A stretch of 64,000 bases of DNA from NCBI GenBank assembly GCA_016192075.1, contig JACPUU010000011.1:62001-126000 (forward strand). Direction: 5' to 3'. The notes under the pieces were generated by a model. The model worked only from the letters and a program-made list of their open reading frames with translations, ran no database searches and was not told the DNA's origin. The DNA comes from Bacteroidota bacterium (GTDB taxonomy: Bacteria; Bacteroidota; Bacteroidia; Flavobacteriales_D; Crocinitomicaceae). This document shows, one piece after another, positions 1-64,000 of the stretch. The position numbers were made by a program, and so were the translations under genes. The stretch's first letter is position 1. Each line of letters starts with the position of its first letter.

Positions 1-286
1 CTTCTTCACCTACTTCAAAATCAGCCTCAATTAATTTTGCTTTTGAAAGCGCAATTTCAAGATTTTCATCTTCTACTTCACCATCAGGCACAATTTCACG
101 GTTGATCCATATTTCAAGATCTCCTTTATCAGGGTTAATGATAACATCGATATGCTCGTCATTACCAAATTTTTTCTTCAGCATTGAACGAAAAACATCC
201 TGAAGAATGTTCATCATGGTTTCCCGATCGATGTTTTTAAACTCTTTAAATTCAGAGAAGGATTCAATTAATTCCAGCGCATTCAT
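1..286 (-). CDS. nusA: transcription termination/antitermination factor NusA (N-terminal part, cut by window edge)
   Basis: NusA binds RNA polymerase and modulates pausing, hairpin-dependent termination and antitermination. Only the first 95 or so codons lie in the window; the rest continues past base 1. The visible protein starts MNALELIESFSEFKEFKN and contains the segment that follows in NusA N-terminal domains (MMNILQDVFRSMLKKKFG, then a beta segment with DIIINPDKGDLEIW-like spacing). ATG is at 286. It lies 20 bp downstream of rimP on the same strand, the standard rimP-nusA(-infB) order, so it is almost certainly co-transcribed from the promoter before rimP. Confidence 0.9.
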   Translation of the reverse strand, partial: MNALELIESFSEFKEFKNIDRETMMNILQDVFRSMLKKKFGNDEHIDVIINPDKGDLEIWINREIVPDGEVEDENLEIALSKAKLIEADFEVGEE

Positions 287-306
287 AATCTACATTACTA
301 CATTAA

Positions 307-780
307 TTAAAAAGTGATAACCAGTTTTGTTTCTTTGATTTCATTGTATTTAAGCGGGACACTCTGCGTAACCCATTCTTTTTTCTTTCTGCCCTCAATG
401 GCCTTTTTTTCTTTGGTTTCAATTACAAAAGAGGTTTCGTCTGCTTTTACAATTGTTCCCTCAAGGCTTCCTTTTTCGGGTAATTTAACTTTTACCGGGC
501 GGCCAATATTTTTGATGTATTGTTTGTACACCCGCAGCGGCTGATCTATTCCGGCTGACGACACTTCCAGTGCAAAATCTTCAGCTTCACGATCGAGGTT
601 ATGCTCGATATTTCTGCTCACGGCCACACAATCTTCAATAGAAACCGAGCCTTGTTCCCGGTCAATTTCTACCAGGATATTGTTTGAACCGCTGATTTTG
701 ATTTCGACAATGTATAATGCCGGATCATGCTCTGCTATTCGCTCCTGTGCCAGTTCTTCTATTCTGCTTTTATTAATCAT
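307..780 (-). CDS. rimP: ribosome maturation factor RimP
   Basis: RimP assists late 30S subunit maturation. The 157-residue protein MINKSRIEELAQERIAEHD... has the family pattern: an N-terminal alpha/beta domain with VEIDREQGSVSIEDCVAVSR and the conserved DFALEVSSAGIDQPLR segment (usual form LEVSSPGLDRPL), followed by a C-terminal SH3-like beta domain. An in-frame extension to 819 exists, but it would translate the stem-loop at 792-813, so the ATG at 780 is preferred. It is the first gene of the rimP-nusA operon. Confidence 0.93.
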   Translation of the reverse strand: MINKSRIEELAQERIAEHDPALYIVEIKISGSNNILVEIDREQGSVSIEDCVAVSRNIEHNLDREAEDFALEVSSAGIDQPLRVYKQYIKNIGRPVKVKLPEKGSLEGTIVKADETSFVIETKEKKAIEGRKKKEWVTQSVPLKYNEIKETKLVITF

Positions 781-791
781 TGCGTATAAAA

Positions 792-813
792 AGAGGGGAC
801 TGTTGTCCCCTCT
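792..813 (-). terminator. terminator-like hairpin in the rimP-nusA leader
   Basis: A perfect 9-bp stem AGAGGGGAC/GTCCCCTCT with a 4-nt loop. On the minus strand the stem is followed at once by a run of five T and then the rimP ATG about 12 nt further on. It lies between the predicted promoter (842-849) and the gene it serves, so it is not the end of an upstream gene. It could attenuate transcription or mask translation of rimP. Confidence 0.6.
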
Positions 814-841
814 CATCAATGTATAAATAAATATTACAGTG

Positions 842-849
842 CAAATATA
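842..849 (-). promoter_or_regulatory. -7 promoter box of the rimP-nusA operon
   Basis: On the minus strand the sequence reads TATATTTG, an exact match to the Bacteroidota -7 consensus TAnnTTTG, about 60 bp before the rimP ATG. A TTG lies about 21 bp upstream as a possible -33 element. The hairpin at 792-813 falls inside the transcribed leader. Confidence 0.55.
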
Positions 850-936
850 CGCATTTTCTGATCAAACGACCAAAAAACCGTAAAAGTTTCTGGTTTTAAG
901 ATGGATATTGTGCCTTTGAGGGCTGATTGCGGCGTG

Positions 937-1710
937 CTAGCGTGTCCGGATCTCAAACAAAACCAGTTTAGCCGGTGATGCATCGCTTTCAAGGCTTGCA
1001 ATCTGGATATTCAAAAAATAAACGTCATCCTTTATAGCATCAGGCACAAATACCATTTCGGTAATGGTTTTATGAAGCCAGGGATTTTGCGGATAGTTCC
1101 AGAACAAATGATGCGCCGCCAATTCGCCGCCATCGTTTTCACGGTCAACCGACGGCAAATCAACCACCAGGTGATCAATACCCAAATCAAGAATATACTG
1201 TATGGCCGCGGTGGTGAGGTAAGCCGGGTTGGTGTTTGAATAATTGCGGTGGCGTTTTTCAGTGGTGTTATCCGCTGTTCGAATAATCAAAGCATTACAG
1301 CCTGCTGCATTGCCCGCACATTTGACAGCTTCTTCAACCAGTTCTTTGGTAATAACCTGGTCCTGCTGGTTATACTGTTCATTTTTGACAACCTGTGGTG
1401 CTACTGAAATCAGCTGTGCTTTAAAATGAAATTCACGCAGACATTGGTTAATGGTAAAATTTTCTTTTGAGATATGGCCCACGCATTCTGTATGCGTCCC
1501 GTTTCCATGCGGGTTAAGCATAATATTCCGAAAATTAACACTGCCGCCGCGGTTCACATCTCCCACAAACTGTGCAGTAATTACCGGTTCAATTTTTACA
1601 GGGTCGCAGTACCAGGCTCTGACTGAATCAGAATCGGCAGAAAGGGGAATTGAAATATCCATTCCGGCCGCGGTGTCAATATACGTTTCTGGGTCAAGAT
1701 ATAATTGCAT
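937..1710 (-). CDS. cyclase-family (kynurenine-formamidase-like) metal-dependent hydrolase
   Basis: The 257-residue protein belongs to the cyclase/arylformamidase family (Pfam Cyclase), metal-dependent amide hydrolases. The signature HxGTHxDxxxH is present as HGNGTHTECVGH, with the usual Asp replaced by Glu. A second conserved region, VVDLPSVDRENDGG...HH, supplies further putative metal ligands. There is no signal peptide, so it is cytoplasmic. It is transcribed alone, with no tryptophan-catabolism genes beside it, so the substrate cannot be assigned. Family assignment is firm; an actual kynurenine formamidase role is unproven. Confidence 0.75.
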   Translation of the reverse strand: MQLYLDPETYIDTAAGMDISIPLSADSDSVRAWYCDPVKIEPVITAQFVGDVNRGGSVNFRNIMLNPHGNGTHTECVGHISKENFTINQCLREFHFKAQLISVAPQVVKNEQYNQQDQVITKELVEEAVKCAGNAAGCNALIIRTADNTTEKRHRNYSNTNPAYLTTAAIQYILDLGIDHLVVDLPSVDRENDGGELAAHHLFWNYPQNPWLHKTITEMVFVPDAIKDDVYFLNIQIASLESDASPAKLVLFEIRTR

Positions 1711-1823
1711 TGGTCAAATGTAACGGAAATTCACCACACCTGTTAGCGGTTTGCCCTCACAATGTTCAGGCCGGAATGGTCACACCATAGCTGAAAAAAT
1801 TGTAATTTCGTTCTACAAACGGT

Positions 1824-2240
1824 ATGGCTAAACACAAACTCTTTGCAGAAGACGATTATGAATTTGAGCTGATTGGTATTTGCTCCAACAACAGCGATTA
1901 CCGCTTGTGCTGGAATATTAATCAATGCCTTCAGATTGGTTTGAGCAAAGGAGATGATTATTCACTATTGTCAAAAAAAGACGGTGAAAGTTTTCATTCG
2001 TTTTACCAGTTTACGGATGCAGATGACCTGACTGAATATTACCTGATTAAAAATGTATCCAATACCTACAAGCACCTGATTCCGGAAAAAGACCAGGTTG
2101 ATTATTTTCTGGTGATAAAGAATAATACATTACATGCTGTTGATGATATCTTAACAGCACTGCGGTCAAACGAAAGTATTTTAACCGCGTTTATTTTTGA
2201 CCCCGACGAACTGAAATCCAAACCAAACCTGCTGTTCTGA
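1824..2240 (+). CDS. IPExxxVDY family protein
   Basis: A 138-residue cytoplasmic protein of unknown function, restricted to Bacteroidota. It carries the name-giving motif as LIPEKDQVDYFLVI around residues 91-104, and the YEFELIGICSNNSDYRLCW opening typical of the family. It ends 43 bp before pyruvate kinase on the same strand, the usual arrangement for this family, which hints at a link with pyk that has not been explained. No catalytic motif is visible. Confidence 0.85.
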   Translation: MAKHKLFAEDDYEFELIGICSNNSDYRLCWNINQCLQIGLSKGDDYSLLSKKDGESFHSFYQFTDADDLTEYYLIKNVSNTYKHLIPEKDQVDYFLVIKNNTLHAVDDILTALRSNESILTAFIFDPDELKSKPNLLF

Positions 2241-2259
2241 AATTTGATCACAGATAGCT

Positions 2260-2267
2260 TATATTTG
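2260..2267 (+). promoter_or_regulatory. -7 promoter box before pyk
   Basis: TATATTTG matches the Bacteroidota -7 consensus exactly, 17 bp upstream of the pyk ATG and just after the IPExxxVDY stop codon. pyk may therefore have its own start site in addition to read-through. No convincing -33 TTG at the usual spacing was seen. Confidence 0.45.
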
Positions 2268-2283
2268 TACCCTAATTTATAAC

Positions 2284-3702
2284 ATGAAAAAAACCAAAAT
2301 AGTTGCCACTATGGGGCCGGCTTCAACAAGCTCAAAAGAGGTGTTGAAAGAAATGATTCAAAACGGAACCAATGTATGCAGGCTGAATTTCTCACACGGT
2401 AAACACGAAAACCATTTAAATACCATTCAAATGGTGCGTGAAATTAACGCTGAATTGGATGTAGATGTAGCCCTGCTGGCAGATTTACAGGGACCCAAAA
2501 TTCGGATTGGTGAAGTTGAAAACAACGGCATTGAACTGGTTGACGGCGCACAGCTGATCATCACCACCAAAGAATGCATTGGAACCAAAGAACGCGTTTT
2601 TCTGACCTATAAAGAGTTTCCAAAAGATGTGGCAGTTGGCGACCGTGTTTTGATGGATGACGGAAAACTTCAACTGGAGGTAACCGGCACCAACCGTGAA
2701 GATGAAGTCATTACCAAAGTACTCAATGGCGGCATTCTAAGCTCTAAAAAAGGGGTGAATCTGCCCAATACCAAAATATCACTGCCGTGCCTGACCGTAA
2801 AAGATTTGCGTGATCTTGAATTTGCTTTAGAGCATGAGGTAGACTGGATTGGATTATCTTTTGTACGCTCAGCCAAAGACATTGATGATTTGCGCAAACT
2901 GATCACCAAAAAAAACAAACACGCTAAAATCATTGCTAAAATAGAAAAGCCTGAGGCCGTTGCAGATATTGATGCCATCATTCGCACAACCGATGCGCTG
3001 ATGATTGCACGCGGTGATATGGGCGTTGAATTACCGGCTGAAAAAGTGCCGAATATTCAGAAAATGATTATCCGCAAATCACGCAATTTTGGCAAACCAA
3101 CCATTGTTGCCACGCAGATGATGGAGAGTATGATCACCAGCTTTTCACCCACCCGGGCAGAAGTGAATGATGTAGCAAACGCTGTTTTGGACGGTGCTGA
3201 TGCCGTAATGCTCTCTGGTGAAACATCGGTTGGAAAATACCCGGTTGAAGTGATTAAAACAATGACCAAAATTGTGCTGGAAATTGAAAAGAACGACGAG
3301 ATTTATCACAAAGAAGAATTGCCTGAACGCAGTGAAGAACGCTTCATTACCGATTCTATTTGCTTCAACGCAACACGCCTGGCGCAACGGGTACAGGCAA
3401 ACGCCATTATTACCATGACATTTTCAGGATACACGGCGTATAAACTTTCCTCTCAACGACCGCGGTCAGACATTTATGTTTTTACTGAAAACCGCCGCAT
3501 TTTAACGCAGCTCAACCTTGTGTGGGGTGTTAAAGGCTATTTCTACGATAAGCTGGGCAGCACTGATCAAACCATTGTAGATTGCCAGCAATTTTTGAAA
3601 GATAAAGACCTTGTAAAAAAAGGAGATTACGTAATCAACGTTGCTTCAGTTCCAATTGAAGAAAAGGGGAAATCGAATATGGTGAAGTTGAGCCAGATTT
3701 AG
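2284..3702 (+). CDS. pyk: pyruvate kinase
   Basis: Converts phosphoenolpyruvate and ADP to pyruvate and ATP, the last step of glycolysis. The 472-residue protein is full length. It starts MKKTKIVATMGPAS, has the active-site segment IIAKIEKPEAV with Lys219 and metal-binding Glu221, then MIARGDMGVELP with Asp245, and the MMESMI and GETSVGKYPVE segments. The small B domain lies near residues 70-170 and the C-terminal regulatory domain follows residue 340. A strong terminator follows at 3731-3763. Confidence 0.97.
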   Translation: MKKTKIVATMGPASTSSKEVLKEMIQNGTNVCRLNFSHGKHENHLNTIQMVREINAELDVDVALLADLQGPKIRIGEVENNGIELVDGAQLIITTKECIGTKERVFLTYKEFPKDVAVGDRVLMDDGKLQLEVTGTNREDEVITKVLNGGILSSKKGVNLPNTKISLPCLTVKDLRDLEFALEHEVDWIGLSFVRSAKDIDDLRKLITKKNKHAKIIAKIEKPEAVADIDAIIRTTDALMIARGDMGVELPAEKVPNIQKMIIRKSRNFGKPTIVATQMMESMITSFSPTRAEVNDVANAVLDGADAVMLSGETSVGKYPVEVIKTMTKIVLEIEKNDEIYHKEELPERSEERFITDSICFNATRLAQRVQANAIITMTFSGYTAYKLSSQRPRSDIYVFTENRRILTQLNLVWGVKGYFYDKLGSTDQTIVDCQQFLKDKDLVKKGDYVINVASVPIEEKGKSNMVKLSQI

Positions 3703-3730
3703 GGGTTAGTCTGATCTGTTTATCGTTTTG

Positions 3731-3763
3731 AAAAGCCTTTGGTGATTTACCAAAGGCTTTTTT
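3731..3763 (+). terminator. rho-independent terminator after pyk
   Basis: A 13-bp perfect stem, AAAAGCCTTTGGT paired with ACCAAAGGCTTTT, has a 5-nt loop and runs into a T-tract. It lies 28 bp after the pyk stop codon. Confidence 0.85.
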
Positions 3764-3886
3764 GTTTCCGCATTTCGATGATAGGGACGCAAATAAACCG
3801 CATTTGATATTTCAGCACGGAAAAAGATTGCACGATCAATGAATCAAAAAATTTCGACAGCGGCAAATTCAGGAGATTATTAGTTA

Positions 3887-3894
3887 TAACTTTG
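3887..3894 (+). promoter_or_regulatory. -7 promoter box of the outer-membrane protein gene
   Basis: TAACTTTG matches TAnnTTTG, 29 bp before the ATG at 3924. It is the only consensus box between the pyk terminator and this gene. Confidence 0.5.
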
Positions 3895-3923
3895 CGCCAA
3901 TTTTAAATTTAACCCCACGATTT

Positions 3924-4571
3924 ATGAAAAAAATGAAACTCTTTTTTGCCCTGGCAGGCCTTGCTACCGGCATAAATGCAAATGCACAACTTGGCGGAGG
4001 AGCCAGACTTGGTTATGACCTCTATTTTGGAGGAAGCGGTATCAAAACAGTTGCGCTGGGCGGATTTGGCGAATGGTCAAAAAGTGATGAAGTTGGTATT
4101 CGGTTTGGCCTTAATTATGGTTTACCAAATACTGTCTCAGATATTTATACCGCTCATGCGCTCAACAATTATTCGATTCCCCAAAGTATCCAGGTTGATG
4201 GAGATTTCAAAGCATCATTTCTTCATTTGTACGTTGACGGAAAAAAATACTTTGGTAATTCAGATTATGATGACGGCGGTTTTTATTTCACACTTGGAGC
4301 AGGATACACTTTTGCAATGACACAAGCGGACTACGACTATGGAATTTACAGTTCGGATATCTACACCGTAACTGGCATGGCGAATGAAGAAGACAAACAG
4401 TTTGCCGCACAAATTATGGTCAGGGCTTTTTTGGGGTATGATTATTCCCTTGATTTTGCTCACCTATTTGGTGAATTCGGACTCAGTTTCCCTGCAACTG
4501 ACGCTAATGGTGTTGCTATTCCAATTGAATTACCACCCTTTGTAGAATTTTCTGCAGGTATCAGATTTTAG
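3924..4571 (+). CDS. outer-membrane beta-barrel protein
   Basis: A 215-residue protein with a clear signal peptide (MKKMKLFFALAGLATGINANAQ, cleavage after NANA). It is rich in alternating aromatic and glycine strands and ends in FVEFSAGIRF, an aromatic C-terminal residue typical of outer-membrane barrels. It resembles the porin-like/OmpW-like small barrels common in Bacteroidota, but no ligand can be inferred. It is monocistronic, lying between the pyk terminator and a repeat region. Confidence 0.7.
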   Translation: MKKMKLFFALAGLATGINANAQLGGGARLGYDLYFGGSGIKTVALGGFGEWSKSDEVGIRFGLNYGLPNTVSDIYTAHALNNYSIPQSIQVDGDFKASFLHLYVDGKKYFGNSDYDDGGFYFTLGAGYTFAMTQADYDYGIYSSDIYTVTGMANEEDKQFAAQIMVRAFLGYDYSLDFAHLFGEFGLSFPATDANGVAIPIELPPFVEFSAGIRF

Positions 4572-4667
4572 ATTAATTTAAACGTCTCCGTTTTTAAACC
4601 CTTTGGCATTTGCTGAAGAGTTTTTTGTTGGTGGTTCTTTCACCTTAAATACACCTGGTTTCAGGAA

Positions 4668-4715
4668 GCAGAAAATTTAAATTTATCCGGAGAAATATTG
4701 AGTTGGCTGAAGTCT
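4668..4715 (+). pseudogene. fossil 3' end of a Crp/Fnr-type gene
   Basis: Reading codons from 4668 gives A-E-N-L-N-L-S-G-E-I-L-S-W-L-K-S. This aligns with the helix-turn-helix end of the intact Crp/Fnr protein encoded at 5760-6332 ([16 protein letters not shown]). Nucleotide identity is about two thirds over the best 33 bases. As in the intact gene, the same intergenic repeat follows immediately (4730 on). No coding continuation is visible upstream. Confidence 0.5.
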
Positions 4716-4729
4716 GGGGTTTTGAGATG

Positions 4730-4924
4730 TAATTCCCGCAACACTTGCGCCGGAGCTCATTGCCTTCGCGCAGCCGCTACGGCATAGCAAGGTCAGCATA
4801 GGCGCACGCATAGCAAGGTCAGCATAGGCGCAAGGCATAGCAAGGTCAGCGCAGGAGCCAGATCGCAAAGTATCGCGACGCGGAAAAGACCGCTGATCGT
4901 TGCAGATTTGATTTTTCTTTATGA
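4730..4924. repeat. intergenic repeat locus A (filled version)
   Basis: Bases 4730-4751 and 4848-4924 are near copies of 6337-6358 and 6367-6443 at locus B (1 difference in 22, about 7 in 77). Between these flanks locus A holds 96 bp (4752-4847), whereas locus B has only 8 bp. The extra segment contains, in reverse orientation, the module found at 51496-51561 and 30903-30970. No gene lies in 4572-5094; this repeat and the Crp fossil occupy its middle. Confidence 0.8.
4781..4860. repeat. three tandem 26-28 bp units inside locus A
   Basis: Three adjacent units share the core GCATAGCAAGGTCAGC: 4781-4806, 4807-4832 and a diverged third at 4833-4860. The first two differ at a single position, which implies recent local amplification. 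Confidence 0.85.
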
Positions 4925-5025
4925 TACTTCGAGTCTTGGTGCCTTCGTGGCTACCGTTATAGTTTTTGCCTTTCAAATATTATTCTTCCAAAAGAAACCG
5001 CAAAAACGACCTGTACTTTCATTTT

Positions 5026-5039
5026 TTGACATAAGTCAA
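5026..5039. promoter_or_regulatory. Fnr/DNR-like palindrome upstream of ribB-crp
   Basis: TTGAC-ATAA-GTCAA is a perfect 5-4-5 inverted repeat with the 14-bp geometry of Crp/Fnr-superfamily sites (TTGAT-N4-ATCAA). It lies 56 bp upstream of the ribB start. The second gene of that operon encodes a Crp/Fnr-family regulator, so autoregulation is plausible. Confidence 0.5.
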
Positions 5040-5094
5040 TTATCACGTGAAAGAATCATCCGAATTTCGCAGCAGGAATCATTTAATCTATCCG

Positions 5095-5763
5095 ATGGAA
5101 TCAACAACAATCATTTCGCCATTAACGCAATTTGGAGTGGATGCCAAAACACGCGTTGAAAATGCATTACGCTCTCTTCAAAACGGTAAGGGTGTTTTAC
5201 TGGTAGATGACGAGGATCGTGAAAATGAAGGTGATTTTATTTTTCCGGCTGAAAGCATGACAGTCGCAGATATGGCCCTGATGATTCATCAATGTAGTGG
5301 TATAGTTTGTCTATGCCTGACCGATGAAAAAGCAGATTCCCTGCAATTAAATTACATGGTCCATGAAAATACAAGTCGTTTCCAGACACCATTCACTGTT
5401 TCTATTGAAGCCAGAGAAGGAGTAACCACAGGTATTTCGGCTTCAGACCGTATTCAGACTATTCGCGCCGCATGTGCTGAAAATGCACTTCCAACTGACC
5501 TTGCAAAACCCGGACACATTTTTCCGCTACGGGCAAAAAAAGGAGGTGTTTTGGAACGCAATGGCCACACCGAAGGAAGTATTGATTTAATGAAACTGGC
5601 TAATTTAAGGCCACAAGCCGTTTTATGCGAGCTGATGAACCAAAATGGCACTGTTGCCCGGTTGCCCGACCTTATAACATTTGCACAGGAACATACCCTG
5701 ATTATTTTGTCGATTGAAGACCTGGTACATTATCGTAAATTCGTCAGAGATTATGTATTATGA
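5095..5763 (+). CDS. ribB: 3,4-dihydroxy-2-butanone-4-phosphate synthase
   Basis: Makes DHBP and formate from ribulose 5-phosphate for the four-carbon part of riboflavin. The protein matches stand-alone RibB over its length: [20 protein letters not shown] with the acidic [10 protein letters not shown] metal/substrate loop, then [33 protein letters not shown] in the form [14 protein letters not shown], and the HTEGSIDL motif. An upstream in-frame ATG at 5047 exists, but homology begins near the ATG at 5095. There is no GTP cyclohydrolase II domain. It overlaps the downstream regulator gene by 4 bp, an unusual partner for ribB. Confidence 0.93.
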
Positions 5764-6332
5764 TCAAAGACCAACTCAGCGCATATATAAAACGAACCGT
5801 TGAAATTACGGATGACGAATTAATACACGTTCTTTCCTTTTTCAAAACACTGAAGCCGCAAAAAAATGAATTGCTTTTATCAGAAGGGCAAACCAGTCAA
5901 CGTAGCTTTTTTGTTGGCACCGGCTGTTTGCGCATTTATTTCAAAGATGAAAACGGACAAGATTCAACACGCTACATTGCGTTTGAAAATATGTTTGCTA
6001 CGGCGCTTGTAAGCTTTATTACCGGGCAGCCCTCTCTCGAATACATTCAGGCCATTGAACCGTCTGAACTTTTATACATCACGCACGAAGATTTTAATTC
6101 GCTGCGGAAAACTGTTCCGGCCTGGGAAAAATTTTATTGCAAATATTTAGAAAAAGCGTACGTCAATACTGCTTCGCGTTTGCTCTCTTTTACAACAATG
6201 GATGCCACCGAACGATACAAACAATTGCTGAGCAAAAATCAAACTGTAGTCATGCGTTTGCCAAATAAAATAGTGGCTTCATATCTCAATATTTCACAAG
6301 AGACGTTGAGCCGGCTGAAATCGAAGATTTGA
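5760..6332 (+). CDS. Crp/Fnr-family transcriptional regulator
   Basis: A 190-residue cytoplasmic regulator. Residues about 25-115 form a cyclic-nucleotide-binding-type beta roll ([23 protein letters not shown]), followed by the dimer helix and a short C-terminal helix-turn-helix, [20 protein letters not shown]. No cysteine cluster for an iron-sulfur centre is seen. Its ATG overlaps the ribB stop in an ATGA arrangement, so translation is probably coupled. A palindrome of Fnr geometry at 5026-5039 could be its own operator. The effector is unknown. Confidence 0.85.
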
Positions 6333-6336
6333 TTCG

Positions 6337-6443
6337 TAATTCCCGCAACGCTTGCGCCAAAGTTACAGCGCAGGAGCCAGATCGCAAAGTCTCGCGGCGC
6401 GGAAAAGGCCGCTGATGGTTGCAGATTTGGGTTTTCTTTGTGA
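6337..6443. repeat. intergenic repeat locus B (empty version)
   Basis: Begins 5 bp after the crp/fnr stop. The flanks 6337-6358 and 6367-6443 match locus A, but the 96-bp tandem module of A is absent, replaced by 8 bp. The gene order crp 3' end followed by repeat is also seen, in degraded form, at 4668-4924. Confidence 0.8.
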
Positions 6444-6557
6444 TGCCAGCATCTTAGAACCTAAGTGGCAACTTTCGTAATAGTCTGCATCGGTAGTTTT
6501 TTGACCAATGAATTTTCAATTTGTTACGCACAAGAAAATCTCACTGGAATAACGACA

Positions 6558-9110
6558 TTAAAACTGCCCCGCAACCACACACGCCAGTTTATACTCACTG
6601 CGTGAGCCATCTGCTTCCAGAACAGAAACAAGAATGACGTAGGTTCCAATGGAGGCTTTGGTGCCTTCGTCGGTAGAACCATCCCAGGTAACAAGTGCTG
6701 AATTGCCCACGTAATAACTGTCTTTTAATTCCTTGATTCTTCTGCCGCGGTTATCAAAAATTTCAATGTTTACCACATTATCGGTGTTTTCAAACAGCAG
6801 GTTAATGGTGAGAATATCGTTGTTGCCGTCGTTGTCGGGTGAAAAAATTTCAGGCGTTAAAGATACCGTTCCGGTAACAGCCGGATACATCAGCTGCGAA
6901 TTCTCATAACCGGGTGTGCCCCATTCCACATTTTCGGCAGCGGTGTGCCAGTTGTCGGGATTATTCATGCCGCCTTCAAACGTAATACGTTCCAGTGCCT
7001 TTCCGTTTTTATCTGTAATCAAATCGTAGTGCATATCCTGGTTGTATTGCAGGTAATCCAGTATTCCAAAATCTTTGCTGATCAAATAAACAGAGCCCGA
7101 ATCATCGTTGTAGGTTGGCAAATCCATGTCTTGAAAAGTACCCACTCCGTAAATCGAAAAATCATTTTGAATGTCTGTTGAATCTTCTGTCAGTAAAACA
7201 TATTCGCCCGGCATAATCAAACGCTGATCGGATGAAACGTTTTCATAATTGGCAATAGAATCATCCCAGTTAGCCAGGTAAAGTTCATCCAGGTCCAGAA
7301 TTTTTTCTGAGCGGTTATAAATCTCTACATAATCTGATCCGTTGGTTAATGGATTAAACATCACTTCATTTAAAATCAAATCTTCAGGCTCAATCGAATC
7401 TGGTAAACCCAGTTTCAGCACTTCGGGATTCATGACATTTCCCCAACAATCTGCCGCTAAACTCACGGTCACATCATACAGTATGTTTACAACCAGCGTG
7501 GTTGGAAAAATATGCAGCGCATTCAGGGCACTGTAATTCCAGTATAACCCGGTAACAGCAGGACTGATGGTTACACCTGCAGGCACCAGTGTATCCAGGT
7601 TCTGATCAAAATAGACCACCAGTTCACCCGCACTGATCACATCAAACGAGGTTATCTGCGGTGCAAGGCTGTCGTCTGAATTGGTCCAGATTGAATTTTG
7701 CGAGCCCGGCGTGCCGCCCAGCACATCAACCGATGCAGACCAGTTATTCTGATCACTGCAGGGGGCGTCATTGTGTTTGCGTTCCAGTGTCCAGCCACCA
7801 TCATCCTTAACGGCATCATCATACCAGGTCAGGTCAAAATAGACTGAGTCAAGCATATTTCCAAGATTGTCTTTCAACACCACAGCATCTGCATCATTGT
7901 TATATGCCGGCAAAGCTGCAACTGTTTTATTGGATGTGGCAAACAAACCATCGTCTCCCAAACCGCAAATAATGACATACGAGCCAGGCGTCAGCACATA
8001 GGAGCCTATTGCCGCATTTGATGTTGCATCACCTATTGTCCAGCCTGAAATGTCAAAGTATTTGGCTGACCGGTTATAGATTTCTATGAATTCAACTTCA
8101 GGCAAACCAACAACCGGTGTTGGGTCGGCCATAATTTCAGTAATGATTACCTCATTGGCAGCAGGTATATCCGGCACAAAATAAAAAAACGGTTCAACGG
8201 TTGGTGAAAGCAGCACATTGCCCGCCAGATCTTCCAGGTTGTTTAGCGTGAGTTCATAATTGACTGCATTTGAAAAAGCGGTTGCAAATGTCAGGTGAAC
8301 GAGTGAAGGGTCAACCCCGTCCAGCAGCGCCGTTGAAGGTGTTCCAATACCATTGTTTACTGAATAATTGCTGAGTGTTTCGGCAAGCACCTGGTTCAGG
8401 GGTTCTGAAAACTGCACATCCAATTGCGTAGCTGAAACTGGTGTTACTGAAAGCACCGTTGGTGCCAGCGCATCAATGTATGGATCACCTAAGTTATCAA
8501 AATAAAAAAGCTGTGAGCGGGTTGATGTGTACTTACAAAAAACGCCAAAGTAACTGGTGGCTGAATAGGTGTTATCAGTTACAGTACCCTCTGATGTGAA
8601 TGAATAACCACCCGTCAGGTCTCTGAAAACTTCCCAGTTTCCGGCAACATCACGCGTAACGCGGATACGCACATTTACCGGATCAGTATTAACCGTTCCG
8701 TCTACCCCATCCAGAATTTCAGTTACGGTTGTACCGGTTTGCCGGTAGAGCGAAATTTCATCGGTTGTATTACCAACCAGCACAAAATAACCGTTGAGGC
8801 TGCCGGTAAGATTTGCATTATCTGATACCAGGTAAATACGGGCCAGGTTAGACGATGAGGGGTTGAACTCCATGCGTACAAAAAAGTCCCAGGTAGTAGC
8901 AATGTTTGTTGTTGGTACAGCCAAATATGACGTGTCATCCAGGGCGGGTGCAAGCAGGTGCAGCTGGCCGGATCCATTCACTTCAAAATTGGCTGTCATG
9001 CCACTCCAGGCCGGAGCATTTGTAAAATCGCCATCCGAAAAGTCGTCTGAAAACTGGGCAGACGATAGCCTGCTAACAACAAATAATAAAAGAGTTAAAT
9101 AATATCGCAT
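6558..9110 (-). CDS. secreted lamin-tail-domain surface protein
   Basis: An 850-residue exported protein with a signal peptide (MRYYLTLLLFVVSRLSSAQ). Domains in order: a LamG-like N-terminal module (about 20-210, FSDDFSDGDF...), an SbsA/Big_5-type Ig-like domain (about 213-310), a first lamin-tail domain (about 325-470, EVIITEIMADPTP...EFIEIYNRS), a second Big_5-like domain (about 485-575), a second lamin-tail domain (about 585-740, LILNEVMFNP...YVEIYNRS) and a C-terminal FlgD-like Ig domain (SPDNDGNNDILTI to the end). The C-terminal domain resembles the gliding-motility-associated (T9SS type B) type, which predicts T9SS export to the surface. The ligand is unknown. It is transcribed divergently from asd. 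Confidence 0.8.
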   Translation of the reverse strand: MRYYLTLLLFVVSRLSSAQFSDDFSDGDFTNAPAWSGMTANFEVNGSGQLHLLAPALDDTSYLAVPTTNIATTWDFFVRMEFNPSSSNLARIYLVSDNANLTGSLNGYFVLVGNTTDEISLYRQTGTTVTEILDGVDGTVNTDPVNVRIRVTRDVAGNWEVFRDLTGGYSFTSEGTVTDNTYSATSYFGVFCKYTSTRSQLFYFDNLGDPYIDALAPTVLSVTPVSATQLDVQFSEPLNQVLAETLSNYSVNNGIGTPSTALLDGVDPSLVHLTFATAFSNAVNYELTLNNLEDLAGNVLLSPTVEPFFYFVPDIPAANEVIITEIMADPTPVVGLPEVEFIEIYNRSAKYFDISGWTIGDATSNAAIGSYVLTPGSYVIICGLGDDGLFATSNKTVAALPAYNNDADAVVLKDNLGNMLDSVYFDLTWYDDAVKDDGGWTLERKHNDAPCSDQNNWSASVDVLGGTPGSQNSIWTNSDDSLAPQITSFDVISAGELVVYFDQNLDTLVPAGVTISPAVTGLYWNYSALNALHIFPTTLVVNILYDVTVSLAADCWGNVMNPEVLKLGLPDSIEPEDLILNEVMFNPLTNGSDYVEIYNRSEKILDLDELYLANWDDSIANYENVSSDQRLIMPGEYVLLTEDSTDIQNDFSIYGVGTFQDMDLPTYNDDSGSVYLISKDFGILDYLQYNQDMHYDLITDKNGKALERITFEGGMNNPDNWHTAAENVEWGTPGYENSQLMYPAVTGTVSLTPEIFSPDNDGNNDILTINLLFENTDNVVNIEIFDNRGRRIKELKDSYYVGNSALVTWDGSTDEGTKASIGTYVILVSVLEADGSRSEYKLACVVAGQF

Positions 9111-9140
9111 CGAGCCTCAGAGTAAGCGTGTTAAATATAG

Positions 9141-9148
9141 TAATTTTG
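9141..9148 (+). promoter_or_regulatory. -7 promoter box of asd
   Basis: TAATTTTG matches TAnnTTTG, 34 bp before the asd ATG in the 70-bp divergent region with the lamin-tail gene. Confidence 0.5.
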
Positions 9149-9181
9149 CAGGGTGATTAAACGCATAAATACAGATTTAAT

Positions 9182-10174
9182 ATGAAAATAGCCGTTGTTG
9201 GTGCCACCGGACTTGTGGGGAATGTGATCCTGGAGGTGCTTGCCGAATTTAATTTCCCGATTGATGAATTGTTGTTGGTTGCTTCTGAAAAGTCAGCCGG
9301 AACAAAAATGACTTTCATGGGAAAGGAATACACCGTTATTGGTATGAATGAGGCAGTGGCGGCAAAACCCGATATTGCTATTTTTTCAGCCGGTGGAGGA
9401 ACATCACTGGAATGGGCTCCAAAATTTGCAGCAGCCGGAACAACGGTTATTGACAACTCCAGCGCATGGCGCATGGACCCTGACAAAAAATTAATTGTGC
9501 CTGAAATAAATGCAGATCAATTAACCGATACTGATAAAATTATTGCCAATCCAAACTGTTCAACCATTCAAATGGTAATGGTATTGGCGCCGCTGCACGC
9601 CCGGTATAAAGTAAAACGCGTAGTGGTTTCAACCTACCAGTCTATTTCAGGCACAGGGGTTAAAGCCATTAAACAACTGGACAATGAAAAAGCCGGCATA
9701 AAAGGGGAGATGGCATATCCGTACACCATCAATGAGAATTGTTTGCCACACTGCGATACATTTCTGGAAAACGGGTATACCAAAGAAGAAATGAAACTGA
9801 CCAATGAGACAAAAAAGATCCTCGATCCTGCCATCAATGTAACTGCAACCGCAGTGCGGGTACCGGTAAGAGGCGGGCATTCAGAGGCAGTGAACATTCA
9901 GTTTGAAACCGATTTTGACCTGGCTGAGGTACGTACTATTCTTAGTAAAACGCCTGGCGTTACCCTGCAGGATCTTCCCGAAACAAACACCTACCCGATG
10001 CCGCTTTATGCAAAAGGTAAAAACGATGTGTTTGTGGGCAGAATACGCCGCGATGAATCTCAGCCAAATACTCTTAATCTTTGGATTGTGGCCGATAATT
10101 TACGCAAAGGCGCAGCTACCAATGCGGTGCAGATTGCGCAATATCTGGTGGCTAAAAAACTGGTGGAAGCCTGA
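9182..10174 (+). CDS. asd: aspartate-semialdehyde dehydrogenase
   Basis: Reduces aspartyl phosphate to aspartate semialdehyde for lysine/diaminopimelate, threonine and methionine synthesis. It has 330 residues: the Rossmann motif VGATGLVG at 6-13, the catalytic Cys126 in NPNCSTIQ, the catalytic His in RGGHSEA, and the GRIRRDES substrate-binding segment. It is full length for the family. It stands alone, divergent from the surface-protein gene, with its own consensus promoter box. Confidence 0.96.
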   Translation: MKIAVVGATGLVGNVILEVLAEFNFPIDELLLVASEKSAGTKMTFMGKEYTVIGMNEAVAAKPDIAIFSAGGGTSLEWAPKFAAAGTTVIDNSSAWRMDPDKKLIVPEINADQLTDTDKIIANPNCSTIQMVMVLAPLHARYKVKRVVVSTYQSISGTGVKAIKQLDNEKAGIKGEMAYPYTINENCLPHCDTFLENGYTKEEMKLTNETKKILDPAINVTATAVRVPVRGGHSEAVNIQFETDFDLAEVRTILSKTPGVTLQDLPETNTYPMPLYAKGKNDVFVGRIRRDESQPNTLNLWIVADNLRKGAATNAVQIAQYLVAKKLVEA

Positions 10175-10294
10175 AAATATCGAATATTAAATGTAAAATG
10201 ATAAAGGGATTTATTCTTCTACAGCCGGTGTTCTAAAGTTAATACACGATTGTAAAAAATTCAGTGGCTCAAAACCAGTTGAGGTGTACTGTAA

Positions 10295-10317
10295 ATTATT
10301 CCTCTGCCAGGAATAAT
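10295..10317. other. perfect 9-bp inverted repeat between convergent genes
   Basis: ATTATTCCT and AGGAATAAT flank a 5-nt loop in the 198-bp gap between asd and the binding-protein gene. No T-run follows on either strand, so it may be a weak bidirectional terminator or a protein site. Nothing else is visible in the gap. Confidence 0.35.
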
Positions 10318-10372
10318 ACTGAAAGATGCTGAAATTGGTTTAAAATCCACTGTCAGGATTGAAATCAGGGGG

Positions 10373-12163
10373 CTATTCTACCACTTCTTCTGTTCCTTCT
10401 TCAATCAGATTGTCGTATACACGAACGTTTGATTTATTCTCAACGGTAAAATAGACAACAGACAAATCACGATACTCCAGTTCGTTAATGTCAAAATCCG
10501 TTACTTCAGGATTAATCAGGCGCAAATCTACGTTGAACAACAAAGGCATTACCACCGCATCATCAATCAATAACTGATCACACTGGGCATAAAGCTCCAT
10601 GCGTTTCTTATCATCAATTTCTTTTAATGCCTGCTCGTAATATTGATCAAACAACGGATTTGTATAGCGGAAATAATTGATGGATGACTCTTTGGTTGAA
10701 TCAATGTTTTTACCGTGAAACAGGTATAGGAAGTTAGACGGATCGGGATAATCAGCAATCCAGCCAAAACGCCAGAAATCAAGCTGTCCTTTTTCTGCCA
10801 TCGGGTGCAGTTCAGACATTGGAATTACGTTCAGTTTTATGGTAACACCCAGGTTTTGTTTTAACATACCCTGCATGTATGCCGCAATTTTTTCATTGGT
10901 ACCACCGCTGCTGTTAAGGTGCAGTGTCACCTCCGGAAAACCTTTACCGCCCGGGAACCCAGCTTGTTTCATCAGGTCAGCGGCAAGTTTTGGATCGTAG
11001 GTAAATCCTTTCACGTTTTCGGTTGGATAGCCTGACATGGGCGGTACAAAGCCATGATGAGCCGGAATACCTTCGCCCTGCAAAACAAACTCTACCAGTG
11101 AATCACGATCAACGGCATAATTGAATGCTTTACGAATGCGCACGTCCTTAAAGGTTTCACTCGTAAAAAGGAACCCGTAATACTGAATGTTGAGGCTGTT
11201 TACAGATTGCACATCAAACTCACGGTTTTTACCTTCGAGTGCTTCTTCAAAAGAGGCCATAATGTTTGGAATTTCTTCAACCGGCAGGCCCCAGACCATG
11301 TCCAGGTTACCATCCTGGAATGATTTCAGTTCCTCAGGTTTGGTTTTGATGAACGAAAAGGTCACTTTTGCCAGGTATGGCAGCTGGTTTCCAAATTCAT
11401 CTTTTTTCCAGTATTTTTCATTGCGGATAAACTCGACCAGTTCTCCGTTTTTAAGTGTTGTGGCAATAAACGGTCCGGTACCTACCATGTAGTTGTGCAT
11501 ACCCTCATAGCCGTATTTATCAATGGCTTCTTTCGGATAAACGGCTGCGGCCAAAACAGCTAACAGGTCTGGCAGCCCGGCAAACGGATCAACCAGTTCC
11601 AGCTGAAAGGTGTGGTTATCAATTACTTTAATGCCCGCTACCGTTTTTGTTTCACCATTGGCATAAGCGGCTGCACCAACCAGGCGGTCGCGGAACAGGG
11701 TTGGCCATTTGTTCTCTTCATGACTTGAACAAAGGAACTCAAAACAATATTTAAAATCATTGGCATTTACCTCACGGCCTTTGCCTTCAGGAAAACAGGC
11801 ATCATCATGGAAAAGGACGCCTTTGCGCAAATGAAACGTATAGATTTTTTTGGTATTGTCAATTTCGAAACTTTCTGCCAGGCATGGTTCTGCCTCCAGC
11901 GTTTTCTGGTTGAATTTAAAAAGCCCTTCGTAGCACTGGCCTGCAATGTGTGTTGAATAAATGTCATTGATTGCAACCGGGAAAAGTGACGTGTAATCTT
12001 CAATCGAATTCAGGCGTAAAATTCCACCTCTGTATTTGCCCCCTTCTACTTTCTCAATTTTAGACGGATCAATGGCCGCTTCGTTAACCTGAGTTTCTCC
12101 GCCACAATTTGTTAGTAATACGATTAAAAAAGAGGCACAGAGAATCGATGTAAGCTGTTTCAT
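10373..12163 (-). CDS. ABC-transporter peptide-type substrate-binding lipoprotein (SBP family 5)
   Basis: A 596-residue lipoprotein. The signal peptide ends in the lipobox LTNC (Cys20), so it is anchored in a membrane leaflet. The body matches the DppA/OppA/NikA family: YRGGILRLNSIEDY near the start, the family signature region with TFHLRKGVLFHDD and VNANDFKYCFE, FKDVRIRKAFNYAVDRD, and the C-terminal YPDPSNFLYLFHG segment. Such proteins deliver peptides, nickel or other ligands to a permease, but no permease or ATPase gene lies nearby. The signal peptide and family are clear; the ligand cannot be assigned. Confidence 0.85.
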   Translation of the reverse strand: MKQLTSILCASFLIVLLTNCGGETQVNEAAIDPSKIEKVEGGKYRGGILRLNSIEDYTSLFPVAINDIYSTHIAGQCYEGLFKFNQKTLEAEPCLAESFEIDNTKKIYTFHLRKGVLFHDDACFPEGKGREVNANDFKYCFEFLCSSHEENKWPTLFRDRLVGAAAYANGETKTVAGIKVIDNHTFQLELVDPFAGLPDLLAVLAAAVYPKEAIDKYGYEGMHNYMVGTGPFIATTLKNGELVEFIRNEKYWKKDEFGNQLPYLAKVTFSFIKTKPEELKSFQDGNLDMVWGLPVEEIPNIMASFEEALEGKNREFDVQSVNSLNIQYYGFLFTSETFKDVRIRKAFNYAVDRDSLVEFVLQGEGIPAHHGFVPPMSGYPTENVKGFTYDPKLAADLMKQAGFPGGKGFPEVTLHLNSSGGTNEKIAAYMQGMLKQNLGVTIKLNVIPMSELHPMAEKGQLDFWRFGWIADYPDPSNFLYLFHGKNIDSTKESSINYFRYTNPLFDQYYEQALKEIDDKKRMELYAQCDQLLIDDAVVMPLLFNVDLRLINPEVTDFDINELEYRDLSVVYFTVENKSNVRVYDNLIEEGTEEVVE

Positions 12164-12280
12164 TAAAATTCTATTAGGTAATTAACAAATATATAAAAAT
12201 CTCATAAACGCACTTAAAAAATTGAAGAGCGGCGCACAATTCCGCAAATAAACAACCCCCGGCAGTACAAACGGCACTGC

Positions 12281-13339
12281 TTAAATTGAAGGCGAGTTTC
12301 TGAACGGGTTGCGGTGTATGTAAGCATCAGGGTTTGTAAAGCGCAGCGAGAATTCAAAGCCGCCCCTGTAAGCCGATGCTGCATTCAGTTTGGAAATATT
12401 GATGTCATACGATAATCCAATGCTGCAGTTATACGCACCCACAATCAATTGCGGCACAATTGCATCAATTACGTTGGTAACCCTCATGTTTACACCACCC
12501 GCCAGCGATACCTCTGACATAAAACCCGTTGTTTTTGACGCAGATTTCAGATTGTATTTCCACAATGAACCAAAATAGACTTCATGCTGCTTGCCCTGGA
12601 AAACCAGGTTGAAGTTAGGATACCAATACAGGTTTTCCTGCTGCGTTCCAAAAAGCGCTGAAGCGTGAATAACAAACCGCATGGGCAACTTTGAAATGCC
12701 TTTTGGATCAAAGGTATAATGTGGTTTATTCAGGTGATACACGGCCACTCCAACTTTGGCGTCAGCCGGGGCCTGGTGAATCACATTCTTATCATTTTTT
12801 GAGTACCAGTAAGCCACACCCAAAGCTACATCTGCATAATTGTAAGACTGAAACTCAGTTCCCTCACCATTGGTCAGTGACGGGTCAAAGTTAATGCCGT
12901 TGTATTGTGAGCCCCACTGCATTTTTGAAACATTGAGGCCCGTCATACCATAAGAACCCTGAACACCGCCAATAAACCGTGAATTACGGTCAATTTTTAC
13001 CAGGGTTGAAAATGAAAAGCCAACATTGGTATTGCCCACCTCTACATCACCCGCCACATCTTTGTAAGCATAAAGTCCAAGTGCAAAAAAGGTAGGATTC
13101 TGCGCACGGCCTTTGCCAAACGAATATTCAAATGAGCTGGAATAGGTGCGGAACGTTTTGTTAATGGATTGCCACTGGTCTTTCCAATTCACCGTAGCTC
13201 TTAAATTTCCGGTAAAAGCGCCTGTAAATGCCGGGTTTAACTGAAATTCAGACCGTGTGGTTTGCGAAAAATGAATATCCTGACCTGATGCCAGTGCAGG
13301 TGAAACCAAAAGTGCGATATAGAAAAGTTTCTGTATCAG
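12281..13339 (-). CDS. PorP/SprF-family type IX secretion outer-membrane protein
   Basis: The mature part (QDIHFSQTTRSEFQLNPAFTG...) is the PorP/SprF signature, a predicted outer-membrane barrel of about 330 residues that partners T9SS cargo with type-B sorting domains. Several such cargo-like proteins occur in this window. A TTG at 13309 cuts the signal peptide short. Extending in frame to a CTG at 13339 gives (M)IQKLFYIALLVSPALASG, a normal signal peptide; no in-frame ATG exists upstream. The start is therefore a judgement. It lies after the accC terminator on the same strand, so it is separately transcribed. Confidence 0.8.
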   Translation of the reverse strand: MIQKLFYIALLVSPALASGQDIHFSQTTRSEFQLNPAFTGAFTGNLRATVNWKDQWQSINKTFRTYSSSFEYSFGKGRAQNPTFFALGLYAYKDVAGDVEVGNTNVGFSFSTLVKIDRNSRFIGGVQGSYGMTGLNVSKMQWGSQYNGINFDPSLTNGEGTEFQSYNYADVALGVAYWYSKNDKNVIHQAPADAKVGVAVYHLNKPHYTFDPKGISKLPMRFVIHASALFGTQQENLYWYPNFNLVFQGKQHEVYFGSLWKYNLKSASKTTGFMSEVSLAGGVNMRVTNVIDAIVPQLIVGAYNCSIGLSYDINISKLNAASAYRGGFEFSLRFTNPDAYIHRNPFRNSPSI

Positions 13340-13400
13340 AAGGTAGAATATATACTCATTATAACTGATAAAGTTACCTATTTGTTACTTTTTGGCTAAT

Positions 13401-13440
13401 AAAAAAGCCGGTTGTGTGAACATTTTCGACACAACCGGCT
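13401..13440 (-). terminator. rho-independent terminator after accC
   Basis: A 12-bp perfect stem, AGCCGGTTGTGT with ACACAACCGGCT, has an 11-nt loop. On the minus strand it is followed by TTTTTT. It lies 23 bp beyond the accC stop. Confidence 0.88.
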
Positions 13441-13463
13441 TCAAAATTCAATGGCTTTAAATT

Positions 13464-14804
13464 CTATTTTTTCATCACAAATGTTTCCATGAATTTGGTG
13501 GTGAAATTCCCTTTCCGGAAATCTTCATTTTTCATGAGCTGCTGGTGAAACGGAATAGTGGTCATTACGCCCTCAATATAGTATTCTTCCAGCGCGCGTT
13601 CCATTTTGGTTATGGCCTCTTCACGGGTTTGTGCAACGGTGATCAGTTTTGAAATCAGTGAATCATAATACGGCGGAATTACATATCCGGCGTAGACGTG
13701 TGCGTCTACTCTGATACCGTGGCCGCCCGGCTGGTGATAATTGGTAATTTTTCCCGGACAAGGTCTGAACCCGTTGTAAGGATCTTCAGCATTAATACGG
13801 CACTGAATGGCATGTAATTGCGGAAAATACTCTTTACCTACAATTTTTTCGCCGGCTGCCAGTTTAATCTGTTCTTTTACCAGGTCATAGTTAATCACCT
13901 CTTCGGTAATGGTGTGCTCTACCTGAATACGGGTGTTCATTTCCATGAAATAGAAATTGCGGTTTTTATCTACCAGAAACTCAATGGTACCAACCCCTTC
14001 GTATTTGATGGCTTTTGTTGCTTTTACAGCAGCTTTACCCATTTTATCACGCAGTTTGGAGGTCATGAACGGAGACGGCGTTTCTTCAACCAGTTTCTGG
14101 TGACGGCGCTGAATAGAACAATCTCTTTCAGACAAGTGACAGGCATTTCCATACCGGTCACCGGCAATCTGAATTTCAATGTGACGTGGCTCTTCAATGA
14201 ATTTCTCCATGTACATGCCATCGTTTCCAAAAGCGGCTTTTGCTTCTTTCCGGGCCGATTCCCAGGCCTCTTCAAGTTGTTTGTCATCCCAGCAAACACG
14301 CATTCCTTTTCCACCGCCACCGGCAGTTGCTTTCAGCATGATGGGGTAAACAATTTTTTTGGCGGTTGCCTTTGCATCAGCAATGTCTTTAAGCAAACCC
14401 ACAGAACCAGGTACACAGGGCACACCGGCTTTGATCATGGTTGCTTTGGCTGATGCTTTATCACCCATTGCGTTAATCATCTCAGGAGATGCGCCAATGA
14501 ATTTAATGCCATTTTCCTGGCATATTTTTGAAAACTGGGCATTTTCTGAGAGAAAACCATAACCCGGGTGAACGGCATCGGCATTGGTAATTTCACAGGC
14601 TGCGATAATTTTTACCATGTCCAGGTAAGATTGTGAGCTTTGAGGCGGACCTATACATACCGCTTCGTCTGCAAATCTTACGTGAAGGCTGTCACGGTCT
14701 GCTGTCGAATAAACGGCAACCGTTTTTATTCCCATTTCTTTACAGGTGCGGATTACACGAAGTGCAATCTCTCCCCGGTTAGCTACTAATATTTTCTTGA
14801 ACAT
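13464..14804 (-). CDS. accC: acetyl-CoA carboxylase, biotin carboxylase subunit
   Basis: Carboxylates the biotin on AccB using ATP and bicarbonate, the first half-reaction of malonyl-CoA formation. The 446-residue protein has [19 protein letters not shown], the glycine-rich ATP-grasp loop [41 protein letters not shown], and the metal/active-site segment [17 protein letters not shown]. It is last in fabH-accB-accC, followed by a strong terminator. Confidence 0.97.
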
Positions 14805-14912
14805 GCGTTCCTGAAATTAATGTTAATGACTCATTGAATGTCTTGACCTGTGTCCTGAACGAAAATCCTTTAACAGATTCATACGGTCAGTAATCCATAT
14901 CTGCAGCAGAAC

Positions 14913-15407
14913 CTATGACGGATCTACCAGGAATAATGGCTGGTCATACTCAATTGGCGACGTATCATCTACCAATACTTTCACAATTCGGCCAGACACT
15001 TCTGACTCAATTTCATTGAACAGTTTCATGGCTTCAACAATGCACAAAACGGTACCGGCAGAAATTGAATCACCCACATTCACAAACGGGTCTTTGTCAG
15101 CCGACGGGCGGCGATAAAATGTTCCGATCATGGGTGATTTAATGGTGATGTAGTTGCCTTCAGCGCCTGATACTGCCGGGGAAGCTTCTTTAGGGGCTGC
15201 TGCAACCTGGGGCTGTGCAGCCACAACCTGGTGCATTACCGGTTGAACGGCCACCGGCGCCTGTTGTACCATCATGGGTTCAAATGAACCGGTACCACCA
15301 CATTCTGTTTTAATGGTAATTTTGAAATCACCTTGTTCAATACTTACCTCGTTCACTCCTGCTTTTGAAACGAACTTGATCAGGTTTTGAATCTCTTTAA
15401 TATCCAT
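14913..15407 (-). CDS. accB: acetyl-CoA carboxylase, biotin carboxyl carrier protein
   Basis: Carries the biotin that shuttles carboxyl groups in acetyl-CoA carboxylase. An N-terminal helix (MDIKEIQNLIKFV) is followed by an Ala/Pro/Gln-rich linker (about residues 45-85) and a C-terminal biotinyl domain with EAMKLFNEIES, whose Lys is biotinylated; the MKLFNE form is usual in Bacteroidota. An in-frame ATG at 15413 and a GTG at 15422 also exist. It lies 108 bp upstream of accC and 25 bp after fabH. Confidence 0.95.
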   Translation of the reverse strand: MDIKEIQNLIKFVSKAGVNEVSIEQGDFKITIKTECGGTGSFEPMMVQQAPVAVQPVMHQVVAAQPQVAAAPKEASPAVSGAEGNYITIKSPMIGTFYRRPSADKDPFVNVGDSISAGTVLCIVEAMKLFNEIESEVSGRIVKVLVDDTSPIEYDQPLFLVDPS

Positions 15408-15432
15408 ACTCATAATTTGCACGTTTTATTTT

Positions 15433-16428
15433 TTAGTTGGTATTGTAAGCCCATTTCAGATAGATTGCCCCCCAGGTAAATCCACCACCAAAGGATGCAA
15501 GGACTATGTTATCTCCTTTTTTCAGTTTATTTTCCCATTCCCACAGGCAAAGCGGTATGGTGCCCGCGGTTGTATTGCCATATTTTTCAATATTCACCAT
15601 GACTTTTTCTTTGCCAAGGCCCATTCTGTTTGCTGTTGCATCAATAATACGCAGGTTTGCCTGATGTGGAACCAGCCAGGCAACATCTTCGGCCGTCAGT
15701 TGATTACGTTCCATAATTTCAACCGCTACATCGGCCATGTTCTGAACCGCGTGTTTAAATACGGTTTTACCTTCCTGGTAAACATACATGCCATCTGATT
15801 CGGCATTTTCTTTGGTAATTGGCTCAGCTGAACCACCAATGGACTGCAGCAGGAATTCACGTCCCGCACCATCAGATCTCAGTACTGAATCAATAACACC
15901 TACGCCTTCGTTGTTAGGTTCCAGTAAAACACCACCACCACCGTCACCAAAAATAATGCAGGTGGCGCGGTCTTTATAATTGATAATGCTGGACATAACG
16001 TCAGCACCAATAACAATAATTTTTTTGTGTGTGCCGTTTTCAATGTAAACACGGCCTATATCAAGGGCGTAAATAAAGCCTGAACAGGCTGCGCTCAGGT
16101 CAAATCCCCAGGCGTTTTTACACCCGGCTTTGTCACACATAACGTTGGCACTGCTTGGAAAACGGTAATCACCGGTAATGGTACCAACAATTACCATGTC
16201 AATTTCCAGCGGAGAAATTCCGCGCTTTTTACAGATACCTTCAATGATTTTTACCCCAAAATCAGACAACGCTTCACCTTTAGCGGCCATTCGGCGTTCT
16301 TTGATCCCGGTGCGGCTAAAAATCCACTCATCGTTTGTGTCAACCATTTTCTCCAGATCATGATTAGACAGGATTCTTTCAGGAATATAACCCTGAACTG
16401 CAGTGATAGCGGCTGTGGTCTTAGACAT
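15433..16428 (-). CDS. fabH: beta-ketoacyl-ACP synthase III
   Basis: Starts fatty-acid synthesis by condensing acyl-CoA with malonyl-ACP. It has the Cys-His-Asn triad in the family contexts SAACSGFIYAL, VPHQANLRI and KYGNTTAGT. The substrate loop DEWIFSRTGIKERR is present. The first possible codon is a TTG at 16440, but the ATG at 16428 fits the family. It heads fabH-accB-accC. Its upstream region is elaborate: a terminator of the previous operon, two spaced direct repeats, consensus -7 boxes and a perfect palindrome. Confidence 0.96.
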   Translation of the reverse strand: MSKTTAAITAVQGYIPERILSNHDLEKMVDTNDEWIFSRTGIKERRMAAKGEALSDFGVKIIEGICKKRGISPLEIDMVIVGTITGDYRFPSSANVMCDKAGCKNAWGFDLSAACSGFIYALDIGRVYIENGTHKKIIVIGADVMSSIINYKDRATCIIFGDGGGGVLLEPNNEGVGVIDSVLRSDGAGREFLLQSIGGSAEPITKENAESDGMYVYQEGKTVFKHAVQNMADVAVEIMERNQLTAEDVAWLVPHQANLRIIDATANRMGLGKEKVMVNIEKYGNTTAGTIPLCLWEWENKLKKGDNIVLASFGGGFTWGAIYLKWAYNTN

Positions 16429-16461
16429 AAAGTAGGTCAAATTTTGGTATACAGTTTGAAC

Positions 16462-16477
16462 TGATACAAATGTATCA
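16462..16477. promoter_or_regulatory. palindromic operator in front of fabH
   Basis: TGATACA-AA-TGTATCA is a perfect 7-bp inverted repeat with a 2-bp centre, 34 bp before the fabH ATG. On the minus strand it contains TACATTTG, itself a match to the -7 consensus, so a protein bound here could occlude a promoter or block elongation from the box at 16496-16503. Confidence 0.55.
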
Positions 16478-16495
16478 AAAATGTAAAAAGAGGGG

Positions 16496-16503
16496 CAAAA
16501 TTA
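16496..16503 (-). promoter_or_regulatory. -7 promoter box of fabH-accB-accC
   Basis: TAATTTTG on the minus strand matches TAnnTTTG. No TTG is present at the expected -33 position; instead the proximal GACCAAAAAC repeat (16518-16527) occupies it, which suggests an activator-dependent promoter. Confidence 0.5.
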
Positions 16504-16517
16504 TCGAAAAATCATCG

Positions 16518-16548
16518 GTTTTTGGTCGATTTTGATTCGTTTTTGGTC
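16518..16548. repeat. paired direct repeats 21 bp apart upstream of the fabH promoter
   Basis: GTTTTTGGTC occurs at 16518-16527 and again at 16539-16548, exactly 21 bp (two helical turns) apart, just upstream of the -7 box at 16496-16503. The spacing suits a dimeric activator or a tandem binding site. Confidence 0.5.
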
Positions 16549-16571
16549 TAAAATTGATGTTTTCTAAAAAC

Positions 16572-16618
16572 AAAAAAGGATAATTGCAATCTGCTCATAG
16601 CAGATGCAACTACCCTTT
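16572..16618 (-). terminator. terminator after rpmF
   Basis: An imperfect hairpin pairs AAAGG...TTGCAATCTGC with GCAGATGCAA...CCTTT around a 5-nt loop. On the minus strand it is followed by six T. It separates the lap-pdxA-DUF177-rpmF operon from fabH. Confidence 0.65.
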
Positions 16619-16672
16619 CTTTAATAATTGTAGATTATCCCTGTATGCCTAAAGCTAACAGGCAAGGCTGGT

Positions 16673-16864
16673 TTAGATAGCCACTTCTTTCTCCATTACT
16701 ACTTTTCCTTTGTAGTAAAGTTTACCTTCATGCCAGTGTGCACGGTGAAAAAGGTGTGGTTGCCCGGTTGTCGGACAAGTAGCAATATTATTCACTACGG
16801 CTTTATCGTGAGTTCTTCTTTTATCTCTTCTGGTTTTTGAGATCTTTCTTTTAGGATGTGCCAT
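16673..16864 (-). CDS. rpmF: 50S ribosomal protein L32
   Basis: A 63-residue basic ribosomal protein with the diagnostic start [21 protein letters not shown] single cysteine (ATCPTTG) remains of the zinc-binding set. It lies 6 bp after the DUF177 gene, its usual partner in bacteria. Confidence 0.97.
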
Positions 16865-16870
16865 TGCCTG

Positions 16871-17467
16871 CTATTTTTTATTCTTGTTATTATTATTCTT
16901 CTTTAACTGTTTAAGCGCCGCCCAACGCGGATCTATTTCTTCTTCTTCTTTCTTTGATACGTTTGACTCGTTTTCCTGTTTGCCAGACCGACGGACTTTT
17001 TTAGCCGGTTGCTCTTCTACCATCAGGTACTTGTCCATACTCTTCAACATCTCCTGGTTGCATTTGCCCTCAGGATGTACTCTGCGCACGGGAAGCAGTA
17101 AACATGTAAATTCATAAACCGGATGGGTAATGTCAATTTCGGTTTCGTTTGGAAAAACAACCACCACATTTTCATCATCCAGCTCTTCATCACCGAATTT
17201 GTAGATCAAATTTGAACTGCCGTTAACGGACATGTCAAAATAATCAGTACACCGGTCACACATTACATTTACTTTCCCTGCAATCTCAAAGTCTGCAATC
17301 ATCATGGTTGGCTTTTTTTCAAGCACCAGCCTGACTTTTAATGCTGCATCTTTAATTTCAGAGTAATCAAGTTGCTCAAAGAACTTTTTCCCTATTTCGA
17401 ACGTGAATTCGTGCTTGCCGTCTGTAAGGCCAGTAAATCCGATTTTGTATTCACTTTTTTTACCCAC
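16871..17467 (-). CDS. DUF177 (YceD-type) protein
   Basis: A 198-residue cytoplasmic protein of the DUF177/YceD family, which is linked to large-subunit rRNA maturation and nearly always precedes rpmF. The core has the CxxC of VMCDRCTDYFDM and EIDITHPVYEFTCLLLPVRRVHPEGKCN. The GTG at 17467 (MGKKSEYKIGFTGLTDGKHEF) fits the family N-terminus; a longer TTG start at 17488 adds residues not seen in relatives. The lysine-rich tail is disordered. Confidence 0.85.
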   Translation of the reverse strand: MGKKSEYKIGFTGLTDGKHEFTFEIGKKFFEQLDYSEIKDAALKVRLVLEKKPTMMIADFEIAGKVNVMCDRCTDYFDMSVNGSSNLIYKFGDEELDDENVVVVFPNETEIDITHPVYEFTCLLLPVRRVHPEGKCNQEMLKSMDKYLMVEEQPAKKVRRSGKQENESNVSKKEEEEIDPRWAALKQLKKNNNNKNKK

Positions 17468-17532
17468 GTCCCAAAAAGAGAAGCGCAAAGGTATTAATAA
17501 AATCCTGAATTCAGCCTCCCGGCCTAAAATTT

Positions 17533-18582
17533 CTACTTGACCGGGGCCTGTTTTTGCAATGCTCCGTCCTGCAACTTCTTGTAATTCAGTCTTTTTTCAT
17601 AAATATCGAGTGCCAGGTAATAGGCATTTCTGAAGGAGTTTGGAGATGCTTTGTCTTTACCGGCAATGTCATACGCGGTTCCATGATCAGGCGATGTACG
17701 CACAATTGGCAGGCCGGCTGTAAAATTTACCCCCTCGTCAAACGAGATGGATTTAAAGCCTGTAAGCCCCTGATCATGATACATAGCCAATATGGCATCA
17801 AAATTTTTAAGGTTTGATGAGCCAAAGAAACCGTCTGCTGAATACGGCCCAAAAACGATCTCACCCTCTTCTCTGAATTTCTGAACCACCGGAATGATGG
17901 TATCAATTTCTTCATTGCCCAGGGTACCTTTGTCACCGGCATGGGGGTTTAGCCCCAACACGGCTATGCGCGGTTTATTAATCATAAAGTCTTTTTTCAG
18001 CGTGGCCAGCAACAGGCGCAGTTTTTGCTCAATGCGCTCTTTGGTGATCAAAGCCGGAACATCTTTCAGCGGAACGTGACCTGTTACAACCCCTACCCTT
18101 AAATCACCCGCTACCATTAGCATCAGTACATCTTTAGCCTCTGAAATATGCGCCAGATATTCGGTGTGACCGGGAAATTCAAAACCGGCTTCACGCACAC
18201 AATCTTTATTAATAGGCGCTGTTACCAATACATCAATACGGTTACTTTTTAAATCAGCTACCGCAGCCTGCAAAGACTTCAGCGCATATTTACCGCCATT
18301 GGCATTTTTTTCACCCAACACAATATTTACCTCTTCATCCCAACAATTGATCAGGTTAATTTTTTTAGCCTTTGCCTCTGTTGCATCTTTAATCACCAGG
18401 TAATTGAACTCATTCTGGTTAAGTGCTTTTTTATGAAACGAAAAGGTTTTGGAACTGCCATAAATAACCGGAATTGAGTTGGCATAAACCAAGGGATCAT
18501 TCAGGGTTTTTATAATTACTTCAATACCGATACTGTTGACATCTCCAACAGTTATTCCTACTCTGACTGGTTTATTCTCCAT
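17533..18582 (-). CDS. pdxA: 4-hydroxythreonine-4-phosphate dehydrogenase
   Basis: Oxidises 4-phosphohydroxythreonine in the DXP-dependent pathway to pyridoxal phosphate. The 349-residue protein starts VGITVGDVNSIGIEVI and contains TAPINKDCVREAGFEFPGHTEYLA (metal-binding His in GHTE), LGLNPHAGDKG, and MYHDQGLTGFK with the second His. Full length. It lies 3 bp after lap and 66 bp before the DUF177 gene. Confidence 0.95.
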   Translation of the reverse strand: MENKPVRVGITVGDVNSIGIEVIIKTLNDPLVYANSIPVIYGSSKTFSFHKKALNQNEFNYLVIKDATEAKAKKINLINCWDEEVNIVLGEKNANGGKYALKSLQAAVADLKSNRIDVLVTAPINKDCVREAGFEFPGHTEYLAHISEAKDVLMLMVAGDLRVGVVTGHVPLKDVPALITKERIEQKLRLLLATLKKDFMINKPRIAVLGLNPHAGDKGTLGNEEIDTIIPVVQKFREEGEIVFGPYSADGFFGSSNLKNFDAILAMYHDQGLTGFKSISFDEGVNFTAGLPIVRTSPDHGTAYDIAGKDKASPNSFRNAYYLALDIYEKRLNYKKLQDGALQKQAPVK

Positions 18583-18585
18583 GAA

Positions 18586-19986
18586 TTATTTTCCGGATAA
18601 AAATTCTACTAATAATCTGACACCGCAGCCGGTTCCCCCAAGTCCGCGGTATGAGTCTTTTGCATTGTTAAATGCGGGGCCTGCAATATCCAGGTGAATG
18701 TACGGATAATCTGTAAAATGCTCAAGAAACTTGCCGGCAGTAATCATTCCGGCAAAAGAACCGCCAATGTTTTTCATGTCCGCAATGGTTGATTTCATTT
18801 CATCTTTATACTCATCCCAGAAAGGGAATTGTACCACGCGATCATGTGTTGCAAAGCCGGCTTTACTCAATGCATCAAATTCTTCCTGGTCAGCATTTCC
18901 CATGGCAATGGTTGCATGCGGGCCAATGGCGGCAGCGGCAGCACCTGTTAAGGTTGCAGCATCAATTACCAGTTCAGGTTTGTATTTTTTTGCATAAGCC
19001 AATGCATCTGCCAGAATCATGCGGCCTTCAGCATCTGTATTTAATACTTCAATGGTTGTTCCGTCAAACATGGTAATAACGTCTCCAGGGGTATAGGCAT
19101 TTCCACCCGGGCGGTTATCCGTAGATGGAATAAGGCTGATAATGTGAAGGGGTAAGCCCAGTTTTGCCACGGCAATAATTGTTGCAGCAACGGTAGCAGC
19201 ACCTGACATATCACATTTCATAGAATCCATAGATCCTTTGGTGGGTTTAAGACTCAACCCGCCGGTATCATAAACAACCCCTTTGCCAACCAGTATGATT
19301 GGTTTTTTATTGGTGTATTTTTTTGGTTTATATTCCAGAATGGTAAATGTGGCCGGGTCAACCGAACCCTTGTTTACGGCCAGCAATCCACCCATTTTTA
19401 ATGATTCAATTTTTGCCTGACCCAATACCTCTGCTTTAACCGTTGTACCCTTGCATTTTTTTACTATTTCAGCAGCTAATTGCTCAGCCGTCAGGTAGGA
19501 TACCGGTTCATTGATCAGATCTCTGGCCCAAAGCGTAGCGTCTGTAATTTTTTCAAGCCGGTCAGCATTTACCGCTTTATTGTCATACGAAACCGCTTTG
19601 ATTTTTTGTTTTTTGGGTTTGGTAAAATATTTTGAAAACTCATACGAACTCAGCACAAAACCTTCAATAAATAATTCCTGCGCTTTTGAAGATTCGCCTG
19701 TTATGTGAAGTGATTCACAGGTGTCTTTTGCTGCTTCAAATACTTTAAACCCCAGGTGTCTGAGTTTCTCTTTTGCAGCATCTTTTTTCAGATCTTCTAC
19801 TTTGCAGAACATGGTTACTTTACCAAACTGATTCAGCAAAACAAAGTTGTCATCTTTAAGGGTACTTTTTAAAAAAGCTACCTGATCTTTGGTTAATTTA
19901 TACCCGTCGAATTTATCTTTTTCGTTTACCAGGTAAACGGTATTTTCTGATTGTGCTTTTGCAGCAAATTTTGGAAAGAGATACAT
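18586..19986 (-). CDS. leucyl aminopeptidase (M17)
   Basis: A cytosolic di-zinc aminopeptidase. The C-terminal catalytic domain has the metal ligands Lys235 and Asp240 (LVGKGVVYDTGG), Asp259 (MKCDMSG) and Asp318/Glu320 in the signature NTDAEGRMILAD, with Arg322. The N-terminal 160 residues form the regulatory domain. Length (466) is normal. It is first in the operon lap-pdxA-DUF177-rpmF. There is no signal peptide. Confidence 0.94.
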   Translation of the reverse strand: MYLFPKFAAKAQSENTVYLVNEKDKFDGYKLTKDQVAFLKSTLKDDNFVLLNQFGKVTMFCKVEDLKKDAAKEKLRHLGFKVFEAAKDTCESLHITGESSKAQELFIEGFVLSSYEFSKYFTKPKKQKIKAVSYDNKAVNADRLEKITDATLWARDLINEPVSYLTAEQLAAEIVKKCKGTTVKAEVLGQAKIESLKMGGLLAVNKGSVDPATFTILEYKPKKYTNKKPIILVGKGVVYDTGGLSLKPTKGSMDSMKCDMSGAATVAATIIAVAKLGLPLHIISLIPSTDNRPGGNAYTPGDVITMFDGTTIEVLNTDAEGRMILADALAYAKKYKPELVIDAATLTGAAAAAIGPHATIAMGNADQEEFDALSKAGFATHDRVVQFPFWDEYKDEMKSTIADMKNIGGSFAGMITAGKFLEHFTDYPYIHLDIAGPAFNNAKDSYRGLGGTGCGVRLLVEFLSGK

Positions 19987-20006
19987 TTTGATTGAATTTT
20001 ATACGG

Positions 20007-20014
20007 TAAAGGTA
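20007..20014 (-). promoter_or_regulatory. -7 promoter box of lap
   Basis: TACCTTTA on the minus strand is one base off TAnnTTTG, 20 bp before the lap ATG. Just upstream lies a nearly pure purine tract on the plus strand (20024-20061, one pyrimidine). The rest of the 147-bp gap shows nothing. Confidence 0.35.
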
Positions 20015-20133
20015 TCTATTTTTAAGGGAAGAGGCAAAAGGGAAAAGGAAAGAGGAAAAAATCAACGGGAGAACGAGCATGGGAATAATCAGACCAGCGG
20101 GTAGTATGCAAACACGTTTTGCGTTTTGCCGGC

Positions 20134-20460
20134 TTAAAACCAGCTGAAATATTCAAAGCCGGCATAAACACCATCTTCTCTTTTTTCGAGCGGATAATTG
20201 TCCAGGTAAAGACCGCCGCCGCGGCCGGTTTTTAGATCAAACCCATAATGGTGCCAGGGGCAAACGATATAGCCGTTTTCACAACTTGCTTCATCCAGCC
20301 GCATTCCCTGGTGCGGGCACTTGTTTTTTACCAGGAAAAATTCACCCCGGTGTTTCACCAGCAGCAGCGAAAGGTTGTTAAACGAAATCGGGTGAACTTC
20401 TTTCCCGCGCATGCGTTGCTCTATTTCATCCAGTGAACCGGCCAGTTTTAACCATTTCAT
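20134..20460 (-). CDS. Rieske [2Fe-2S] ferredoxin-like protein
   Basis: A protein of about 108 residues with the Rieske cluster motif C-x-H-x16-C-x2-H (CPHQGMRLDEAS...CPWHHYGF). Its small size fits soluble Rieske ferredoxins such as the NirD or BphF type rather than a cytochrome bc subunit. It has no signal peptide or membrane anchor. The ATG at 20460 (MKWLKLAGSLDEIEQ) is preferred; an in-frame start at 20490 is possible. It is a stand-alone gene, so the electron partner is unknown. Confidence 0.85.
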   Translation of the reverse strand: MKWLKLAGSLDEIEQRMRGKEVHPISFNNLSLLLVKHRGEFFLVKNKCPHQGMRLDEASCENGYIVCPWHHYGFDLKTGRGGGLYLDNYPLEKREDGVYAGFEYFSWF

Positions 20461-20722
20461 TTTTGTAGAGAACATACGCTCAAAAATCAATTTTAACCTA
20501 AGGTAGGCTTTTCTGTAACCTTTTTCAAGGAATCGTTATAGAAGCGAATGAGGAGGGTTTGATTGCAGTGGGGACTGCAATCGCTGAGTGATCTACCGCA
20601 GTTATATCCTATAGCGGTGGATTTGAGACGGAGCCGGTTTCTGAAGGATGCTATATCCTTAAGAACCGTGCTGCCAGTCTCAAGTTTCAATACCTGCAAA
20701 ATTTCCTTTGAAGATTTACGTA

Positions 20723-20730
20723 TATCTTTA
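20723..20730 (+). promoter_or_regulatory. -7 promoter box of the large outer-membrane protein gene
   Basis: TATCTTTA is one base off the consensus and lies 18 bp before the preferred GTG start at 20749, giving a very short leader. This argues against the longer reading frame that begins at 20563. Confidence 0.35.
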
Positions 20731-20748
20731 GGATACCTATTCCTCTCT

Positions 20749-23700
20749 GTGAATCTGAATTTACGCTATATCATTGGTGCTGTTTTTTTGCTGTGTTGCT
20801 TGTCTGGTTCAGGTCAGACAGGCATTACAAAAGTTATGGCCGTATCACGTGATACGATTCAGTTTGACACGGTAGCTGTTTACCGCACGGGTTTTGAGCT
20901 GCGCACCGGTGAAACGCTGCTCACCGAAACAGATTATTACCTGGATCCCATACACGCAAAACTGGTGTTTAAAACAGTACCCGTGTCAGAAACTTTTACA
21001 GTGACCTATGAGCGAATGCCGCTTGATTTCAGCATGGCCTTCAATCACAAATCAACCAACCTTATTATTTCAGATACGGTTCAGAATTTTGAACCCTTTA
21101 TTTATTCTGTTTCTACCGGCAATACAACCGATGATTTATTCGGATCATCCAAACTGAATAAACAGGGAAGCATTTCACGCGGTATTACGGTAGGCAACGC
21201 GCAAAGTCTTTCCTTACAATCAACCTTAAACCTGCAGTTAGACGGGCAAATTGCACCCAACCTGTACATGAAAGGATCTATTTCAGATGACAACGTTCCG
21301 TTTCAGCCCGAAGGCAATACCCAAAAACTGCAGGAGTTTGACCAGGTTTACCTGAAAGTATACAATGACAATTTTGCCGTTATTGGCGGTGATTTCTGGC
21401 TGTATAAACCCACCGGCTATTTTCTGAATTATACCAAACGAACACAGGGTGTTTCGCTGGAGGCCTATCACCCGATAACGATAGGCCTGGCTGACGGTAA
21501 AGCAAATCATAAAATAAGCGGTGCTTTTTCGAAGGGCAAATTTTCACGCAACATTGTGCAGGGCATTGAAGGTAACCAGGGACCTTACAAATTAAAAGGT
21601 GCTGAAAACGAAACGTATATTGTTGTGCTTGCCGGAACTGAAAAGGTATACGTAGATGGTAAATTATTAACCCGCGGGCAGGAGTTTGATTACGTGATTG
21701 ATTATAATACCGCTGAAATTACATTTACCGCCAACCAGCTGATCACAAAAGATAAACGGATCATTGTAGAATTTCAATATTCTGACCTCAATTATGCACG
21801 ATCACTTTTTGCTTACAGTGCTGAGTTTAAAACAGACAAAATTCACACCTGGATTAATTTTTATTCAGAGCAGGACGCCAAAAATCAAACCATTCAGCAA
21901 AACCTGACAGACGACAAACGCACCATACTGGCTGATGCCGGTGACAGCCTGCTGGCCGCCTACTCAAACAGCATTGACAGCGTTGGGTTTTACGACGGCC
22001 GTGTACTTTATGCCCTGATTGACAGCCTGGGTTATGATTCTGTATTGGTGTTTACCGTTAATCCTGATTCTGCTTTTTACCAGGCGTCTTTTTTATATGT
22101 AGGTGCGGGGAATGGTGATTACGTTTTTGACCGCTTTACTGCCAATGGAAAAGTGTACAAATGGGTTATGCCAATTGCCGGTGTTTCACAGGGAGAGTAT
22201 GCGCCCATTCAGCTGCTAATTGCTCCGCAGCGCAAACAAATGTATGTGGTAGGGTCAGCCTACCAGTTTAATGAGCACATGCAATCGTCTGTTGAAATAG
22301 CCATGTCTGACTTTGATAAAAACACATTTTCAGCATTGCACAATGATGACAACCGGGGTTATGCCGTTAAATGGAAATGGAAATCAGATCACGGGCTGGG
22401 TGAAAAGTGGACGCTCAGATCAAACGCCAATTTTGAATTTACAGATGTTAACTTTCAACCCATTCAGTGGTTTCGTGATGTAGAATTTGACCGCGACTGG
22501 AATGTGCGAAACCTGCCCTACACCGGACATCAGTTTTTATCTTCAGCAGGGCTGAAACTGGTTGGCAAAAACAACGGTGGTATTGGCTATGATTTTGAAA
22601 ATTTTACCTGGGGCACAGATTATACCGGGTACCGGAATAACCTCGATATCAACCTGCACAAAAAGGGGTTTTCATACCTGGCAGATGCCTCCTGGCTTAT
22701 CTCTTCAGGTACGCAAAAAACATCTTACATGCGCCACAATCAAACCATTTCACACAACAGCCGGTTTATCAAAATTGGTTTTGAAGACATTCACGAATGG
22801 AATGAAAAAAAGACCGACAGCACGTCGTATCTTTCTACAGCATCGTATCGGTTTTATGACTGGAAAGTATCACTCTCCACATCTGATTCTATCCAAAACA
22901 AAATTGGTATTTACTACCGTGAGCGGTATGACTGGTTCAGTGATTCAACACGCCTGAATCAGGCCACACGCGCACAAAATATTGGCATTGAATCTGACCT
23001 GGGAAGAAATCCAAATTCCAATTTACGCATCACGCTCAACTACCGTTTTCTGGATGTACTTGACACCACCCTTTTTACCGGACAACCCGAAAATACGCTG
23101 CTGGGAAGGCTTGAGCACATGGCCCGTTTGTGGAAAGGTGCTGTACTTGCTACTACATTTTACGAAGCCGGATCAGGCCTTGAACTTAAACGTGAATTTA
23201 TTTACCTGGAGGTAAACCCCGGACAAGGTACCTACACCTGGATTGATTATAACGGTGATGGTATAAAAGATTTGGGTGAATTTGAAATTGCCGTTTTTAC
23301 AGATCAGGGAAATTACATTCGTGTTTTCATTCCAACCAATACCTATGTGCGCACCTACTCCAACCAATTCTCAACCAGTTTGATTTTAAGTCCTGAAAGG
23401 CTCTGGAATTCATCCAAAGGAATAAAGAAAATTCTGTCCCGTTTCAGCAATCAAACCATCTATAAAATCAACCGGAAAACAAGCTACGAAAATAACCTGG
23501 AGGCGTTGAATCCGTTTTTATATTCCATTGCAGATACCAGCCTGGTTGCCATGTCTACATCATTCAGAAATACCTTTTATTTCAACAAAACCAGTTCTGT
23601 TTTTGGTGCTACCTATTCGTACCAGGAAAATGGCTCCAAAATTTTATTGTCAAACGGGTTTGATTCACGCCTGCACACCTTTCATGACATGCGGCTGCGA

Positions 23701-24195
23701 TGGAATATCAGCAAAGTATATAACCTGCGTATTAATGGCTTACTCGGCCGCAAAAAAAGTTCAAGTGACTACGCTGCCGGCCGTGACTATTTCATTGAAT
23801 ATTTTGAAATTGAGCCGGCTTTTTCATACCAGCCAGGCACGGCATTCAGGATTGGTATTACCGGAAAATACACTGAAAAAGCCAACAACTCTGACCTTGC
23901 TGAAACCGCCATTTTGCGTAACGTGGGACTTGAATTGCGTTTGAACCAGGCACAAAAGGGCAGTTTTTCAGCACAGCTGAATTTCATTGTTATTTCCTAT
24001 AACGGTAACACCAATTCATCCCTTGCGTTTGAAATGCTGGAGGGTTTGAAACCGGGTAATAACCTGACCTGGGGCATATCTTACCAACGCAAGGTTGCAC
24101 AAAATTTACAGTTGAATTTTACGTACACCGGGCGTAAATCAGAGGGCAATAATGCCATTCATTCAGGTGGAATGGAGCTGCGGGCATTTTTCTGA
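20749..24195 (+). CDS. very large outer-membrane beta-barrel-like protein of unknown function
   Basis: About 1148 residues from a GTG at 20749, chosen because it gives a signal peptide (NLRYIIGAVFLLCCLSGSGQ); the frame is open back to 20563 without one. The N-terminal quarter holds repeated beta-rich domains (YVDGKLLTRGQEFDYVIDYN, as in plug- or usher-like Bacteroidota proteins). The long C-terminal part has aromatic-rich alternating strands ending in GGMELRAFF, an outer-membrane insertion-type terminus. A calcium-loop-like DYNGDGIKDLGEFE occurs near residue 835. No enzyme motif is seen. The architecture recalls SprA-like envelope proteins, but I cannot assign it. Confidence 0.7.
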   Translation: MNLNLRYIIGAVFLLCCLSGSGQTGITKVMAVSRDTIQFDTVAVYRTGFELRTGETLLTETDYYLDPIHAKLVFKTVPVSETFTVTYERMPLDFSMAFNHKSTNLIISDTVQNFEPFIYSVSTGNTTDDLFGSSKLNKQGSISRGITVGNAQSLSLQSTLNLQLDGQIAPNLYMKGSISDDNVPFQPEGNTQKLQEFDQVYLKVYNDNFAVIGGDFWLYKPTGYFLNYTKRTQGVSLEAYHPITIGLADGKANHKISGAFSKGKFSRNIVQGIEGNQGPYKLKGAENETYIVVLAGTEKVYVDGKLLTRGQEFDYVIDYNTAEITFTANQLITKDKRIIVEFQYSDLNYARSLFAYSAEFKTDKIHTWINFYSEQDAKNQTIQQNLTDDKRTILADAGDSLLAAYSNSIDSVGFYDGRVLYALIDSLGYDSVLVFTVNPDSAFYQASFLYVGAGNGDYVFDRFTANGKVYKWVMPIAGVSQGEYAPIQLLIAPQRKQMYVVGSAYQFNEHMQSSVEIAMSDFDKNTFSALHNDDNRGYAVKWKWKSDHGLGEKWTLRSNANFEFTDVNFQPIQWFRDVEFDRDWNVRNLPYTGHQFLSSAGLKLVGKNNGGIGYDFENFTWGTDYTGYRNNLDINLHKKGFSYLADASWLISSGTQKTSYMRHNQTISHNSRFIKIGFEDIHEWNEKKTDSTSYLSTASYRFYDWKVSLSTSDSIQNKIGIYYRERYDWFSDSTRLNQATRAQNIGIESDLGRNPNSNLRITLNYRFLDVLDTTLFTGQPENTLLGRLEHMARLWKGAVLATTFYEAGSGLELKREFIYLEVNPGQGTYTWIDYNGDGIKDLGEFEIAVFTDQGNYIRVFIPTNTYVRTYSNQFSTSLILSPERLWNSSKGIKKILSRFSNQTIYKINRKTSYENNLEALNPFLYSIADTSLVAMSTSFRNTFYFNKTSSVFGATYSYQENGSKILLSNGFDSRLHTFHDMRLRWNISKVYNLRINGLLGRKKSSSDYAAGRDYFIEYFEIEPAFSYQPGTAFRIGITGKYTEKANNSDLAETAILRNVGLELRLNQAQKGSFSAQLNFIVISYNGNTNSSLAFEMLEGLKPGNNLTWGISYQRKVAQNLQLNFTYTGRKSEGNNAIHSGGMELRAFF

Positions 24196-24261
24196 TTGTT
24201 GCCATTACATTCAAAAAAAACTACGTTGAATTCACGAAAATTGTACGTGTTTAAAGAACCA

Positions 24262-25425
24262 TTACAATTTCACAATCTTTTGCGAAATGCCGTCGTAGGT
24301 AAGCAGGTAGATGCCTTTTGACAGAGAAGAAAGATCTAATAACGTGTTGTGATTTACAATTTGTTTTTCCAGCACAAGCTGGCCTGACAGATTCATTATC
24401 CGCAGCATTGAACCAGGATTTTCAGTACTGAAACTGAGTTGATCGTTTACCGGATTGGGGTAATATTTAAACGCTGTTTGCAACTTAGTTTGCAGCCCGA
24501 CATCTCCATTCACTGAAATATAATTGGTGTAAAGCAACTGATCATTTCTGGACTCAAAATAGCCTACCTGAATATCTACATCTGTTACAGCAGTGGGTGT
24601 CAGCAGTACCTCATACCGCTCACCGGGAAAAACAAAAAGTGTATCACAGGCATACGGCACCGGCAAAATGCGCCCGTCACTGAGGTACGCAATGGCATTC
24701 AATTCTTCGGGAAAAATGTAACGTGTTTTAGAATACCCCATGCTGCTCAGCCGCAATAAAACAGAATCGCCGGGATAGGCTGTAACCTGGTGATCCGGAT
24801 CCGTCGTCAGTGAATTTCCGGAGAGTCCGTTGATCATAAAATAATCCATCACCAACAGGTTAAGCGGGCCTGGACTCAGCGGATTTTCATTCAGTGATTT
24901 GTCCATATCCGTTGCCAGAAAAACAAATTCATTCTGATATGACGGGCCGCCCGGGTAAATTAAATTTTGCTCCGGAAAATTCTTTACCACAATAACGCCA
25001 TACATACCCATTGTCAGGTGCAGGGTTGTTAATACGTGACAGTGGTATAAAAAGGATCCGGTGTTTTTGGCTACAAAGTGATATACTGTCGAGTCCCAGG
25101 GGTCCACTGCCGGAGAGGTTGCAGGTACACCATCTTCAGACGTGCTTACATCGAGCCCATGCAAATGAATGGTGTGGTCTTCAGGTGACATGTTGTGAAA
25201 ATGAATTTCAACCGTATCACCCAGGTTAAATTCCAAAACTGGTCCGGGTAATTGTGCCTGGTATGCGCCCGATGGCTTAATAATTCCATACCCCCACATT
25301 TCCACAGAACCGCCGCCATCCAGAAAATGCGTTTCATTCATTTCAGCAGCCAGGTGCACAATTTTTGTTTGTGAATACCCGGCCAGGCCAGCCGCTAAAA
25401 TGATATGAAGCAAAAAATATCTCAT
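24262..25425 (-). CDS. secreted multicopper-oxidase subunit with T9SS sorting domain (contains the type-1 copper site)
   Basis: A 387-residue exported protein (signal peptide MRYFLLHIILAAGLAGYSQ). Cupredoxin domain 1 (about 25-150) has IHLHG (His87, His89) and YHCHVLTTLHLTMGM (His128, Cys129, His130, His136 and Met), that is two HxH motifs plus a type-1 copper set. A second cupredoxin fold without visible ligands spans about 150-305. A T9SS type A C-terminal domain follows (YYPNPVNDQLSFS to KGIYLLTYDG). It overlaps the upstream gene by 4 bp, and that gene supplies the other two HxH motifs. Substrate unknown. Confidence 0.75.
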   Translation of the reverse strand: MRYFLLHIILAAGLAGYSQTKIVHLAAEMNETHFLDGGGSVEMWGYGIIKPSGAYQAQLPGPVLEFNLGDTVEIHFHNMSPEDHTIHLHGLDVSTSEDGVPATSPAVDPWDSTVYHFVAKNTGSFLYHCHVLTTLHLTMGMYGVIVVKNFPEQNLIYPGGPSYQNEFVFLATDMDKSLNENPLSPGPLNLLVMDYFMINGLSGNSLTTDPDHQVTAYPGDSVLLRLSSMGYSKTRYIFPEELNAIAYLSDGRILPVPYACDTLFVFPGERYEVLLTPTAVTDVDIQVGYFESRNDQLLYTNYISVNGDVGLQTKLQTAFKYYPNPVNDQLSFSTENPGSMLRIMNLSGQLVLEKQIVNHNTLLDLSSLSKGIYLLTYDGISQKIVKL

Positions 25426-26276
25426 GGCATTATTTCAATCATATTCATCATTCCACCCGGATAGACACCATTGGTTGTTATGGTAATCATGTTGTGGTTA
25501 TGCACCATATACATACCCGGCTGATCAGGTACCAGCAACAACAGCATTACTTCACCAACCACCACCGGAAAACTGTCTTTGGTCCAACCGGTCAGGTGTG
25601 TGTTTTTTTCAGTGCTGAGTATTTTTACATGATACCCGTGAAAATGTAAATTGTGATGCATGTTGCCTGAATTCACCACAGCAATTACAAGGCTGTCTCC
25701 AACCATCTGGTAGATGTATGAAAGCGTGTCAGAATCAAGATCAGGCGGAACTTTCATGTTAATGGAAAAAATATCGGGGGTATAATCCAACGGAATTGTT
25801 GTCTCGGTTCCGGCATCAATTTTATCTGTCAGCGTATCCTGCTGCTCAAACAAATTCCAGTAATAACGGGCATAATTTTCATACCCTACCAGAATCATCG
25901 ATGATGCTCCCAAAAGCTTACCACCCGGACGATCTGAATAAAACCGGTACACCCCGTTTGCCGGAAAACTCAGAAAAAAATCATCACTGCCACCGGCTGC
26001 AATCACATTACCTGATTCAATTATACCATCAATTGTAAACGTATGTTCAACAACATCATTATTAATGACGTGCAGCAGCAGTTCATCACCGCTGTTTAAT
26101 TCAAAAATTTTGTTTTGTTTGAAGAAATTGGCTGAGTCATTAAAAACACAGGTTTGAAGGGTATAATCTACCACGGTTAAACTACCGCTGTTGATATACA
26201 ACGTGTCCAGAATAACAGTTGTGCGCCCGGTTAAGGAAACCAGAAACAGTGCTATGGAGAAGAAAACCAATTTCAT
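25422..26276 (-). CDS. second multicopper-oxidase-like subunit (two HxH motifs, no type-1 Cys)
   Basis: A 284-residue exported protein (signal peptide MKLVFFSIALFLVSLTGR; ATG at 26276 preferred over upstream starts). The N-terminal cupredoxin-like domain lacks ligands. The C-terminal domain has HHNLHFHGYH (His208, 211, 213), which resembles the third-domain laccase motif HPxHxHG, and VHNHNMITI (His259, His261), where the usual type-1 Cys of HCH is Asn. Alone it could not bind a blue copper. Its stop overlaps the next gene's ATG, so the pair is co-translated and probably forms one enzyme. Confidence 0.7.
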   Translation of the reverse strand: MKLVFFSIALFLVSLTGRTTVILDTLYINSGSLTVVDYTLQTCVFNDSANFFKQNKIFELNSGDELLLHVINNDVVEHTFTIDGIIESGNVIAAGGSDDFFLSFPANGVYRFYSDRPGGKLLGASSMILVGYENYARYYWNLFEQQDTLTDKIDAGTETTIPLDYTPDIFSINMKVPPDLDSDTLSYIYQMVGDSLVIAVVNSGNMHHNLHFHGYHVKILSTEKNTHLTGWTKDSFPVVVGEVMLLLLVPDQPGMYMVHNHNMITITTNGVYPGGMMNMIEIMP

Positions 26277-26340
26277 TTCTACCTTAAAGATACGGAAAAA
26301 GTCACGACGCATTATTAAAAAAAGGGGTGCGCTTGGATTC

Positions 26341-27108
26341 TCAGAACCACCCGATACTGATACCGACCGAAAACAGCTGGAGCTTATTGCTGCTTGCATT
26401 GGTGAAAAGTGTTGTCATGTCATAATAGCCAAACAACATCACGTTATCAACACCAATGCGCAACGTTGGGCCGTAATGAATGCGGTTGAGATCAGGAAAA
26501 TTAAATTCTTTAAACTCATCATGACCAATGCGCCATTTGTGATAATTCTCTACCATAAATCCGGCTTTGAACCCGGGATAAAACTTGAATTTTCCACGTT
26601 CACGCGCTGCGCGGATTCTGATTTCAAACGGTACCTCAACAAAATTAAAAACGGTGCGGTTGATCCAGCGTGAAGGACCCGTATACAGTGTCAGGGCAGT
26701 ATAATCCTGGCCGGATGTGTTTGTCAGAAAAGCAAAATCACCGTCATGCCGCACACAGAAATGAGAATAACCCAGGCCGATAGCAATTCCAAAAACAGAT
26801 TTTTTCTGAAACGGTATATCAAACATCAGGTTAATGTTGTGGCCCAATGCATAAAACGCCGTGGTTGTGCCACCGCGGTCACCCAACCAGTTGTTCCAGT
26901 AAAAATCAGTATTAAGCCTGTCAAATTTTTCCGGTGAATTTTCACCGGGTGCCTTTAGTCCGGTATACAACCTGAATAAGCCGGGGCGTCTTTTATGAAA
27001 CGGATGTTCATACGGATCTTGCTGCGCAAAAACGCCCGTAGAAAAACAAAGAATAAGTATGTAACCCAGTTTTTTCAAATCAAAGTGTCTTTTCCCAATT
27101 CCAGGCAT
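26341..27108 (-). CDS. outer-membrane beta-barrel protein (PorT-like fold)
   Basis: A 255-residue exported protein. The signal peptide KKLGYILILCFSTGVFAQ is preceded by 12 residues if the ATG at 27108, inside galE, is used. A TTG at 27078, one base after the galE stop, would give a more compact signal peptide. The mature part is rich in aromatic beta strands and ends SVGISIGWF, with a terminal Phe typical of outer-membrane barrels. It is probably co-transcribed with galE. Function unknown. Confidence 0.65.
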   Translation of the reverse strand: MPGIGKRHFDLKKLGYILILCFSTGVFAQQDPYEHPFHKRRPGLFRLYTGLKAPGENSPEKFDRLNTDFYWNNWLGDRGGTTTAFYALGHNINLMFDIPFQKKSVFGIAIGLGYSHFCVRHDGDFAFLTNTSGQDYTALTLYTGPSRWINRTVFNFVEVPFEIRIRAARERGKFKFYPGFKAGFMVENYHKWRIGHDEFKEFNFPDLNRIHYGPTLRIGVDNVMLFGYYDMTTLFTNASSNKLQLFSVGISIGWF

Positions 27109-28093
27109 GTTTCAATGCCTCTGCAACCGTATATTCACATTTCCAGTTCAGCATTTTTTCTGCCTTGGCCGGTTTTGCATAAATCTGCTCCACATCACCT
27201 GCCCTGCGGGGACCAATGGCGTAATTCAGTTTCAGCCCGTTCACCTTCTCAAAATTATGGATTATTTCCAATACTGAACTTCCCTTGCCGGTTCCCAGGT
27301 TAAATGCTTCACAAACACTCCCTTGCTGCTGCAACAGCCATTCGGTAGCCTTTACATGGGCTTTTGCCAGGTCAACCACGTGAATGTAATCTCGAACATT
27401 GGTGCCATCAGGCGTGTTATAATCATTGCCATATACGGTCAATTGACTGCGAATACCGGCTGCCGTTTGCGTAATGTAGGGAACCAGGTTATTTGGAATT
27501 CCGCTCGGCAACTCACCCAGCCTTGCTGAAGGATGCGCACCGATGGGATTAAAATAGCGAAGCAGTGTTGCCTTAAGCGGCTGACCTGAATCTTTTACAA
27601 ACTGAATTATTTTTTCGCAGGTAATTTTGGTATCCCCATAGGGTGATGTGGCTTTTTGAACCGGGGTCGCTTCTGTAACTTCTGCGGTTTCAGGTTCACC
27701 ATACACGGTACACGATGAAGAAAAAACAAGGTTCTCAATTCCACATTCTTTCATGGCATTCAGCACAGCGCACATAGAGCCAACATTGTTCTGATAATAC
27801 ATGGTTGGTTTTTGCACCGATTCGCCTACTGCTTTGTATGCTGCAAAATGAATTACACCAAAAATATCAGGGTAATTTCTAAACACGCTCAACACCTCCA
27901 GTTCATTGGTGCAGTCAATGGCATGCCCCAGCGGATACCGGCCCGCAAGTTCTGCAATACGATCAATAATCCAGGGTTTTGAGTTTCTGAAATCATCGAT
28001 AATAACAGGTTCAAAACCTGCCAGCATTAATTCAACCACGGTGTGTGATCCAATATAACCGGCGCCGCCTGTAACAATGATTTTTTTACTCAT
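27080..28093 (-). CDS. galE: UDP-glucose 4-epimerase
   Basis: Interconverts UDP-glucose and UDP-galactose, feeding surface-glycan synthesis. It has 337 residues with the NAD motif GGAGYIGSH (9-17), the catalytic SSSCTVYG and Tyr152-x3-Lys156 (PYGDTK), RYFNPIGAH, and NVRDYIHVVDLA. Full length. It follows the YceI gene's terminator, and its end overlaps the downstream barrel-protein frame. Confidence 0.95.
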   Translation of the reverse strand: MSKKIIVTGGAGYIGSHTVVELMLAGFEPVIIDDFRNSKPWIIDRIAELAGRYPLGHAIDCTNELEVLSVFRNYPDIFGVIHFAAYKAVGESVQKPTMYYQNNVGSMCAVLNAMKECGIENLVFSSSCTVYGEPETAEVTEATPVQKATSPYGDTKITCEKIIQFVKDSGQPLKATLLRYFNPIGAHPSARLGELPSGIPNNLVPYITQTAAGIRSQLTVYGNDYNTPDGTNVRDYIHVVDLAKAHVKATEWLLQQQGSVCEAFNLGTGKGSSVLEIIHNFEKVNGLKLNYAIGPRRAGDVEQIYAKPAKAEKMLNWKCEYTVAEALKHAWNWEKTL

Positions 28094-28108
28094 TTTTGCG
28101 AATCAGAT

Positions 28109-28152
28109 AAAAAAACGGGAGTCATTTACCGCATGGTTCAAAATGACTCCCG
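28109..28152 (-). terminator. rho-independent terminator after the YceI-like gene
   Basis: A 12-bp perfect stem, CGGGAGTCATTT with AAATGACTCCCG, has a 13-nt loop. On the minus strand a run of seven T follows. It lies 12 bp past the YceI stop and before galE. Confidence 0.87.
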
Positions 28153-28163
28153 CTGCCTTGTAA

Positions 28164-28790
28164 TTATTTACAGGTTTTTACCAATGTTGTTTTAACCGCC
28201 ACATCAACGGTCGACCAGAATTTGTTAACTCCGTCAGGACCGGTGTGTTTTTCAGCACAAACCACGCTCAGTGAATCAAGCGATGTCTGCGCATTAAAAT
28301 CAACAATGTCAACCGTGGTTGTTACCGTAATTGTTTCACCATCTACCGTAACTTCACCGTTGTAATCTTTGGTTACACCATTCATGGTTATAGCTATGGA
28401 TGCACCTGATGCAGAAAGCGAATTTACAGTTCCGGTAATGGAAGCTGTTTCAACCATGTTTCCAAAAAAGCTGTTTTTTACTTTTCCGTCGCGCACGGGA
28501 TCTTGTGAATTGACGGATGCTACAGGAATATCAAACGTTGCACCGGTTAATACGGCAAACATGTCTGATGCACTGTCTTTTGCAGTCACATTAATTTCAT
28601 TAAATGTACCATTTACCGCTATTTTTTCTGTCAGTTTAAATGCTGTCCACGTAAGTTCAGTGGATGAAGAATCGTATGAATAGGTACAAACCTCAGCCGT
28701 ATCTGCTGCCACAGTTGATTCAGACTCGCCGCCACCGCATGACGCCAGAGCAAAACCAAGAAGACCAAAATAATAAATTGATTTTTTCAT
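28164..28790 (-). CDS. YceI-like lipoprotein
   Basis: A 208-residue lipoprotein (MKKSIYYFGLLGFALASC, lipid-modified Cys18, then a GGGESES linker). The rest is a YceI-type lipocalin-like barrel: TWTAFKLTEKIAVNGTFNEI near the start, AVLTGATFDIPVASVNSQDPVRDGKVKNSFFG with the family DPxRDxK segment, and a C-terminal DFNAQTSLDSL stretch. YceI proteins bind isoprenoids or other hydrophobic ligands. Single gene with its own terminator. Confidence 0.85.
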   Translation of the reverse strand: MKKSIYYFGLLGFALASCGGGESESTVAADTAEVCTYSYDSSSTELTWTAFKLTEKIAVNGTFNEINVTAKDSASDMFAVLTGATFDIPVASVNSQDPVRDGKVKNSFFGNMVETASITGTVNSLSASGASIAITMNGVTKDYNGEVTVDGETITVTTTVDIVDFNAQTSLDSLSVVCAEKHTGPDGVNKFWSTVDVAVKTTLVKTCK

Positions 28791-28850
28791 TTTTTTTCAG
28801 GATTTGATTCTATCCCAAAATTAACCAAAAAGCAGGGAGAAACGCGTAAA

Positions 28851-29837
28851 CTAGTAATTTTTCTCCTGCCGTTTTTCTATATCCCCCAACTGGTTCAGGT
28901 GTTTTTTAAGCAAAGCGCCGTGAATGCTGGCATTGAGTTCAAAACCCACCAGCAATGCAATGGAAACAAAATAGATCCACAAGAGCAAAATCATAATGGT
29001 GCCTATGGAACCGTAAAGTTCATTGTACTTGGCAAATTCATTGACATAATAGACATACGTCACCGAAATCAGAATGATCATTAGCGTAGCCAGTGTAGCA
29101 CCCGCAGAGAAAAAGCGGAAGGAACCCTTGCGAACCGGACCGTAGTAATAGATCAGCGCAATGGCAAAATAAAGTACAACGGCAAAAAACAAACTGTTGA
29201 GCAGAATAAAAAAGGTGTAATAGTGTGAATCAATAAAGCTGCTTCGGTCTGCCAGTGAATTCAGCATCCGCTTTTCTGTAAGCAGAATGAAAAAGCTGAT
29301 CAGCAAACCAACCAGGAACACAACCACAAAAACAACTGAAACAAGCCGTACAGACCACCAGCTGCGCTTTTTTAATTTTTGCCGGGTGGTGTTGAAGGTA
29401 TTAATCATAACGGCAAAGCCGTTTGAGGCAAAATAAAGTGAGAGCAAAAATCCAAATGAAATGAGTGAACTCACACTGGAATTTTCAAATTCATGCATGC
29501 TCTCTAAAAAATTACTCACCAATTGTCCGGGAATAAAACTTGCCAGAATAGGGACAATATCCTGCTCAATGTCATAAAAAGGGAGGTAAGCGCTCAGAAT
29601 AACCAGCAGCAGGCCAAAGGGAATCATGGCCAGAAAAAAGTTGAATGACAACGAAGCGGCGCGTTGTGTAATAAGTCCCTTTCGCAGGGACCAGGCAAAA
29701 AAGAAAATAACCTCCCACAGCGACAGTCCTTCAAATCCGGGTAAAACAATTCGCCGCGAAACGTGAATAGTTCTGCGGACAATTGTTACCCGCAAAATGC
29801 GGACGAAACGTTTTATTTTTTCAACCAGGTTTTTCAA
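28851..29837 (-). CDS. YihY/UPF0761-family inner-membrane protein
   Basis: About 328 residues with six predicted membrane helices. The family segment SLRKGLITQRAASLSFNFF with FLAMIPF... matches the YihY/BrkB signature (AAsLtYytllSlvP). There is a cytoplasmic N-terminus. No ATG is available near the natural start; TTG at 29837 is used, with a -7 box TATATTTA at 29842-29849 just before it. The molecular role of the family is unresolved. Confidence 0.82.
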   Translation of the reverse strand: MKNLVEKIKRFVRILRVTIVRRTIHVSRRIVLPGFEGLSLWEVIFFFAWSLRKGLITQRAASLSFNFFLAMIPFGLLLVILSAYLPFYDIEQDIVPILASFIPGQLVSNFLESMHEFENSSVSSLISFGFLLSLYFASNGFAVMINTFNTTRQKLKKRSWWSVRLVSVVFVVVFLVGLLISFFILLTEKRMLNSLADRSSFIDSHYYTFFILLNSLFFAVVLYFAIALIYYYGPVRKGSFRFFSAGATLATLMIILISVTYVYYVNEFAKYNELYGSIGTIMILLLWIYFVSIALLVGFELNASIHGALLKKHLNQLGDIEKRQEKNY

Positions 29838-29841
29838 TGGT

Positions 29842-29849
29842 GTAAATAT
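29842..29849 (-). promoter_or_regulatory. -7 promoter box of the YihY gene
   Basis: TATATTTA on the minus strand differs from TAnnTTTG only in the last base and ends 4 bp before the TTG start, implying an almost leaderless transcript. Confidence 0.35.
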
Positions 29850-29984
29850 ACATGATTCATCAGTGCCTGAATGTGGCTGTATAATCTAAAATTAACAAAT
29901 TCGGCAATAGGTATTATGCACTGCAGGTTCAAGCGGCAGAAATGAGTTCTGAATTATTGATTAATTTAGACTTCGTTTTCTGCT

Positions 29985-30851
29985 ATGATTAAATACAACC
30001 CCAAAACCTGGTTCAGGCATATTTTTGCCTTTCACAAAAGTGATACGTTTTACATACTCTGGAAAGAGCTGGTTCTGATTGGTTTGTTTACACTGGGCCT
30101 GGCCTATGCTGAAATTCATTACCTGCGCCACGGTGAAAAATTATCAAGCCTGATGCAGATTTTTACCCTGGTTGGTTTTGTGCTTTCGCTGCTGCTTGTG
30201 TTCCGCACCAATACGGCGTATGACCGGTGGTGGGAGGGTCGTAAACAATGGGGAAGCCTGGTGAACAATACCCGCAACCTGGCCATTAAAATTGGTTCTA
30301 TGACTACCAACAAAGATACCGAACACTATTTTGCACGCATGATTCCCAACTATGCCATTGCCATGAAAGAACAGCTGCGCGGTGGTGTAAAACCTGAAGA
30401 ACTGGAACTTACCGACGAAGAACTGGCCGGGATTGAAAAGGTCAATCACAAAACAAGCTACATTGCCAAACTGATGTATGAAAAACTGCACCGGCTCAAA
30501 AAAGACGGCATCATTTCGCAGGAAGAATTTTTATCACTCGATTACAACCTGCGCTCTTTTTCTGAAATCACCGGTGCCTGTGAACGAATCAAGGGAACAC
30601 CCATTCCCTATTCATACAGCATGTTTTTGAAAAAATTTATTTTCATTTACGTATGTACCGTTCCTCTGGCATTCATTCACATTTTCGGGTATTACTCCAG
30701 CGTAGTTGCCATTTTTATTTTTTACGTATTGGTAAGTCTTGAAATTCTGGCAGAAGAAATTGAAGACCCCTTTGGGCGTGATGACAACGATTTACCGACA
30801 GATGAACTTTGTATTAAAATCAAGGCGAATGTGAAGGAAATTTTGCGGTAG
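29985..30851 (+). CDS. bestrophin-family anion channel
   Basis: A 288-residue integral membrane protein of the bestrophin/RFP-TM (UPF0187) family, which forms pentameric chloride-type channels. Typical features: MIKYNPKTWF, the pore-helix region VFRTNTAYDRWWEGRKQWGSL with NNTRNLA, and the C-terminal EDPFGRDDNDLPTDELC. It is full length. Its stop codon abuts repeat locus C directly. Confidence 0.9.
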   Translation: MIKYNPKTWFRHIFAFHKSDTFYILWKELVLIGLFTLGLAYAEIHYLRHGEKLSSLMQIFTLVGFVLSLLLVFRTNTAYDRWWEGRKQWGSLVNNTRNLAIKIGSMTTNKDTEHYFARMIPNYAIAMKEQLRGGVKPEELELTDEELAGIEKVNHKTSYIAKLMYEKLHRLKKDGIISQEEFLSLDYNLRSFSEITGACERIKGTPIPYSYSMFLKKFIFIYVCTVPLAFIHIFGYYSSVVAIFIFYVLVSLEILAEEIEDPFGRDDNDLPTDELCIKIKANVKEILR

Positions 30852-31069
30852 CTTCGGCTGCGCTCAGCTACCAACTGTCGGCTGCGCTCCATCGGCCGCC
30901 ATGCGCCTGTGCTGACCTTGCTATGCCATAGCGGCTACGCGAAGTCAATGAGCTACGGCGTAAGCATAAGGCTTGCCGACGGCGAAGCAGCTACCGGTTA
31001 CGCTTCGCTACCGGCTTTAATCAGGATCTAAACTTATTTAGGAGAACCATGCGCTGAGCGCAGTCGAAG
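30852..31069. repeat. intergenic repeat locus C with inverted ends
   Basis: The segment is bounded by CTTCGGCTGCGCTCAGC (30852-30868) and its inverted copy GCTGAGCGCAGTCGAAG (31053-31069), 16 of 17 positions matching. Inside, at about 30903-30970, lies the module shared with 51496-51561 and, inverted, with locus A. No gene is visible in 30852-31108. Confidence 0.75.
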
Positions 31070-31108
31070 TGAACGGTTTCTAAGGAAAAGGATACTATTA
31101 AGGGATGG

Positions 31109-31165
31109 ATGTACATTTTGGAATGCTCTGATGGAAAATTTTATACCGGCATCACAAATAATTTG
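31109..31165 (+). pseudogene. truncated GIY-YIG endonuclease-like gene
   Basis: MYILECSDGKFYTGITNNL is the canonical start of small GIY-YIG (UPF0213/YhbQ-type) proteins. The frame then leaves the family at once (no ERR...H segment, no catalytic Arg/Glu) and runs unrelated to 31318, overlapping the HicA gene. It is best read as a remnant cut by whatever brought in the hicAB genes or the neighbouring repeat. Confidence 0.6.
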
Positions 31166-31194
31166 CCGTTCGTTCCAAAATCCAGTTCAGATTA

Positions 31195-31226
31195 TTTGCT
31201 AAAAAGTAAATTATTATTTACCTTTG
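31195..31226 (+). promoter_or_regulatory. promoter of hicAB
   Basis: TTTG (31195-31198) and TACCTTTG (31219-31226) are separated by 20 bp, a good match to the Bacteroidota -33/-7 pair. The -7 box ends 3 bp before the GTG start of hicA, so the transcript would be leaderless or nearly so. Confidence 0.55.
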
Positions 31227-31229
31227 TAT

Positions 31230-31418
31230 GTGAAATGTTCGGAAGTTTTAAGGATCTTAAAGAAAGACGGATGGTACGCCATATCTCAAAGTGGCTCACA
31301 CATGAAGTTAATTCATGACACCAAAGGTGGCATTATCATTTTTCCAAATCATGGAAGCCAGGAACTTGGACGCGGCCTGGAGAAAAAAATCTTTAAACAG
31401 GCAGGCATTAAAAAGTAG
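31230..31418 (+). CDS. hicA: HicA-family toxin (mRNA interferase)
   Basis: A 62-residue dsRBD-like toxin that cleaves mRNA. From the GTG at 31230 it reads MKCSEVLRILKKDGWYAISQ, then SGSHMKLIH with the catalytic His, and IIIFPNHGSQELGRGLEKKIFKQAGI, matching HicA over its whole length. In-frame TTG at 31224 lies inside the promoter box. The antitoxin gene follows after 4 bp. Confidence 0.88.
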   Translation: MKCSEVLRILKKDGWYAISQSGSHMKLIHDTKGGIIIFPNHGSQELGRGLEKKIFKQAGIKK

Positions 31419-31422
31419 ACGT

Positions 31423-31812
31423 ATGAAAAAGTTGAATAAAAAAATCAATGTGACTGTAGAAAAAACAAAAACCGGTTATTCTGCTTACGCTGAAGATCTG
31501 GCGGTATTTTCAACAGCCAAAGACATTCCTTCACTCTACAAAAACCTGATTGAAGCGCTTAACTTATTCTATGAAGAAGCTGGTTATTTTGTAGACCAAT
31601 CCAACATTAAACTCAACCTTGATCTGCAACAATTTTTTAAATATTACAGGGTTTTAAATGCTAATTTTCTGGCACAACGCATTGGCATGAACCCCACCCT
31701 TTTGTCACACTATGTTCAAGGCAGAAAAAACCCATCTGCCAAACAAACCGATAAGATTCTGCATGGGATACACACTATTGGAAAAGAGTTATCTGAAATC
31801 AGGTTTGTTTGA
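31423..31812 (+). CDS. hicB: HicB-family antitoxin with C-terminal HTH
   Basis: A 129-residue antitoxin. Residues 1-50 form the HicB partial RNase-H-like fold (INVTVEKTKTGYSAYAEDL). Residues about 80-129 form an XRE-type helix-turn-helix (FLAQRIGMNPTLLSHYVQGR), so it should repress its own promoter. ATG at 31423 is chosen; an earlier in-frame start overlaps hicA. The toxin-then-antitoxin order is normal for HicAB. Confidence 0.88.
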   Translation: MKKLNKKINVTVEKTKTGYSAYAEDLAVFSTAKDIPSLYKNLIEALNLFYEEAGYFVDQSNIKLNLDLQQFFKYYRVLNANFLAQRIGMNPTLLSHYVQGRKNPSAKQTDKILHGIHTIGKELSEIRFV

Positions 31813-31907
31813 GAAGATATTTGCGGACAGCTTTTTTATAGGGAGAATGAGCCTTGTTCCGCTCTCAGGTATAGCATTTACCTATTCTGAATCATTTGAA
31901 AAGTGAA

Positions 31908-32447
31908 ATGAAGCTAAAATATTTGATACTTTTTGTTATTTCTCTTGCGGCAATAGGACTCGCCCAAAATCCTACTAAAAAATCAATCGACAAATGTGTA
32001 AATAAAATTGATAAGTCCCGAACCAGGAAAGAAATCGATAGCTTGCACTATCCAAACAGATCAATTTGTGGCGGTTCAATTAAAGGTTTTTATTCTGATA
32101 GCAGCCTGGTTCTTATTGAGTCACACCTTGCCGTTGAATTATACGCTTCCAATCTGAAAGTGTACCGAAACATGAATTCCGTTATTAAGATAGAATACCA
32201 TGAATTTATTCCAAACTGGGAAAAATACGAGTTGGATTTTCCGAATGACACATCAGAAACCATTGATGAAATTTCACACCAAATTGAATATTCTGATACA
32301 ACTTACATCATTTACATGACCTCACCTGTGCAAATGAAGACATATTCAAATTCAACCCTTGTATCAACAGATCCAAACTATATAATCATAGACAGACTTC
32401 TGGAATGTGGAGAACTAATGATGTTAGAATTGAGAGGCCAAAACTAA
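31908..32447 (+). CDS. exported protein of unknown function
   Basis: A 179-residue protein with a signal peptide (MKLKYLILFVISLAAIGLAQ). The mature part has two cysteines (KCVNKI and RSICGGSIKG) and a mixed alpha/beta character with no recognised motif. It lies in the accessory patch after hicAB and shows low GC. I do not recognise the family. ATG at 31908 gives the proper signal peptide. Confidence 0.6.
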   Translation: MKLKYLILFVISLAAIGLAQNPTKKSIDKCVNKIDKSRTRKEIDSLHYPNRSICGGSIKGFYSDSSLVLIESHLAVELYASNLKVYRNMNSVIKIEYHEFIPNWEKYELDFPNDTSETIDEISHQIEYSDTTYIIYMTSPVQMKTYSNSTLVSTDPNYIIIDRLLECGELMMLELRGQN

Positions 32448-32464
32448 ACCCTTAAATTTGTCTA

Positions 32465-32493
32465 TTGATCCCAATTTTGTATCGCTAAATTTA
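32465..32493 (+). promoter_or_regulatory. promoter of the 32535 gene
   Basis: TTG (32465-32467), an 18-bp spacer and TAAATTTA (32486-32493) form a near-consensus pair 41 bp upstream of the ATG. A second box, TAAATTTG, lies at 32453-32460. Confidence 0.45.
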
Positions 32494-32534
32494 CACCGCG
32501 ACCCGTCTAAGATTAACCAGAATATAACCGAATT

Positions 32535-33077
32535 ATGCGCCTTTTTATTTCTACCCTTTCCCTTCTGATTCTATACACCACTCATACAACAGCAGGCAGT
32601 AACAGGCTTGAACAAAAGAATAAAGACCTATTCATTGTCCCTGATACGAATACCAATCAGCGCAACTTTGCAGGTTGGGAAATACTTGAAAATGAAGTAC
32701 ACAACTGTATGGATTCCATTACAAATTCGACTTCTGAAAACCGGAAAAAACTCCTTTATAAATTCATTTCATATTCTGAAAAAGTCGACGGTGCTCTTGC
32801 TGAAAGCTATGCTTTTTTTGCGTTCGACTATGTCAATAACCACTCTTTAGATTTCTTTTCATGTTTGAATCACGACGATAAAAAATTTATAGATAGCTGG
32901 GCACAAATTGCCGCACAAGAAGTTTCTCTGGGGTTCTCAGATGCTAATACACCAAAGAATTATTTGAAAGAACTGGGAATAGATTTTCGCTCCAAAACCG
33001 CAACCTTAACCGGAAATAAACTTGATCTTGCTGACTTGTACCTGAAAAAACTCATGGCCTATTCCAGTAAAAGCTAA
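32535..33077 (+). CDS. exported protein of unknown function
   Basis: A 180-residue protein with a signal peptide (MRLFISTLSLLILYTTHTTAG). The mature part is mainly helical and polar, with a single cysteine pair (NCMD, SCLN). I recognise no family. It has its own promoter and is followed by a 117-bp gap with nothing visible, then the convergent MORN-repeat gene. Confidence 0.6.
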   Translation: MRLFISTLSLLILYTTHTTAGSNRLEQKNKDLFIVPDTNTNQRNFAGWEILENEVHNCMDSITNSTSENRKKLLYKFISYSEKVDGALAESYAFFAFDYVNNHSLDFFSCLNHDDKKFIDSWAQIAAQEVSLGFSDANTPKNYLKELGIDFRSKTATLTGNKLDLADLYLKKLMAYSSKS

Positions 33078-33194
33078 CAGACTTCTTAAGGATTTGTAAT
33101 CGTTTGGAGACGATCGAATAATAAATGAAATGAAACCACATCCGATCTTCTGTGTTCAATATTTCAAATCAACTGCTAAGGAGACAAGCCGTGA

Positions 33195-34898
33195 TTAAGG
33201 CGCAAACACTTTCGGGCTACCGTTTGGCCCTACTTCCACACCGTCAACAAAATTCTTTTCACGCAGCACTTTTCCGTTTTTGTCAAAGATCATGGACTTG
33301 CCATGTTTAACCCCGTCTTTGTAATTAACCTCGGCCTGAATGTAATGCGGGCGCCATTCGAAGGTGAGCATTTTCCCATTCAGCACCCCGTCTTTGTATT
33401 CAATCATTTGAAATGGTTTATCACCACCCGGAAAATAATAAACCCAGGTACCGTCTTCTTTGCCTTCTTTGTAATTGCCCTCGTGTGAACGTTTGCCGTC
33501 TTTTTCACTAAACCATACCCAATGTCCGTCTTTCACACTTTCTTCTACCACGCGGTGTGCAAATACGCCATAATTCACGTGGTGTTTTTTGACTTCTATG
33601 ATTTTATAGTAGCCCGTTTCGAGTAACTGACCTTTTTCAGTATACCTTGTCCAAAGCCCCGTTTTCAAATCATTTTTATATTCACCTTCCAACGTGAGCT
33701 TCCCCTTTTTGGAATATGACCGCCAGACCCCACTCAATTTTCCCATGTCAAAGGTGGTCTCATTTTTCAGTTTACCATTGTCCCAGTATTGCTGCCAGAA
33801 ACCATGCTCTTTGCCTTCTACAAAATCACCCTCATTGAGTAGTTTTCCATTCTCATACCAGGTTTTCCAATGACCGTTTTCAAGATCATGCTCATAGGTG
33901 CCTTCACGCCATTTGGCACCGTTTTTATAGTAAAATTCCCACTGGCCGTTTCGTAGCCCTTCTTTGAAATATCCTTTGCTTTCAAGGTGAACCGTATCAC
34001 CGGGATACCAGTATTCCCAATAACCGTCTTGCTCACCATTTACAAAATCACCTGACATGTCAACCGTTCCAACATTGGTATACCAGGTCCAATGGCCTGT
34101 TTTTAAACCATTGTAGAATTCTCCTTTGACGTTGAGTTTTCCGTTATCGTAATTTTTTTCGTAGGGCCCATGCAGTTTTCCTTCTACGTAAGTTACCTTT
34201 CGGTCAACACCGCCCAGGTAATAATAAAATGTCCATTCGCCGTGCTCATTACCATCCAGGTATTGCCCGATAACAAAAGGTTTTCCGGCAGCGGTGTACT
34301 CTTCAAAGTCACCGTTTTTCAGCCCGTCTTTATAGGTATAAAACTCATGCAAAAAACCGGTTTCATAATAGATAATGGTGCGTCCGTTCCCTTCTTTCAG
34401 CGTTTGAGTGCTGTCTGTTTTCCAAAAGTTTATGACATAGGTTACCGAGTCTATGATTTTTTCTTCAGACATGTGATAGCCGTTGTAGTAATAATACTTC
34501 CACTCACCAGTTGGTGAGCCTTTGGTGAAATAACCCTGTTCGCTTACTTTGCCGTTATCATGCCAGGCAAAAAAGACAGAATCCTGAACACCGTATTTGA
34601 AATAACCCTGTTCCTTTTTTTTACCGTTTGCATAGAAGGTTGTGACAGACCCGTGCAGTTCACCAATAAAATAATTCTGCTCTTCTTCCAGGTTCCCGTT
34701 CCGGTCCCAATACCTCCAGCGGCCATGTTTTAACGTTGTTTCTCCATAAAACTCGTCAGCAAAATAATACCCTTCACTCTGAAGTATGGTGCTGTTAAAA
34801 TCCCAGTATGTTCTGACCATTACCGGTCTTGGTTTCTCACCCTGAGCGGTAAGAAATAACGTAGAGGAAGAAAGAATCAGGAAAAGGATGAATCGCAT
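33195..34898 (-). CDS. exported MORN_2/YwqK-repeat protein
   Basis: A 567-residue exported protein (signal peptide MRFILFLILSSSTLFLTAQ) built almost entirely of about 20 tandem repeats of 22-24 residues of the form YENGKLxxEGxFxxGxxxGxWxxYY. This is the MORN_2 repeat found in proteins annotated as YwqK-family antitoxins; that name is a family label, not evidence for a toxin here. The fold should be a long beta-hairpin ribbon on the cell surface or in the periplasm. No catalytic domain is seen. Confidence 0.8.
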   Translation of the reverse strand: MRFILFLILSSSTLFLTAQGEKPRPVMVRTYWDFNSTILQSEGYYFADEFYGETTLKHGRWRYWDRNGNLEEEQNYFIGELHGSVTTFYANGKKKEQGYFKYGVQDSVFFAWHDNGKVSEQGYFTKGSPTGEWKYYYYNGYHMSEEKIIDSVTYVINFWKTDSTQTLKEGNGRTIIYYETGFLHEFYTYKDGLKNGDFEEYTAAGKPFVIGQYLDGNEHGEWTFYYYLGGVDRKVTYVEGKLHGPYEKNYDNGKLNVKGEFYNGLKTGHWTWYTNVGTVDMSGDFVNGEQDGYWEYWYPGDTVHLESKGYFKEGLRNGQWEFYYKNGAKWREGTYEHDLENGHWKTWYENGKLLNEGDFVEGKEHGFWQQYWDNGKLKNETTFDMGKLSGVWRSYSKKGKLTLEGEYKNDLKTGLWTRYTEKGQLLETGYYKIIEVKKHHVNYGVFAHRVVEESVKDGHWVWFSEKDGKRSHEGNYKEGKEDGTWVYYFPGGDKPFQMIEYKDGVLNGKMLTFEWRPHYIQAEVNYKDGVKHGKSMIFDKNGKVLREKNFVDGVEVGPNGSPKVFAP

Positions 34899-34952
34899 GG
34901 TTTACGCTTTGTTTGGTCTATAACTTTTTACCGGCTATAGGTTACGAAAAAA

Positions 34953-35615
34953 CTATCGCAGCAGTGCAAATATACCCTTAAAGAGAAAGAGGGTCCCGAA
35001 GACGAGTAAGATAATTCCTAACACCAAATTAACAACGTACATCCACTGGGGGGTCAGAATTTCTTTCAGTTTTTTGGCGCCAAAAATTTTCAGCACATCC
35101 AGGCCAAAGAAGGTGATCAGAATTATGGCAATGTAAATAATCAATCCCTGTGTTCTGTTTAAGGCCAGTTCCGGCGGTGTATCCGGCAGCAATGACATCA
35201 GCGTAAGCCAGTAAAACAATACCCCGGGATTAACTGCATTAATGGTAAAGCCCTTTAAAAGGGTCATGATGTAATTGCTTGCTGATAAACTCAGTGGTTT
35301 TGCCATGGAATCACTGGAGATAAACAGGGTCTTCTTTTTTAGTACATGAACCAGACCCAGAATAATGAAAAAACCGCCGCCTACAATTTTCAGGATAAAT
35401 TGATTTTCACCTGCCATCAACTCACGCACTTCATTGAAAAAGACAAAGGCAATGGTTACATACATGAGGTCACTGAGCAAAACGCCCAGGTCCAGAAACA
35501 AGGCGGCTTTTATACCTTTGGTAATGCTGGTTTCGATCATGACAAAAAAAGCCGGACCTACCATCACACTAAGTAACAGTCCATAACCGATTCCAACAAT
35601 AATTACCTCTGACAT
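34953..35615 (-). CDS. LysE/RhtB-family exporter
   Basis: A 220-residue inner-membrane protein with six predicted helices. The N-terminal segment GIGYGLLLSVMVGPAFFVMIETSITKG is the LysE/RhtB signature (GPxxxxxixxsixxG). The family exports amino acids and related metabolites; the substrate cannot be read from sequence. It lies 68 bp after xth on the same strand. Confidence 0.82.
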   Translation of the reverse strand: MSEVIIVGIGYGLLLSVMVGPAFFVMIETSITKGIKAALFLDLGVLLSDLMYVTIAFVFFNEVRELMAGENQFILKIVGGGFFIILGLVHVLKKKTLFISSDSMAKPLSLSASNYIMTLLKGFTINAVNPGVLFYWLTLMSLLPDTPPELALNRTQGLIIYIAIILITFFGLDVLKIFGAKKLKEILTPQWMYVVNLVLGIILLVFGTLFLFKGIFALLR

Positions 35616-35683
35616 TCAAACAAAAATAACCGCTTTAACCTTAATACTACGAAAATAACCGCTGATAGTTATCAGTGACGGAA

Positions 35684-36457
35684 CTAAAGTTTTACGTCAA
35701 GGTCTACCAGGATGGGGCAATGATCTGAATGTACGGCATCAGCCAGTATAACGGATTGTTTTAAATGCGGCAGCAAATTTTCTGAAATGAGGTGATAATC
35801 AATACGCCAACCCAGGTTCTTTTTGCGGGCACTGAACCGGTATGACCACCAGGTGTAATTTCCACCGTCTTTGTTGAGATGCCTGAAGGTATCTACAAAA
35901 CCGGTTTTTAAAAAGGCTGAAACCCATGCACGCTCATCAGGCAAAAAGCCGCTGGAATTTTTATTGGAGACCGGATTATGAATATCAATAGCTTCATGGC
36001 AAATATTAACGTCACCTGAAATCAGCAATTTTTTGCGTGTTTTTTTAAGTGCATCAATGTAAGGCGTGAAATCAGCCAGAAAATCCATTTTAAAATCCTG
36101 GCGATCTTCTCCGCTGCTGCCGCTTGGAAAATAGCAGCTCAATACCGAAAAATCACCAAAATCAGCGCGCAAAATTCGTCCCTCATCATCGTATTTGGGA
36201 ATGCCACAACCGTATTCAACATGATCAGGTTCTTTTTTTGAAAAAAGTGCTACACCGCTGTATCCTTTTTTTTGTGCGGGATACCAGTATGTTTTATACC
36301 CCAGTGCTTCAAAAACTGAAAGATCAAGCTGATCTGGCTGCGCTTTTATTTCCTGCAGGCAAACCACATCCGGATTGATTGATTTGAGCCATTTAATCCA
36401 GTCTTTGGTCATTGCCGCGCGAATGCCGTTTACGTTGTATGATAAAAAAGTAGACAT
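35684..36457 (-). CDS. xth: exodeoxyribonuclease III
   Basis: An apurinic/apyrimidinic endonuclease and 3' exonuclease of base-excision repair. It has 257 residues: SYNVNGIRAA, CLQEIKAQ (metal Glu), GYSGVALFSKK, SGDVNICHEAIDIHNP with the catalytic Asp-Asn pair, and HSDHCPI with the catalytic His. It is full length and cytoplasmic. Confidence 0.93.
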   Translation of the reverse strand: MSTFLSYNVNGIRAAMTKDWIKWLKSINPDVVCLQEIKAQPDQLDLSVFEALGYKTYWYPAQKKGYSGVALFSKKEPDHVEYGCGIPKYDDEGRILRADFGDFSVLSCYFPSGSSGEDRQDFKMDFLADFTPYIDALKKTRKKLLISGDVNICHEAIDIHNPVSNKNSSGFLPDERAWVSAFLKTGFVDTFRHLNKDGGNYTWWSYRFSARKKNLGWRIDYHLISENLLPHLKQSVILADAVHSDHCPILVDLDVKL

Positions 36458-36519
36458 GTTGCTAAGATAACCAGCTCTGTTGAAATTCCAAGTCAGCCCA
36501 TTCTGAAAGATTCAAAAAA

Positions 36520-36792
36520 TCAAAAGAAGCGTGGATTCCAGAAAAAAGCCATGTAAATAAAACCTGCGGTGTAGGTTACTATAACAACACTGTGCAGGCA
36601 AAGCATAATTACTGAAAGAACCCTGTTTTGTTTTGAGCGCACCGCTGACACCGAAACGATAAACCCAACCAGGGCAAAAACCGGGGCAGCAATAACGGCC
36701 ACCATTGCCAGTTCATAAAAACTGAAAAAAGAAACCCAGCAAACCAATACCAGTAGCAGGCAACTGATTGAAATACGGTTTTTTATACTCAT
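36520..36792 (-). CDS. small hydrophobic membrane protein
   Basis: A 90-residue protein with three predicted transmembrane helices (about 8-28, 30-50 and 62-83) joined by a basic loop (VRSKQNR). No family is recognised. It has an ATG start, sits between xth and the divergent lipoprotein gene, and its hydrophobic pattern argues for real coding. Confidence 0.55.
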   Translation of the reverse strand: MSIKNRISISCLLLVLVCWVSFFSFYELAMVAVIAAPVFALVGFIVSVSAVRSKQNRVLSVIMLCLHSVVIVTYTAGFIYMAFFWNPRFF

Positions 36793-36873
36793 ACACGAGC
36801 GCTTTCAACAAATTTAAACCAACATTCTGATTATTCGGCACCCATTGATTAACTTTAACTTTTTGACATTTCT

Positions 36874-37296
36874 ATGCGCCAGCTAACCTTTTTAGTTCCC
36901 CTTTTTCTTACCCTGGGCTGTACCGGTACTTCAGAACCCGGTGCCGCTGAACCTGCTGAAAAAGCTGAGCCAACAACAAATCCGATACTGGGCAACTGGA
37001 ACATGGATTCCTCCGTGTTCATTAATGACGGCATTCGCGGTACTGTTTCAGCACCCCTGATTTCAACAACCTGGACCTTTGGTGAAGACGGATCATACAA
37101 CGTGGTAAATTCAGTAACCATGCCCGGCACTTTTTCAAATACAACCGATTCTCTTTTTGTGGTGCTGATGGGTGTGCCCAACGATTATGAAATTTTAATG
37201 CTGACTGCTGAAAAGCTGCAGTTGCGTTCCACCATCCTGGAAAACGATTCCGTCAGTATGAAAACAGATGCTTATTTAACGCGGATCACCGAATAA
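36874..37296 (+). CDS. lipocalin-like lipoprotein
   Basis: A 140-residue lipoprotein (MRQLTFLVPLFLTLGC, lipid-modified Cys16) with an acidic, Ala/Pro-rich linker and then ILGNWNMDSSVFIND...TTWTFGEDGSYNVV, the start pattern of small Bacteroidota lipocalin-like proteins (IxGxWxxxS). Ligand unknown. It lies 10 bp upstream of radA and is probably co-transcribed with it. Confidence 0.7.
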   Translation: MRQLTFLVPLFLTLGCTGTSEPGAAEPAEKAEPTTNPILGNWNMDSSVFINDGIRGTVSAPLISTTWTFGEDGSYNVVNSVTMPGTFSNTTDSLFVVLMGVPNDYEILMLTAEKLQLRSTILENDSVSMKTDAYLTRITE

Positions 37297-37306
37297 GACA
37301 GCAACC

Positions 37307-38674
37307 ATGGCTAAAGTAAAAACTGCTTTTTTTTGCACCAATTGCGGTGCTGAATCTGTCAAATGGGTTGGCAAATGCTCTTCGTGCGGAGAGTGGAATA
37401 CCTACGTGGAAGAGGTCATTGAAAAATCGCCCTCGGCGGCCTCTCTGTTTGCCGGAAAAAGCAACCAGCGTGTTTCAAAACCATACCGCATTACCGAAAT
37501 TGAAAAACAACCGGAAGAGCGCATTCTGCTTCGTGACGCAGAACTGAACCGCGTGCTTGGAGGCGGACTGGTACCGGGCTCTATCATTCTTTTTGGCGGC
37601 GAACCGGGTATTGGCAAATCTACCTTGCTGCTGCAATTGGCCATTCGTGAAAAAGGAAAACGCATTCTATATGTTTCTGGTGAAGAAAGTGAACAGCAGA
37701 TTAGTATGCGTGCTGACCGTATTGGCAAAGAAAATGCCGACTGTTTTGTACTCACTGAAACATCACTCCAGAATGTTTTTGCACAGGTTCACGAAATTAA
37801 ACCGGACATACTGATCATTGATTCGATTCAAACCATGCAGTCTGCCCTGATTGAATCATCACCCGGAAGCATTTCACAAATCAAGGAATGTACAGCTGAA
37901 TTTCTGCGTTTTTCCAAAGAATCAAACACACCGGTTTTTCTGATTGGTCACATTACCAAAGAAGGTTCGCTGGCAGGGCCCAAAGTGCTCGAACACATGG
38001 TAGACGCGGTGCTGCTTTTTGAAGGTGACCGCAATCACGTATACCGGCTGGTTCGCTCCATAAAAAACCGCTTTGGCTCAACCAATGAACTGGGTATTTA
38101 CGAAATGAATGGTGCCGGTTTACGTGAAGTTGAAAACCCGTCTGAAATTCTGATTTCGAACAATGAAGAAAACCTGAGCGGAATTTCCATAGCCTCTACC
38201 ATGGAGGGCATCAGACCTATACTCGTAGAAGTGCAGGCCCTGGTAAGTACTGCCGCTTATGGAACACCGCAGCGCTCCTCAACCGGTTTTGATTTACGCC
38301 GGCTTAACATGCTGTTGGCCGTGCTGGAAAAAAGATGTGGTTTTAAACTGGGTGCCAAAGACGTATTTCTGAACATTGCCGGTGGTATTAAAGTGAATGA
38401 CCCTGCCATTGACCTGGCTGTTGTTTGCGCCATTATGTCTTCAAACGCCAACCTGCCCGTTCATTCAAAAATTGCATTTTCTGCTGAGATTAGTTTGTCA
38501 GGTGAAGTGCGCCCGGTGAGCCGGCTTGATCAGCGCATTTCAGAAGCTGAAAAAATGGGCTTTGAACAAATCATTATCTCCAAATTTGCCAAGGGAATTA
38601 ACAAAAAAGACTATACGATTGAAATTGTAACCGCCGGAAAAATTGAAGATGCCATACGGGCGGTATTTGGATGA
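37307..38674 (+). CDS. radA: DNA repair protein RadA
   Basis: A branch-migration ATPase acting on recombination intermediates. The 455-residue protein has the C4 zinc finger FFCTNCGAESVKWVGKC-SSCGEW at residues 9-30, a RecA-like core with Walker A GEPGIGKST and Walker B DILIIDS, the RadA-specific KNRFGST motif, and a C-terminal Lon-like domain (FLNIAGGIKVNDPA). Full length. It lies between a lipoprotein and porZ. Confidence 0.95.
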   Translation: MAKVKTAFFCTNCGAESVKWVGKCSSCGEWNTYVEEVIEKSPSAASLFAGKSNQRVSKPYRITEIEKQPEERILLRDAELNRVLGGGLVPGSIILFGGEPGIGKSTLLLQLAIREKGKRILYVSGEESEQQISMRADRIGKENADCFVLTETSLQNVFAQVHEIKPDILIIDSIQTMQSALIESSPGSISQIKECTAEFLRFSKESNTPVFLIGHITKEGSLAGPKVLEHMVDAVLLFEGDRNHVYRLVRSIKNRFGSTNELGIYEMNGAGLREVENPSEILISNNEENLSGISIASTMEGIRPILVEVQALVSTAAYGTPQRSSTGFDLRRLNMLLAVLEKRCGFKLGAKDVFLNIAGGIKVNDPAIDLAVVCAIMSSNANLPVHSKIAFSAEISLSGEVRPVSRLDQRISEAEKMGFEQIIISKFAKGINKKDYTIEIVTAGKIEDAIRAVFG

Positions 38675-38738
38675 TTCAGCCGAAACACAATAAAACGGGT
38701 ACTTTTGGGTTAACTATACACGATTGAAATTGATACGC

Positions 38739-41039
38739 ATGTTCAGACATTCCCTTATAACACTGTTGCTTTTTTCCGCTATTTCAGGATTTGCCCAGAT
38801 TCCCATGCTGGACTGGCGTGTACATTTCTCTGTCAACAATGCCATTGGTGTTGCGCATGATGCCAGCTCTGTTTACATGGCTGCGGTTAACGGTATTGTA
38901 CAGTATCACACCGACGACAATTCCATTGAAATGATCACCGTGGCAAACGGGCTGAGCGACCTGGGCATCTCGTCTGTTGACGGCAACGGTACCCAAATAC
39001 TGGTAGGCTATTCAAACGGAAACATAGACCTGATAGAAGGCAACACCATTACCAATATTCCCTGGATCAAACTGGCCGATATTTCAGGCGATAAAACCAT
39101 TCATTCAGCCAACTTTGACGGCAACCTGGTATACATCAGCTGTGGTATAGGGCTGATTGTTTTTGACCTTTCAAAAACCGAAGTGAAAGACACCTATTAC
39201 CCCTATTCCAATCCAACTATTTTTTCAAGCTGCATTTATAACGATACCCTTTATTGCGCCACCGAAACGGGAATTTATTTTGCGCGCGCTGACAAACCTT
39301 TTCTGAATGATCAGAACAACTGGACTAAAAAAACGGATTTGCCTGCTGCCGTTATCAACGGACCGTTTACTGAAATTAATTCTTTTGCCGGTAAACTTGT
39401 TTTTGCCTATAACTCCACGGCGTTTGATGCTGACACACTTTATTTTTCAGAAAACAATACGCTGAGCAAATATGGCACCGCCGGCCTGACTATTTCAGAT
39501 ATTAAAACGAGTGATACCCAATTGCTGGTAGCACTTTACGGCGGCGTTGATCTGCTTAACACTGCTATGACACAGGACGCTTTCATTTATCAGTACCTGG
39601 CAGGTATTCCGGAACCGATGTCATGCATCCGTTTCAATAATTTTTATTGGGTGGCTGACCGTAATCATGGTCTTGTAAAAGTAACGGACAACTGGAGCAA
39701 TGATGTTATTTACAGCAATTCACCTTATGCTGATGGTTGTTACCGGTTAGACATTCAATACGGAAAAGTACTGGTTGCCGGGGGCGGTTTAACGCATAAC
39801 CTGGTCAATAATTATTTCAGAAACGGTGTTTACCTTTTTGAAAATGAAACCTGGACCAATTTTAATCATGAAACGTCAGACAGTATTGATTTCAATAAAG
39901 ACTGGGATTTTGTAAGTGTTGCCATTAACCCCAACAATACAGATCAAATGGCTTTTTCAAGTTTTTCAGAAGGTGGAATCAAATACATTGCAGACGGGGC
40001 TACCATCAGTGAAGTTTATACCGAATCCAATTCAACCCTTGAATCAGCCAGCAACAAATACGCAGTGGGTGATATGAAATTCGATGACGCCGGAAACCTG
40101 TGGGTTGTTTGTACCGGTGTTGAACCGTTGAAAGTAAGAACACCTGCCGGAGACTGGTATTCTTTTTCACTGGGATCAGCTGCCAAAGACAAATACCCCT
40201 ACCGACTTTTTATTGACAGCAACGGTAACAAGTGGGTTGCCGTAACCAATGCCGGCCTCATTGCTTTTAATGAAAACGGAACCATTGCAGATGCAAGTGA
40301 TGATGACATGCGCATCTTTACCACGTCTGAAGGATACGGAAATTTACCTTCTGTTTTTGTGAAAGGAATTGCTGAAGACCTCGATGGTGAAATCTGGATT
40401 GGAACTGAAGAAGGAATGGTAGTCCTTTATTCAACCGCCAATTTGTATGATGGCGGTTACGGTGAATATGATTTTGATTTTATTCTGATAGAAGTAGAAG
40501 GTGAAGTAGAACACCTGTTGGGTGAAACCTATATCACTTCTATTGCAGTTGATGGCGGAAACCGTAAATGGATTGGTACCAGCTCTTCCGGCGTATTTTG
40601 CCTGTCGCCGGATGGCATGGAAGAAATTTACCGTTTCACGGCCGAAAATTCACCATTGATTTCAAACAACGTGCTTGATATCCGCATTGATCACCTGAGC
40701 GGTGAAGTGTATTTTGCAACAGACAAAGGACTGGTTTCTTTTCGTTCAGATGCCAGTATTTTTGATGAAGAATTCAGTAACGTAACTGTTTTTCCTAACC
40801 CGGTACGGCCTGATTATGCAGGACCCATTACCGTTCAGGGACTCGGATATCAGTCAGACGTGAAGGTAACTGACATCTCTGGAAATATAGTGTACAAAAC
40901 CACGTCCAACGGAGGTACCGTTATCTGGGACGGAAAAACCCTCACCGGTGAACGCGTGCAGTCTGGTGTCTATTTAATATGGACCGCATCTGTTGACGGT
41001 AAAGGAAAAGAAGTGGCCAAAATTCTATTCATGAACTGA
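38739..41039 (+). CDS. porZ: PorZ-like type IX secretion protein with beta-propellers and a C-terminal sorting domain
   Basis: A 766-residue exported protein (MFRHSLITLLLFSAISGFAQ; ATG at 38739 preferred over the in-frame TTG at 38724). The N-terminal propeller carries the PorZ pattern W-R-H-F...VNGIVQYH..NGLSD..I...LVGYSNGNIDLI, followed by a second propeller of two-component-regulator type (WIGTEEGMVVL, NRKWIGTSSSGVF). It ends with a T9SS CTD (FPNPVRPDYAGPITVQ...GVYLIWTA). PorZ delivers the anionic LPS that anchors T9SS cargo. The stop overlaps the recO start by one base. Confidence 0.82.
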   Translation: MFRHSLITLLLFSAISGFAQIPMLDWRVHFSVNNAIGVAHDASSVYMAAVNGIVQYHTDDNSIEMITVANGLSDLGISSVDGNGTQILVGYSNGNIDLIEGNTITNIPWIKLADISGDKTIHSANFDGNLVYISCGIGLIVFDLSKTEVKDTYYPYSNPTIFSSCIYNDTLYCATETGIYFARADKPFLNDQNNWTKKTDLPAAVINGPFTEINSFAGKLVFAYNSTAFDADTLYFSENNTLSKYGTAGLTISDIKTSDTQLLVALYGGVDLLNTAMTQDAFIYQYLAGIPEPMSCIRFNNFYWVADRNHGLVKVTDNWSNDVIYSNSPYADGCYRLDIQYGKVLVAGGGLTHNLVNNYFRNGVYLFENETWTNFNHETSDSIDFNKDWDFVSVAINPNNTDQMAFSSFSEGGIKYIADGATISEVYTESNSTLESASNKYAVGDMKFDDAGNLWVVCTGVEPLKVRTPAGDWYSFSLGSAAKDKYPYRLFIDSNGNKWVAVTNAGLIAFNENGTIADASDDDMRIFTTSEGYGNLPSVFVKGIAEDLDGEIWIGTEEGMVVLYSTANLYDGGYGEYDFDFILIEVEGEVEHLLGETYITSIAVDGGNRKWIGTSSSGVFCLSPDGMEEIYRFTAENSPLISNNVLDIRIDHLSGEVYFATDKGLVSFRSDASIFDEEFSNVTVFPNPVRPDYAGPITVQGLGYQSDVKVTDISGNIVYKTTSNGGTVIWDGKTLTGERVQSGVYLIWTASVDGKGKEVAKILFMN

Positions 41040-41755
41040 TGCATGCCGGAACGATTGAAGGAATTGTTTTGCAGAAAACAGACTATTCTGACACCGGTAT
41101 TATTGTGCGGTTGCTAACCGAATCAGAGGGCGTAAAAAGTTTCATTTTTCCAGGCGGTAAAAGCAAAAAAAAACATGGAAACACGTTGATTCCGCTTTCA
41201 TTGGTATGCGTCTCGTACACGCAGAAATCCAATCACAACCTGGCATCTATCCGTGAAATAGAACCGCTGCTGGTTTTGCGTGACATCCCATTTAATCCCT
41301 ATAAGTCAGGCATTCTTTTTTTCATGAACGAAGTGTTGAACAATACCGTTAAGGAGCAGGAAGACAATGAAGGCCTGTACCATTTTGTCAAAGGCGCTGT
41401 GGCCATTCTTGATCTAAGTACCAACACACGCAATTTTCCGGTATTGTTTCTGATTCAGCTTACCCATTACCTGGGTTTTTATCCAAAAATAAATGAAGGC
41501 GGACGCTATTTTGATTTGCGTGAGGGCATCTTTGTAAAACACCACCCCTCGCATCCCGCTTATGTTTCAGAAGAAACCAGCCGCGTTATTATGCAGCTGA
41601 TGACCTGCAAACTAGACGGCAGTGATCCGTATCAATATCCACTCGCAATGCGACGCAAGGCATTGTATGAAATGCTCAATTATTACCGCATGCTTTTTGA
41701 TCATTTCAAAGACCTGGAAAGTCTGCACGTGCTTGAAGCTACTTTTCACGATTGA
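41039..41755 (+). CDS. recO: DNA repair protein RecO
   Basis: Loads RecA onto SSB-coated DNA in the RecFOR pathway. The 238-residue protein has the OB-fold start IEGIVLQKTDYSDTGIIVRLLTE with VKSFIFPGGKSKK, and the helical C-terminal domain (FPVLFLIQLTHYLGFYP). No zinc-finger cysteines are visible. It starts inside the porZ stop codon (TGATG), so the two are translationally coupled. Confidence 0.92.
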   Translation: MHAGTIEGIVLQKTDYSDTGIIVRLLTESEGVKSFIFPGGKSKKKHGNTLIPLSLVCVSYTQKSNHNLASIREIEPLLVLRDIPFNPYKSGILFFMNEVLNNTVKEQEDNEGLYHFVKGAVAILDLSTNTRNFPVLFLIQLTHYLGFYPKINEGGRYFDLREGIFVKHHPSHPAYVSEETSRVIMQLMTCKLDGSDPYQYPLAMRRKALYEMLNYYRMLFDHFKDLESLHVLEATFHD

Positions 41756-41765
41756 AAATATTATG

Positions 41766-41773
41766 TAGTTTTG
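41766..41773 (+). promoter_or_regulatory. -7 promoter box of the TerB-DnaJ gene
   Basis: TAGTTTTG matches TAnnTTTG and lies 18 bp before the ATG at 41792, immediately after the recO stop. Confidence 0.45.
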
Positions 41774-41791
41774 GGCCTTCATTCACCCAAA

Positions 41792-42658
41792 ATGCCTTTA
41801 CCCGATTTTTCCGGAATTATAGACTCAATCCGATCCTGGTTCAGAACGCGCCGGTATCACTTTGTCTGGATTCTTCCACTCATTGGTTTTGTTTTTGGCC
41901 TGACCTATTCGCAAAAACTGGCTGGCGGATTTGTTGTTGGATTCGGGGGTTTTCTGCTATCACTGCGCATTCTCAAAGCCGGTTTGCCAGACAGTTCGCG
42001 CCGCTCAAGCCCTTATGGTGAAACTGATTTTTTTGATGATGCGCTCATTGCGCTGGTGGCCGCCATGGTAAAAGCAGATGGCAAAGTTTCGGCCGAAGAA
42101 ATTGACGTTGTTGAAAAGAAACTAAAAGCAGAATATACTTCAGGCGACTATAAGCGGGCTGCTCAAAAATTAAAAATTGAACTTGATAAAACGACACTGA
42201 ATATTGACGATCCGGCAAGCATCATTGAGGTGGAATTTTCGGCCAGTGAAAAAATTCAATTGCTGCATTTATTGGTTAAAATTGCGGTAGCGGATGGATT
42301 GCTGACTACTACTGAAAACCACCTGCTTCAGCAAATAACCGCAAAAATTGGCGTACCCTACCGCACATTGGATTCACTGCTGGCCATGCACCGTTTCAGG
42401 CATGAGTACACTGAATACCAGTACAAAAAACAAAAAACCACCACTACCAGTCAACTCGAAAATGCATACAAAATTCTGGAAATCACAGCAGCTGCCACCA
42501 ACCAGGAAATTAAAAAAGCATACAAAAAACTGGCAATTATTCATCACCCTGACAAGGTTGCACACCTGGGTGAAAATGCGCAAAAAACTGCTGCTGAAAA
42601 GTTTAAACTGATTGTTGGAGCTTATGATTTAATATGCAAAAAGCGGGGTATTGTATAA
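41792..42658 (+). CDS. membrane-anchored TerB/J-domain co-chaperone (DjlA-like)
   Basis: A 288-residue protein. Two membrane helices at about 25-65 (HFVWILPLIGFVFGL, GGFVVGFGGFLLSL) anchor it. A TerB-type helical domain follows (DALIALVAAMVKADGKVSAEE, repeated as VKIAVADGLLTTTENHL). The C-terminal J domain spans about 225-288, with the essential HPD in AYKKLAIIHHPDKV. It should stimulate DnaK ATPase at the inner membrane. The layout matches DjlA/CbpA-like proteins. ATG at 41792; it has its own -7 box. Confidence 0.85.
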   Translation: MPLPDFSGIIDSIRSWFRTRRYHFVWILPLIGFVFGLTYSQKLAGGFVVGFGGFLLSLRILKAGLPDSSRRSSPYGETDFFDDALIALVAAMVKADGKVSAEEIDVVEKKLKAEYTSGDYKRAAQKLKIELDKTTLNIDDPASIIEVEFSASEKIQLLHLLVKIAVADGLLTTTENHLLQQITAKIGVPYRTLDSLLAMHRFRHEYTEYQYKKQKTTTTSQLENAYKILEITAAATNQEIKKAYKKLAIIHHPDKVAHLGENAQKTAAEKFKLIVGAYDLICKKRGIV

Positions 42659-42765
42659 GTGATCAGCAACGAAAAATATCTGTGATAATCTATAAAATCA
42701 GTTTCATCCGTGTTCAGTTTCAGTTTATCATTTACTGGAAAAAATCAGATCGAACTCACATTACG

Positions 42766-43782
42766 TTACCATTCTTTCCGCAGCAAAGCGGCCTGAAGCT
42801 GTTGCATCATTTCGGCTTCATTTTTTACCTGCATCTGCAGCAAAAAAGCATGGAGTGTAGAGAGAATGGAATTGCCCTCCTGCGGTACAAAGGCCCAGCC
42901 TTTAATGGTGTTTTCAGCAATCAACAGGTTTTCAGAAACAACAATGGCGTGTGAAAAAATCCGGCCGTTAAACCCATATCGTCTGCCCTGTTCAAAAATA
43001 ATATTGGAGTCGAATTTTTGGGTTGTTGCCAGGTAGGGATTCGATTTCCAGCAGCTATCAATTTCAGCCTGCGAAAGCGGTTTTTTCAATGTTACATGAA
43101 AGCGCACTGCATGCATCAGCTGGCTCGGCGTTGTAATATCAGACGATGTCAGGTTGCATAAAACACCAACCGATTTAAACAGGTCAACCACATCAATGGC
43201 ATGGTGCGTTCCAATTTGCGGGTTGAGATGCCGCGCCACCACGTTGGCCGAAACCAGCCTTTCATGGTTCCCCAAATCTTCAGACCGGCGCACTACCACA
43301 CAGTCAGCCGACAGCAGGTTTTCAAGTCTTTTACCGGCAAGCGTTGCAAGAATAGCTGCTGTACCGTGAGTATTACATGAAACAATGTGTACAAACTTTT
43401 TGCCCGTTATTTCAGCATTATTGATTCCGGACAGAAACGAAATTCCAAACCCTTTTTCACTGCCCTGCGCTGAAATACCGCGGATGTTTTTTACGGATTC
43501 ATACAAATCACGGTTGCGCATACCTGACCCGTTTGACCCACACTCAAACACATAATCAACCCGCTGAATAATTTCACCGAACAATTCAAAACCCGGTTTC
43601 TTTTCAGGTGAAGTTAATACCACTCCCTGGGCCCTGAGATATTCCATTTCGGGCTGCTGCCAGGGTTTCAGGTTATTTTTGTTGGCATAGATTTTTGTAA
43701 TTCCAAAATCACGCTGATAGTGAATCAGCAACTGCAGAATAGTTGTGCCAATGTTTCCAATTCCGTTAACGAGTACGTTCAT
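42766..43782 (-). CDS. archaeal-type (type II) glyceraldehyde-3-phosphate dehydrogenase-like protein
   Basis: A 338-residue NAD(P)-binding protein (VNGIGNIG at 5-12). It follows archaeal GAPDH rather than bacterial GapA: catalytic Cys136 in VSCNTHGT (archaeal SCNTTG), VVRRSED (archaeal VRRGAD), HHAIDVVDLF (archaeal HHGPDVKTV), SQLMHAVRFHVTL with the catalytic His224 (archaeal TTLMH), and length. It overlaps the upstream phosphoglycosyl-transferase gene by 17 bp, so it is coupled to glycan synthesis rather than glycolysis. The real substrate could be another phosphorylated or nucleotide-linked aldehyde. Confidence 0.65.
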   Translation of the reverse strand: MNVLVNGIGNIGTTILQLLIHYQRDFGITKIYANKNNLKPWQQPEMEYLRAQGVVLTSPEKKPGFELFGEIIQRVDYVFECGSNGSGMRNRDLYESVKNIRGISAQGSEKGFGISFLSGINNAEITGKKFVHIVSCNTHGTAAILATLAGKRLENLLSADCVVVRRSEDLGNHERLVSANVVARHLNPQIGTHHAIDVVDLFKSVGVLCNLTSSDITTPSQLMHAVRFHVTLKKPLSQAEIDSCWKSNPYLATTQKFDSNIIFEQGRRYGFNGRIFSHAIVVSENLLIAENTIKGWAFVPQEGNSILSTLHAFLLQMQVKNEAEMMQQLQAALLRKEW

Positions 43783-44326
43783 TTTTCCGGTTTATGTGCA
43801 TCCACTGAACGGCTCTTTTTTTACCCACAAACAATACCGCCACAGAAGAAACTAAAATTTTAAGGTCGAAGAAAAATCCACTGCAGGCTGCGTATTTCTG
43901 ATCCAGAAACCAGCTCATTTTTTTATGACAAACGGGTGAAAGCTGTGCTAAACCGGTAATTCCGGGCCTGGCTTGCCAGCGCCTTTCATGGTAGGCATCA
44001 CCCCAGCCCAACCGTTCCACATCAGCCGGGGTTAAGGGCCGCGGACCTACAAAACTCATCTGCAGAAAAAGTATGTTCAGTAATTGCGGCAATTCATCAA
44101 GCCCGGTGCGGCGCAGCATTTTTCCCAGGCCGGTAACCTGGCTATTTTTCATGGTGCGCAGTTTGATAATTTTGAATAATCGTTTGTGTTTACCCAACCG
44201 GGCCTGAATAAAAAACGGATTCTGCCGGTCAATAACCAGAATCAGCAGCATGCAAATGACCAATACCGGTGAAACAACCAGCAAGCCTGTTAAAGCACCC
44301 AGAATATCGGTTAAACGCTTGAGCAT
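43766..44326 (-). CDS. monotopic phosphoglycosyl transferase (bacterial sugar transferase family)
   Basis: Transfers a phosphosugar from a UDP-sugar to undecaprenyl phosphate, starting a lipid-linked glycan. The 186-residue protein has an N-terminal reentrant membrane helix (DILGALTGLLVVSPVLV), the RLGKHKRLFKIIKLRTM segment, the catalytic Asp-Glu of GLDELPQLLNIL, SFVGPRPL, and RPGITGLAQ. It is a small PglC-type enzyme without the WcaJ membrane extension. A -7-like box TATCTTTA lies at 44331-44338. It overlaps the GAPDH-like gene. Confidence 0.88.
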   Translation of the reverse strand: MLKRLTDILGALTGLLVVSPVLVICMLLILVIDRQNPFFIQARLGKHKRLFKIIKLRTMKNSQVTGLGKMLRRTGLDELPQLLNILFLQMSFVGPRPLTPADVERLGWGDAYHERRWQARPGITGLAQLSPVCHKKMSWFLDQKYAACSGFFFDLKILVSSVAVLFVGKKRAVQWMHINRKNERTR

Positions 44327-44411
44327 GAAGTAAAGATAGGCGAATTTGCTACGCGCACACCTGATTATGCTGCAATCTGAAAAAAAGTGATTAAGCGGTT
44401 TTATTGACTTA

Positions 44412-44936
44412 TTATCCGTTAAGCTCCTTTACTTTTTGCTCGTATGCTGTTTCAAGTTCTTTTGAATAGCCAACCAGCGCACTGGGGAATTTTGATGCCA
44501 GGTAATTAAATATCTCTTCTACCTTTCCCTTTTTGACACTTAAGGTATACTGTTTTTTATCACGGCCCAGCATCCAGATGGTATGTGCTGTATTTCTGGC
44601 CGGACCCGATTTCACATGCGTGATGTGCTCATAATACCACAAAATGTAAGCCGGGTCATTGGAGGTAACTGCATTTACCAGCGGATGTTTTCCCTGTTTG
44701 ATTTTTAAAGACGCCCTGATGGGTATTAGCAGCATTAAAAGTCCGACCAGTATAAATATGCCGGCAAAAATAAACCCGGTTACCTTGCCCGCCGTGCCCA
44801 GCTCCTGCGCTTCAGGATCAGCACCTGAAAAAAATAACCAGACCATGAACAACCCAAAAGCCAGAACAAAAAATCCGATAATACCCATTTTTATAGCCGA
44901 GCGGTTTATCATTTTTAGAAAATCTGCATCTTGCAT
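44412..44936 (-). CDS. two-helix membrane protein of unknown function
   Basis: A 174-residue protein with two adjacent membrane helices (about 18-34 and 47-70) followed by a basic, soluble C-terminal domain of about 100 residues containing a strand-rich segment (IWMLGRDKKQYTLSVKKG). It resembles bacterial PH-like membrane-anchored domains in layout, but I cannot confirm that. Single gene. Confidence 0.5.
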   Translation of the reverse strand: MQDADFLKMINRSAIKMGIIGFFVLAFGLFMVWLFFSGADPEAQELGTAGKVTGFIFAGIFILVGLLMLLIPIRASLKIKQGKHPLVNAVTSNDPAYILWYYEHITHVKSGPARNTAHTIWMLGRDKKQYTLSVKKGKVEEIFNYLASKFPSALVGYSKELETAYEQKVKELNG

Positions 44937-45075
44937 ACAAACGTTTTCTTCAAATGTAATACGGATTTTTTTACCCTTCCCCGGTTATCAAAAATCATTT
45001 TTCTGAACGTTCTGTAAAAACTCCTGAATAATGACGCTGTTTTGGCAAAGCCTCACAAAATCATGGTCTCATTGC

Positions 45076-45894
45076 CTATAGCTGATCCATCAGATCCTGA
45101 ATCATGTCTTCACCAAAAAGGGTTTCACCCATGGCCGGATTTTTCAGGTCAACTTCTCTGAAAATAGTCTGGTCATACGGATCAAAGGCTTTGTTACCAT
45201 CACCGTCTTTGCTCACTTTCAGCAACAGGCGGTTTGATTCAGAATAGTAGAAATACGTCAGGTAAGTTTCATCTTCAGGCGTGAGCTGCGTAAAATTTGC
45301 CCCGCTCATGTCTGAAATAAACAACATGACCGGGTCACTGCTGTTATAGAGTGAATCTTCGTTGTAATCATTTTTCACCACGTCATACATAATGATGGGT
45401 TCATCTCCAAATTCATAGTGAATGGAGAACGAAATTATGTGCAGTTTTTCATCCAGCAATTTTTTGCTTTCACCGGTAAACTTGTTGTAAAAAATCAGGT
45501 TTCGGATGTCAACATTTTCAACATCCAGGTTTTCATACACCTGGTAAGAACCATAACTGTTTGAAGACAATCCCTGGTCCTGCATTTTGACATTGTAATT
45601 ATAGGTGGTTCTGCCATTGGCTTCATTCACCACTTCATCTGCCGCATAATGTTCTGTTTCGTATCCTTCTTCAGCGTCCGATCCGTTTTCCAGCTTCTTT
45701 TCGCCGTTCTGTTCAGGAACGATATACGTCATCCCTACCGGAAAAACAATTAAACTATCACTCCCATAATCGGCCGGGTCACCAATGATCAGTTGCGGTA
45801 TGGGTTTTTCCTGAGTAACCACCGTTTCTTCACTGCAAGCGGTTACCAGGGTGGCAGCAAAGCCAATAGTCAAAACGTAAAATGCATTTTTCAT
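45076..45894 (-). CDS. lipoprotein of unknown function
   Basis: A 272-residue lipoprotein: MKNAFYVLTIGFAATLVTAC with lipobox VTAC. The mature part is acidic, with tyrosine-rich beta segments and an EF-hand-like loop DGDGNKAFDPYD near residue 240. Hypothetical proteins of this pattern are common in Bacteroidota. No function is assigned. Confidence 0.6.
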   Translation of the reverse strand: MKNAFYVLTIGFAATLVTACSEETVVTQEKPIPQLIIGDPADYGSDSLIVFPVGMTYIVPEQNGEKKLENGSDAEEGYETEHYAADEVVNEANGRTTYNYNVKMQDQGLSSNSYGSYQVYENLDVENVDIRNLIFYNKFTGESKKLLDEKLHIISFSIHYEFGDEPIIMYDVVKNDYNEDSLYNSSDPVMLFISDMSGANFTQLTPEDETYLTYFYYSESNRLLLKVSKDGDGNKAFDPYDQTIFREVDLKNPAMGETLFGEDMIQDLMDQL

Positions 45895-46043
45895 AAAATC
45901 GGATTAAAGCCCGAAAGCCGTTCATTGTCAAATGAATGAAAATTCAGAGTTGTCCGCTTTTTTTTCATTTTGATTCTGATTTCTTTTAACGTTTGTTAGC
46001 AGATACCAAAAAAATTCTGGAACTTGCACCGAAGATCAACCCT

Positions 46044-47345
46044 ATGAAAAACCTGGTTCTGCTCCTACTCCTGCCACAGCTGATATATGCGCAGAATTAC
46101 GATTCTTATTTTACCGGGAATGTTACCGACATTCAGACACAACCAAATGGCGGTGTTTGCCTGATGGGTGGTGCTACTGAAGATGATAATGCCATGATCT
46201 GGTTTCTGGAGCAGGCCAATGGCGGTGATATTCTGGTATTACGCGCGTCAGGGGCTGATGGCTACAATGCGTATTTTTATACGGACTTGGGTGTTACTGT
46301 AAACTCGGTTGAATCAATTGTTTTTAATGATGCCACCGCTTCAGAAGAAGCCTATATTCAACAAAAAATTCAACAGGCTGAGGCTATCTGGTTTGCCGGC
46401 GGCGATCAATGGAACTATGTATCATACTGGCGGAATACGGCCATTGATAGTTTAATTAACCTGGCCATTTCAGAACGAAACATTGTTATTGGTGGCACAT
46501 CTGCCGGTATGGCTATTTTAGGAGCTGTTTATTTTACAGCAGAAAACGGAACGGTCACTTCTGCAACGGCACTAAACAATCCGTATGCAACAACAGCAAC
46601 CATTGACAGTGCCCATTTTTTAGACATTCCTTACATGAACCAGGTAATTACAGATACGCATTACGATAATCCGGACCGCCGGGGACGGCATTTTGTTTTT
46701 CTGGGACGGATGCTTGAAGATTATGGCATGCAGCCTTATGGAATTGCCTGCGAAGAATATGTAGCTGTTTGTGTAGACACCTCAGGTATAGCGCACGTTT
46801 ACGGCGGCTATCCGACCTACGACGAACAGGCCTACTTTATACGCCCCAATTGTGATCATGCTGATACGCCCACATCTCCGGAGGTTTGTTCACCCGGTAT
46901 GCCTTTTACGTGGTCGGCCAATCAGAATGCGCTTGCTGTTTACAAAATAAACGGTACCTCAACCGGGGCAAATTATTTTGACCTGAATACCTGGCAAACG
47001 GGCAGCGGCGGTGAATGGTACTATTGGTATGCTGAAAGCGGTACGTTGGGTACAACCTTAGTTCCGGGTTATGAATGTATCCTTTCAACAGAAGAATTAT
47101 CTACTAAGCCCGCAGGCATTTCAGTTTATCCAAATCCAACACACGAATTTATTTATATTGATTTGACCCGCCAAATTGACACAACTCATATTTCAATTTA
47201 TGATGTAGCCGGGAATCTTATCCTATCTGATATTGCCAGCCCAATTATTTTTTCGGTGGATTTGAGTGGTTTCGCAGATGGGGTTTATTTAATGAAAGTG
47301 CAAAATGAGACCTTTAATGAAGTATTGAACGTTATTAAACGGTAA
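46044..47345 (+). CDS. secreted S51 (cyanophycinase-like) peptidase with T9SS sorting domain
   Basis: A 433-residue exported protein (MKNLVLLLLLPQLIYAQ; ATG at 46044 chosen because the longer frame lacks a signal). The catalytic domain has the family features VCLMGGATEDD, AIWFAGGDQWNYVSYW, and the nucleophile Ser in GGTSAGMAILG, then THYDNPDRRGRHFVFL. Cyanophycinases release Asp-Arg dipeptides from cyanophycin; this secreted version may use external polymer or another peptide. A T9SS type A CTD ends the protein (YPNPTHEFIYIDL). Confidence 0.8.
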   Translation: MKNLVLLLLLPQLIYAQNYDSYFTGNVTDIQTQPNGGVCLMGGATEDDNAMIWFLEQANGGDILVLRASGADGYNAYFYTDLGVTVNSVESIVFNDATASEEAYIQQKIQQAEAIWFAGGDQWNYVSYWRNTAIDSLINLAISERNIVIGGTSAGMAILGAVYFTAENGTVTSATALNNPYATTATIDSAHFLDIPYMNQVITDTHYDNPDRRGRHFVFLGRMLEDYGMQPYGIACEEYVAVCVDTSGIAHVYGGYPTYDEQAYFIRPNCDHADTPTSPEVCSPGMPFTWSANQNALAVYKINGTSTGANYFDLNTWQTGSGGEWYYWYAESGTLGTTLVPGYECILSTEELSTKPAGISVYPNPTHEFIYIDLTRQIDTTHISIYDVAGNLILSDIASPIIFSVDLSGFADGVYLMKVQNETFNEVLNVIKR

Positions 47346-47408
47346 TGCAAAAAGGTATGGTATTTGAACAAGCATTAAATAATTATGCCATTCATTTTTT
47401 ATTACCCT

Positions 47409-47750
47409 TTAAAGAAAGTTATGCAATTGGCCAGGAATTATAAGCAAACAAAAGAATGAAGTAATGCAAATAACAGCATAAATTATCAGCATTTTCCTCT
47501 CTTTTATCCCAATATCTCCTAGCGATTTCAGTCTATAATAAAGTGGCATCATAACCCAAAATTTTTCATCCAACGACAACTTAAAAAACTCGGCGTTGAA
47601 GTCAAATCGAAAGGTATGTGTCCTTTTTATCCGCCCCGGGAAAGCATTGTGCAAAATTTGCATCTTTTTATTGAGCAACAGGAAAAAAGAAGAGAACATA
47701 CTTAGTGAAAGCGCAACTATTACGATAATTATGATCTCTTTTGATACCAT
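47409..47750 (-). CDS. small membrane protein of unknown function
   Basis: A 113-residue protein with two predicted membrane helices (about 5-25, 88-108) joined by a soluble loop of about 60 residues (FRFDFNAEFFKLSLDEKF). No family is recognised. It lies in an AT-rich stretch. Its promoter carries a palindromic operator, which supports its being a real, regulated gene. Confidence 0.5.
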   Translation of the reverse strand: MVSKEIIIIVIVALSLSMFSSFFLLLNKKMQILHNAFPGRIKRTHTFRFDFNAEFFKLSLDEKFWVMMPLYYRLKSLGDIGIKERKMLIIYAVICITSFFCLLIIPGQLHNFL

Positions 47751-47778
47751 TGAATAATTAAAAAATACTTTAACTGCG

Positions 47779-47810
47779 CAAAATTAACCTTATTGTACCT
47801 AAGGTACAAT
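47779..47810 (-). promoter_or_regulatory. promoter with palindromic operator for the 47409-47750 gene
   Basis: On the minus strand a TTG and TAATTTTG (47779-47786) are separated by 20 bp, matching the -33/-7 pair. The TTG lies inside a palindrome, ATTGTACCT-A-AGGTACAAT (47792-47810, 9-bp arms, 1-bp centre). A protein bound there would compete directly with sigma for the -33 element. Confidence 0.6.
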
Positions 47811-48117
47811 AGCTAGTACCATCCCCGGGGCAATAATAGAATAGAACAATGTAAATATATTGCTGTATGTTGGACTTTTGATCTTCTTTTAAAGCATACC
47901 TGCTTTTTGAGGAAACCGACAATTATTAGAGAAACAAAAGAGTATTCGGAAACAAAGCAAAGGTCTATGAGTACTGGATTCCATTCTATAGTGAGTTTTT
48001 TGGAGATTGATCTTTTTTGTTTTTGCGAAAATCGCAAATACCCCATTGCGGTTGCAAAATTCAATTTCAAAAGCCGTTTTTACTGCCGGATATTTGTCTC
48101 AACAAAATGATACACGT
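47811..48117. other. AT-rich intergenic stretch without a credible gene
   Basis: The segment is clearly richer in A+T than its neighbours. A further GTACC half-site (47816-47820) echoes the operator just upstream. A short minus-strand frame (47813-48070) has no family features. No hairpin or repeat stands out. A weak -7-like GATATTTG (48089-48096) may serve the next small gene. Confidence 0.4.
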
Positions 48118-48291
48118 ATGAACACTTCCAATTTAGATTTCAGAGGGTTTAATTCAAACCGCCGCAGTTATTATAAACGTCAGATTAAAATGCGTTTTGC
48201 ATCCAAACGTGCAACGGTAATTGCCTGGGCACTTTTTTTTGGAGTTGGCGTCGCTTACTTTATTGCCAGCCTTGTTATTGCTATTGTCTGA
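48118..48291 (+). CDS. small single-helix membrane protein
   Basis: A 57-residue protein from the ATG at 48118 (the open frame extends back to 48007 without support). A basic N-terminus (NSNRRSYYKRQIKMRFASKR) is followed by one membrane helix (VIAWALFFGVGVAYFIASLV). The basic half and single helix suggest a small inner-membrane protein. No family recognised. Confidence 0.5.
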   Translation: MNTSNLDFRGFNSNRRSYYKRQIKMRFASKRATVIAWALFFGVGVAYFIASLVIAIV

Positions 48292-48333
48292 GTGAGTACA
48301 GCAATAAACTACCGTTAAAACTTAAACTCCTTC

Positions 48334-49617
48334 TTAACTTTTGGGTGACTCCTCTTCAGGCTCATCATCAACCTCATTAACCCGAAAGGCGCTGGGTACT
48401 AAATCAGGAATGATTTTAAGTATAATCGGTAGTAACAAACTACCACCCGGCAGCAGAAAAAGACCCAGTGACGGAATGGTGCGGGCCAGATCTTTAAATT
48501 GTTTTTTGAGTTTTTCTTTTTCGTCTTTCGATAAATCTGACTTGGCTGACTTTGCAATAAGGCTCACCAGCTCTTTGCTCTGAGACAATTCCAGTGCCAG
48601 TTTATCTTTGCTGCGCCCCAGAATTTTAGCCCAGCGGTCAGTAGCACCACTCATCAGCATAGCCATGTCATTTTTGTCCTGCAGAAACGGAATTTTATCC
48701 AGGTTTTTATTGACAAAAGACTGAATAGCCACAAATGATTTATCTTTTTCTTCTTCTGCAATACCAAGTCGCGCAACCAGCCGGTTCAAAAACGCATGTT
48801 CTGAATCAACCACTTTATTATCACTCCAAACGGTTAATATGGCCAGCTCCAGAATGTAGCGGCACAGTAACCAGGATTTTTCGTATTTGAATTCAATGTC
48901 ATCGAGCGTTTTTCGGTTGTGAAAAAAGTCTTCAGCCAATTCATGACGTTCACTGTCCAGGTCAGCAGATGCAATGAAAATTTCAAAGAAATTATTCTCT
49001 TCTTCCTGTGGACTTCCGTCAACATTGGCTGCCGCAGCCACCACTTTTACCATGTCCAGCAAAACCTCCTCCCGTTTTTCACGCAGCAACCCCGGATCAG
49101 CACCAAGCTGATACTCATGGTACAGCAGTAAATCATGAAATAAGAGTGAATTATAGAGGTAACTGGTCCATATTTTATTTGCAAAACTGGATTTAATATC
49201 GACCCGCTGATCAATAATTGATTCGAGTTTTTCGTACACGGTGAGGCCTTTAAAACTCAGCCAGCTTTTTTTTGCTTTCTCCAGCTCTGTTTCTTCGTAG
49301 AAGGTTACAAAAGCCGCCAGGGATTTTTCAAGCGATTGCTGATCAAATTTTCCTTTTTGAATGTGATCTACCAATATCAACCCTTCAAGCAGCAATACTT
49401 TAAATGTTTCTTCGCTGGTCCATTTAGACAGGTACTCATCCTGCAGAAAAAGCAGTGATGTAGGGTAACCGTAAAGAATACCGGTTGGCTGAAGGTATCC
49501 GTAAATTAATTCTTCGGTACAAAGAATGGTTCCGGGGTACTTATTCAGATACTCCTCATAATTTTCCATGAGCGAGAAATACTTCTTTATCCAGCCTTTG
49601 CTACCAGGGTGTAACAT
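48334..49617 (-). CDS. TerB/LETM1-like protein (LETM1-related biofilm-associated type)
   Basis: A 427-residue protein from the ATG at 49617; a longer frame exists. The middle has a TerB-like helical domain (MVKVVAAAANVDGSPQEEEN, and VWSDNKVVDSEHAFLNRL). The end has a LETM1-like helix pair (KKQFKDLARTIPSLGLFLLP with LLLPIILKIIPDLVPSAF), matching proteins labelled LETM1-related biofilm-associated in Flavobacteria. Role unproven. It is a second TerB-type protein in this window besides 41792-42658. Confidence 0.65.
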   Translation of the reverse strand: MLHPGSKGWIKKYFSLMENYEEYLNKYPGTILCTEELIYGYLQPTGILYGYPTSLLFLQDEYLSKWTSEETFKVLLLEGLILVDHIQKGKFDQQSLEKSLAAFVTFYEETELEKAKKSWLSFKGLTVYEKLESIIDQRVDIKSSFANKIWTSYLYNSLLFHDLLLYHEYQLGADPGLLREKREEVLLDMVKVVAAAANVDGSPQEEENNFFEIFIASADLDSERHELAEDFFHNRKTLDDIEFKYEKSWLLCRYILELAILTVWSDNKVVDSEHAFLNRLVARLGIAEEEKDKSFVAIQSFVNKNLDKIPFLQDKNDMAMLMSGATDRWAKILGRSKDKLALELSQSKELVSLIAKSAKSDLSKDEKEKLKKQFKDLARTIPSLGLFLLPGGSLLLPIILKIIPDLVPSAFRVNEVDDEPEEESPKS

Positions 49618-49847
49618 GGCACAAAGATAATCAAAAGGAGGGAAGCGTGATAACGAAAACGCTATACCGTAAGCGTTAAACAAACCCTGAATTACCCCTC
49701 TTCCTTATTGGTTCCCGGCCATTCCCGTAAAGAACCGTTAAATCAACAAAACACGACTTTAACTCTACAAACAGGTCATTACTCTCATTTTCCTGAGTCA
49801 GGCTTAAAGACTGGTGTATATTTAACTGCAAACTCAAGGTCTAACTT

Positions 49848-51389
49848 ATGTCTAACAAAGCGTCAAACAGTTTATTTGAACTCATCAAGAGTTTGAATAA
49901 ATCAGAAAAAAGATACTTTAAGGTGTATTCGTCACGCCATACCATTGGTGAAGAAAACGGCTATATTAAACTCTTTGATTACATTGAAAAAATGGAATCG
50001 TATGACGAGGATATTTTGTTTAAAGACTTTAAAGGGCAGGCGCTTATTAATAAATTCTCTATTACCAAGGCACGTTTGTATGCCAACATTCTAAAAAGTC
50101 TGGATTCTTTTTACTCCAATTCATCGATTGACGCCCAGCTTTTCAGACAAATTCACAGCGCAGATATTCTCTTTAACAAAGGGCTTTACGGCCAGGCCGA
50201 AAAGCTGCTGAGCAGTGTTGAAAAGCAGGCTGAAAAATATGAACGTCTGTACTTGCTGATGGAAATCCGCAACCGGCAGAAAATGCTGCTGGAAAATAAC
50301 ATGTACACCGGAACCGATGCCACAAAACTGAATCAGTTTTACGACGAGGAAAAACAAATTCTGAAAGAAATTGAACGGTGCAACACACTCTGGCATATCA
50401 AAAGTCTGTTGTTTCATGAAATCAATCAAAAAGGAAAAATCAGGGATGAACAAACCATTCTCCAGGTAAAAGCCATTGCAGATAAACTGGATGAAACGGA
50501 TATGACCAATGCCTCTGTCAATGCACGGTACCTCTACCACCACGCCAAAGGGGCCTATTACTTTGCGCTGAACGACCTGGAATGTTCATTTCACCACCTG
50601 AAGTCAAATTTTGCGTTGATTGAGAAACATGAAATGCTGAAAGAAGACAAACCCAATTACTATTTTTCACTGCTGACCAATCTGATTCATGTTGCCACCA
50701 AATTGAAATTTTATGCAGAGGCCCGTACCTATCTTGACAAACTGAAAATGCTGCGGTCAAACGACGAATCTACCAAAACGCTTGACCTGGAGATCAAATA
50801 TTTTTCATCTGCCTATAGCCTTGAACTTTTTCTTTTAAGTGAACAGCACGATTATAAAAAAGTCATTGAACTGGTACCAAAAATTGAAGAAGGATATGCC
50901 CTTTACGGTTCACAAATCAACTCAATCCGCAAGGCGTACATTGATTTTAAAGTTGCCGTTGCTTACCTTTACCGGGGTGAATACTCCAGGTCACTTAACT
51001 GGATTAACGGTATTCTCAATGAATCTAAAATTGATCAAAAGCAGGATATTTATTGTTTCTCATTATTGATCAGCCTGATTCTTCATTACGAACTGAAAAA
51101 TACAGATTACCTGCCTTACGCACTTCATTCTGTCAAACGTTATTTCAAAAGCCGTAACCAGATTTACCAGTTTGAAGCACTCTTTCTGAAACTCATTAAC
51201 CAGCTTTCAAAATCAGAAAACTTTTTTGAGCTTGAAGACAAATTAAAACCGGTTGAAAAAGAGCTTCAGACACTCGCTAAAGACCCGAAAGAGAAAGTGG
51301 TTTTTGAGTACTTTGATTTCCTGGGCTGGGTGAAATGCAAGCTACAGCGGAAAGCTTTTTCAGAGGTTTGCATTGAGCGGAATGATTAA
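49848..51389 (+). CDS. large helical repeat protein of unknown function
   Basis: A 513-residue cytoplasmic protein without signal peptide. From about residue 90 on it consists of paired helices of TPR-like spacing (YGQAEKLLSSVEKQAEKY, YAEARTYLDKLKML, YSRSLNWINGILNES). The N-terminus (SLFELIKSLNKSEKRYFKVY) recurs in Bacteroidota hypotheticals of this type. A -7-like TATATTTA lies at 49817-49824. No enzymatic motif; probably a protein-interaction scaffold. Confidence 0.6.
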   Translation: MSNKASNSLFELIKSLNKSEKRYFKVYSSRHTIGEENGYIKLFDYIEKMESYDEDILFKDFKGQALINKFSITKARLYANILKSLDSFYSNSSIDAQLFRQIHSADILFNKGLYGQAEKLLSSVEKQAEKYERLYLLMEIRNRQKMLLENNMYTGTDATKLNQFYDEEKQILKEIERCNTLWHIKSLLFHEINQKGKIRDEQTILQVKAIADKLDETDMTNASVNARYLYHHAKGAYYFALNDLECSFHHLKSNFALIEKHEMLKEDKPNYYFSLLTNLIHVATKLKFYAEARTYLDKLKMLRSNDESTKTLDLEIKYFSSAYSLELFLLSEQHDYKKVIELVPKIEEGYALYGSQINSIRKAYIDFKVAVAYLYRGEYSRSLNWINGILNESKIDQKQDIYCFSLLISLILHYELKNTDYLPYALHSVKRYFKSRNQIYQFEALFLKLINQLSKSENFFELEDKLKPVEKELQTLAKDPKEKVVFEYFDFLGWVKCKLQRKAFSEVCIERND

Positions 51390-51403
51390 GGTCAACGCTG
51401 TAA

Positions 51404-51594
51404 GTCATTTCGAACGGAATGTAATGAAGAGAGAAATCTGCCAGCGTTTTTTACCTCAGATAAACACGAACAGATCTATCCCTGCGCCGTCGCTGTGCGC
51501 CTATGCTGACCTTGCTATGCCGTAGCGGCTGCGCGAAGGCAACGAGCTCCGGCGTAAGCATAAGCTTTAGCGCAAGCGATGCGTTCGAGATGAC
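51404..51594. repeat. intergenic repeat locus D with inverted ends (filled version)
   Basis: The segment is bounded by GTCATTTCGAACG (51404-51416) and its inverted copy CGTTCGAGATGAC (51582-51594), 12 of 13 matching. Inside, TGCGCCGTCGCTG (51483-51495) and AAGCTTT...GATGCG (51562-51583) are separated by a 66-bp module (51496-51561). At locus E the same two flanks are directly joined. The module recurs at loci A and C. Confidence 0.75.
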
Positions 51595-51636
51595 GCTTCA
51601 CAATTTTACCCCAATGTTTCCTGCCCTTTCCTAAAA

Positions 51637-53835
51637 CTACCGCACTAAACTAAAATGCCCCCGCACTTCATACGGCAACCCATCCAGCACATCAATATAT
51701 TTGATGTAATAGGTATACACCCCTACCGGTGATGGTTTACCACCCCTGGTTCCATCCCAGTTGGCATTTTCATCGGTTGAATTAAAAATAAGCTGGCCCC
51801 AGCGGTCAAAGACCCATATTTCATACGTTTCGGTGTCATGAATGACGGGTTGCCAGATATCATTGCGCGTATCACCGTTTGGAGAAAACGCATTCGGAAC
51901 AAACACCGATGTAAACGGAATAATGTAAATCTGCTGCCAGCTTGTATCAGGGCATCCGTATTCATTCAACACCACCTGGTACGGATAATGGTAACCGGAT
52001 TCAACAAATGAATGCCACACCGCCGTTTCAGTACTTGAATACCCGTCTGTAAAATAAAATGTTTGTGAAACACCCTCCTGTGATTGATCGGTAAAGAAAA
52101 AATTAGGATAAAAAACCGTTGCTTCTGTAGGGCTGACAGTAAATGCAGAAGTAGGACTCGGGAATACTTCAATCAGATCTGCCATGGTCAATGTCAGCGT
52201 ATCAATACAACCTGATGTTGTCCAGATAGTGAGCATTACATCATACACCCCCACATTTTCATATAAATGCGCCGGATCAGGCATGTTGGATAATTCGGTA
52301 CCATCTCCAAAATTCCACATGTAAAAAATGGGAGTGCTTGCAAACGAGGTATCATTAAACAATGCCAGGTAAGGCACACATTTCAGCTCATCACTGATTT
52401 CAAATCCAATGGTAGGTTCAGCAAAAACAAAAACTGAATCGGTGACTGATTCCTGGCAGGTTTCATAATTGAGTGTAAACGTAACCGGCTGAAAACCGTA
52501 ATTTGAATAAACCACATTCAAAACATCTTCTGTTGCTGCAGTTGCAGGACTGGCATCTGGTCCTAAATCCCAGCTGAAAGTTGTACCGGTTGACGGAAAC
52601 TGACCCTGCCCATCAAAATCAAAACTGTTTCCAATAATGCACTGCGGCGCCGGTAATGGAAAAACAGGAATCAGCTCATCATACACCGTAAATGTTTCAA
52701 CCACTGTATCCGTACAAGGTGCTCCGCTTGGGTTTACAATCAGCATCACATCATACGTTCCCGGTGCAGGAAAAGTATAGGTTGGTTCAAATGCTGTGCT
52801 TGCGTCGGTAGTTATACCGGGTACACCAAAATCCCACACATAATCGGTTCCGTTAATACTGGTGTTGTCAAAGGTCACTGTCAACCCCTGGCAGAAAGAT
52901 GTAAAACCAGGCATGCTGATTTGCGGTGTAACCTGTGCTTCCAGCAAAAAATTGCAATTCATTACCTGGAAAATAAAATCACGCACATTGGTGCTGAGTA
53001 AAACACCGTTGCGGTATTCTTTGATACAAACACCCACTGCAAAAAAACCAGGTGTAGGCGGAGTAGCGGTTAGCAAACCGGTAACTGAATTTACAGCAAT
53101 GGGGCCGCCGCCAAATGGATTAAGCGGTGTATATCCGCCGGCCCATACTACCGAGGTATAGGGCGGTGGCAAAGCTGGTATAGGGCTTGGACAAGTACCG
53201 CAATTGGGCGGGAATAACGTGGTGCCGCCACCCTGAAAAGGGGTACACAATTCATATACCAGGCTGTCACCATCGGGATCAGTTGCTGAATGGTCAAAAA
53301 TCAACGGTTCATTTGCACACAACAGCAAGGGCGGGTAATTGTCAAAGCGTGGACTGCTGTTGCATATAGCATCTGCCACCGGCGGAATATCAATTGTCAG
53401 TGTGATTCCCTGGTCACCCGGGTTGTTGAGATTTTGTGCACTGGAAGTGCGGCAACATTTCTGATAGGAAAGTGTATACCCGCTGGCTGAAACCGGCAGC
53501 GTCACTGTTTTGGTATAAACCGCTTCTTCCACACAAATTCCGGATGGAATACTGACACACGGATTGTTAAAAACCACGTCCAGCAAAACCGGTGTGGGCA
53601 TAGGAATTAAAAAATCATCAATCTGCGTTCCGAATCCGTTAAAAACGGTCATTGGCAAATCGGTGTCATACGGTGTTGTTGAGTTACAGTCACGATACAG
53701 TTTAACGGTGATGGTATAGGTAGTGCCACCCATACAATCGTAGAAAATCTCTCCGCCTACAATGTGCGAAGCCTTTGCCTGGATGCCGGTTAAACTAAAT
53801 AATGCTATGTAGATCAGCTTTTTCAGAATACCCAA
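51637..53835 (-). CDS. T9SS type-B surface protein with PKD domains (paralogue 1)
   Basis: A 732-residue exported protein. A signal peptide (KKLIYIALFSLTGIQAKA) precedes the SHIVGGEIFYDCMGGTTYTI domain (about 20-300; cysteines in RDCNST, NPCVSIPSGICVEEA, YQKCCR). PKD-like domains follow (YVWDFGVPG, TFSWDLGPD, YMWNFGDGTEL). The end is a gliding-motility-associated C-terminal domain (VPNAFSPNGDTRNDIW...VFDRWGQLIF). It should be exported by T9SS and act as an adhesin or surface protein. No ATG exists near the start: candidates are TTG 53835 and CTG 53826, but a TAAATTTG box overlaps the former. Confidence 0.78.
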   Translation of the reverse strand: MGILKKLIYIALFSLTGIQAKASHIVGGEIFYDCMGGTTYTITVKLYRDCNSTTPYDTDLPMTVFNGFGTQIDDFLIPMPTPVLLDVVFNNPCVSIPSGICVEEAVYTKTVTLPVSASGYTLSYQKCCRTSSAQNLNNPGDQGITLTIDIPPVADAICNSSPRFDNYPPLLLCANEPLIFDHSATDPDGDSLVYELCTPFQGGGTTLFPPNCGTCPSPIPALPPPYTSVVWAGGYTPLNPFGGGPIAVNSVTGLLTATPPTPGFFAVGVCIKEYRNGVLLSTNVRDFIFQVMNCNFLLEAQVTPQISMPGFTSFCQGLTVTFDNTSINGTDYVWDFGVPGITTDASTAFEPTYTFPAPGTYDVMLIVNPSGAPCTDTVVETFTVYDELIPVFPLPAPQCIIGNSFDFDGQGQFPSTGTTFSWDLGPDASPATAATEDVLNVVYSNYGFQPVTFTLNYETCQESVTDSVFVFAEPTIGFEISDELKCVPYLALFNDTSFASTPIFYMWNFGDGTELSNMPDPAHLYENVGVYDVMLTIWTTSGCIDTLTLTMADLIEVFPSPTSAFTVSPTEATVFYPNFFFTDQSQEGVSQTFYFTDGYSSTETAVWHSFVESGYHYPYQVVLNEYGCPDTSWQQIYIIPFTSVFVPNAFSPNGDTRNDIWQPVIHDTETYEIWVFDRWGQLIFNSTDENANWDGTRGGKPSPVGVYTYYIKYIDVLDGLPYEVRGHFSLVR

Positions 53836-53917
53836 ATTTAGTCAAAATTGGCTTGACTTATTTGGTTTTGTATAGGACGGATGAGAACCCGAAAAGTTTA
53901 AGCGAACGCAGAAATTT

Positions 53918-53950
53918 CTACCGTATCAAACTAAAATGCCCGCAGATTTC
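53918..53950 (-). pseudogene. fossil 3' end of a third SHIVGG-type paralogue
   Basis: On the minus strand this 33-bp segment reads the codons for E-I-C-G-H-F-S-L-I-R followed by TAG. It matches the last 33 bp of paralogue 2 (54458-54490) at all but one position. No related coding sequence adjoins it. It is either a remnant of a deleted paralogue or one side of a 33-bp direct repeat bracketing the gene at 53997-54422. Confidence 0.75.
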
Positions 53951-53996
53951 CCTGCTCGAACTTAGAGTTTTTAGCACAATTACTACCTTCACCGTA

Positions 53997-54422
53997 ATGT
54001 ACCAAAAAATCATCGCAAATACTGCTTTTCTGGGGAGAGAAAACAACTATACCCCGGTGATTAATCCAATTCCTAAATTTAAATGGTTTATTGGCAGTAA
54101 CCGTATAACCGGTTTAGAATTTGAACCCCGAAGTCTAAATTTTCTGGCAAACAAAGCGGGACGTGTAAATAAATTTCGTAGGCTGGGCGTTTATTTTTGG
54201 ATTTCTCCGGATCAGAAAACATCAATGTTTAAAATAGATCGGGGAGTAATAAAGGCCAAATTGATTCTGCTAACTTTTATTGCCTCTATCTACTTTTTAA
54301 CAGGATGGAAGATTGTGGAATACCGCTGGTCAATTTTGGGAATTGGAATTACGGTTTACTTGTTGATCCATGCTATGAGACTAGCCCTATTTGTGTATTT
54401 GATTCGTAAATTCCTAAAATAA
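53997..54422 (+). CDS. small membrane protein wedged between adhesin paralogues
   Basis: A 141-residue protein from the ATG at 53997 (the frame is open to 53802, but the early part overlaps the neighbour's start). It has a soluble N-terminal half and two membrane helices near the end (LILLTFIASIYFLTGW, ILGIGITVYLLIHAMR). No family recognised. It is transcribed opposite to both flanking paralogues and is bracketed by 33-bp direct repeats (53918-53950, 54458-54490). Confidence 0.5.
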   Translation: MYQKIIANTAFLGRENNYTPVINPIPKFKWFIGSNRITGLEFEPRSLNFLANKAGRVNKFRRLGVYFWISPDQKTSMFKIDRGVIKAKLILLTFIASIYFLTGWKIVEYRWSILGIGITVYLLIHAMRLALFVYLIRKFLK

Positions 54423-54457
54423 ATTTAATCTTGCCGCCCCAGAAAAATAAAACAGTC

Positions 54458-56626
54458 CTACCGTATCAAACTAAAATGCCCGCGGATTTCTTCAGGCAGG
54501 CCTGTCTCGTGATCAACGTATTTGATTAAATAAACATAGACACCAACCGGTGCTGGTTTTCCGTTCATGGTACCATCCCACGAGGCCTGTTCATCAGTAC
54601 TGTTCAGAATGGGTTGTCCCCAGCGGTCAAATACCCATAACTCGTAAAATTCGGTATCATACACAACCGGTTTCCAGCTATCATTGCGGCCATTTCCATC
54701 CGGCGTAAATGAATTGGGAACAAAAATGGTGGTGAACGGAATCACATAAAGTGACTGATAACTGGTGTCAGGGCAACCATACTGATTAATGACTACCTGA
54801 TATGGATAATGCCAGCCTGACTCAACATAAGAGTGCCAGACAAAACGCTCAGCCGTGGATGCACCGTCGTCAAAATAATAATAATGCTGCTGGCTGTCTG
54901 TAGAATAATCTTCAAAATAAAAATGCGGATTAAATACACTTGCCTCTTCAGGACTTACCTCAAACGACGATACCGGACTTGGAAAAACTTCAATGTATCC
55001 GGGCTTGGTTTCAGTGAGGGTATCAATGCAGCCTGCAACTGTCCAGATTGTCAATGTTACGTCGTAAACGCCCGGTGAGGTATATAAATGCGACGGATTT
55101 TGAAGCGGAGACAAATCCGTACCATCTCCAAAATTCCATTGGTAATAAATTTGGGTGTGTGCAAACGACGTATCCACAAATTCAGCCAGGTAAGGCGCGC
55201 AGCGCAGTTCGTCTTCAATGGTAAAACCAATGGTTGGTTCAGCATACACAAAAACAGAGTCGGTGTAACTGATTTCGCAAACGTCATAATAAACCGTATA
55301 GGTCACGGGCCGGTATCCATATTCGGTAAAAACAACATTGCTGACATCTTCGGTAAATGCTGAATCAGGATTTGCTGTGAGACCAAATTCCCACAGAAAG
55401 GTAGTGCCGGTGCCGGGGTATTGTCCCTGCCCGGTAAAATCAAAACTATTGCCGGTAATACACTGCGGTGCCGGTGGAACAAAACTGGCGGTAATTGCTT
55501 CATTGATAATGAAGGTTTCAATACTCGTATCTGTACACGGCCAGCCCGGGTTTACAATCAGCATCACATCATACGTGCCGGCTGAAGGAAATGTATAGGT
55601 TGGTGCAAATGCAGTGCTTACATCCGATGTAGTGCCTGACACACCAAAATCCCACGAATAATTGGTGCCCCCGTAACTGTCATTTTCAAAATTGATGGTT
55701 AATCCCTGGCAATAAGAAACAAAGGTGCTCATGTCTATTTGTGGAACAACCTCAGCCTCCATCTGAATTTCACAGTTCATGACCTTGAAGAGAAAATCAC
55801 GCACCGTGGTACTCAGCAAAACACCGGCGCGGTATTCTTTTGCAGCAACACCAACCACATAAAGACCCGGTACGGCCGGTGTGGCGGTAAGCAAACCCGT
55901 GGTTGGATTAATTGAAATAGGAGCAGCACCAAAAGGAGCCGTTTGTGAATAGCCTCCGGCCCAGACAACCGGTGTATAAGGCGGTGCAGAAGCCGGATTT
56001 GGAGCTGGTGCAACGCTGGTTCCTCCCTGAAAGGGTTGAACCAATTCATAGACAATTACATCTCCATCAGGGTCCGTGGCGGAATGATCAAAAACCAGGG
56101 GCTGGCCGGCGCAAAGTAATAAGGGCGGATAATTGGTGAACCGGGGACTGCTGTTCGTAATTGCCTCTGTGGTGGGCGGAATGCGAACAGTCAATGTCAG
56201 GCCCTGGTCTTCAGGAACAGACAAGTTGGTGACCGCAGGGCCGCGGCAGCACCGCTGATAAGAAAGGGTGTATCCGGTAGTAGAAGCCGGCAATGTTACA
56301 ATGGTTGTGTAAATAGCTTCTTCCACACAAATTCCGGAAGGGATGGTGACACATGGGTTACTGAAGATAACGGGCAAAACCGCACTTCCGGGAAATCCAA
56401 TGTTAAACTGGGTTAATTGGCTGCCTGTACCATCAAAAACAGTAACCGGCAATGGATCATCGTAAGCGGCACCGGTTGACGCACAATCACGGTAAATTTT
56501 AAGTGTAACCCGGTATTGTGTTCCACCCAGGTGATCGTAATACATAACGCCGCCAACAATATGTGACGCATTAGCGCCCCATACCGCAGTCACCATTAAA
56601 ATTCCTATGAGCAGTAATTGTTTCAA
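54458..56626 (-). CDS. T9SS type-B surface protein with PKD domains (paralogue 2)
   Basis: About 722 residues from a TTG at 56626, which gives the signal peptide (M)KQLLLIGILMVTAVWGANA. The frame is open to 56707 without ATG; the first ATG falls inside the signal peptide. The architecture equals paralogue 1: SHIVGGVMYYDHLGGTQYRV domain with matching cysteines (RDCAST, NPCVTIPSGICVEEA, YQRCCR), PKD-type domains (YSWDFGVSG, YYQWNFGDGTDLS) and a gliding-type C-terminal domain (VPNSFTPDGNGRNDSW). A TAAATTTG box sits at 56636-56643. Probable tandem duplication. Confidence 0.78.
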   Translation of the reverse strand: MKQLLLIGILMVTAVWGANASHIVGGVMYYDHLGGTQYRVTLKIYRDCASTGAAYDDPLPVTVFDGTGSQLTQFNIGFPGSAVLPVIFSNPCVTIPSGICVEEAIYTTIVTLPASTTGYTLSYQRCCRGPAVTNLSVPEDQGLTLTVRIPPTTEAITNSSPRFTNYPPLLLCAGQPLVFDHSATDPDGDVIVYELVQPFQGGTSVAPAPNPASAPPYTPVVWAGGYSQTAPFGAAPISINPTTGLLTATPAVPGLYVVGVAAKEYRAGVLLSTTVRDFLFKVMNCEIQMEAEVVPQIDMSTFVSYCQGLTINFENDSYGGTNYSWDFGVSGTTSDVSTAFAPTYTFPSAGTYDVMLIVNPGWPCTDTSIETFIINEAITASFVPPAPQCITGNSFDFTGQGQYPGTGTTFLWEFGLTANPDSAFTEDVSNVVFTEYGYRPVTYTVYYDVCEISYTDSVFVYAEPTIGFTIEDELRCAPYLAEFVDTSFAHTQIYYQWNFGDGTDLSPLQNPSHLYTSPGVYDVTLTIWTVAGCIDTLTETKPGYIEVFPSPVSSFEVSPEEASVFNPHFYFEDYSTDSQQHYYYFDDGASTAERFVWHSYVESGWHYPYQVVINQYGCPDTSYQSLYVIPFTTIFVPNSFTPDGNGRNDSWKPVVYDTEFYELWVFDRWGQPILNSTDEQASWDGTMNGKPAPVGVYVYLIKYVDHETGLPEEIRGHFSLIR

Positions 56627-56748
56627 AACCAGCCTCAAATTTAACCAAAATAGCGTGTTGTTTGTTATAGACGCGTTAAATGTACCTTTCGTTGACTCAG
56701 CCAGCAAAAATCCTGCCTGATTTGGTGGTATCTATAAACCTGCTGTTT

Positions 56749-57273
56749 TCAAGGTCTTGAATAATTGACGGTTGGGTAAACCGGGCCAATCCCCATTTTC
56801 AGGTTTTCACGCAGCAGTACATTGTAAATTTGAGAAGCCTGTTCTTCAATAGCGTAAGGATAATAACGGGCATAGGGTGTATCAAAACCAACTGCACTGA
56901 GCTCAAACAAGGCATACCGTTTTGAAAAATAATGCGCCTTTTCAAACTCAGCCTTTTGTAAAAGATTCAGGTCTTTTAAACTAAAAACAAACGATGCGCG
57001 GGTTTCAACACCGTATTCCATAATCTTTTGTTTATTGGCCTCATCACGCTCCAACGCTTCTGCTGGTACATTTATAAAATTGGATTTTAAAACCCAAACG
57101 GGTTCGGGGTTTTCAATCACCAGCGTATCTGAATAAACGGCCATGGTCCAGCCTTGAGGTAAAGCCTGTTCTAATTTAACCAACCTGACATCAGACTTTA
57201 CCGAAACCGTGTCAGCCAACATGAAACCGGAAAGGCCATACAATGCAAGTATAAAAACAAGTGTCTTATGCAT
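56749..57273 (-). CDS. exported protein of unknown function
   Basis: A 174-residue protein (signal peptide MHKTLVFILALYGLSGFMLA; the ATG at 57273 is preferred over 57318). The mature part has no cysteines and a mixed fold with the segment LPQGWTMAVYSDTLVI-ENPEP. No motif recognised. It is divergent from the sigma-factor operon, so it may be one of its targets. Confidence 0.55.
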   Translation of the reverse strand: MHKTLVFILALYGLSGFMLADTVSVKSDVRLVKLEQALPQGWTMAVYSDTLVIENPEPVWVLKSNFINVPAEALERDEANKQKIMEYGVETRASFVFSLKDLNLLQKAEFEKAHYFSKRYALFELSAVGFDTPYARYYPYAIEEQASQIYNVLLRENLKMGIGPVYPTVNYSRP

Positions 57274-57347
57274 ACCTGAAACTTTTAGCAGAAGGTACAA
57301 AAAAAGCACCATTCCCACTTGTGATTCGTATATTTAAGAACCAAATT

Positions 57348-58070
57348 ATGCCTCTCTCACTTAAAATTTCAATCCTAAGACTTATTCTGGTTAACCTGGT
57401 TCCGGTAGTTGGTGTGATTTTTTTTGACTGGGAATTATTTGAAATTGCCATTGCCTATATTCTGGAAACAATTTGCGTCTACGTTGTTTTTGACATAGAC
57501 CTTTTCTTCATTGATAAAAGAACCCGGTTTCCGGTTCATTTTGCATTAATTCAGTTTGCATTTACCATGCTCACATTTTCAACATTGATGTATGCCAGTG
57601 CCATGATTATTTTTGTGATTATCACGCCACCTATGAGCCGCACCTCAGACCTGACAGATTTGTTTGAATATAAACTGCGGCACATGGAAATCCTTTTTCC
57701 GTTCATAACACTTTTTATACTTGAGTTAATTACCTACTACATTCGAAAAGCCAAAGACACCAACCATATTGCAAACAGCACCTGGCGGGTTATCCGGCGA
57801 ATTTTGTATTCACATTTGTACATCGTTGGGGCATTGATTGTTTTAGCTGCCTTACCACAAAACAAGGTCGTTTTTATACCCTTTTTTATTGGTTTGAAAC
57901 TGATTCTGGAATATTCTACCGAAGATGAACGCCTTTTCAAAACACTTTGGAAAAAACTTGTTGAATCGCCAGTTGGAAAGTACTTTCAGGCCAAACCAGC
58001 AAAAAAGAAACGGATGCCGGGTTACCTTTTCAAAAAACGGACATATACTTATAGAAAGAGCAGAGAATGA
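57348..58070 (+). CDS. multi-helix membrane protein (possibly DUF6498-type)
   Basis: A 240-residue protein with about six membrane helices and a basic C-terminal tail (KPAKKKRMPGYLFKKR). ATG at 57348 begins MPLSLKISILRLILVNLVPV; the W-E-L-F-E-I and Y-I-L-E-T segments resemble DUF6498 proteins, which I cannot verify. It overlaps the following sigma-factor gene by 4 bp (ATGA), so it is the first gene of a coupled operon. Confidence 0.6.
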   Translation: MPLSLKISILRLILVNLVPVVGVIFFDWELFEIAIAYILETICVYVVFDIDLFFIDKRTRFPVHFALIQFAFTMLTFSTLMYASAMIIFVIITPPMSRTSDLTDLFEYKLRHMEILFPFITLFILELITYYIRKAKDTNHIANSTWRVIRRILYSHLYIVGALIVLAALPQNKVVFIPFFIGLKLILEYSTEDERLFKTLWKKLVESPVGKYFQAKPAKKKRMPGYLFKKRTYTYRKSRE

Positions 58071-58636
58071 CCGACCAGGAAGTCATAGCGTATATCAGAC
58101 TTGGAAAGCGGGAACAAGCTATTAAAGAGCTTTACAAAGAGTTTCCGAAAATCAGGGGCAACATCATTTACAGTGGTGGTGATGCTGAAATTGCGCGTGA
58201 AATTTTTCATGACAGTCTTATTCTACTGATTGAAAAAGTATGTAACCCACAGTTTGAATTAACTTCCAAACTGTCTACGTACCTGTTTGGAATCAACCGG
58301 TTTTTATGGAAAAATGAACTGCGCCGCCGGAATAAAAATCCGGAACTGGAGTGGAAAGACACCCTCATACTTTCAGCCGAAGAGCTGGGTTATAGCGAGG
58401 AAAAAGAAGAAAAAATAAAATTGCTTGAAAAAGTACTGAGCCAGGTAACAGAGCGCTGCAAAAAAATATTTGAACTCTTTTATTTCAAAAAAGAAGACAT
58501 GAATACCATTGCGCGGGAACTTGAATTTTCAAGCGTAAATTCAGCTAAAACACAAAAATACAAATGCATGGAACGTGCCATTGAACTGGCGCGCCAGTTA
58601 TCAGCAAACGAACTACAAACACAGGCCACAGAATGA
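58067..58636 (+). CDS. ECF-type RNA polymerase sigma factor
   Basis: A 189-residue sigma-70-family protein. Region 2 spans about 28-95 (DAEIAREIFHDSLILLIEK, STYLFGINRFLWKNELRRR), and region 4 spans about 125-180 (LSQVTERCKKIFELFYFKKED followed by the helix-turn-helix MNTIARELEFSSVNSAKTQKYKC). The AKTQKYKC end of the recognition helix is typical of Bacteroidota ECF factors. It overlaps both neighbours by 4 bp. The next gene is an anti-sigma-like membrane protein. Confidence 0.85.
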   Translation: MTDQEVIAYIRLGKREQAIKELYKEFPKIRGNIIYSGGDAEIAREIFHDSLILLIEKVCNPQFELTSKLSTYLFGINRFLWKNELRRRNKNPELEWKDTLILSAEELGYSEEKEEKIKLLEKVLSQVTERCKKIFELFYFKKEDMNTIARELEFSSVNSAKTQKYKCMERAIELARQLSANELQTQATE

Positions 58637-59634
58637 GAGCAGATTTACATACCATGGAACAAGTTGACCTCTATCTCCAGGGAAAAATGACCGGTGAACA
58701 ATTGCGTCAATTTGAAAATACGCTGGCTGCAAATCCTGAATTACAATCACTGGTCACTGATCAGCAGCTGTTGATTCAAACAGTAAACCGCAAAGCACTT
58801 ATGGCAGAAATTCATGCCGTTGCCGGTATTGGAGGTGCGCCCTGGTATGCCAATCCGTTTGTAGCGGTTACGGGTGCTGCACTGGTTATAGGGGGTGTTT
58901 CTACACTTATTTATTTTATGTCAGCCGACGCTGAAAATGAAACTTCTGTTTTGGCAAATGAACAAACCACACCGGTTGATTCCCCTGCATTAACAGGTAA
59001 TCAAACTTCATCTGATAATACGTATTACGCTTACCAGGATTCCGCAGCCGGCACAGAAGATCAGGCAGAACCGGCATTTTCACATCAGTCAGCGAATACA
59101 AACCCTGTTACGGATCATGTTTCAGCAAACAGCAATATACAGACAGATAATAACCCGGCTGACCGTTTGGTTGTTCAGGCAAATGATGCCACCGATCAGG
59201 CCTCTGATGTTGTAGATACTAAAGATACTGAGAACCGTGTTTCTAAAAACCGGATAGCCTCCTATCCCAAAGGTGATCTGGCATTAAAAGAATTTATCAA
59301 AGACAACATGCGTTTTCCGGGAACGGCAAGAGAGAAAAAAATATCAGGCAATGTAAAAGTAAAATTCCTGGTTACACCTGAAGGAACGCGAACCTCTATT
59401 GAGGCAAGTTGTTTTAACATGCGCGATGAAAATGACAAACCGCTGAGTTCAGCCCAGGTAGTATTGAATCAAAAAATTGCGAACCTTTTTGAGCGTGAAG
59501 CAGAACGAATTGTACGTATTATGCCAATCTGGATACCCGCTACCGACTCGCAGGGAAATGCAGTTCTGGCACCGGTTGAGCTCTATTTTAATTTTAGCCT
59601 GAAAGACGGAAATTCAGTTTACCGGTTAGATTGA
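58633..59634 (+). CDS. anti-sigma-like membrane protein fused to a TonB C-terminal domain
   Basis: A 333-residue protein. Its N-terminus (MEQVDLYLQGKMTGEQLRQFENTLAANPELQ) matches the cytoplasmic part of Bacteroidota anti-sigma-type proteins. One membrane helix follows at about 77-96 (VAVTGAALVIGGVSTLIYFM). A polar low-complexity periplasmic linker (about 100-215) leads to a TonB_C domain (about 220-333: SYPKGDLALKEFI, FPGTAREKKISGNVKVKFLV, IMPIWIPATD). It overlaps the sigma gene by 4 bp. It may hold the sigma factor and sense the envelope through the TonB-like domain. Confidence 0.72.
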   Translation: MRADLHTMEQVDLYLQGKMTGEQLRQFENTLAANPELQSLVTDQQLLIQTVNRKALMAEIHAVAGIGGAPWYANPFVAVTGAALVIGGVSTLIYFMSADAENETSVLANEQTTPVDSPALTGNQTSSDNTYYAYQDSAAGTEDQAEPAFSHQSANTNPVTDHVSANSNIQTDNNPADRLVVQANDATDQASDVVDTKDTENRVSKNRIASYPKGDLALKEFIKDNMRFPGTAREKKISGNVKVKFLVTPEGTRTSIEASCFNMRDENDKPLSSAQVVLNQKIANLFEREAERIVRIMPIWIPATDSQGNAVLAPVELYFNFSLKDGNSVYRLD

Positions 59635-59668
59635 TCAGCACAGAGATTTGCTGTACAAATAGCAGGAC

Positions 59669-59809
59669 GTTATTTCTTAACCGCTGAGGGCCGCCGGGAA
59701 GGCGCCGAGGCAACACAGAGAACATTTTGACGTCTACACTCAGCGGACCTCAGCGCAAAACTCCGTGGATTCTCTGCGCCGTCGCTGAAGCTTTGGCGAA
59801 AGCGATGCG
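59669..59809. repeat. intergenic repeat locus E (empty version)
   Basis: The stretch contains a pair of inverted CAGAGAA/TTCTCTG arms (59715-59721, 59770-59776). It also has TGCGCCGTCGCTG (59775-59787) directly followed by AAGCTTTGGCGAAAGCG (59788 on). At locus D the same two blocks are separated by a 66-bp module. It fills the gap between the TonB-fusion gene and the convergent EnvC gene. Confidence 0.7.
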
Positions 59810-59857
59810 GTAAAAAAACCTAACCGGTAATCGGACTTCAGGTATCTTGAATTCACG

Positions 59858-61081
59858 TTAATTTGGCACAATCCAGTAGGTTGGGTTGACATGCACAATG
59901 TCTCCTTCAGCGGTGATTTTACAAATTTCAAAATGCACGTCTGAAGTGCCTGATTCATTCACCAGCAATGCCCCAATGTTTTGTTTGGTTTCTACCTTGT
60001 CTCCTTTGCTGACATAAGATTCCTGCAAATTGGAATAAATAGACCGGTAATCACCGTGCGCAATAATGACAGCCTTACCCGCACCCGGAATCAGAATAAC
60101 GCTGGTTACTTCACCAGCATACACGGCCCGCACGGTAGATCCTTTAACCGTTGTTATGTCAATACCGTTGTTATAGGTGTAAACATTGATGTGTACCGGG
60201 TGCGCCTGTTTTCCATAACCTTTGGTAATTTCTCCCTTGCTTACCGGCCAGGGCAATTTTCCCTTGTCAGCCTCAAAACCTTTGTTGCTCAGTTCAATTT
60301 CTTTGATTTCTTTATCAGAGAGCGGCTTGTCATCGTTTTTCTTTTTCTTGTCAAGAATTTCTTTGTTGAGGGCGGCGTTTAATGCATTCTGCAGTTCTTT
60401 TGATTTTTTCTTCTGCGCCTCCAGTTCCTTTTGCAGCTGAACTTCTTTTCCTTTTAAATTTTCAATTTGTTTTTTCTGATATTCCCGGTCAGCCATGTAC
60501 TGACTTTGTTCTTGTTTCTGGCTCATCGCCAGATCATCTTTGTCTTTCTTTTTGCGCTCCATTGCTGTCAGTTCATCGTCCAGTTTTTTCTTTGACAGTT
60601 CAATTTTACGGATTTGATCAGACCTGAATTTGGACAACTGTTTCAGATAGGCCATGCGTTTACTGGCCTGGTTAAACGACTCTGATGACAACACAAAAAT
60701 CAGCGATGCACTTGAATTGCGCATTTTATACGCATGAATGAGCATAATTTTATAGGCTGCCTTTTGCCGTTCAATTTCCTGCCGCACTTTTTCAATTTCA
60801 TTTTTGTGATCTTCTATTTCAAGTGATAGCTGGCTAAGCTGATTATCCAGGTTATTCAGCAAGTCATTGCGGTATTCTATTTTGCGCTCAATCAGCCCGA
60901 TATTTTCAGTCAGATTTTCTTTGTTCTCTTTGGTTGTTTCAAGCAAATTCTGGGTAAACGTAATTTTCTTCTGAAGGTCCTGCTGTTCTTTTTTCAAACG
61001 ATCGCTGTCTTTCTGCTGGCCATACGAAGCCAGTGATACAAACAGCAGCAGTGATACGAAAAGGCTATTTACATTTAACAT
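59858..61081 (-). CDS. EnvC-like murein hydrolase activator (degenerate LytM domain)
   Basis: A 407-residue exported protein (MLNVNSLFVSLLLFVSLASYGQ). A long coiled coil spans about 25-265, followed by an M23/LytM domain (about 285-400). Zinc-binding positions are degraded: the usual HxGxD is NNGIDI, and the YxHL of the loop is YSNL, while HG(DYRSIYSNL) and DVHFEI remain. Such LytM proteins (EnvC/NlpD type) do not cut peptidoglycan but activate amidases. It is last in the operon with DUF4292 and TPR genes, overlapping the former by 17 bp. Confidence 0.82.
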   Translation of the reverse strand: MLNVNSLFVSLLLFVSLASYGQQKDSDRLKKEQQDLQKKITFTQNLLETTKENKENLTENIGLIERKIEYRNDLLNNLDNQLSQLSLEIEDHKNEIEKVRQEIERQKAAYKIMLIHAYKMRNSSASLIFVLSSESFNQASKRMAYLKQLSKFRSDQIRKIELSKKKLDDELTAMERKKKDKDDLAMSQKQEQSQYMADREYQKKQIENLKGKEVQLQKELEAQKKKSKELQNALNAALNKEILDKKKKNDDKPLSDKEIKEIELSNKGFEADKGKLPWPVSKGEITKGYGKQAHPVHINVYTYNNGIDITTVKGSTVRAVYAGEVTSVILIPGAGKAVIIAHGDYRSIYSNLQESYVSKGDKVETKQNIGALLVNESGTSDVHFEICKITAEGDIVHVNPTYWIVPN

Positions 61082-61880
61082 ACGAGTCAGGAATGTTTAT
61101 ATCAATTTCTTTGCATTCATTCAATTTCACCGAACCAAAATCAAGGTTTATTAAAATAGAATCTTTGGGTTGTACGATTTTTATATGTGTTTGTTCGGGC
61201 AGCATAAAACTATCATAGGCTATCCGGTTTTGATAATCAATCTCTATGGCAACTGTGTCAGATGGCACCTGGATAGCAATCCGGTCAAGGTTATGCGTGG
61301 TTGTATTCAGGTAATACTGAACAAAAATGGCATCTTCTTCACCTTCAATTCTGCGCAGGTCTTTTTTCTTATAAGACGATAAAATGTAATAGTCACGGGT
61401 ATGTTTGTAATTATATTTTATTTCTTCATCCAAACCAAGGGGCAAACCCAGCATCAATGCCTGAAAAAACTGGTATTCTATCTCTGTACCGAAAATAGCT
61501 GTGAGGTAATTGAAATTCTCTTTGAAATAACAATTCTTCATTTTATCAGTGAAAAAGACAGAATCTTTGGTTACCAGGTAACTTGCCCCAATCACAGGCC
61601 CAACGCTTAAGGTACCTGAAAAAGCAGAATCTACCCGCATTTTTACAGTTGCTTTAAATGAATTGGAACGGTTACTATCTGTAAAATCAATGCCTACTTT
61701 GGAGTAAAAACAATAAAACGGAATCTGACTTTTGGCAAACAACAATTCTTTTGCTTCTTTCTCATTCAGCCTTCTTTGCTGCTGATCGTCAATTACCTCT
61801 TCTGCGGTATGACATGAATGTAAACTTAAAATAAGCGTTCCCAGCAAAATGGTGAATAGTGAATGTGATTTAATTTTCAT
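61065..61880 (-). CDS. DUF4292 lipoprotein
   Basis: A 271-residue lipoprotein (MKIKSHSLFTILLGTLILSLHSC; lipobox LHSC). Its sequence follows the DUF4292 family in the region KEAKELLFAKSQIPFYCFYSKVGIDF and the tail with FGSVKLNECKEIDINIPDSYVKC. The family is predicted to be an outer-membrane, LolA/LolB-fold-like lipoprotein. ATG at 61880 is chosen over 61898. It is overlapped by the TPR gene upstream and the EnvC gene downstream, a conserved Bacteroidota trio. Confidence 0.85.
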   Translation of the reverse strand: MKIKSHSLFTILLGTLILSLHSCHTAEEVIDDQQQRRLNEKEAKELLFAKSQIPFYCFYSKVGIDFTDSNRSNSFKATVKMRVDSAFSGTLSVGPVIGASYLVTKDSVFFTDKMKNCYFKENFNYLTAIFGTEIEYQFFQALMLGLPLGLDEEIKYNYKHTRDYYILSSYKKKDLRRIEGEEDAIFVQYYLNTTTHNLDRIAIQVPSDTVAIEIDYQNRIAYDSFMLPEQTHIKIVQPKDSILINLDFGSVKLNECKEIDINIPDSYVKCK

Positions 61881-63669
61881 AGTAATTTTTGTCGGCAATT
61901 TTGCGCTTTAACAGTTCCGATTGGTTTCCGTGATTCTGTGCTTCTATCCACATCTGGAGTGCTTTTTCTTTTTGTCCGTTAAGAAATAAGGCATCGCCGT
62001 AATGTTCTAAAACAAGTCCGTTTTTGTTATCATGCACCGCAGCACTTTCCAGTGCCTGAAGCGCCGCTTTATACTCTTTTTTGTGCAGGTAAATCAAGCC
62101 CTGAATATGCAATACATCGGGTTCGTAAGGGTTAATGGACAGGCCTACCTGCACGGTAGCCTCTGCCTGCTGAATTTTTCCCTCGTCAAACTGAATTTGT
62201 GCTTCAACAGCATACACCTTTGCACCGGCCGGATTGGCTTTTTTAGACTGCTCAAAATAGGCATACCCTTCTGTCATTTTCTTTTGCCGGCACTCCATTT
62301 TACCTAAATGCAAATAAAAATTACCAAGCAGTTCAGGGTTATTTACCACCAGGTCTTTGCCGAGAAACAAAAATTCTTCAGCCTCGCTGAATTTTCCAGT
62401 TTCATAGGCTCCAATGCCCGCGTGCAAATAGAAAACAGCTTGTGACGGAAAAAGTTCAATGGCTTTTTGCGCATCGGTATACAAATCAGCATACGCATTC
62501 AGTCCTGATTCCAGAAACAACAGCTGATTCCAGGATGTGAAATCTGATGCATTGAGATCACACACTATTTTGAATTGTTTCAACGCCTCTTCTGTTTTAC
62601 CCTGGTTCAGTAAAAAACTACCGTAATAGGTATGGAGCGTCAGGTTTTTAAGTGACGGATCGTAAATGAGTGTAAACAATTCTGCCAGCCCTGCTTCGGC
62701 AATGGCTGCATTGGGGTTGGAACCATCAAACGGCAGCGCACTTAATTGCCAGATTAATTCCAGCTTGCGATCCATGGAAACACTTTCTTTGGCAAACCCG
62801 GTTTTGTATAAGTCAAATGCACGGCGGGTATTTTTCAAACGCATTTCAGCATCTGCCAGTAAAAAATAACCTTCTCCGTTTTCAGGATTAATGCGGATAA
62901 TGGCTTCACCCATTTCCTTGGCTTTCTCATAGTTTTCCTGCCCCAGGTAATACCCCCCCAGCGTAACCCGATAATCAATATTCCCCGGATTCTCTTCAAG
63001 CAATGCCGCTATTTCTGCCTCAGCCTGATCAGGTTTACCCAACGCACGATACAACTCGTATTTAGCCAGTGTCAGTTCAGGCAAACGGCCGGTTTCAACC
63101 TCAATGTCGTTGATCATTGCAATTGCCTTTTCATACTCACCGCTGATCATGAGCACCTCAGTATACTGATACTTTAATTCCAGGTTTTGCTCTTCTTCAC
63201 CAATGGCAAGATCAAAATAAACCGCGCTGTTTTTATAATCTGAAACGGCATAATACAATTGTGCCAGATTTAACGCATACCATTTATTTGTTTTGTCTGA
63301 ATTAAACGCGCTGTTGCCATGTTGAATTGCTTTGGGAGCATCTCCCGCTATTTTATAAAGATCAGACAACGCAAAATGAACTGCCCCATTGTTTTGCTCA
63401 AGCACCAGACACTGTTCAAACAACACGACGGCGCGGTCATAATGCCCGAGCATTTTTTCACTCATGGCTTCGTGAAAAAGCGTCTTAAATTGTTCGCGTG
63501 AATTGGTAACGGTTGGTGTTGGATCGGCCTCTGCTACTGTTTTACACGCTGTCATTAAAAACGAAAATACCAGCAGCATAAATGCCGGAAAAGCAGCTGC
63601 AAAAAAGTGTTTGCACCGTTTTGCAGAAACAGTTTCACGCATTCGTTGTATGTGCAGCCGGTTTATCAT
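61870..63669 (-). CDS. TPR-repeat lipoprotein
   Basis: A 599-residue lipoprotein with a long N-terminal stretch and lipobox LMTAC at about residue 40. The rest consists of about a dozen tetratricopeptide repeats (for example YDRAVVLFEQCLVLEQNNGA, VHFALSDLYKIAGD, KAIQHGNSAF). It should be a protein-interaction scaffold in the periplasm. Its ATG overlaps the stop of the nucleotidyltransferase gene, and its own stop overlaps DUF4292, so the operon is translationally coupled. An ATG at 63642 could also be used. Confidence 0.85.
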   Translation of the reverse strand: MINRLHIQRMRETVSAKRCKHFFAAAFPAFMLLVFSFLMTACKTVAEADPTPTVTNSREQFKTLFHEAMSEKMLGHYDRAVVLFEQCLVLEQNNGAVHFALSDLYKIAGDAPKAIQHGNSAFNSDKTNKWYALNLAQLYYAVSDYKNSAVYFDLAIGEEEQNLELKYQYTEVLMISGEYEKAIAMINDIEVETGRLPELTLAKYELYRALGKPDQAEAEIAALLEENPGNIDYRVTLGGYYLGQENYEKAKEMGEAIIRINPENGEGYFLLADAEMRLKNTRRAFDLYKTGFAKESVSMDRKLELIWQLSALPFDGSNPNAAIAEAGLAELFTLIYDPSLKNLTLHTYYGSFLLNQGKTEEALKQFKIVCDLNASDFTSWNQLLFLESGLNAYADLYTDAQKAIELFPSQAVFYLHAGIGAYETGKFSEAEEFLFLGKDLVVNNPELLGNFYLHLGKMECRQKKMTEGYAYFEQSKKANPAGAKVYAVEAQIQFDEGKIQQAEATVQVGLSINPYEPDVLHIQGLIYLHKKEYKAALQALESAAVHDNKNGLVLEHYGDALFLNGQKEKALQMWIEAQNHGNQSELLKRKIADKNYYEN

Positions 63670-64000
63670 TAATCCAGTGTCGTATAATCTCCCAGGCTTA
63701 CATCACTTGCCTTGCCTTTCAGGTTTACGTGGCTGCCAATCATGGAATTTTTTAAAACCACCTGTTTAATAACGGTATTTTTTTGAATGATGGAATTGCT
63801 TATAACGCTGCCCGAAATTTTTGTTGCGTCACCAACAGATACGTGCGGACCAACGACTGAATTTTCAAGAACAACACCTTTACCAATATAACACGGGGGT
63901 ATAATTATTGCGTTCACAAGCTGCACATCATCTGCCACCAGTTTTGTGTCTTTATCAAATTCAAGCACGCGCTGATTGGTGTAAACCGTTACTTCTTTAT
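63669..64000 (-). CDS. sugar-phosphate nucleotidyltransferase, C-terminal hexapeptide domain (cut by window edge)
   Basis: The last 110 or so residues of a larger protein that runs off the window. They form a left-handed beta-helix of hexapeptide repeats (IIIPPCYIGKGVVLENSVVGPHVSVG...), ending in ASDVSLGDYTTLD, typical of the C-terminus of glucose-1-phosphate thymidylyl/GlmU-type nucleotidyltransferases in this Bacteroidota cluster. The catalytic GT-A domain is outside the window. The downstream TPR gene overlaps its stop. Confidence 0.75.
   Translation of the reverse strand, partial: KEVTVYTNQRVLEFDKDTKLVADDVQLVNAIIIPPCYIGKGVVLENSVVGPHVSVGDATKISGSVISNSIIQKNTVIKQVVLKNSMIGSHVNLKGKASDVSLGDYTTLD

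Follow-up and report, generated by a model that had tools for sequence, protein, structure and literature searches.

Gene pair and copper-ligand motifs

The window analyzed here, a stretch of 64,000 nucleotides from a Bacteroidota genome assigned to the Crocinitomicaceae (contig JACPUU010000011.1), carries on its minus strand two neighboring open reading frames, each translating into a protein with two cupredoxin domains. Gene A (25422–26276), the first in the reading direction, encodes a protein of 284 aa (P1) when translated from the ATG at 26276; domain 1 contains no copper site, domain 2 contains half of a trinuclear site, and there is no sorting domain. Gene B (24262–25425) comes next and encodes a protein of 387 aa (P2), in which domain 1 combines a type-1 copper site with half of a trinuclear site, domain 2 is ligand-free, and a Type IX secretion system (T9SS) sorting domain occupies the C-terminus (residues 322–384, 24274–24462, minus strand; PF18962, E 3.7e-11). 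As the original prediction stated, the two frames overlap by 4 bp (25422–25425, minus strand), sharing an ATGA in which the stop of A meets the start of B, an arrangement that suggests translational coupling. Pfam searches placed Cu-oxidase_2 at residues 191–269 of A, near the protein end, and, in B, Cu-oxidase_3 at 54–149 and Cu-oxidase at 191–281, followed by the sorting domain (Por_Secre_tail). Each protein starts with a hydrophobic N-terminal stretch, modeled by AlphaFold2 as a helix (residues 2–14 in A, 2–17 in B).

Other genes in the vicinity include one for a 1210-aa protein (20563–24195, plus strand), convergent with gene B and without a Pfam match at E 0.001, as well as genes for a small Rieske-domain protein (20134–20490, minus strand) and a YceI-like protein (28164–28790, minus strand), both a few kb from the pair. 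Neither of the latter two stood out among the neighbors of the pairs in relatives.

The half-site in domain 2 of A spans residues 208–262 (25491–25655, minus strand) and consists of H208, H211-F-H213-G, and H259-N-H261-N. Its counterpart in B, residues 84–141 (25003–25176, minus strand), comprises H84, H87-L-H89, H128-C129-H130, H136, and M141. The distribution of the HxH motifs that had been proposed, HFH and HNH in A and HLH and HCH in B, is thus correct in every residue named, and H84, H136, and M141 are additional ligands that, around C129, make up a complete type-1 site. Neither chain holds all four HxH motifs: domain 1 of B contributes two and domain 2 of A the other two, and four are found only in the pair. 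The type-1 site is restricted to domain 1 of B, and hence to domain 1 in the pair as a whole. One detail of the original prediction has to be withdrawn, namely, that HNH of A is an HCH motif with Cys replaced by Asn: of 74 aligned sequences, 50 have Asp and 24 have Asn between the two histidines, and the three one-gene type-C enzymes that we read show HDH at this position of domain 2.

Conservation of the copper ligands

Homologous loci were collected in two ways, by a motif-free family search, from which 29 relatives were fetched as loci, and by retrieval of named loci with two motifs of A, keeping the best 80 of 162 relatives. The invariance of A among the named loci is therefore partly built in, but the alignments of 27 pairs from the family search are free of this bias and show the same invariant residues, that is, the four cluster histidines of A (H211, H213, H259, and H261) and all eight ligands of B. 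Given this invariance, the pattern is more than a chance occurrence. In larger alignments, all 81 rows of A retain the four histidines, and all 78 rows of B retain the eight ligands, including the type-1 ligands H84, C129, H136, and M141; A has no type-1 site.

The smaller alignments include 27 of 30 pairs, leaving out L064, which is truncated, and L054 and L057, which by eye are close to L053; the alignments used for column statistics include 74 of 78, without L082, which has an odd start, and without L113, L117, and L133, which contain N. Some organisms are represented in both sets of loci, and of 100 pairs in total, 77 were left below 90% identity.

Fold, homology and paralogy

AlphaFold2 models of both proteins (mean pLDDT 93.9 for A and 91.1 for B) contain two cupredoxin domains each, the arrangement of two-domain oxidases. 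The best match among solved structures is 2zwn_B for A (Z 23.5, rmsd 2.9, 250 aligned residues) and 2zwn_A for B (Z 29.4, rmsd 2.2, 265 aligned). Because copper nitrite reductase ties with 2zwn_B for the fold of A (Z 23.2), the fold was not used on its own. Sequence profiles gave 3g5w as the best match for B (E 5.7e-41 over residues 55–274) and 2zwn for A (E 1.7e-16). Against the NirK profile TIGR02376, B scored 53.2 bits, below the cut-off of 296.3, and A was not listed. By Pfam and the model of B, neither chain has a third cupredoxin domain or a type-1 site in such a domain.

When the profiles of A and B were compared with each other, they aligned over 248 columns at 14% identity (probability 99.5, E 1.9e-22). 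On this profile evidence, A and B are paralogues, both of them two-domain proteins and not fragments. This relationship separates two components of the claim that an oxidase is split over two genes: the complementary halves are there, but they did not come from a single oxidase cut in two. The models show pLDDT dips near both half-sites (71–73 at residues 261–280 of A, 68–78 at 91–110 of B), which might faintly hint at loops that are missing a partner.

Reciprocal loss of ligands

Applying the pairing from the A–B profile comparison to the 74-row alignments, we identified the residues of each protein that occupy the ligand positions of the other. In B, the equivalents of H208, H211, and H213 of A are, respectively, mainly Asn, Val, or Thr; Ile, Thr, Val, or His (His in 7 of 74); and Pro (73 of 74), and the profile alignment does not extend to the equivalents of H259 and H261. 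Within domain 2 of B, position 179 is the only one with His or Cys in at least 30 of the 74 rows (His in 31). Conversely, the equivalents in A of H87, H89, H128, C129, H130, H136, and M141 of B are mostly non-ligand residues in the 74 rows. The loss is not perfectly clean, as 11 of the 74 rows of A have His at the equivalent of H128, in addition to the 7 rows of B with His at the equivalent of H211. Separately, H78 of A, the equivalent of the first type-1 ligand of B, H84, is retained in 69 of 74 rows, alone among the positions of B-type ligands.

Conservation in general tracks the competent domains. Columns with a single residue in at least 90% of the 74 rows number 28 of 120 in domain 2 of A and 36 of 131 in domain 1 of B, compared with 4 of 113 in domain 1 of A and 13 of 141 in domain 2 of B. 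The best explanation for these patterns appears to be the duplication of a type-C two-domain oxidase, after which each copy gave up a different half of the active site. The pair seems to be a clean example of duplicates that degenerated in complementary ways, down to single metal ligands.

Distribution and linkage of the two genes

The original prediction had proposed looking for homologous pairs that occur together, and such pairs were readily found. Among 200 genomes of the same family, A and B were each detected in 47, and 46 genomes had both; the one case of A alone and the one case of B alone are contig ends, and one of the 46 (G456) actually represents a one-gene type-C oxidase. Among 299 genomes of the same order, 83 contained A at E <= 1e-49, 82 contained B at E <= 1e-45, and 81 contained both; at E <= 0.001, A matched in 96 of the 299, 13 of these being weak matches to other oxidases. 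The three mismatches in the order sample comprise a genome in which a contig end cuts B (G601), one in which both genes are broken (G604), and one with B only (G696). In a phylum sample of 395 genomes, which includes few close relatives and was searched with a single-sequence query, a full-length match to A was found only in the genome of the window. The best 80 of the 162 named relatives mostly carry Flavobacteriales or Crocinitomicaceae labels or belong to Brumimicrobium, Lishizhenia, Fluviicola, or Crocinitomix, and a few are labeled Aureispira, Saprospirales, or Cytophagales.

In all 29 loci fetched from the family search, A is followed directly on the same strand by B, with a spacing between -4 and +5. 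The same holds for 77 of the 80 named loci; in the other three the contig breaks off, in one case within B. Of these 77 named loci, 47 have a spacing of -4 and 15 a spacing of -1. These counts refer to the 29 + 80 loci on which adjacency was scored by script, not to the whole order sample. One genome (G412) has three copies of A and three of B, each A beside a B. In L117, a run of N at the A/B junction makes the spacing unmeasurable, and an apparently continuous A–B frame was rejected on account of the same run.

No frame containing both A and B was seen among the sequences analyzed. Eight frames of 715–764 aa that match A twice were considered as fusions and rejected: the four that we read are three-domain oxidases with a C-terminal extension, and the other four have the same profile-match pattern. 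All eight (L183–L190) are single proteins that combine a three-domain oxidase with a long C-terminal part, and the four read resemble what we take to be a fusion of CopA with the outer-membrane barrel CopB.

A lone homologue of the A or B family with a complete ligand set was sought and none was found, so the refutation that had been feared did not appear. Of the candidates, G447 and G592 proved to be contig ends, and G456, G084, and G356 have one-gene type-C oxidases with complete sets, which belong to neither the A nor the B family. G696 (locus L219) is the sole B without A among the 82 order genomes with B; no A was found genome-wide at E <= 0.001 or in the 3.5 kb upstream, the B frame, by reading, has no ATG at the start position of its relatives, and two flanking genes resemble neighbors of the pair in relatives. 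It appears that A was deleted in this genome or that the contig was misjoined. In G604 (L220), A and B are both broken, as expected if the genes are useful only together, or if the assembly is noisy.

Within the genome of the window, no second A was found, and apart from B, Cu-oxidase_3 matches only a three-domain oxidase of 572 aa, which leaves no alternative partner in the genome. The tail of this 572-aa oxidase, encoded on contig C16, matches the sorting domain of B, and it adjoins another protein with a similar tail.

Clustering of the flanking frames in 75 of the 77 loci (two were dropped where the gene picker did not recover A) yielded, apart from the pair, no cluster shared by more than 10 loci and no clue to a substrate. 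At four loci (L204–L207, from G057, G202, G174, and G245), we observed a B-like two-domain protein of 313–320 aa with no sorting tail and no copper-ligand motifs, adjoining a 142–188 aa protein with a CSMCQHGACQ motif and a gene that is presumably tyrosinase-like. Possibly, this B-like protein is a pseudo-cupredoxin derived from a multicopper oxidase that serves a type-3 copper enzyme.

Possible export of the pair

As originally proposed, only the second protein has a sorting domain. The PF18962 match in B scores 43.6 bits over a cut-off of 27, marking B as a putative T9SS cargo, and among the relatives a match at E <= 0.01 is found in 66 of 74 B proteins and 0 of 74 A proteins. Because the tail is confined to B, a shared surface location would require A to be exported as a passenger. 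According to PMC9251779, the T9SS transports proteins in folded form. We give roughly even odds to the possibility that A crosses the outer membrane as a passenger on B. The literature searched contained, among the matches listed, no T9SS precedent for a heteromeric passenger, and none was found in the accessible part of a paper on the translocon (PMC10994853).

A probable heteromeric oxidase and its alternatives

Taken together, these results favor, with a probability of about 0.8, the reading that A and B form one heteromeric oxidase, in which the trinuclear cluster would lie between domain 2 of A and domain 1 of B and would be fed by the type-1 copper of B. An obligate heteromer derived from a type-C oxidase is our best reading of the sequences. 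The heteromer with half a cluster per subunit that had been predicted from the window alone gains from reciprocal ligand loss in paralogues, invariant ligands, coupled genes, and co-inheritance; copper binding, oxidase activity, a physical complex, and co-export are what we infer from these sequence patterns.

In the proposed mechanism, A and B would each reach the periplasm by means of their own putative signal peptides and assemble there, and the complex would then cross the outer membrane via the T9SS sorting domain of B, taking A along. The type-1 copper in domain 1 of B (H84, C129, H136, and M141) would take up electrons from the substrate and pass them via C129 to H128 and H130. The trinuclear cluster, where O2 would be reduced to water, would be composed of H87, H89, H128, and H130 of B together with H211, H213, H259, and H261 of A, leaving purely structural roles for domain 1 of A and domain 2 of B. 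The electron path and the ligand chemistry follow from established knowledge of multicopper oxidases. By analogy, the substrate is expected to be laccase- or metallo-oxidase-like and to be met at the cell surface.

A homotrimer of A or of B alone would have no complete cluster, as each chain is without one half-site. For the pair, we favor a stoichiometry of 1:1, since domain 1 of A is hardly conserved (the 4 of 113 columns noted above) and so gives no indication that it closes a ring. Covariation between A and B provides no evidence for a complex: the block of domain 2 of A and domain 1 of B held 140 of the top 400 couplings versus 67.9 expected, but 20 within-clade shuffles of the pairings matched this (142–164), and one of the two clades, analyzed separately, went in the opposite direction, with 1 of 400 in the block and no enrichment.

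Among the alternatives, the two proteins could have separate jobs, B as a surface blue-copper protein for electron transfer, with type-1 copper only, and A as a protein that binds copper through its histidines but builds no oxidase cluster, such as one that donates copper to B. That B has a complete type-1 site on its own and that no conserved neighboring gene points to a substrate would both sit well with such a division. It leaves unexplained, however, why H87, H89, H128, and H130 of B are invariant (78/78) when a type-1 site does not need all of them, and why A has the complementary four at the positions of the homologous enzymes; we regard it as unlikely. We see only a slim chance that A and B meet solely in the periplasm, with B exported and A staying behind, for instance, after loading copper into B, in which case a shared cluster would not be how B operates at the surface. 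The confinement of the T9SS tail to B (66/74 versus 0/74) is what such a scheme would predict, but the histidines of A are invariant at catalytic positions, and a passenger is conceivable for a system that moves folded proteins (PMC9251779).

The idea that the two frames are artefactual, either a single gene interrupted by a sequencing error or a pair of pseudogenes, finds an echo in the single other genome in which both genes are broken (G604), but nothing in the window speaks for it. The same two-gene layout recurs in 29 of 29 loci and in 77 of 77 where it could be assessed, each gene with its own N-terminal stretch, and this conserved layout makes an artefact very unlikely, to the point of being negligible.

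Comparison with known multicopper oxidases

Three-domain oxidases, such as laccase, ascorbate oxidase, and CueO, build one cluster from four HxH motifs and have a ligand-free middle domain. In heterodimeric fungal laccases, the small subunit is not known to be a cupredoxin half-site. These fungal enzymes resemble A and B in that an enzyme named laccase contains two different chains. The three-domain oxidases differ in being single chains with the type-1 copper in domain 3, as is stated for Fet3p; here, this copper is assigned to domain 1 of B.

The MnxEFG complex of Bacillus sp. PL-12 is, like the proposed A–B enzyme, a multi-subunit multicopper oxidase. According to PMC5622069, MnxG is the multicopper oxidase, and MnxE and MnxF are accessory proteins without similarity to characterized ones. 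The sharing of a cluster between chains is well established: two-domain multicopper oxidases are trimers, with the trinuclear cluster held by residues from two protomers, and in a type-B relative, domain 1 of a monomer and domain 2 of its neighbor supply these residues (both from PMC13151041). The original suggestion that the arrangement is not a standard one therefore stands only in part: a chain-shared cluster is normal in two-domain oxidases, but its derivation from two different genes is unusual. The literature searched, which lies mostly outside subscription journals, contained, among the matches listed, no multicopper oxidase with a cluster from two gene products. What is known is clusters shared between chains; their sharing between two different genes with reciprocal loss was not seen in this literature.

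More tentatively, and with somewhat less than even odds, the full scenario would be that duplication turned a homotrimer with a cluster at each interface into an asymmetric enzyme by reciprocal loss, and that the tail-less subunit rides through the outer membrane as a passenger. If so, the pair would have attained an asymmetry like that reached by fusion in three- and six-domain oxidases, bearing on the origin of these enzymes from two-domain ones, and it would provide a natural system for testing whether the T9SS can transport a metalloenzyme in assembled form, with the copper spectra of the pair as a readable assay for both subunit assembly and export of the complex. Screens built on one-gene enzymes could miss half-site proteins of this kind.

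The comparison that defines the pair most closely is with the type-C one-gene oxidases, represented by the Nitrosomonas europaea blue copper oxidase (3g5w) and a metagenome laccase (2zwn). These have two cupredoxin domains with type-1 copper in domain 1 and two HxH motifs per domain, the HDH of domain 2 being followed by a stretch resembling NG-x-YPGG. Here, in contrast, two paralogous genes provide the halves, each chain has one competent domain, and one of the two chains carries a T9SS tail.
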